DNA from: a virus
Direction: 5' to 3' (one strand)
Length of the DNA: 25,855 bases
Virus record (IMG/VR): IMGVR_UViG_3300008217_000074
Location: 1 to 25,855 of that record
This document shows, piece after piece, positions 1-25,855 of this stretch. The notes under the pieces are model-generated. The model worked only from the letters and a program-made list of their open reading frames with translations. It ran no database searches and was not told the DNA's origin. The first letter of the stretch is position 1; every line of letters starts with the position of its first letter. A program made the translations under genes and the position numbers.

Positions 1-2
1 AT

Positions 3-680
3 TCAATCAGGGTTGATGGCACAATGGGAACTCGGGCTGGAAGTGTTGCACATTCGGGAGGTGACACGACAGTAAGCTTCACCAGCGTTGGGACAACACG
101 TTCCCTGGTAATATTGTTTCCACGAAGTGATGGTGAGGTTCCAGTTTTCCATCCAGACTTGGCCAGCGGCAAATTACTCAATCTGACTGGCGTCAATGCC
201 GAAACGACTGACGCCACAATCAAATCGGTTGGGGCTACATCTTTTGTCATTGATGGCGGTAAGGCTGATGGCACTTACGATTATTTGGTTGTCCCAGAAA
301 GCGCAGTATTTAAGCTCGGTCATTATGAGGGCAATGGAGCGACAGACGGCACACTCGTTGCAGATGGGCTAGGGCCAAAATTATTGATTTGCAAGGCCAT
401 CGACCGAGCCGTTGATGGGTGGTTCACCTATGACTCGGAGCGAGATGGCTACAACGGTGTTCCTGGTAACAACCCTCTATATCTGAATACCACCGCTGCT
501 GAAACAACCCTCTCGGCGGCAGATTTAGATCTACTTTCAAACGGTTTTAAGGGCCGTCAGACGGGTGGTCCAAACCACTCGACGGGTGCAACATTCGTTT
601 ATGCTGCGTGGGCTGAGAGTCCATTTGGTGGTCACGGCGGAACCTTTGGTGGTGGTGTTGCACCAGCAACTGCGAGGTAA
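3..680 (+). CDS. Phage tail fibre/spike protein, C-terminal part (DUF7483-like), 5' truncated
   Basis: The reading frame is open to the left edge, so the ATG at 24 is probably an internal methionine and only the C-terminal ~225 residues are present. The last ~120 residues have the pattern I associate with DUF7483, a domain at the C-terminus of marine phage tail proteins: NGATDGTLVADGLGPKLLIC, then a Trp-Phe-Tyr-Asp stretch, then LDLLSNGFKGR and GATFVYAAWAESPFGG, ending in a short Gly-rich tail with final Ala-Arg. Such a domain would sit at the distal end of the fibre and contact the host surface; that role is inference. Base composition is about 50% GC in hand-counted lines, clearly above the following genes, which suggests a module acquired separately. 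It would be the last tail gene before the small membrane proteins and ejection proteins. The family call is from memory of the motif. Confidence 0.78.
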   Translation, partial: SIRVDGTMGTRAGSVAHSGGDTTVSFTSVGTTRSLVILFPRSDGEVPVFHPDLASGKLLNLTGVNAETTDATIKSVGATSFVIDGGKADGTYDYLVVPESAVFKLGHYEGNGATDGTLVADGLGPKLLICKAIDRAVDGWFTYDSERDGYNGVPGNNPLYLNTTAAETTLSAADLDLLSNGFKGRQTGGPNHSTGATFVYAAWAESPFGGHGGTFGGGVAPATAR

Positions 681-698
681 GAATAGCGATATAAAACT

Positions 699-1037
699 AT
701 GGAATTTGGTCTACGGGAATTAATGACATTTGGAATTGTGCTGGTAGGTATTGCTACAACGTGGGGAGTACTAAAAGCTACAATAAAGTCTATAACTTCA
801 ATACTAGAGGATACAAAAGAAAGTCTAACAGAAATGAGCCAGAGACTTGACCACCTAGAAGCAAATCAAGCTGTATCTCAAAGTAGCATAGAAACAATGG
901 CAAATGATATACTATCTCCTCAAATCTTAAAGGAAAGAAGTGAGCGAGATGGAGCAACAGAGATAAGATTGAGGATCTTAGAAAATGAGATAGAACGCAT
1001 ATACAAAATGCATAATGGTTCTCATCCATCTTTGTAG
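699..1037 (+). CDS. Small membrane-anchored coiled-coil protein (candidate holin- or spanin-like)
   Basis: This 112-aa protein has one N-terminal membrane segment (about residues 8-26, FGIVLVGIATTWGVLKATI). A polar region of coiled-coil character follows, with repeated Ile/Leu and Glu/Lys spacing (residues 35-105). It starts 18 bp after the tail fibre gene. No strong Shine-Dalgarno is visible before ATG 699; a second ATG at 723 has GGGA upstream but would cut into the membrane segment. In T7 the small holin gene 17.5 directly follows the fibre gene, so an N-in, C-out lysis protein or spanin is possible by position. A better 3-TM holin candidate lies at 14449-14853, so this may instead be a membrane tether of unknown role. 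No catalytic motif is seen. Confidence 0.7.
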   Translation: MEFGLRELMTFGIVLVGIATTWGVLKATIKSITSILEDTKESLTEMSQRLDHLEANQAVSQSSIETMANDILSPQILKERSERDGATEIRLRILENEIERIYKMHNGSHPSL

Positions 1038-1088
1038 ATTCCAATAAAGTCAGTATTCATAAAATAGGTTAACATTGAGGATTTTACA

Positions 1089-1310
1089 ATGATGTTATAT
1101 AAAGCGGTTGTTATTCTTACTCTTATGGGTAATCCAACAGTTCAAGTAGATGATTTACAATCACTTCAAGGATATAAAACATTAGGAGAATGTTACTCTA
1201 GAGGAGCAGAAATGATTGCAACTTTTGCTACTAGAGCAAGAATAGCATATGCATTCACAATCTGTGTTGAAAATGTCCTACCAAAAGAGGAAAAGGGTAG
1301 AGATATATAA
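1089..1310 (+). CDS. Small hypothetical protein with hydrophobic N-terminus and two cysteines
   Basis: A 73-aa ORF preceded by GAGG about 9 bases before its ATG. Residues 2-14 (MLYKAVVILTLMG) are hydrophobic and could be a short signal sequence or membrane anchor. The rest is polar, with two cysteines (C35 and C59) that could pair if the protein is exported. Short proteins of this general form (hydrophobic start, a YxTxxEC-like segment, a second Cys near the end) are common in marine phages; this is recollection, not a search result. It lies between the coiled-coil membrane protein and the first ejection-type protein and shares their orientation and low GC. Function is unknown. Confidence 0.62.
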   Translation: MMLYKAVVILTLMGNPTVQVDDLQSLQGYKTLGECYSRGAEMIATFATRARIAYAFTICVENVLPKEEKGRDI

Positions 1311-1358
1311 TGCTAATAAAGTATTCCGAAGTTACGAAATACAAGAAGGCGTAAGAAT

Positions 1359-2942
1359 ATGGCAGAAGAAGAATTTGATACCGATGAAGATTTCGATGAT
1401 GAATTAGGTGACGATGCGGAAGAAGTGGAAGAGCCGAGAGATCTTACACTTGAAGAACGCAACAAAGGCATTGTCGATATAAAGTCTGATCAAGCAGTTG
1501 GTACGACCTCTGTTGAGGATCTCGGCGCGGGCGCTGTTGACTTAGCAACCCAGGATGTCGAAGAAGATGAGCTATTAGATACTACAGATAAGGTGTTGGA
1601 TGAAGATTTAGACGTTACGGCGGCTCAAGTAGAAGATATTGACGAAGAAGACTTCATAACTCCGCAAACGGATATCCCCACTGGAGCGGGAAAAGCGAGT
1701 ACCATAGCTGCAACTGATCTAGCAACAACTGCTAGTAGTATTCCTTCCGCTGTCAGTGTAGAAGGAGTTCTTTCATCAGACGCACAAATAGATGCAGCAA
1801 ATGTCATAGATACACGAACCAAAGAACAAATGCTCACTGACGGTACGCTTTCCGAAGCAGCTACGCAAGATTTGGCCAGCGAAGCAACAGTAAAGTATCA
1901 ACTCGACAAAATATATGAAGCTTTAGAGGATGGTAAACCCCTTCCTGCGTGGGCCGCTCCTAATGTTCGTAAAGTTCAGGAGATAATGAACTCTAGAGGT
2001 TTAGGAGCGTCTAGTGTTGCAGCAGCAGCAATGGTACAAGCTATCGCAGAGAGTGCTTTACCGATAGCAGTAGAAGATGCTAATAAGTATGCTACTATTC
2101 AAATAAAGAATTTAAGCAACGAACAACAAACTGCCCTGGCTAATGCTGCCACTATTGCAGCATTGGACATGAAGAATCTTGATAACAAGATGCAAGCAGC
2201 AAAACATAATGCTGAATCTTTCTTGAAGATGGACTTACTGAATGTTACAAATGAGCAAGCATCGAATATTATAGAATATCAATCCAATGTTCAAGCACTG
2301 TTTACCGATGCAGCCGCCGAAAATTTAAGACTTCAATTTAACGCAAAAACAGAGACACAAGTTAATGAATTTTATGATCAACTAGGAGCCACAGTCTCAA
2401 AAACTAACTTGGACAGAGAAACGGCAACCCACCAATTCAATGTCGATCAAGCAAATAGTGTAACTAAGTACATGGAAAAGATTGAAGATTCTAGAGAGAA
2501 ATTTAATGCTAACATGCAACAGCTAATAGATCAATCAAATGCAGTGTGGAGAAGAACAATTGCTACTGCAAATAATGCTACCGAGAATGAGGAAAGCAGA
2601 CTCAATGCTGCAGCATTATTGGGTATGACTGTTCAAGCTCAAAATGATTTGTGGCAACAATACAGAGATGAGGCTGCTTTCCTTTTTCAATCAACGCAAA
2701 ATGAGTTGCAACGGACACACCAATTAGCTATGGTGGCAATTGCCAACCAGTTCGCATCTAGTATGTTTGATGCACAAATAGATGCAGAAGATAGCGCCTT
2801 GATAAGTGGATTCTTCGGGGATATGTTATCAGGAGTCTTTGAGAGAGCTATGGATTCTGTCTTTAGTGGTGGTGGTGGTGGTGATACTGGAACAACAGCG
2901 GCTGAGGATGCTGAAGCACAGGGTCTCCCAGTTGGCTTCTAG
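1359..2942 (+). CDS. Acidic, Ala/Gln/Asn-rich helical structural protein, probably internal virion protein
   Basis: A 527-aa protein with a very acidic, probably disordered N-terminus (residues 1-110, many Asp/Glu). A long helical region rich in Ala, Gln and Asn follows (about 180-490), with repeated motifs such as QFNAK, QFNVDQ and REKFNANMQQ that suggest long coiled coils. The tail has a Gly run (SGGGGGDTG). AAGG lies about 9 bases before the ATG. I recall very similar proteins in many uncultured marine podophages, often annotated as hypothetical or structural. Its place at the head of a set that leads to two giant proteins suggests a T7 gp14-like or core component of the DNA-ejection machinery. 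That role is inference from order and composition; no enzyme motif is visible. Confidence 0.8.
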   Translation: MAEEEFDTDEDFDDELGDDAEEVEEPRDLTLEERNKGIVDIKSDQAVGTTSVEDLGAGAVDLATQDVEEDELLDTTDKVLDEDLDVTAAQVEDIDEEDFITPQTDIPTGAGKASTIAATDLATTASSIPSAVSVEGVLSSDAQIDAANVIDTRTKEQMLTDGTLSEAATQDLASEATVKYQLDKIYEALEDGKPLPAWAAPNVRKVQEIMNSRGLGASSVAAAAMVQAIAESALPIAVEDANKYATIQIKNLSNEQQTALANAATIAALDMKNLDNKMQAAKHNAESFLKMDLLNVTNEQASNIIEYQSNVQALFTDAAAENLRLQFNAKTETQVNEFYDQLGATVSKTNLDRETATHQFNVDQANSVTKYMEKIEDSREKFNANMQQLIDQSNAVWRRTIATANNATENEESRLNAAALLGMTVQAQNDLWQQYRDEAAFLFQSTQNELQRTHQLAMVAIANQFASSMFDAQIDAEDSALISGFFGDMLSGVFERAMDSVFSGGGGGDTGTTAAEDAEAQGLPVGF

Positions 2943-2995
2943 ACTAGGAATAATAGTACTATAAAGATCAATAAGAATAAAAGGAGAATAAGAGT

Positions 2996-3421
2996 ATGTT
3001 AGATTTTATGGGAACAGTTGGTAAGGTTTTAACGGGTGTTGTCTCAACAGCCGCATCTTCCTTTTTAAGTGGAGGAAGTCGTGGAAGTGGCGCGGGTAGG
3101 TACAGTCGCGCGGCACGGGAGTTGAGTTTTGCACAAAAAAGATCAGACGCTCTTAGCACTGCAAAGGAGTTAACTCGTTTAGGGGGTGGCTATGATCCTA
3201 TAAAGAAAGTGCATCGCCTCGAATACAGACAGTCCAGAGCTTTAGAGCAGTACTACGCAGCATACAAAAGTCTAGTTAACAATAATCCGTATTATAGAGA
3301 TTATGTTAATTATTCTAAAGGTAGAGCCCCTAGTCAACCCACAAAAGTATCGGATACTTTAACGGGAACTGAAACTTCAATGTTCAGTGAAGCAGCTACG
3401 CGAAAGAAACCAAGTGTCTAA
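2996..3421 (+). CDS. Small basic structural protein, possible internal virion component
   Basis: A 141-aa protein with a good ribosome binding site (AGGAG about 9 bases before ATG 2996). The N-terminus (residues 1-27) is mildly hydrophobic and rich in Gly/Ser/Val (MGTVGKVLTGVVSTAASSFL), like a short membrane-interacting segment. A basic, Tyr- and Arg-rich region follows (residues 35-100), containing AYKSLVNNNPYYRDYVNYSKG. The net positive charge contrasts with the acidic tails of its neighbours on both sides, so electrostatic packing among internal core proteins or with DNA is possible. T7 gp14, an ejected outer-membrane pore protein, is similarly small, but I see no sequence match to it. Function is unassigned. 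Confidence 0.72.
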   Translation: MLDFMGTVGKVLTGVVSTAASSFLSGGSRGSGAGRYSRAARELSFAQKRSDALSTAKELTRLGGGYDPIKKVHRLEYRQSRALEQYYAAYKSLVNNNPYYRDYVNYSKGRAPSQPTKVSDTLTGTETSMFSEAATRKKPSV

Positions 3422-3454
3422 ATTCTTCTTTACAATCTAAAAATAGGTGGTGTT

Positions 3455-4159
3455 ATGCCAATTCCAAGAACTCCAATAAAAAATCCCGATCCTTTTGCAA
3501 GGGCGATACCTGGACAGTCTCTTACTGAGCCTCCTGGATTACGTCCGTACGAGAAGCCTCCTGCAATTACGACTCCTGGGCGTCTTCTTGAAACTATTGA
3601 ACCTGTCTTGAAAGAAGAAGAAGTATCAAAAAGCATAGCGGATCTCTTAGAAATGGGAATTTCATGTGAAACAATGGCAGACGGTATCTGTAAAAAATAT
3701 TTTATGGAAGGTGCAGCTACTCCTGATGTAGTAGAACTTGCCAAGCCTGGAATATTTATGATTGTAGCACAAATAGGAGATGATCAGAATGTTGAAGATA
3801 TGAAACTATTTAATGAAGGACCAGCTAAAAAGAAGTTGTCTGAAATTGAGAAATTGAAGCTTATGGAGAAAATAGATCCTAAGAAATATCAGAAAATAGA
3901 AGATCGTATGAATCGAAAAGGTTCGTTTGAAGAAGAATTAGAAGGAATATCAGGAAGAGTTGAAGACTTGGATAGTGAGGGTGAAGAGTTTGAAAAGGCT
4001 TTAAGAGAAATGGGGGATGTAGATGACGAAGAATACGATAGAGATTCCATCGATGGGGAAGACGAAGAATATGAAGAGGGCGAAGGAAGCTTCTTGGATA
4101 TGAAAGAGGCTCCGTCAAGAATAGAATACGAAGATGAATATGAAGAGGAAGAAATATAA
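3455..4159 (+). CDS. Conserved phage structural protein with AIPGQSLT motif and long acidic C-terminal tail
   Basis: A 234-aa protein. The N-terminus carries ARAIPGQSLTEPPGLRPYEK followed by PPAITTP, a signature I recall from a conserved protein of marine myo- and podophages. The middle (60-125) is predicted helical (SIADLLEMGISCETMADGIC) and compact. The C-terminal third (about 150-234) is almost all Glu, Asp and Tyr, ending in YEDEYEEEEI, and is probably disordered. AGGTGG lies before ATG 3455. The stop overlaps the start of the 1469-aa protein by one base (TAATG), so the two are translationally coupled. An acidic tail next to large basic internal proteins suggests a chaperone-like or assembly role, or mimicry of DNA charge; this is inference. 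Confidence 0.78.
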   Translation: MPIPRTPIKNPDPFARAIPGQSLTEPPGLRPYEKPPAITTPGRLLETIEPVLKEEEVSKSIADLLEMGISCETMADGICKKYFMEGAATPDVVELAKPGIFMIVAQIGDDQNVEDMKLFNEGPAKKKLSEIEKLKLMEKIDPKKYQKIEDRMNRKGSFEEELEGISGRVEDLDSEGEEFEKALREMGDVDDEEYDRDSIDGEDEEYEEGEGSFLDMKEAPSRIEYEDEYEEEEI

Positions 4160-7100
4160 TGGCATTTCGTTTAGGATCGTTTTTAGAGGGATCACGTAGA
4201 AGGTCTGAGCGGACCCGTGAGCTAAGAGCGGCTGGTGGTCGTAGTCGTTTGTCTCGTGACGAATGGATGTTTCGAGAAAGCAAGAAACACGGCTGGAAAA
4301 TGGACGAGTATCGACAAAAACAAAATCTAGCGGAGACTCTTTGGAATCGTAGGGACCAATATCAAAGATTCCGAGACAGACGTGAGCGTGAAAGAAAGGA
4401 AGTAGCGGATCTTCTGGCTAAAAATAATGCATGGTTTGACATGTGGAAAACAGTAAACGACAAAAAAAGAAAAGCGTATGAGACAGCGCATGGGGATACT
4501 AAGGGTATACCTGTTCACTCATTATTTGTTAAGGCTGCACGTAACGCTGATGAACAAAGACAAAGACTCTTTCGAAGTATGTACCCAGCGGCACTAAACA
4601 CCAACACTAACACGTGGGAACCAATAAACGAGTCTTGGACTAGAACTGATAGCTATAGGGATCTTATTACTCTTGCAGCGCAAAGTAGAGATGACGGCAA
4701 CGCCGCTGACAACTTACTAACCAAAGTAGAATTGTATACCCAAGCACACAAAGAAGGTCTTAAAAATTTACCGTTTCTTACTCCAGAAGAGGATAGAAAG
4801 ATTGCTGAATCTGGAGTAAAAATATCAAAAGGTAAAGATGAACTACCTATCTATAATACTGCTGGTTCTGCCTTTGAAACACAAGCAATGAAAGCTAGAG
4901 GAATTAGACAAGCCGCGGAAGGTAATAGATACAAAGTGAATAGAGCTTGGCTCAGAGAGTTTATAGCGCGTACGAAAGAAGTAGCTTCCGCCGATCCTAG
5001 AAAACGAGGTGCGTTGCCACCGAGAAAAGCACCAGACAAAAAAGCAGAGCTACCTAGTGGAAAACCAGGTACATATGAACCACTAAGAAAAATTAAGCAA
5101 TTTAGTTATTCACCACGTAGTTCTAAACTAAAGCCCGCACAAATACGTATGCAGAGGCGAATTGTTAAGGAAATTGTACGGGAAGCAAAGATACATAAAG
5201 GTGTGGGAGTGGAAATAAAATCTCACCACATAGCCGCTATTCTTGGTACTGCCCATGCCGAGTCTTCTTTAGGTCAAAAAAAGAATATGTTTCAAATTCA
5301 AGCAGGTTTGTTTGCAGATATTTTAAATCGCTTTAGCATTACAGAAAAAGATCTTAATGATAAACATATGACTAATCTCTGGTTAATTTTGACACAAATC
5401 AACGGTGGTGCATTTAATGACAAAGACTTTCTAAATGCTGAAACTGTCGAAGAAGCATCAAAAGCTCTTACCGAGAATATTCTAAGACCACATGCTGATG
5501 TATTTGGTAGAGATATTGCACTTGAGGAAGAAGAAGTTGGGGTGATAGGGTACGCCGATCTCCCTCCTTTGACGGTTGATCATCGCGCCCATCTTTCCAG
5601 GCAATTTGCGAAACAATTTGGTGATATTTCCCCCGCTGATGCTGATGCCGCTGCCGTTGAAACGGTCAAAAAAACAGATTCACTTTCGTTTATTACTTCG
5701 GCTGTGAATAAATTGGCACACAAAAATACGGCAGAGAGATGGACAGAATGGTGGAAAGGTAAAAAAAACGCGGGCCTTACAATAGACAAAGGTGCATTCT
5801 TTTCTGGTATACCATCAGGTAAAAAGCTATCTGATAAAGAATTAAAAAAGGATTATCCAGACTCGTATAAAAGATTAACAGATTTTGTAGAGTATGTGCC
5901 ACAGGAGTACGGGGCTATTTCAGCGAATACAAGCTTTACATTACTACAAAAAGCTGAAAGGATTTTAGACTCTTATAATGGTATACGGGGAAGAGATGAA
6001 AAAAGAAAGAATGAGATAACGGAAGAGACTAGTAATAGGAAACAACGACAAGATAAGTCTCAGATGCTTCCTCCTGGGTTTTTTACAACGTTTGTACATC
6101 TTGAGGATGGCACCAAATATAGAGTCCCTCCAATGGATAACCCTACAAAAACCAAAGATACAGCGGAGCGATATATAAAGACAGTCTCCGAAACTAGGCG
6201 ACCTGGGGCTGGGGAAGAAATTCCTACAAAGGCTTCTAACGCACAAATAAGTCTTTTTACTTTATTTAAGTATGATAGATATATTAAACGGTTAAAAGAT
6301 GGCAACCTCCAAGATAAAGCATTTTTTAATCAGCATATAAAAAATAACCCTGCTTTTATCAACGATCTGAAATTTCATATTCCAAATTCAGTCCAAGCTC
6401 AAGCGCCTGGAAGTTATTCTCTCTGGGCGCTGGATTCTTCTCATTTGCCATCTTTAGCTAAAGAGTTTCCAATACAACTGGGACTTGCAAAAGAAATAGA
6501 TAACATACTAAAACAAACGAAAGACGAAGTGAAAAAAGCTGGTGGCGCGATTGTCGACGAGACCAAAGGACCAAACGGGTGGCATATACTCAAAGTTGTT
6601 CCTGTAAATAAGCAAGCTAGAGAACTAATTAAAGTAGATGTCACTGATCCAGATATACTTCGTTCTAGGATGATGCCAAATCCTGAAGTAAACTACGTTC
6701 CTGGCAGGACAAATAGACACCGAAATGTACGACTGAGCCATCTTGAGAATTCACATATACTTGATGCTTTAGCTTCTGGATCTCGATGGACACTAGGAAA
6801 AAGTGGACAATCCCTGACCCAAGTCCAAAAAGACTTCGAAAACAATTTTAATAATAGCATTACAAAATTACGAGGAGCTATAATAACATCTTTAAAAAAC
6901 TCACAAAGAGCAAGTGGTAATATAGCAGATAAGTCAGAGAAATACTTAAGTCTTTTTAATGCTATAGAAGGTATGGCAGAAGATGATAATCTTGGTGGAC
7001 TTATAGATACATTGTTAAATGGAGGGGGACTTATTGATCTTGTAGTGGATGCGGAAAACACCAAGATTTGGAAAGACATAGCTCCTACACAGCGTGTAAT

Positions 7101-8568
7101 GATAGAGGGAAGATTTGTCCCAATACAAAGAATAACGAATGCCAACTATCATCGCAGATCAGATAAAGAGATTCAAGATTCTCCAGAATACAAGGACTTA
7201 CAACAATCAGAAACCTTTGCAATTAGCGCGAGGAATCATTTGACCCTTCTTGATGATAGTTTTTTGATGGCTGGAGCCTTGCAATATCAACTCTATGATC
7301 GTATGGGGTCAGAATTCAAAATATTAATGGGAGAACTATTTAAAGGTGCTGATACAGGACCGCGTAGCGGAAAAAAATTAATAGTTGACCTTAATAGGAT
7401 AATAAGTGATCCAACAAGCAGCCTAGAGGAGAAAAATCAAGCAAGGAATATTCAAAAAGCTTTAAAAGAAAAGGGTGCTGGACGGCTTACCGAGTTTGGT
7501 GGACGAATGGATATCTTTACAGCAAGATTGCATGGTGCGCTTACTGTAGCACGGGACTATTTTGGATCGGTATTCAATAGACTTACTGGTGTGCTTGATG
7601 GACAATTAGATCCAGTAAGAAGTGAGTTTATAAAAGGCCCCACAAAAAAACAATTAGGAATAGATACTGAATCAGGAATAACCAAGGAACAAATAATTAA
7701 TAGAATGGATCGAGCAAGAGAAATAACAAAGGCACAGTTTAAAAAGGATATGAAGGCTGCAGAAGACGGCGAGGCAACAAAACAATCACACCTTAAACAA
7801 ATAGCTATGCTCAGTGCACATAGAAGTTACCGCGCCATAATGCTGACATACCAATTTGCTGGAATGATCCAGGGTGGCCAGGGAGGACGGGCTATATCAA
7901 ATGAAGACTTTGAACACGTATACAAAGCTTTATGGGCTGGCGGAACTCGCCTTCAAGTATTAAATATAAAAGCAGCTATAAATACAGTTGATAACGTAAT
8001 TAAAAAAATGAAAATTATGAAAGATACCCTACCCTACGGAAAAGAATATACTAATAAAATAATGAATGTGGCTGAACCTATATCATTAGCTTATAGTAGA
8101 TACGCCGCCTTCAAAAGATATATGCCCGCCCTCGAAAGAGGGAGGAGGAGTGAGACGGCTTCTCGTACTTCTCGTTTATCTGGGCACATGGACGATGCTG
8201 CAAAAACTTTTTTGGAAGACATAAAACAAAATCCAGGTCAATGGAAAGGGTATCCTCCAGAAAGGAAGGTACAGATCGTACGTGAGTCTGGTATGATTAA
8301 AGATTCAGGAGTGTCATTAAACAAAGAAGCGTTCCAAAGCCTCATTGAGAACTCTAAAACTTTTAGGAATATGGGACCAGAGGCAAAGAGAGGTATGGGA
8401 AGTCTTATGGAGGATCTTGGCAGACACCAAAATGTGGGTCACTTTAAAACAATTAAACAGTTAATGCAACCTGCAAAAGAGCGCTGGATTATAATTCTAC
8501 AAGAAACTCTTATAAGTATTATTCTTGATAAAATAGACGAGAGAACGGAACTAGAAGGGCAGTTTTAA
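4159..8568 (+). CDS. Giant internal virion/ejection protein with putative lytic transglycosylase-like domain
   Basis: A 1469-aa protein with a strongly basic N-terminus (residues 1-100, many Arg/Lys). It probably belongs to the DNA-ejection machinery, as T7 gp15/gp16 do. Residues about 325-465 look like a goose-type or soluble lytic transglycosylase fold: a helix ending in AHAESSLG, where E368 would be the catalytic acid, followed by MFQIQ (377-381). This resembles the E-S...(M/F)QI arrangement of those enzymes. The sequence between them lacks the usual Gly-Leu and is short, so the call is tentative. Such a domain would open peptidoglycan during genome entry. The remainder is helical and polar with no clear membrane segment. 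Start overlaps the previous stop (TAATG). The next gene begins 45 bp downstream. Confidence 0.82.
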   Translation: MAFRLGSFLEGSRRRSERTRELRAAGGRSRLSRDEWMFRESKKHGWKMDEYRQKQNLAETLWNRRDQYQRFRDRRERERKEVADLLAKNNAWFDMWKTVNDKKRKAYETAHGDTKGIPVHSLFVKAARNADEQRQRLFRSMYPAALNTNTNTWEPINESWTRTDSYRDLITLAAQSRDDGNAADNLLTKVELYTQAHKEGLKNLPFLTPEEDRKIAESGVKISKGKDELPIYNTAGSAFETQAMKARGIRQAAEGNRYKVNRAWLREFIARTKEVASADPRKRGALPPRKAPDKKAELPSGKPGTYEPLRKIKQFSYSPRSSKLKPAQIRMQRRIVKEIVREAKIHKGVGVEIKSHHIAAILGTAHAESSLGQKKNMFQIQAGLFADILNRFSITEKDLNDKHMTNLWLILTQINGGAFNDKDFLNAETVEEASKALTENILRPHADVFGRDIALEEEEVGVIGYADLPPLTVDHRAHLSRQFAKQFGDISPADADAAAVETVKKTDSLSFITSAVNKLAHKNTAERWTEWWKGKKNAGLTIDKGAFFSGIPSGKKLSDKELKKDYPDSYKRLTDFVEYVPQEYGAISANTSFTLLQKAERILDSYNGIRGRDEKRKNEITEETSNRKQRQDKSQMLPPGFFTTFVHLEDGTKYRVPPMDNPTKTKDTAERYIKTVSETRRPGAGEEIPTKASNAQISLFTLFKYDRYIKRLKDGNLQDKAFFNQHIKNNPAFINDLKFHIPNSVQAQAPGSYSLWALDSSHLPSLAKEFPIQLGLAKEIDNILKQTKDEVKKAGGAIVDETKGPNGWHILKVVPVNKQARELIKVDVTDPDILRSRMMPNPEVNYVPGRTNRHRNVRLSHLENSHILDALASGSRWTLGKSGQSLTQVQKDFENNFNNSITKLRGAIITSLKNSQRASGNIADKSEKYLSLFNAIEGMAEDDNLGGLIDTLLNGGGLIDLVVDAENTKIWKDIAPTQRVMIEGRFVPIQRITNANYHRRSDKEIQDSPEYKDLQQSETFAISARNHLTLLDDSFLMAGALQYQLYDRMGSEFKILMGELFKGADTGPRSGKKLIVDLNRIISDPTSSLEEKNQARNIQKALKEKGAGRLTEFGGRMDIFTARLHGALTVARDYFGSVFNRLTGVLDGQLDPVRSEFIKGPTKKQLGIDTESGITKEQIINRMDRAREITKAQFKKDMKAAEDGEATKQSHLKQIAMLSAHRSYRAIMLTYQFAGMIQGGQGGRAISNEDFEHVYKALWAGGTRLQVLNIKAAINTVDNVIKKMKIMKDTLPYGKEYTNKIMNVAEPISLAYSRYAAFKRYMPALERGRRSETASRTSRLSGHMDDAAKTFLEDIKQNPGQWKGYPPERKVQIVRESGMIKDSGVSLNKEAFQSLIENSKTFRNMGPEAKRGMGSLMEDLGRHQNVGHFKTIKQLMQPAKERWIIILQETLISIILDKIDERTELEGQF

Positions 8569-8613
8569 AAAGTTCTACAATAAGACTTTTAAAAAAAAGG
8601 AGTAAAGAGCAGC

Positions 8614-11600
8614 ATGGCCTCTCTTATCGAAAAATACAAAGATTATAACACCAAAAGAGAACAAGAAACTAATACCGACGATGCGGATCGGGAGGGGTTT
8701 ATTGACCCGCCCAAACCCGTGTCCGTTCCAGAAGGATCTGTTGATACGGATACAATCACTGTCGCTGCTGCTGATGATGTTCCTTCTGATGCTCACGCTG
8801 AAGATCCTCCTTCTCCTCCTCCTCCTCCAGAAGCTGATAAAGTACAACAACAACAACAACAAGCAGGACAACCGACCGTCGATGAGCTTGCTCCCGAACC
8901 CACAGCCGCTCCAGAAGGAGAGGGAGAACCGCCAGTTCCTGCCGTTGATGCTGTTCCTTCACCTCTTGCACCTCTTGATTTTAGTAAAGCGAAAGAAAGA
9001 TACATGGCGAGAGAGGCGCTACGAGTTCAAGAGAATCAAAAAAGAAAAGAGAGAGGATTCTTTACTGACCCTAAATATGTCCCACTTCCAGGCATTGCCC
9101 CACCTTTGACGGTTGGCGTTGAAAGTGATAGACAAAGACGGTCAGAAGTATTTCTTAACTTAGAACGCATTAGAAAACTATGGAAAAAGAAAGGTTTACC
9201 AGAAGAAGAGGTTGATGACTTTTATAAAAGAGACATAAATCCACACCTAGAAAAGCTACAAAAAGCATATGATTGGGTGGGAGACTATATTAACGAAGAC
9301 GGCAAACATCCTGAAGCAGCTAAAAAAGCCCAGAATGCATTATTAAATATCAGCACTGCTATTCCTCTTACCGTTTTATCAGTAATGAGAAAGAGCCAAT
9401 ATGCTAGACAGTCTTTCGCAAAAGTTCTTACTGTTGATACTAACATGTTAGCCAAAATGGCAGCAACGGGTATAGCTTATGGAACAGCGGCAACAGGAAT
9501 TTATCTAAAAGGCTGGCTTGATCATATTACTGCAAGAATAACTGCAAATCCAGAAGGATCAAGAAGGGAGATGGCAGAGTTACAGAAAGCATATGATGAG
9601 CAACAGATGCCGAATAAGCAGCAGCTATTTAATAATGAAATGCAGAACGTATATACTTTGTACGATAAAAACGGAAATGAAGTAAAACAAGGAAGCGCAT
9701 CAGAAAAAATTATGAATGTCTGGTCAAGGTGGGGTTTAGATCCTTTTTTTAAAGAATTAGGAGATTCTATAATAGGAGACAACCCCCTTCCTGAAGATGA
9801 CCGTGATTTTGTTGAGAATTGGTTTAAGTTTAGTATTGAACTGGGAATGCCCGTCATGGGTCTCCCAATGTTTGGTTGGACAAAATTTGCACGGAAAACG
9901 ATGAAACCTCTTGATGATTTCTTTCTTAGGCAACATGCTAAAAACGAAGGAATAAAATTATTCGGAGACACAGAGGGACGAAAGATAATAAACGAATTGC
10001 TAAGAAAAAATAAAAAAGGACAGGGACTCTGGGGAGAATATGATATCACACATAATCAAACACACATAATTTTTAAAGGAAAAAAACATGGGTTAGGACT
10101 CGGTGCCACGGCAAAGGGAGAACCTTATACACATAAAATAAATAGAGGTAAACTAGAAGAAAGTTTTGGCATTGTATCGGCTATTGGAAGAAGTACCGCT
10201 GCAGGATACGCGGGAGCAACGACTACAATGGTAATGCAAGACTGGCTAGGAGATGATTTTTATAATCAATATAAATGGGTTCCCTATCTATTTTCAATGG
10301 CGGGATATATGGGTGGGGCGCGTGGAATGTCACAAATTATAAGCAAAACTCCTGGTGCCGCGTATCCTCTTATGAAAGAAACTTTTGGAAGTATTTATCC
10401 ACCGTTAGCCTTTCTTCCTCCAGCTCAGACGATAGGATCTGTGTATACTTTAGCAGGTATAGTACTTAGGATCGGAAGAGGATTAAGTACAGAAGGTGGA
10501 AAACCCTATGAAGTATGGGCTAAAAGCCTTGAAGGATATGCTAATAAACCTTTTGGAAAGTTTTTACAAGCATATTCATCTGGTGTAGAGCTATCTACCG
10601 CTCTTAAAGCATGGAAACAAGCTGCAGGGTGGGATACTGTTAAACAGGGGCCATCTCCTCTCGACGTATTACTAGCCCAAAAGGGTGATAAGTGGCAAGG
10701 AACAACGAGAATGACTAATGCTGCTGTGAATATAATGATGAAATCTTTTAGAAGTATGGATGAAGAGAGTAGGGAACTTATTGTTGGATCAACAGCACAA
10801 TTTATGAAGTTGGTAGAAAGATTAAATATACAAGGAGGAGAAAAGTCCTTTCTTCCTGGACATTCACATATGGCTTTTCTGTCTCAAGTTATACCCCTAC
10901 ATTCAATAGAAAAATTACAAAAAGCTGCTCTAAGTGCAGAACAATACGGTAAAAGCTTTCTTTCAAAAACGGGCATATTTAATTCTGTTAGAAACATATT
11001 TGATATGAAGAAAGCTAGTGCTATTGGCGCACTTGATGCACATCATAGAGCGCTGGATAAGCAAATTCTGCAAGTACAACAAGGATTAGAAAATTTAAGA
11101 CAATCAGAAGATGTTCTTCCTGGAACAAAGAATCTAGTAAATTCCATATCCAAATATCTAGATAGTGCTACACAACAGCTAGGTAATATTGACGCTACTA
11201 AATTTGCAATAGCTAAGGATTTTAAGGGTATGATCGAGAGTGATGCCCACGCTAAACTTCAAGCTAGTATCCTTGGGCCAAGTTCAGATGGAGGATTTGT
11301 ATTACCAAGGTATACTAAAAATTATACACAAAGTACAGATGGAATGACTAGAGATGCAAATAAGGTAGAAATAGAAAATGCTAAAGGAGCGATGGCATTT
11401 TCAAGAGATACTCATAATCTTTTAACTGATGTTAGAAGTTTCCATAAAAGCGAAGCCGCTGCCCTGTATGAAAAAATAGATATGGAAGTCTTTATTCCTG
11501 CTACAAGCTTAATTAAATATGTCCAGGATACTTCTTTGCGTACGGACGAAGCAATAAGAAACATTTTTGGTCCTGGTAATATAGTATCTAGAGGGGATGC

Positions 11601-13866
11601 TGAAGATTTCATTACTGCTGCAAGAATGAGGTTCTTAGAAGAATTTGGAAAGACAAGTTCAGAGGTAGGAGGTATAGAAAATATACTCGGAATACTATCT
11701 GGCAAATTTAGACATTATGACGATATAGCGTTAGAAACATCAAAAGGTCGTATTGATCCAACAGACGTAAATGATTTTCTTATAGATCTTAGTGCGAAGT
11801 GGAAACAAAATCCTGGAGATAATGACATTCTTAGAACAATAGCAGAAATTAGAGTAAGCGGAAAAGACGCTAAAGATACTGAGGAAATAAATAGATACAT
11901 AGATGAGATGATACCCGCTATTTTGAAGCTTTCAGATGCACATAGAATTCGTACCAGGGCTTGGGAAAAAGCAAACAGCTCAGCAGCGGGAACTGATAGG
12001 TTTGATACACACTTAGCAGCTTCTAAAGTAGAAGAACTCTTTGATAATGTAACTACTTCTGATACAAATAAAGTTATACTGGACTCTTTGGGTCAGACTG
12101 AAGATCAGATAGCCGCCATTCTTAAACAAAGAGCAAGTGCAAATAAAGTATACAAAGAAAATGTTGGAGAAATCCTTAATTCTTATTGGGGGCGACGAAT
12201 AGAAGAAACACTAAGTCCAAGAAAGCGACTAGAGACCCCATCACCACTTTCATCAGAAGAGATGCTTATAGGCGCTCTTCTTGATCAGAATCGAGTTTAT
12301 ATACGTAACTGGGAGAATATGCCAGGAGCCTTAAGCGTAAAAAAAGAAGAAAAAGAAGCCCTTCCGTATGGAGTAAGAATGTTCAATCAACTATTCCCAG
12401 GATCTGGTAAAGACGTTCCAGAAATGGCAATAGACATTAGAACGGGCAAATTAGTAAAGTCAGGAACGGTAAGATCGGCAGCAGAGGTAAGACACCAAGC
12501 GTTAGATCTTGTTTCTCACGCCATAGGAACACGTATCAGAAATGGAGATACGGAATGGCTTCGGAGAATGAGTATGGATCATATAAGATTGCTTGAGCAT
12601 TACAAGATTATTAATCCAGAACAATCAAAAACATTACGAACATATAAAACGGGTATGGATAAACTTGCAGTACTCTCTGATCCTCCTGACATAACAAAAG
12701 TAAAATATAAAATAGACAAAGGTCTTTCCCATATTGTTAAGCTTTTTGGCGATAAAATTAAAGGAAATTACCTTAAAGATTTACTAGGACCAACAGTAAA
12801 CATAGAGCAGTTTGTAATAAAGCTGCTCACCGATACACTTGGTAAAGATATCAGAGCCACAGTAGATGAACTAACATCTCTGAAAGACCCTCTCCTACAA
12901 AACATAGATGAAGCTAAAAGAATATGGAGAGAAAATTACAAGACAGACCCCCCTGAAAACTTAGAAACTCTTAACAAAGAACTGCAAAAACTATACAAAG
13001 ATAAAGTATCAAATGTTTATGATAATCCTCTAGATATACTTCTTGAAGCGGTAAAAGATAACCCATCAGTTATTGATGGATTAGAAGATCTCATATTGCA
13101 TTATTTAGCTAAAGTAGCTGTACAAAAAGCACCTGTAAAAAGTATGGCTGGCGAAGCATCAGAGAAAATCGCACCTCTTGCTAAAACTGTGGATATTGTC
13201 AAATTTGATGATGCACTTGATAATGCTATACCAGCTTTAGAAAGGATTTTACATTTTAGGAGAACCGCTGGAGGTATGTCTAAAGAGACGGCTAAAAAGA
13301 TAGAAGATAGAGAGGCGGCTTTAAAAAGTCTTAAAGATATAGTTGCTTATGCCCGTACAACTCTAGCTAAACTTCCAGGATCTTTAAGAATTGCTGAGAT
13401 ACCAAAAGGGATGGCAGCACGTCAAACAGTAGGAAGAATGTATAATGTAGTTAGAGGCTTTGTTCACCCCTCATATGTTATTGCAGAAATGACTTTTTTA
13501 GAGCATGGTACGAAGCATGTAGACTTAATGTATCAGGTACTTCTAGATCCGAGAGCAATGGAAACTTTTGAAAAAATTATTCGGAACCAAGACGTTGGAA
13601 AAGAAGGTATGAAGGCAATCTGGAAAGCTGGATCAAGAGCCTTTAAAGGTATTCTCTCTGAGAGCGAACTGGGTAAAGAGTTTAAAATAACAAATAAGCA
13701 GTATGCAGATGTATACCGCACTATTAACGGCAGATTTCCTCCAAGCTATCAGAAAAAGATCATGGGAAAAACCTTTAAAGGAGAAATGAAGAAAGGCGAA
13801 GTCTTTGACGCATTTGAAAATCTTTTACGTACCCGAACCCGAAATGTTCCAATACCAATGCGTTGA
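8614..13866 (+). CDS. Giant internal virion/ejection protein with hydrophobic central segments
   Basis: At 1750 residues this is the largest gene in the window; T7 gp16 has about 1318. AAGGAG lies upstream of ATG 8614. The N-terminal ~130 residues are low complexity: acidic, Pro-rich, with PPSPPPPP at 65-72 and six Gln at 78-83. Hydrophobic or amphipathic stretches occur near residues 275-300, 406-426, 519-546, 555-576 and 593-622 and could insert in the host membrane. Residues 700-1700 are long, helical and polar. By size, position after another giant protein and the hydrophobic segments, it is best read as an ejectosome protein that forms part of a channel for DNA entry. No enzyme motif was found. 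Its stop overlaps a 14-codon ORF (TGATG). Confidence 0.8.
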   Translation: MASLIEKYKDYNTKREQETNTDDADREGFIDPPKPVSVPEGSVDTDTITVAAADDVPSDAHAEDPPSPPPPPEADKVQQQQQQAGQPTVDELAPEPTAAPEGEGEPPVPAVDAVPSPLAPLDFSKAKERYMAREALRVQENQKRKERGFFTDPKYVPLPGIAPPLTVGVESDRQRRSEVFLNLERIRKLWKKKGLPEEEVDDFYKRDINPHLEKLQKAYDWVGDYINEDGKHPEAAKKAQNALLNISTAIPLTVLSVMRKSQYARQSFAKVLTVDTNMLAKMAATGIAYGTAATGIYLKGWLDHITARITANPEGSRREMAELQKAYDEQQMPNKQQLFNNEMQNVYTLYDKNGNEVKQGSASEKIMNVWSRWGLDPFFKELGDSIIGDNPLPEDDRDFVENWFKFSIELGMPVMGLPMFGWTKFARKTMKPLDDFFLRQHAKNEGIKLFGDTEGRKIINELLRKNKKGQGLWGEYDITHNQTHIIFKGKKHGLGLGATAKGEPYTHKINRGKLEESFGIVSAIGRSTAAGYAGATTTMVMQDWLGDDFYNQYKWVPYLFSMAGYMGGARGMSQIISKTPGAAYPLMKETFGSIYPPLAFLPPAQTIGSVYTLAGIVLRIGRGLSTEGGKPYEVWAKSLEGYANKPFGKFLQAYSSGVELSTALKAWKQAAGWDTVKQGPSPLDVLLAQKGDKWQGTTRMTNAAVNIMMKSFRSMDEESRELIVGSTAQFMKLVERLNIQGGEKSFLPGHSHMAFLSQVIPLHSIEKLQKAALSAEQYGKSFLSKTGIFNSVRNIFDMKKASAIGALDAHHRALDKQILQVQQGLENLRQSEDVLPGTKNLVNSISKYLDSATQQLGNIDATKFAIAKDFKGMIESDAHAKLQASILGPSSDGGFVLPRYTKNYTQSTDGMTRDANKVEIENAKGAMAFSRDTHNLLTDVRSFHKSEAAALYEKIDMEVFIPATSLIKYVQDTSLRTDEAIRNIFGPGNIVSRGDAEDFITAARMRFLEEFGKTSSEVGGIENILGILSGKFRHYDDIALETSKGRIDPTDVNDFLIDLSAKWKQNPGDNDILRTIAEIRVSGKDAKDTEEINRYIDEMIPAILKLSDAHRIRTRAWEKANSSAAGTDRFDTHLAASKVEELFDNVTTSDTNKVILDSLGQTEDQIAAILKQRASANKVYKENVGEILNSYWGRRIEETLSPRKRLETPSPLSSEEMLIGALLDQNRVYIRNWENMPGALSVKKEEKEALPYGVRMFNQLFPGSGKDVPEMAIDIRTGKLVKSGTVRSAAEVRHQALDLVSHAIGTRIRNGDTEWLRRMSMDHIRLLEHYKIINPEQSKTLRTYKTGMDKLAVLSDPPDITKVKYKIDKGLSHIVKLFGDKIKGNYLKDLLGPTVNIEQFVIKLLTDTLGKDIRATVDELTSLKDPLLQNIDEAKRIWRENYKTDPPENLETLNKELQKLYKDKVSNVYDNPLDILLEAVKDNPSVIDGLEDLILHYLAKVAVQKAPVKSMAGEASEKIAPLAKTVDIVKFDDALDNAIPALERILHFRRTAGGMSKETAKKIEDREAALKSLKDIVAYARTTLAKLPGSLRIAEIPKGMAARQTVGRMYNVVRGFVHPSYVIAEMTFLEHGTKHVDLMYQVLLDPRAMETFEKIIRNQDVGKEGMKAIWKAGSRAFKGILSESELGKEFKITNKQYADVYRTINGRFPPSYQKKIMGKTFKGEMKKGEVFDAFENLLRTRTRNVPIPMR
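8806..8862 (+). repeat. Pro and Gln codon runs (microsatellite-like) inside the 1750-aa gene
   Basis: CCT-type codons at 8806-8829 encode PPSPPPPP, and six CAA codons in a row at 8845-8862 encode six Gln. Such trinucleotide runs are rare in phage genes and can change length by replication slippage. They fall in a disordered linker, where length change would be tolerated. Confidence 0.9.
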
Positions 13867-13910
13867 TGTTCATACAGGAAACCCAGAAGAACAAGGAAAA
13901 GTATAAATAA
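13866..13910 (+). CDS. 14-codon bridging micro-ORF
   Basis: An ATG at 13866 overlaps the stop of the 1750-aa gene as TGATG. The ORF runs 14 codons (MFIQETQKNKEKYK) and stops with a TAA whose last base is the A of the next gene's ATG (TAATG, 13908-13912). It therefore fills the whole gap between two genes with one-base overlaps at both ends. It may serve only to keep ribosomes moving from one gene to the next, or encode a charged micropeptide. It contains the AAGGA that could serve the 13910 start. Chance cannot be excluded for so short an ORF. Confidence 0.35.
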   Translation: MFIQETQKNKEKYK

Positions 13911-14449
13911 TGTCTCCTAAAAACAAACCGTACGCCAATAAAAGCAGTTTGCGCTCCCCTAATATACAAGTAGGGGGCGAATTCAGTACACAATCAGCAC
14001 AACATCCCCCAAGAGAAACATATAGTGGAAATATTGGTTTATCCGCTAAAAAAGGACGTTTTGGAGTCAAAGCTTCATACGGGGGAGCCAGAACAAAGCT
14101 ACGCCCAGAAGAAGGTGTCAAACAAAGCTTTACAGGAACGAAGAAAGGTGTAGATCTTACTTTTCCCATTCCTTGGACTAAAGGAGCCTCTGGATCTGTG
14201 GGAGGATCAAGATCTAATTTTAAAAGCGTAACGGACGTAGATGTTCCAGGCTACAAAGGAAGGGCTTCGCAGAAAGCTAAACCTGAATACGATTACAGGG
14301 CTGGCGTTAGTACTCGCCTTGGCGGCGGAAGGCTCAGTGTAGGCATGGGTGCAAGCCCTGCAATTCCAAGTGCAGGTAAAAAAAGAAGTCTTAGAGGTAG
14401 AGTGGGGTATACTCGCAAATTTAATAAAGGTGGAAAGGTTAAGAAGTAA
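13910..14449 (+). CDS. Basic glycine-rich beta-strand-repeat protein
   Basis: A 179-aa protein rich in Gly, Lys, Arg and Ser. It reads as a series of alternating-residue strands separated by turns: SGNIGLSAKKGRFGVKASYGG, GVDLTFPIPWTKGASGSVGG, RAGVSTRLGGGRLSVGMGAS and RGRVGYTRKFNKGGKVKK. Strands of this type resemble small beta-barrel or OMP-like repeats, but there is no signal peptide. The GGKVKK C-terminus is familiar from small marine phage proteins. AAGGA precedes the ATG. The stop overlaps the holin start by one base (TAATG). Its position between ejection proteins and holin suggests a virion or lysis-associated role, but I cannot name one. Confidence 0.75.
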   Translation: MSPKNKPYANKSSLRSPNIQVGGEFSTQSAQHPPRETYSGNIGLSAKKGRFGVKASYGGARTKLRPEEGVKQSFTGTKKGVDLTFPIPWTKGASGSVGGSRSNFKSVTDVDVPGYKGRASQKAKPEYDYRAGVSTRLGGGRLSVGMGASPAIPSAGKKRSLRGRVGYTRKFNKGGKVKK

Positions 14450-14853
14450 TGCTAGGTATTGCAGAAACAGTTATAGGCGTTGCAGGTAAAGTTCTCGACA
14501 AGTTTGTTGAGGACAAGGATCTTAAAACAAAGCTATCTCACGAATTGAAGTCACAAATAGTGTCACTGGATTTAGCTCAAGCACAAGCCAATATAGAACA
14601 AGCCAAGCATCCCAGCATCTTTGTGGCAGGGGCTAGACCGTCCATCATGTGGATCTGTGCTTTTGGTCTGGGATGGCAATTTGTCTTTCAGCCTGTCTTT
14701 ATATGGGTTATTGCCATAACGGGAAGTACTCTCTCGATACCTATCATCCCAACAGAGGGGCTAATGACTTTGACTCTAAGTCTTCTGGGACTTGGATCAA
14801 TGCGCTCATTTGAGAAGCACAAGGGTATTCATAGGAATAACATGAAAAAGTAA
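14449..14853 (+). CDS. Holin, 3-TM (GTA/phage holin-like) family
   Basis: A 134-aa protein. The N-terminal half is amphipathic and helical (MLGIAETVIGVAGKVLDKFV, then a charged Gln/Ala-rich segment to about residue 55). The second half has a conserved-looking block, ARPSIMWICAFGLGWQFVFQ, and hydrophobic segments at about 62-80, 83-95 and 100-120, followed by GLGSMRSFEKHKG. This order (charged helix, ArgPro plus Trp-rich TM, final LGLGxxRxFEKxKG) matches the 3-TM holin family known from gene-transfer agents and phages (PF11351 in my memory). It would accumulate in the inner membrane and trigger lysis. No endolysin gene is visible in the window. It is coupled to the upstream gene by TAATG, and a 30-codon ORF follows 16 bp downstream. 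Confidence 0.85.
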   Translation: MLGIAETVIGVAGKVLDKFVEDKDLKTKLSHELKSQIVSLDLAQAQANIEQAKHPSIFVAGARPSIMWICAFGLGWQFVFQPVFIWVIAITGSTLSIPIIPTEGLMTLTLSLLGLGSMRSFEKHKGIHRNNMKK

Positions 14854-14869
14854 AGGTAAGGGTAGAACT

Positions 14870-14962
14870 ATGTTCCTTTATTATCAAAGACTATACCGAT
14901 GGATACGCAAAAAACTGGATGGAAAACCTGTACCGAAGTACTTGTCTGGTGTCGGTAAATGA
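14870..14962 (+). CDS. 30-aa basic small ORF coupled to the HesB gene
   Basis: ATG 14870 is preceded by AAGGTAAGGG. The ORF encodes 30 residues starting MFLYYQRLYRWIRKKLDGKP and ends in a TGA that overlaps the next ATG as ATGA (14959-14962). A Shine-Dalgarno-like sequence upstream and a four-base overlap downstream are both typical of real genes in this genome. The product is basic and aromatic, with an amphipathic N-terminal half that could bind membrane. Between a holin and an iron-sulfur carrier, it may be a lysis accessory peptide or just a coupling leader. No family recognised. Confidence 0.5.
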   Translation: MFLYYQRLYRWIRKKLDGKPVPKYLSGVGK

Positions 14963-15297
14963 TAGAACTCACAGACAATGCTGATATACATTTGTCTTCT
15001 ATTATAGTAGATAAGAATGTTCCAGCCATCAAACTCTCCGTTAATAGCGGAGGATGTTCTGGATTTAGTTATGATTGGCAACTTGTGTCGGAAGAAGAGT
15101 TAATAAATTTTACAGATGATTTTACATTAGATTTAGATACAGGAAGACTTATTATAGACAACCTTTCACTTATGTATTTAACAGGAACAGAAGTTGATTA
15201 TAAGAAAGATATCTTTGGGCAACGACTGATGATAGAGAATCCCAATGTTAATTCTATGTGTGGATGCGGAGAAAGTTTCTCCATGAAAGATATTTAA
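14959..15297 (+). CDS. HesB/IscA-like A-type iron-sulfur carrier
   Basis: A 112-aa protein of the usual length for A-type carriers (about 105-120). The three family cysteines are present: C33 in VNSGGCSGFSY, and C101 and C103 in MCGCGESF near the C-terminus. The fold-typical strand ending in LIIDNLSLMYLTGTEVDY is also clear. These proteins receive an Fe-S cluster through the three cysteines and hand it to client enzymes. The gene starts inside the previous ORF's stop (ATGA) and is the last gene of the rightward late block, 15 bp from the convergent block. HesB homologs are known in marine phages as auxiliary metabolic genes. What the client is here is unknown; a possible one is the exonuclease at 20612-21460, whose four cysteines fit a cluster site. 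Confidence 0.9.
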   Translation: MIELTDNADIHLSSIIVDKNVPAIKLSVNSGGCSGFSYDWQLVSEEELINFTDDFTLDLDTGRLIIDNLSLMYLTGTEVDYKKDIFGQRLMIENPNVNSMCGCGESFSMKDI

Positions 15298-15312
15298 TAA
15301 TAAGATTTATAG

Positions 15313-15525
15313 TTATAACAACTTTTTGACATCTTCAAGATATTCTCTTGTTATATTTTCTAAACGATCCATAAAACTTTTAAGAAGTTCAGTATTCTCA
15401 TATTCTGGTAGTCCCAAATCCATAACTTCCCTGAACTTATCGGCGGGAATAGATCTGTAAATCAGTTCTAGATTCCCGTCTTCTTTTAGTTCAACACGAA
15501 CTTCTGAAATAGTAGCTCTCTTCAT
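15313..15525 (-). CDS. Small hypothetical protein, last gene of the replication block
   Basis: A 70-aa acidic, helical protein on the minus strand whose ATG overlaps the RNR stop (ATGA, 15522-15525), so it is probably translated by coupling. An N-terminal beta-like stretch (RATISEVRVELKEDGNLELI) is followed by a Glu/Leu-rich helix. No motif or family recognised. It ends 15 bp from the end of the HesB gene on the other strand. Confidence 0.68.
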   Translation of the reverse strand: MKRATISEVRVELKEDGNLELIYRSIPADKFREVMDLGLPEYENTELLKSFMDRLENITREYLEDVKKLL

Positions 15526-17453
15526 ATATCCACAAGTTCACACACCCCCGCAGTACACGCCAATTCCTGCGAGGCTTTTGTGTTGTCCTCTTTTTCATAA
15601 CTGTTGAATTTTTCCCAGTCTATTTCCTTTGGCATCTGTGATGCAAGCTTTTTATATTCCTGTTTTGTACAATCTTGGTACGGAGCTTGTCGGTAACTGT
15701 GATCCGAGAAAGGCAGGAAGCTGATACCACTTAAACTATCAAAGTTCTCGTAGCACCAACTTCCTACTTCCATCCATTCATGCTCTTTGACACTCACCGT
15801 AATTGAAGGCTTATGTTCACACCAGTGGTCACTGAATAGTTTCCAAAAGTGTAATTGCTCCAGAGCCTTCGTATCAGCCCGACAGATAGCAGTAGACGGT
15901 GATACGAAAGGAAATGAAAATACCACCGTGTTGCTAGGGTTGTTAATATCAGGTTCACTAGGGATACTCTGATCCATCAAGAAACGAGTTAATGGGTCTT
16001 TGATATCCCCACGCACAGTCCTGATATAGAAAGGCGCATGTCGAGCATGAATACCACTGGAAGCGTCTGTAAGCTGACTCACGGTTCCAGATGGTTTGAC
16101 ACAAGTCGTAGCTGTTGACTGGGGGATGCCCAGCAGTTTAGCCCACTTCTTGTTAGTTTCTATTACTACTTCTTTCAAAGAATGTAGAAACGAGGCTTTG
16201 GCAGAAGAACTGTTGTTGCTGTTAAGAAGATTACAATCCATGATTCCTGTAAGAGATACTCCAAGTAATCTTTCTTCTTCTGTATTATTACGCCAACGCG
16301 CCCTTAAGTATTTAAAATCAGTAAGAGTAGATTGCAACGTACCAAGCAGGGAAGCAAGTTCCGCCTTTTTTCGTAATATCTTTGCCGTATCATTCGGGCG
16401 GCAAACAACTTCAGACAGGTTGCAAAATTGATTGGGCCGTAAGATAATCTCGCTACATGGATTGGTTCCAAAACTATCGTGCGGTGTTCTACGACCTATG
16501 CCAGATACTTTCTTCTGTGCTGCAACCCTATTAAAGATGCCTCTCTCTCCTGATTTGCTTTCGTACAGCGCTTGCCATTCTTTCATAAATGCCGATGGAT
16601 CAGGGGTCTCCGTGTACGCAACAGAGTTGTTTGCCAAAGCCCTGTGAGGATGCAAAGCCCACCAATTACCAGACTTAGCAGACCGCATCCTATCATCAGT
16701 AAGATTACTAAGAGAAATAAGAGCGGAGCGCCTAACCCCACCAAAAACCACGACCTCACCAGTTTTACATACGATGTCGTGACACTCAATAGATGAAAGC
16801 TTTCTTCCCGTGGCACCTTGAAATATCCTTATGGTAAATTGAAATAGATCGCTAAGAGGTTCAGGACCAGAAGCTCGACCACCGAAGGTTTTTAATCTTG
16901 ATCCTGCAGGGCGTACTTTTGACAAATCAATCTTGGGGATACGATTGGTATACAAATAACCAACAAGATCCTTAAAGCTTCTAGCCCAGCCTTCTTTGGA
17001 ATCTGCCACACAAATAACGTCTTCTGTTTCTTCAAACGGCTGATTTGGTATGGTCGGTAAATTCCCGATAAAGTTTCGTTCCACAGAGAAGCCTACGCCT
17101 GTACCATTCATAAGAATATAGAGTATTTCATCAAAAGATCTAGGATTATCTATAGGAATGTATGCACAATTATACCCTGCAATGTTTTCACGTTGAAGGG
17201 CTGGACCTGCAGTTGTTAAAGCCCTCATAGACGGCATAACATTCAAGGACAGTATGGCTTTCTTGACGGCTTCCACCTCTGCCAAAGTACTTAGATCAAC
17301 TTCGCAGACCAATTTTATATGGCCCACCAGAAAATCAACGAACCGAGTAACAGTCTCTTCCCAAGTTTCTCGCCGTTGTTTGTCTTCCACCCAACGAGAA
17401 TATCGACTCTTATAGATAAAATTTTGGTAGTCTGTTGGAAGTGAGTTACTCAT
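15522..17453 (-). CDS. Adenosylcobalamin-dependent (class II) ribonucleoside-triphosphate reductase, monomeric type
   Basis: Reduces ribonucleotides to deoxyribonucleotides using B12 radical chemistry, feeding phage DNA synthesis. The N-terminus (LPTDYQNFIYKSRYSRW, then RRETWEETVTRFVDF) and overall plan match monomeric class II enzymes such as Lactobacillus RTPR. FGTNPCSEI (about residue 330) holds the Asn-x-Cys-x-Glu radical site. GTGVGFSVE and the VKPSGTVSQL loop are also present, and the C-terminus ends with a CTAGVC cysteine pair that would re-reduce the active site. At 643 aa it is somewhat shorter than RTPR (about 740). The ATG at 17453 is chosen over 17477 because GGAG lies 10 bases upstream and homology begins just after it. 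It overlaps the DUF3310 stop by 8 bases. No intein seen. Confidence 0.93.
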   Translation of the reverse strand: MSNSLPTDYQNFIYKSRYSRWVEDKQRRETWEETVTRFVDFLVGHIKLVCEVDLSTLAEVEAVKKAILSLNVMPSMRALTTAGPALQRENIAGYNCAYIPIDNPRSFDEILYILMNGTGVGFSVERNFIGNLPTIPNQPFEETEDVICVADSKEGWARSFKDLVGYLYTNRIPKIDLSKVRPAGSRLKTFGGRASGPEPLSDLFQFTIRIFQGATGRKLSSIECHDIVCKTGEVVVFGGVRRSALISLSNLTDDRMRSAKSGNWWALHPHRALANNSVAYTETPDPSAFMKEWQALYESKSGERGIFNRVAAQKKVSGIGRRTPHDSFGTNPCSEIILRPNQFCNLSEVVCRPNDTAKILRKKAELASLLGTLQSTLTDFKYLRARWRNNTEEERLLGVSLTGIMDCNLLNSNNSSSAKASFLHSLKEVVIETNKKWAKLLGIPQSTATTCVKPSGTVSQLTDASSGIHARHAPFYIRTVRGDIKDPLTRFLMDQSIPSEPDINNPSNTVVFSFPFVSPSTAICRADTKALEQLHFWKLFSDHWCEHKPSITVSVKEHEWMEVGSWCYENFDSLSGISFLPFSDHSYRQAPYQDCTKQEYKKLASQMPKEIDWEKFNSYEKEDNTKASQELACTAGVCELVDI

Positions 17454-17700
17454 CGCATTTTGTCTCCAACTCTCCATAGAACGAAACTTTGTCTTTTAAT
17501 TTCATTAAGTACCAGAGAGCTTTATCTAGATCTTCCATAGGTTTTCCCTTATGCTTATATCTAACAAGGTATTTTTGTACATTTCCTTTTAGGTAACCAA
17601 GATATTCTTCTTGTGTCATTGACATCTCGATAATGTCGATGGCCTCAATATCAAGTTTTCGGTAATGCTCTGGGCTATTCACAGGATCATCTTTTTTCAT
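17446..17700 (-). CDS. DUF3310 protein (T7 gp1.7-like, putative nucleotide kinase)
   Basis: An 84-aa protein with the full DUF3310 signature: PVNSPEHYRK, IEAIDIIE, GYLKGNVQKYLVRYKHKG, then MEDLDKALWYL. The family includes T7 gp1.7, reported as a nucleoside monophosphate kinase. Here only the short core is present, so enzyme activity is uncertain. It is directly upstream of the RNR and overlaps its start by 8 bases, which fits a role in nucleotide supply. SD is weak (AGAG). Confidence 0.88.
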   Translation of the reverse strand: MKKDDPVNSPEHYRKLDIEAIDIIEMSMTQEEYLGYLKGNVQKYLVRYKHKGKPMEDLDKALWYLMKLKDKVSFYGELETKCDE

Positions 17701-17715
17701 TGGTCTACTCTTTGG

Positions 17716-18156
17716 TCAGACAGGTTCGTCATCGTTAAATGAGAAAGTTACCGTTACAGCCCCTGTTTCAGGATTAGTTATAGTTTGTTTTGTATGCTTA
17801 TCTTTACGATAATTATCCAACGAAACTACGTTATCCTCAACAAAGAGACCGTCAAACGTAACCACATTAGTTTCTTTGTTGGGCGACTCGTGATCAAGTA
17901 CTGCTTGTCCAAGATCAAAAATATCATTACTACTTTCTGAGATAAGATGTACAAGCCCTTTTGCAAGAGTCTGACATACGCTGGAAGTACCGTCTTTGTT
18001 ATTCTTTGTGGTATCTAAACACAGCATAGAAAAAAAAGTTTCGTCTTCTTCAGAAGCTTCTAAAATAAGGTAAATTCGCCCTTCTTTTAGATTCTCTCTT
18101 TCTTCTCTTAGAACATCTTCCAACTCTTCGTCTGTTATGTGAGGTGTATCATCCAT
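17716..18156 (-). CDS. Acidic hypothetical protein
   Basis: A 146-aa acidic protein. The longer frame begins at 18225 inside the endonuclease gene, but ATG 18156 has AAGGA about 6-7 bases upstream and starts just beyond the endonuclease stop, so it is preferred. Residues 1-25 are a Glu-rich helix (DEELEDVLREERENLKEGRI), followed by a compact region (YLILEASEEDETFFSMLC) and a helix with GLVHLISESSNDIFDLG. The C-terminus is polar and ends in Asp-Asp-Glu-Pro-Val. No known motif. It lies between the resolvase and the nucleotide genes and is probably co-transcribed with both. Confidence 0.72.
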   Translation of the reverse strand: MDDTPHITDEELEDVLREERENLKEGRIYLILEASEEDETFFSMLCLDTTKNNKDGTSSVCQTLAKGLVHLISESSNDIFDLGQAVLDHESPNKETNVVTFDGLFVEDNVVSLDNYRKDKHTKQTITNPETGAVTVTFSFNDDEPV

Positions 18157-18157
18157 C

Positions 18158-18526
18158 TCATTTCCTTCGCTTCCGCCAAGGCGCGGGCATTTCATCCTGG
18201 GCATACTCAAATTCATGTTTTTCACACCAATCAGCGTACGTTGTTTTTGATCCTTTGTAAAGCTTATTCTTTAAGTTTTGAAAAATAAAACGTATCTCAA
18301 CATCTGGATTCTGTTCACGAACAAGTAGATGTTTTGTTCGATCCTCCGATACGAATAAACCCTTTGTCTCGATATAGATGTCGTAGTCTGGAAGAAAGAA
18401 GTCTGGTGTGTATGTTCTTTCTTTTGGAGTGTAAGAAAACTTTGTTGGTTCGTATTCGTAGCGTATACCCTTTTGATCAAGGAATACAGAGAAGGTATGT
18501 TCAAAATTTGATCGATATTTATTCAT
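18158..18526 (-). CDS. T7 endonuclease I-like Holliday junction resolvase
   Basis: A 122-aa nuclease. Residues E9 (in SNFEHTF), D42 (TYTPDFFLP), and E53/K55 (IYIETKG) reproduce the E...D...ExK active site of phage endonuclease I, with the characteristic YTPDFxLP-x-IYxExKG spacing. T7 gp3 is 149 aa, so this is slightly short but includes the whole core. It would cleave branched DNA during replication and packaging and help break down host DNA. It starts by ATGA overlap (18523-18526) with the preceding gene. Its stop is two bases before the next start. Confidence 0.88.
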   Translation of the reverse strand: MNKYRSNFEHTFSVFLDQKGIRYEYEPTKFSYTPKERTYTPDFFLPDYDIYIETKGLFVSEDRTKHLLVREQNPDVEIRFIFQNLKNKLYKGSKTTYADWCEKHEFEYAQDEMPAPWRKRRK

Positions 18527-18933
18527 TTGCGCTTGACCGTAAATCTCGAATAGAAAGAAGACAGTTCATTGAGCAAATGCTCCTTCGCCTCTTTTGAGTA
18601 TGAAGATATGGTATCCACTGAAAACTGATAGTGGTCTAAAGATTCTCGACACAGGATTCCAACTGTTCCCACACTAAGAATCTTCTCTATTACTTCTAGA
18701 GATCTTCTAAGTTCATTCTTGAATAAAATAAACTCTTCATCTTTCCAATATGACTCAGGATCATGTCCTCCATATTTCTTAACTATTATGGGGAAAGCAT
18801 TCGCAAGTACTCTAAATCTACCATTGGTAAAAGGTAAACCATCTTGTTTCTTATTATCTGCGTAGATGAATATACAGTCCTTATTCTCAAGGATGTCCGC
18901 TTCTACAATGTTGAATATCGAAACCAGTGGCAT
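18523..18933 (-). CDS. Hypothetical protein (possible DUF7831-like)
   Basis: A 136-aa protein. The in-frame TTG at 18936 precedes an ATG at 18933 that overlaps the primase stop as TGATG; the ATG is preferred. The pattern NKDCIFIYADNKKQDGLPF, then RFRVLANAFPIIVKKYGG and ESYWKDEEF, loosely resembles a phage family with an N-terminal (V/I)F(I/V)YGDN strand, residues on a glycine-rich loop, then DxxFFxDEEF (DUF7831 in my memory). That link is weak. The rest is a helical domain with FSVDTISSYSKEAKEHLLNE. Coupled on both sides, so it is likely produced with the replication genes. Confidence 0.68.
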   Translation of the reverse strand: MPLVSIFNIVEADILENKDCIFIYADNKKQDGLPFTNGRFRVLANAFPIIVKKYGGHDPESYWKDEEFILFKNELRRSLEVIEKILSVGTVGILCRESLDHYQFSVDTISSYSKEAKEHLLNELSSFYSRFTVKRK

Positions 18934-20612
18934 CAAATTTCCTCGTTGTCCTTGTCTTCAGCTTCAAGATCCAGGCTCTTCTCTCGTATGCGCCCTTCTT
19001 TGAAATCATAGAATAACTTAGCACATAGTCCTGTAAGACCAGAGAACCTATTCTTGATAACCCTCACGTAGGTTGTATGCCGCTCAATTAAATCATCCGC
19101 TTGTCCGTTGCGTTCAAGCCCTATTACAATGTCTGATAGTTGTCCAATACTAGCAGAGCCTCTAAGGTCAGACAATGACGTATTCAAGCCTTCCTCGTGA
19201 GAACCTTGTAAGGGTCTACGCAAATGAGAAACCATCAATAAGCAAATATCCAGTTCTTGTACCAGCGTTCTCAGTTTAGTCATACATTCATCTATGGTCC
19301 TGCGCTCATCATACGCATGTTCTTGAGAACTCACAATAATACTTATATGGTCAAGTATGACATACTTACACTTAGCAGCTTTGGCAAAGTATCTAATACG
19401 TGACAGTATGCTGTCTATGCTGTTAGATCCAAAATGATCAAAGAAGAAATAGCGTCCTGATCCTACCGTATTATTAAAAGCTTCTTCATATTCTTGTTCT
19501 GTGTATTCTGTGTCGGGAAGATGAAGCTGTTTACAAAGTTCAAGACTCATTATAGCTTCCGCTGTATTACGAACATTCTCTTCCATGAACATTAAACCGA
19601 TGTTATCATCAGTATTGTCAAAGATATGCTTTATAATTTCTCTTAAAAAGCTGCTCTTGCCAATCCCCGTACCTGCGCACACCGTTATAAGTTCCCCCAT
19701 TCTTATACCGTATGTCATTCTATTCATACCGTCATAGGGATAAACAACAGAAGTCTTGACTACCCCATTTTTCAAGGAATCCCATAAAGTTGTTCCCGAA
19801 ACAATGCCATCTGGTGTATAATTATCGGCATTCCACCATGACTTCATAAACCCCTCTTTGTCATTAGCCAGAAGGTATTCATTTGCATCTTTGTGTTTCA
19901 AGAGATGAACAACACGGGCTTTAGGAGCTAACAACTCTGCAGCTTTCTTGGCAGCTTTCTTTCCAGGCTCATCGTTATCGAAGCACAAAACAATATTATC
20001 GTAACTCATTAGATACTCAAAGGATGCCTCAATATCCTTTAGAACGCTGGAAGCCCCGTTACGAATAGACACAACGGGCCATTTCGATCCCATCATCTGG
20101 TAAGCAGCGAGAGCATCAAGCTCTCCTTCGCATATGGTGATGTACTTACCACCTTTAGAAAAATTCTTCTGCCCAAAGAGTTGGGCATCACCCCACTCTC
20201 CCACTGTGCTAAACCTTTTCTGCCCATCTGCAGAACTTCTTCTTATCTTGTTTGCTACCCACTCGCCATCCTCATTATAGTACGGGTAAAAGTGCTTATT
20301 GCCTCGCACTGTAACATTGAAGACTTGACACGTTTCTTTGGTTATACCCCTGTCAGAGAGAGCCATACTTACACCAGAATCTAAGAGTGCCTTGTTTACT
20401 TGGATATGGCGTATCTCTTCTTTTATGTTTACATTGACTGCGCTCATTTCTCTACCTTCCTCATAACCACTATCATCAGATAATTCATCAACATTTCCTG
20501 ACGCTGTGTATCTCTCACAAGAATGACAGTACGTACTACCATCAATGTTTATAGACAGAGCATCACTACTTGTACAATGTGGACAAGGTTGATGTGTACT
20601 AAGATATGACAT
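18933..20612 (-). CDS. T7 gp4-like primase-helicase
   Basis: A 559-aa protein with all parts in order. There is an N-terminal zinc ribbon (C10, C13, C29, C32). A TOPRIM primase domain carries CEGELDALA near residue 159 and CFDNDEPGKKAA near 210. The RecA-like DnaB/gp4 helicase has Walker A (CAGTGIGKSS, about 312) and Walker B (KYVILDHISI), with VSHLRRP and the DLRGSASIGQ segment following. It would unwind DNA and lay primers for the polymerase encoded upstream on the same strand. Length matches T7 gp4 (566 aa). The start overlaps the exonuclease stop (TAATG at 20610-20614). The acidic C-terminal tail, rich in Asp/Glu, resembles the polymerase-binding tail of gp4. Confidence 0.95.
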   Translation of the reverse strand: MSYLSTHQPCPHCTSSDALSINIDGSTYCHSCERYTASGNVDELSDDSGYEEGREMSAVNVNIKEEIRHIQVNKALLDSGVSMALSDRGITKETCQVFNVTVRGNKHFYPYYNEDGEWVANKIRRSSADGQKRFSTVGEWGDAQLFGQKNFSKGGKYITICEGELDALAAYQMMGSKWPVVSIRNGASSVLKDIEASFEYLMSYDNIVLCFDNDEPGKKAAKKAAELLAPKARVVHLLKHKDANEYLLANDKEGFMKSWWNADNYTPDGIVSGTTLWDSLKNGVVKTSVVYPYDGMNRMTYGIRMGELITVCAGTGIGKSSFLREIIKHIFDNTDDNIGLMFMEENVRNTAEAIMSLELCKQLHLPDTEYTEQEYEEAFNNTVGSGRYFFFDHFGSNSIDSILSRIRYFAKAAKCKYVILDHISIIVSSQEHAYDERRTIDECMTKLRTLVQELDICLLMVSHLRRPLQGSHEEGLNTSLSDLRGSASIGQLSDIVIGLERNGQADDLIERHTTYVRVIKNRFSGLTGLCAKLFYDFKEGRIREKSLDLEAEDKDNEEI

Positions 20613-21460
20613 TACATAAGTATCTCTTCAACTCTTGGTTCCTTCTCAACATGCGTGAAATAGACAGGACCACCAGCATAGGAGAAAACTCTTAGACCCT
20701 GACCATCGTTAGCATCCTCCCAACATTCATGCTTAAAGTCACAGTAGGTACAATTCTTATCAAGGATTTTGTTACCCTGTTTACCTTCGTCACGATCAGC
20801 ATAACATCGATCAGGAAGAGACTTGTCTTTGACAATTTCTTTTAGATCTGCAATGCGCGTCTTCGCATCTATCATTGTCAACTCATCCAACTCAACAAGA
20901 ACCATTTCTGCAGTGTTCTTATTGTAAGCTAAGAAGTATCCCGTATCATCTCCTTCTGCTTGAACATAACTACTTAATTGTCCTACATACCCAAAAGGAT
21001 CATCAATGTGAAGAAGATTATCTTTAAATTTTTTAAAACCAAAATCAGAAGCCGATTTAATATCAACTACAACATCATTTATTTTAGCATCTATGTGTCC
21101 TTTGATGCCTTCCAGAACGACTTCCTTCTGACGATCCATAACTTTGTGTCCTGCTTCTTGTGCAAGAAATAAAAGGAACGACTCAACGAGATTGCCAAAG
21201 AAGAATTTTAATTTCTGTTGTCCACCAAATTTCTTTGTTTCTTTATTATTAAATTCATACCATAACTTACGATCATGTTTTCCAATAGCGGACATTCGAA
21301 GTCTTCCACTGTTATCCCTGTTATCAGGTGATAGAAAACTTTCCACGTCTTCACGCAAAGCTTTAAAGAACTCTCTCAAGTTCTTTTCATTGACTCCCTC
21401 TTTTCCATCTTCAAGAAGTTTGTGTATGTCGGGTATAAGTGTATAAATATTTTTCTTCAT
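20612..21460 (-). CDS. PD-(D/E)XK exonuclease, Cas4/RecB-like, with four-cysteine cluster site
   Basis: A 282-aa nuclease. ATG 21460 is chosen because AAGGA lies 6 bases upstream; the longer frame to 21517 begins with a TTG and adds only a hydrophobic leader. The PD-(D/E)XK core is E93 (GNLVES), D124 (GHIDAK), D133 and K135 (VVDIKSAS), then Q161 (QLSSY). Four cysteines follow: C219, C237, C240 and C246. The last three are spaced C-x2-C-x5-C as in Cas4 and AddB, which bind a 4Fe-4S cluster. It would act as the 5'-3' recombination exonuclease in place of T7 gp6. A structured 129-bp gap precedes it. The Fe-S site is inferred from spacing only; a zinc site is the alternative. Confidence 0.88.
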   Translation of the reverse strand: MKKNIYTLIPDIHKLLEDGKEGVNEKNLREFFKALREDVESFLSPDNRDNSGRLRMSAIGKHDRKLWYEFNNKETKKFGGQQKLKFFFGNLVESFLLFLAQEAGHKVMDRQKEVVLEGIKGHIDAKINDVVVDIKSASDFGFKKFKDNLLHIDDPFGYVGQLSSYVQAEGDDTGYFLAYNKNTAEMVLVELDELTMIDAKTRIADLKEIVKDKSLPDRCYADRDEGKQGNKILDKNCTYCDFKHECWEDANDGQGLRVFSYAGGPVYFTHVEKEPRVEEILM

Positions 21461-21501
21461 AAGAGTTCCTTCTTTAAATACCGTCAACAAAAAGAAAGTG
21501 T

Positions 21502-21555
21502 ATACTAGCAGCCCCAACCCCTCGCTCTAGTATCAGCGGCTTCCTTTACAGCCAC
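21502..21555 (-). ncRNA. GC-rich double-hairpin RNA region before the exonuclease gene
   Basis: Two stem-loops are visible on the minus strand. The first pairs GUGGCU (21555-21550) with AGCCGC (21541-21536) around an 8-base loop. The second pairs AUACUAG (21533-21527) with CUAGUAU (21508-21502), extended inward by AGC/GCU across one bulged G. Its loop contains GGGGUUGGGG. A T-rich stretch (ACACTTTCTTTTTG) follows. The block is much richer in GC than its surroundings. It may be a partial terminator after SSB, an RNase III processing site or a leader RNA; no known RNA family was recognised. Two tiny overlapping ORFs (21568-21533, 21555-21505) also lie here. Confidence 0.5.
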
Positions 21556-21589
21556 TCCAACCTACCATAGAACTGAACTTCTAATAATT

Positions 21590-22039
21590 TTAGAGTTCGT
21601 CAATCTCCTCCCTTGTGTCAAACGGAACTTCGTTATCATCGAAATCATCTTCTGGTTCAAGTTCTTCACTTCCACCATACTCAACAAGTGATGTAACCAT
21701 GACGCTGTTAAGTCCTGCGCCAACACCTGTTTTATCTCCAAACGTCCACGCATAAGGGCGAATGGAAACTTTCACTTCAGATCCGTTACCGATAAGAATT
21801 GAACCATCCATTGCTTGCGCCCGCCGATCAAGAACTTTTGGGGGATACTTCTTGGATTTGGCTGTGATGAAACGTCCTTTGTCAGCTTTATCACCAGTTC
21901 CCTTCTTGGCGTCTATGCCAACGGATTTAAGCGACTTAACTGTTTCAGTGTTAAGATTACAAACGTCAATCTGAAACTTTCCACTCAACTCATTTGGTTC
22001 AAAAACCGAAGCCCACTGGGCTGTTCCTCGTACTATCAT
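21590..22039 (-). CDS. T7 gp2.5-like single-stranded DNA-binding protein
   Basis: A 149-aa protein. ATG 22039 has a strong AAGGAGAG about 6 bases upstream and is chosen over 22075. The fold-typical segments are present: a beta start (VRGTAQWASVFEPNELSGKF, then QIDVCNL), a Lys/Gly-rich loop (KKGTGDKADKGRFITAKSKK), PYAWTFGDKTGVGAGLNSVM, and a strongly acidic C-terminal tail. These match the gp2.5-type SSB common in marine phages, whose acidic tail contacts polymerase and helicase. A sigma70-like promoter (22085-22113) lies 45 bases upstream, so SSB can be transcribed apart from the polymerase. Confidence 0.9.
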   Translation of the reverse strand: MIVRGTAQWASVFEPNELSGKFQIDVCNLNTETVKSLKSVGIDAKKGTGDKADKGRFITAKSKKYPPKVLDRRAQAMDGSILIGNGSEVKVSIRPYAWTFGDKTGVGAGLNSVMVTSLVEYGGSEELEPEDDFDDNEVPFDTREEIDEL

Positions 22040-22084
22040 ATAGATCTCTCCTTTTTCTCTGGTATCTATGTCCACAATGGTTGG

Positions 22085-22113
22085 AGTCTACGCCCCCTAT
22101 TTGTACTTGTCAA
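22085..22113 (-). promoter_or_regulatory. Sigma70-like promoter for the SSB gene
   Basis: Minus strand: TTGACA at 22113-22108, a 17-base spacer, then TAGACT at 22090-22085. The run GGAAAAAGGGGG directly before the -35 recurs before the minus promoter at 24816. The -35 overlaps the stop codon of the upstream nuclease gene. The predicted start near 22078 gives a leader of about 40 bases. Confidence 0.68.
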
Positions 22114-22637
22114 CCCCCTTTTTCCACTTTTTCCACTTTTTCCCATATTTCGGTGTCCACAACATACGAATACGGATGAAGGATATTCTCCATAGACACA
22201 AGACTGATAACGTCTTTGCGTCCACTCCTTTGGTATATTTTATAAACCGCATCCGATGGAGCATCGACAAATAAAGGAACAACCGTAGTTTCGCAGTAAT
22301 CTTTTAGATTCTCACGATCTACAATAACGAAATCGTCAGCCCGCTCAAATACGATTTTGTCAGCCTTTCCGTACAGCCATCCTAGCTTACCTTGCACATT
22401 GTGAAACTCTACCCAAACAAAGGCATCGTTGTAATCTCCATTTCTGTGAAGTTTCTTACGTGATTTCACATCGACTGAGTATTGTTCAGTATCTTTTGTT
22501 AATATCAGGTCAATGTGATCCTTGATATTCATCGACGTTGATGCTGTCTCAACATTGTAGCCCCGTGCTTCAGCAAGATGTTGAAAAAGCCCTTCTGCTT
22601 TAAAGCCGTGTTGTATTTCTAATGTGTATCGGCCCAT
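22110..22637 (-). CDS. PD-(D/E)XK-type endonuclease
   Basis: A 175-aa protein with E15, D43 (KDHIDLIL), and D56/K58 (YSVDVKSRKK), the E...D...DxK arrangement of PD-(D/E)XK nucleases. Aromatic-rich segments (FVWVEFHNVQGKLGWLYG, DKIVFERADDFVIVDRE) follow, as in restriction-like and Hjr-type enzymes. The C-terminus ends in three VEK-like repeats encoded by a 9-base tandem repeat (TTTTTCCAC on the plus strand). It overlaps the end of the polymerase gene by 19 bases and the SSB promoter at its own end. Role could be host DNA breakdown or branch processing. Confidence 0.75.
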   Translation of the reverse strand: MGRYTLEIQHGFKAEGLFQHLAEARGYNVETASTSMNIKDHIDLILTKDTEQYSVDVKSRKKLHRNGDYNDAFVWVEFHNVQGKLGWLYGKADKIVFERADDFVIVDRENLKDYCETTVVPLFVDAPSDAVYKIYQRSGRKDVISLVSMENILHPYSYVVDTEIWEKVEKVEKGG

Positions 22638-24346
22638 GTTTTACCTACCTTTGCATCTGCATTAAGTTCCAGTCGTACGTCCAGGAATTCCCCTGTTCTT
22701 TGCATCATTTTATCAGCACTCTCCATGATTGCTTCTACATCAGTATTTAAAACTTCGTATTGTAATTCATCATGTATAGTATTAACTAAACGAGCGTTTA
22801 ATTTGTTATGCTTTATATAGTGGTGCATATACACACTCCATTGTTTACAAACTATTGCTCCTGCACCTTGCAACAAAGTATTCAAAGCAGCGTGTTGGTG
22901 CCGTATCAGAATGCGTCTTCCATCTAAGCCTTTAACGCTGCCTCGTAAGGCGGCTTGTGCTACACGGTCTATTAATTTTGACAGGGATGGCATATTACAA
23001 AGAAACTTATTTCTCAATCGCGCACCGTCCTTGGACGTTCCGTTAATAATGGACCCAATCTTTTCCGCACCAGCACCATATAAAAATGCATAAATAAATG
23101 TTTTAGCACTTGATCTGTCAGGAAGTCCCGCCGCCTTTTGATTTTCAACGTGAGGATCACCATGTAATACAATGTCAATGTACTTTTTGTCATTCATGTA
23201 ATGAGCTAACATCCTCAATTCAAGCCCCTTCGCATCCATGCCTACTAGGCTGTATTTGTCAGGGTTCTTAACTGTAAAGCACTCTCGACATTCTTTACCG
23301 TAAGGTTTGTCAACAGAAACAACATTAGCCATGTTGGGATCGGCATGTGTCATGCGTCCTGTAACAGCCCCCATTGAAAAAACCCTACCGTGTATACGAT
23401 TGTCAGCGTGACAAGCATCTAACCAACTCTCTACAGTTTTCCAACGAGATTCTAACATCTTCCATTCTGCTAATTTCTTGGCAGACAGGGGAGCATTGTC
23501 AGATATTGTTTCAAGATTTTGTTCGCATATTTTTGGCGATCCTTTAGGTGTAAACACCGTGGGATGCCATCCACAAATATTCAATCGTTCAATGATTTGT
23601 TTTGGACTTGCAAGATTAAAGGGTTCATACTTGAACATAGAAAAAGAACCACCAACAGACTCTTCCGCATCTGGTATGTCCTTTAAACCTACTAACGATA
23701 AGGAGCCGTCCTTTTTTATTTTAGGAGTTACTTCTCTTATAAATTTAGGTTTTGGTTTAAATTCCGTCTGTAGCTCGTATTCTATTTGTTTAGCCTTTTG
23801 GTATGTTTCTGCATATAAATCTTCAGCTTTATTTTTGTCAAGAAAGAAGCCGTACTTAGTTTGCTGACTTATGATATAAGCAATGTTATGTTCTAATCGA
23901 ATAGACTTGTCAGAGAACTCCCGACCTTCTTGTAACAAATGATTATAAACCTTCTCCGTTAAAGAAACATCGCGTATGCAGTACTCAACAGTCTCTTTGT
24001 TAAAAGATTCAAAGTTATTAAAATCTATCTTTTCAAATGCTAATTTTCTACCCCAAGAGGCCAGTGAATGTCCTCCTTCTCTGTTAGGATTAAAAAGGCG
24101 AGACATAATAAAAGTATCAATAACCTGCGGCACTGTAATCTTAGTTTTCCACAGATTATTTAAGATTGGAATATCAAAAGCTATTCCGTTGTGTGTTATA
24201 AATGTATCGTTAATCTTTAATAAGGGTAGTTGTTTTGGTGATGTTGCAATAACAAAAGTATCTGTGTTTAATTCTTTTAATACAACACACCATATGATAG
24301 AAGCATCTAAAGAGTTTGTTTCTATATCTAGAACATATGTTGTCAT
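22619..24346 (-). CDS. Family A (T7-like) DNA polymerase
   Basis: A 575-aa replicative polymerase. The 3'-5' exonuclease is intact: YVLDIETN (D7, E9), THNGIAFDIPIL, and YCIRDVSL (Exo III Asp). Polymerase motif A is VGMDAKGLELRMLAHY (about residue 365), motif B is DRSSAKTFIYAFLYGAG (about 420) and motif C is NTIHDELQYEV (about 525). The residue equivalent to E. coli Phe762 is Tyr (in KTFIYAF), as in T7. ATG 24346 overlaps the upstream stop (TAATG) with GGAAGAG before it; the frame extends to 24376 but without a better signal. It is shorter than T7 gp5 (704 aa), mostly by lacking long thumb and exonuclease insertions. No DnaJ-like insertion is seen. Confidence 0.96.
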   Translation of the reverse strand: MTTYVLDIETNSLDASIIWCVVLKELNTDTFVIATSPKQLPLLKINDTFITHNGIAFDIPILNNLWKTKITVPQVIDTFIMSRLFNPNREGGHSLASWGRKLAFEKIDFNNFESFNKETVEYCIRDVSLTEKVYNHLLQEGREFSDKSIRLEHNIAYIISQQTKYGFFLDKNKAEDLYAETYQKAKQIEYELQTEFKPKPKFIREVTPKIKKDGSLSLVGLKDIPDAEESVGGSFSMFKYEPFNLASPKQIIERLNICGWHPTVFTPKGSPKICEQNLETISDNAPLSAKKLAEWKMLESRWKTVESWLDACHADNRIHGRVFSMGAVTGRMTHADPNMANVVSVDKPYGKECRECFTVKNPDKYSLVGMDAKGLELRMLAHYMNDKKYIDIVLHGDPHVENQKAAGLPDRSSAKTFIYAFLYGAGAEKIGSIINGTSKDGARLRNKFLCNMPSLSKLIDRVAQAALRGSVKGLDGRRILIRHQHAALNTLLQGAGAIVCKQWSVYMHHYIKHNKLNARLVNTIHDELQYEVLNTDVEAIMESADKMMQRTGEFLDVRLELNADAKVGKTWADTH

Positions 24347-24561
24347 TACAACTCTTCCTTCTTCATACGGTTCCAAAGTTCTGTTTTAACATTAACAAAT
24401 TTTTTAAATAAAGGAACATTATTAACTAAATTATTAGGAGCGTACTTTAATCTTGTCCACTTTTTCTTGCTGTAGATAATCTCAATAACTCTCCATCCAG
24501 AACCAAATCTTCTAGACATTTTTGATTCTTGATCACAATTTATAAAGAACTTGTCAGCCAT
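24346..24561 (-). CDS. Small basic hypothetical protein
   Basis: A 71-aa lysine-rich protein (MADKFFINCDQESKMSRRFG, then Trp-Arg-Val-Ile-Glu and a KYAPNNLVNN segment). ATG 24561 overlaps the previous stop by 8 bases and has GAAGA upstream; ATG 24588 is an alternative that adds nine mostly basic residues. Its stop overlaps the polymerase start by one base, so it is likely made with the polymerase. No family recognised. Confidence 0.62.
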   Translation of the reverse strand: MADKFFINCDQESKMSRRFGSGWRVIEIIYSKKKWTRLKYAPNNLVNNVPLFKKFVNVKTELWNRMKKEEL

Positions 24562-24751
24562 CTTTTTGATCTTCTTCACCATATTCATTCTTTAAATAGA
24601 CATCTAGATCAAAAGTTTTTTTATTTAACTTCTTCTTTTTTTTATTCTCTACTCTTCTTTGTCTATACTTAGGGTTACTTAAACTCTTAGCATAGATATT
24701 CCTTTTTCTGTTTCTACGCTCAAGGTCTTGTTGCCGCCGTTGGTAGCTCAT
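24554..24751 (-). CDS. Small basic protein with ArfA-like motif, first gene of the replication block
   Basis: A 65-aa, highly basic protein. The central stretch NPKYRQRRVENKKKKKLNKK resembles the E. coli ArfA core as I remember it (DPLFRQRVEKNKKGKGSY): Asp/Asn-Pro, an aromatic, Arg-Gln-Arg, Val-Glu, then Asn-Lys-Lys. ArfA rescues stalled ribosomes by recruiting RF2. The rest differs and there is a one-residue shift, so this may be an unrelated basic phage protein. It begins about 30 bases after the predicted start of the minus promoter (24788-24816), so it would be the first protein translated from that transcript. Confidence 0.68.
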   Translation of the reverse strand: MSYQRRQQDLERRNRKRNIYAKSLSNPKYRQRRVENKKKKKLNKKTFDLDVYLKNEYGEEDQKDG

Positions 24752-24766
24752 GTGAAAAATTTTCCC

Positions 24767-24795
24767 TTGACACTGTGTCAGTCAGGACTTATAAG
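24767..24795 (+). promoter_or_regulatory. Rightward early promoter of a bidirectional pair
   Basis: Plus strand: TTGACA at 24767-24772, exactly 17 bases, then TATAAG at 24790-24795. The expected start is near 24802, about 48 bases before the first early gene. The -10 forms the right half of the palindrome CTTATAAG, which it shares with the minus promoter. Confidence 0.8.
24768..24780. promoter_or_regulatory. Palindrome TGACACTGTGTCA overlapping the rightward -35 (candidate operator)
   Basis: A perfect 6-bp inverted repeat around a central T covers most of the rightward -35 box and lies just downstream of the leftward start site. A repressor bound here could block the rightward promoter and impede the leftward one. 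The binding protein is unknown; the SH3-like regulator candidate at 24850 is next door. Confidence 0.45.
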
Positions 24796-24816
24796 GACAG
24801 GAATTGACCTTGTCAA
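24788..24816 (-). promoter_or_regulatory. Leftward promoter of a bidirectional pair, for the replication block
   Basis: Minus strand: TTGACA at 24816-24811, exactly 17 bases, then TATAAG at 24793-24788. The expected start is near 24781, about 30 bases before the ATG at 24751. The upstream GGGGGAAAAAGGGG resembles the block before the SSB promoter. Confidence 0.8.
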
Positions 24817-24849
24817 CCCCTTTTTCCCCCTTGATGGAAGGAAATCACT

Positions 24850-25119
24850 ATGAGTATAAATACCTTGTTCATGCACCGCTTTAAAGAGTTTGTCGGTAAT
24901 CGTTTTTTTACTGTTCTATTTTTGAAAAAGGATGGAACTGAAAGAGTGATAACCTGTCGGTTAAATGTCAAGAAGCATTCCAAAGGTGGAGAGCAAACTG
25001 CTAATCCACAACAGTACATGGTTGGATGGGAAACAACCGCAAAGAACTACCGCAACATCAACATTGAAACAATACAGTGGGTTCGTTGTCGCGGAATAGA
25101 GTTGGATTTGGCAGCATAA
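24850..25119 (+). CDS. SH3-like beta-barrel protein (WYL_2/PF10902-like), candidate early regulator
   Basis: An 89-aa protein. NRFFTVLFLKKDGTERVITC, followed by RLNVKKHSKGGE and a YMVGWETTAKNYRNINIETI ending, is the pattern of a small SH3-fold family widespread in phages (WYL_2 as I recall). AAGGA lies 8 bases before ATG 24850. It is the first gene after the rightward promoter, as expected for an early regulator or host-takeover protein. Its molecular role is not established; nucleic acid binding is an inference from fold and position. Confidence 0.8.
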   Translation: MSINTLFMHRFKEFVGNRFFTVLFLKKDGTERVITCRLNVKKHSKGGEQTANPQQYMVGWETTAKNYRNINIETIQWVRCRGIELDLAA

Positions 25120-25141
25120 AAAAAGGGGGAAAATAAAGAGT

Positions 25142-25426
25142 ATGACCATCTATACAGAAGAAGAAGAATTAGCATTAAACGTATCTAATGTTGTTAACAT
25201 TATGTCCTTTGATTCTAAATTATTTGGACAACAAATCTTGCGTGAACACCGCACTGTTCAGCAAGCGATAGGCTCCACTTTTTTAGAAGTATTAAGACAA
25301 TGGGCTGTCGCATATGAAACCAACAATTATGACCTTAGAAATGAAGATATTTGCAACTTGTCATCTAAAATTTTTAAGTTGTTGGAACATGAAACTGACG
25401 AACCAATAAGATTGAGACATATCTAA
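25142..25426 (+). CDS. Conserved small early protein
   Basis: A 94-aa, probably all-helical protein. The segment ILREHRTVQQAIGSTFLEVL resembles a REHRTLQQ motif I recall from short early proteins of marine phages. Later residues (YDLRNEDICNLSSKIFKLLE) form another helix. Purine-rich sequence (AAGGGGGAAAATAAAGAG) precedes the ATG. It lies one base before the next gene. Function unknown. Confidence 0.72.
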   Translation: MTIYTEEEELALNVSNVVNIMSFDSKLFGQQILREHRTVQQAIGSTFLEVLRQWAVAYETNNYDLRNEDICNLSSKIFKLLEHETDEPIRLRHI

Positions 25427-25427
25427 C

Positions 25428-25727
25428 ATGAAAAAGAAGAAACGTGTAAAGATGGATGGGGTCCATTTTTCCTTTGATACACTCGAAAATAAAATGAATC
25501 CCTTTCAAAATGCTCTACATAACCTTGTAGCTGATACTTCTCATGGTGATCCAGCAACTCTTTTTATGAGTGCTAACATCATGTTAAAGGCAGTCGTAGA
25601 AATGTACATTACACTATTACCAAATAGTGATATAGAAAACATCCTTAAAGAAGTTATCAGTATTCTTCCAGAGTTACGAGAAAGGATAGAAAAAGAATTT
25701 GAAGACGAATCTGAAACGGTACATTAA
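25428..25727 (+). CDS. Small hypothetical early protein
   Basis: A 99-aa protein with a basic start (MKKKKRVKMDG) and a helical body (LFMSANIMLKAVVEMYITLL, then NILKEVISILPELRERIEKE). It starts one base after the stop of the previous gene, without a clear own ribosome site, so it is probably coupled. Its stop codon lies inside the first copy of the tandem repeat. No family recognised. Confidence 0.68.
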   Translation: MKKKKRVKMDGVHFSFDTLENKMNPFQNALHNLVADTSHGDPATLFMSANIMLKAVVEMYITLLPNSDIENILKEVISILPELRERIEKEFEDESETVH

Positions 25728-25808
25728 ATTGTCAGCGCTTTTAAATTGTCAGCGCTCTTTTAAATTGTCAGCGCTTTTAAATTGTCAGCGCTCTTTTAAA
25801 TTGTCAGC
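25724..25808 (+). repeat. Nested tandem repeat array (TTAAATTGTCAGCGC units)
   Basis: Five copies of TTAAATTGTCAGCGC begin at 25724, 25741, 25760, 25777 and 25796; the last is cut after 13 bases. Spacers alternate strictly: TT, TCTT, TT, TCTT. The array is therefore also two identical 36-bp units (25724-25759, 25760-25795) plus a partial third. It alternates the palindromes TTTAAA and AGCGCT. A weaker match (CACATTGTCTAATGC) follows. Candidate roles are replication origin iterons, a regulator binding array, or part of a terminal repeat. Confidence 0.93.
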
Positions 25809-25841
25809 AGTAATCACATTGTCTAATGCAGGTCTGTAATG

Positions 25842-25855
25842 GTCCGATCATGGAC
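25842..25855. repeat. Inverted repeat at the right edge (GTCC-N6-GGAC), cut by the window end
   Basis: GTCCGATCATGGAC reads as GTCC paired with GGAC around GATCAT. The preceding base is G and would need a C just beyond the edge to extend it. It could be the start of a larger palindrome or hairpin. Too short to assign. Confidence 0.35.

Follow-up and report, generated by a model that had tools for sequence, protein, structure and literature searches.

A conserved 50-bp element with the anatomy of a bidirectional promoter at the divergence point of a phage family

We analysed the whole 25,855-nt stretch of the uncultivated virus record IMGVR_UViG_3300008217_000074 (positions 1 to 25,855; hereafter the window) and found, between its replication arm and its early arm, a 50-bp element in which two inward-facing promoter halves share one -10 region. 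The arrangement is kept on both sides in the closest relatives. Judged from sequence comparison, the element is very probably a bidirectional sigma-70 promoter that host RNA polymerase uses in one of two mutually exclusive orientations.

An earlier note on this DNA had described TTGACA, a 17-bp spacer, and TATAAG on both strands, with the -10 boxes overlapping in a palindrome and the -35 boxes outside, and direct reading of the sequence bears out each of these points. On the plus strand, the rightward (early-arm) promoter consists of a -35 box TTGACA at 24767-24772, a 17-bp spacer at 24773-24789, and a -10 box TATAAG at 24790-24795. On the minus strand, the leftward (replication-arm) promoter has its TTGACA (TGTCAA on the plus strand) at 24811-24816, a 17-bp spacer at 24810-24794, and its own TATAAG at 24788-24793. 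The palindrome CTTATAAG (24788-24795) is common to the two -10 boxes, and its TATA core at 24790-24793 belongs to both directions. Counting 7 nt past each -10, the predicted +1 falls at 24802 for the rightward transcript (plus strand, leader of ~48 nt) and at 24781 for the leftward transcript (minus strand, leader of ~30 nt), which places the two starts 21 bp apart. A generic promoter scan missed the element because it requires a T at -7 and both boxes carry G there. The pattern TTGACA-N17-TATA-N17-TGTCAA had one match in the window at 0 mismatches and no other at up to 3 mismatches, and the shuffled window gave a mean of 0.22 matches at up to 3 mismatches.

The element occupies the space separating two divergent genes, whose ATG codons lie at 24751 (minus strand, 65 aa) and 24850 (plus strand, 89 aa). 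The first leftward gene (24554-24751, minus strand) heads the DNA-polymerase operon and encodes a small basic protein beginning MSYQRRQQDLERR, to which no function was assigned; the same protein is the first of the replication arm in most of the relatives examined. From 24751 down to 15522, the leftward arm encodes DNA polymerase A (22619-24376, minus strand), an SSB-like protein, an exonuclease, a primase-helicase, and a ribonucleotide reductase (RNR; 15522-17477, minus strand), and it meets the structural genes convergently near 15.3-15.5 kb. The RNR is of the adenosylcobalamin-dependent type according to its named relatives and is ~60% identical to the RNRs of alphaproteobacterial phages. 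The rightward arm begins with an 89-aa protein of PHROG 2267 (24850-25119, plus strand), whose weak match to Pfam WYL_2 lies just under the cut-off (E 1.5e-5). This WYL_2-like protein is a possible candidate for a regulator encoded beside the promoter, and the early arm of one relative, L016, also begins with a protein of PHROG 2267.

In a 53.7-kb relative (G002), the element was located at 35524-35571. The replication genes of this genome run in one direction (35.7-44.7 kb), and nearly all other called genes, comprising the first early genes, terminase, portal, and structural genes, run the opposite way; two short, isolated ORFs (79 and 94 aa) on the other strand are the exceptions. The element is therefore the sole major strand-divergence point of G002. 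Two further features were seen elsewhere in the family. A contig of relative L006 carries a phage-integrase domain (L300, G001:C1:46103-46429; PF00589, E 4e-12, in a 792-aa frame) that was not found in the other nine records searched. In L016 (4784-4867), and also in L018 and L021, direct repeats containing CTGACA with a 21-bp period lie ~1.2 kb upstream of the polymerase on the early side and are possible origin iterons or regulator sites.

Relatives were gathered through DNA-polymerase homologues in viral contigs, and clades were set by the polymerase tree. The closest clade is the best-supported clade around the window (19 rows, with polymerases ~68-100% identical). At the homologous divergence point, two perfect inward TTGACA boxes over a shared -10 were observed in 19/19 members, with spans of 48, 50, or 51 bp. 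Over 11 representative lineages, the -35 hexamers are invariant (identity of 1.00 on both sides), while identity is 0.32 and 0.43 in the spacers, roughly the background level of ~0.3, and 50% and 37% in the flanks. Eight contigs of this clade, including the window's own, were searched whole, and each of the eight holds exactly one TTGACA-N36..39-TGTCAA pair; the reversed control pattern had no match in the same eight contigs. In 9 of 14 lineages, neither -10 box departs from TATAA by more than one base; shuffling the spacers 5000 times gave 0.47 such lineages on average and never more than 4. A poor -10 on one or both sides was found in L006, L016, L019, and L023, and L012 has TATACT with 17 bp on the early side and TATACA with 18 bp on the polymerase side. 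The exact palindrome CTTATAAG occurs only in this phage; the centres of the other lineages are TATA, GTATAC, or ACTTTAAAGT. The earlier note had proposed checking whether symmetry is kept in related phages; by this comparison, they keep the paired -35 boxes and a TATA-like centre common to both, and the 8-bp palindrome is peculiar to this phage.

The twin perfect TTGACA arrangement recurs in relatives whose polymerases are only 52-54% identical. The paired promoters read TTGACA-17-TATAAT and TTGACA-17-TATAGT in L356, L357, and L366, TTGACA-16-TATACT and TTGACA-16-TATACC in L358 and others, and TTGACA-16-TATAAT and TTGACA-17-TATACC in L359. We consider these sites homologous because the gene adjoining them on the polymerase side encodes, in each of those groups, the small basic protein M(S/G)Y..RQKDL.RQ. 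Two contigs of this group (L089/L090) were independently among the matches listed in a blind pattern scan. Across lineages, the total span varies between 48, 49, 50, and 51 bp, and both spacers stay at 16-18 bp. The 60% and 55% groups retain a recognisable geometry with one -35 degenerate (TTGCAT or TTGACC, TTGCCA or TTGTCA). The 56-57% and 41% groups, as well as parts of the 60% group, yielded no recognisable element, and the twin pair is absent from the cultured pelagiphages HTVC103P, HTVC104P, and HTVC115P, which have a related polymerase, and from Roseobacter phage CRP-143. A near-identity search of phage records and an Rfam search at the locus gave no match. The earlier note would have been contradicted by relatives keeping only one -35/-10 pair. 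Both -35 boxes proved perfect throughout the closest clade and in the 52-54% group, and one of them is weaker in some of the intermediate groups. That both stay perfect down to ~52% polymerase identity marks both directions as selected. Its placing of a bidirectional, shared -10 promoter between the replication arm and the early arm is likewise supported, by the location of the element and by its conservation in relatives.

The host sigma-70 polymerase is the likely user of the element, because the family records searched showed no phage RNA polymerase. A search for the single-subunit (T7-type) RNA polymerase domain PF00940 had no match in any of ten such records, of which four are 52-56 kb long; it at first matched no control genome either, and a positive control then found the polymerase in CRP-143. 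The element has the features of a sigma-70 promoter of Alphaproteobacteria, namely a TTGACA-like -35, a spacing of 16-18 bp, a TATA-like -10, and a missing -7T. In E. coli, the missing -7T would weaken both -10 boxes; since neither has this T, the strength of the promoter is uncertain. In Alphaproteobacteria, -7T is missing in over 60% of promoters, and CarD has been proposed to compensate (PMC8407463). We tentatively infer an alphaproteobacterial host: the nearest RNR relatives listed were all from alphaproteobacterial phages, and phages that infect Pelagibacter, Roseobacter, SAR116, and rhizobia account for most of the nearest relatives of the RNR, polymerase, and primase. The polymerase had no match among the bacterial genome contigs searched.

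In the mechanism that we propose, host RNA polymerase would bind the 50-bp element in either orientation, with an outer -35 box and the self-complementary TATA core, which would form the upstream part of the -10 both ways. One orientation would start transcription leftward into the replication operon, and the other rightward into the early arm, which in one relative would be followed by the packaging and structural arm. The two orientations should exclude each other at each initiation because they use the same base pairs of the shared -10. The earlier statement that polymerase can occupy only one direction at a time is supported in this sense, as mutual exclusion follows from a geometry with predicted +1 positions so close together. 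Because the shared TATA lies at -12 to -9 of both promoters, a register that does not need -7T, the predicted start sites keep their distance of 21 bp whatever the outer span. The two -35/-10 pairs and their spacers, equal in this phage, would determine the ratio between the arms, and a near-even split is expected. For relatives with -7T on one side only, such as L012, the prediction is a split that favours the early side. We infer firing in both directions, use by the host polymerase, and a competition that matters for expression.

Several other readings of the element were weighed. The TATA symmetry of a -10 makes chance pseudo-promoters easy, and some relatives have a weak -10 or -35 on one side, so it could be argued that only one direction is a real promoter and that the boxes of the other are accidental symmetry or a relic. 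We think this very unlikely, given that both -35 hexamers are invariant in the whole closest clade amid randomised surrounding bases and that each -35 faces the first gene of a conserved arm. It is also improbable that TTGACA...TGTCAA is an inverted-repeat site for a repressor, an activator, or a replication-origin protein, with TGACACTGTGTCA and TTGACcttGTCAA as operators over the -35 boxes. A perfect 13-bp palindrome at 24768-24780, an imperfect one at 24804-24816, and the possible nucleic-acid-binding WYL_2-like protein encoded next door would fit such a site, but the hexamers are the sigma-70 consensus with a TATA-type core at promoter distance, and the small repeats are not found in relatives. 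Moreover, lineages differ by 1-3 bp in the distance from box to box, a variation that a rigid dimer site would not tolerate, whereas each -35 keeps a distance of 16-18 bp from its -10. The small inverted repeats themselves (TGACACTGTGTCA at 24768-24780 and TTGAC-CTT-GTCAA at 24804-24816) are confined to this species, where they lie over the two -35 boxes; they are possibly a species-specific operator or chance. As an operator, TGACACTGTGTCA was rejected: it has one copy only, was matched at up to 2 mismatches in 49 of 100 shuffles, and is absent from relatives.

Chance in an AT-rich intergenic gap has a negligible probability. While 8-bp TATA-containing palindromes fall near the midpoint of ~4-5% of random elements, the pair is conserved at one per genome in many lineages, and inward pairs at spans of 48-51 bp were observed 12 times in 182 kb of family DNA against 0.29 expected, a count in which some records share contigs or recent ancestry. 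Conservation thus refutes a coincidence. The earlier note had further suggested that the arrangement would set the balance of early genes and replication operon and be a possible genetic switch without a repressor. In such a switch, polymerase exclusion alone would lock an infection into either early expression or replication. The two polymerase orientations cannot both be occupied, and with two consensus -35 boxes occupancy could be high. However, no feedback or memory is visible, nor any sign of bistability; exclusion that lacks feedback leaves no memory, every initiation would be a fresh choice, and a lytic cycle needs both arms. In the E. coli bidirectional promoters tested, moreover, competition appears only under strong activation of one side (PMC12825309). 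We therefore do not retain the switch, to which we give little credence, and return to a bidirectional promoter whose orientations exclude each other.

That symmetric promoters are known in bacteria, as the earlier note had stated, is correct: bidirectional promoters with a shared -10 have been reported in E. coli, Salmonella, and other prokaryotes by Warman, Forrest, Grainger, and colleagues (PMC12825309, PMC10268837). The phage element has, like these, a self-complementary -10 shared between strands (TATAAG/TATAAG within CTTATAAG), outer -35 boxes on opposite strands, and mutually exclusive orientations, which here follow from geometry. Its predicted start sites lie within the 7-25 bp range of the bacterial class, and its position between divergent genes, likewise found in relatives, matches the enrichment of that class between divergent chromosomal genes. 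In the common 18-bp register of the bacterial promoters, -11A is paired with -7T; the phage element has G at -7 in both boxes and the 21-bp register instead, and so falls outside this subclass, which leaves the general 7-25 bp definition unaffected. By most tested features, the element thus appears to belong with the Grainger bidirectional promoters. Unlike them, it is a single copy at the divergence point of a genome. Five E. coli examples were tested and are weak, with basal activity too low for competition, which appears only on strong activation of one direction (PMC12825309), whereas the phage element has two full-consensus -35 boxes conserved across a phage family. Such phage elements are good candidates for real polymerase competition.

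Other divergent systems differ more. The Pc and Pr promoters of pLS20 are likewise divergent overlapping sigma-A promoters that choose between two operons, but they differ in strength and depend on RcoLS20 and DNA looping (PMC4207663), and no such regulator is in evidence for the phage element. Pelagiphage HTVC115P is similar in having related replication genes, use of host polymerase, and consensus TTGACA with TATAAT at 16-17 bp. Its promoters, near the end of the record, are nevertheless separate and back to back, with adjacent -35s and no shared -10. Lambda-type phages also have divergent early arms, but with separate promoters under repressor control; no repressor-operator system came to light in this phage. 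The open-access literature searched, with incomplete coverage, contained no phage bidirectional promoter. To our knowledge, the family-wide conservation and the two consensus -35 boxes are new, shared -10 bidirectional promoters being already known in bacteria.

Similar patterns were found in unrelated viral contigs. The longer twin pattern had 17 exact matches at promoter spacing and 3 at control spacing. Among the matches listed for the shorter pattern, 15/74 lay between divergent genes against 2/77 for the control, a comparison that counts some family members and near-duplicates among the matches and rests on crude gene calling. Together, the excess of matches and the divergent placement suggest that other phages may also use symmetric promoters. 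Twin TTGACA boxes with a shared TATA between divergent genes were seen in the unrelated contigs L052, L055, L058, L069, L070, L087, L097/L112, L111, and L118.

This marine phage and dozens of related phage sequences carry one mirror-image promoter, as we read it, for replication versus early genes. Bidirectional promoters have only recently been recognised in bacteria and the tested ones are weak; this family offers a natural set of variants (equal, left-strong, right-strong, 48-51 bp) for how symmetry sets an expression ratio. A wider proposal, tentative and somewhat doubtful, is that a single strong twin-consensus promoter at the divergence point starts the transcription programme of the family, that polymerase competition rather than a repressor fixes and stabilises the ratio of replication to early and structural expression, and that hosts without a need for -7T permit the fully symmetric TATA register. 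Should host polymerase enter mainly here, a two-arm phage genome would be organised by one 50-bp element.
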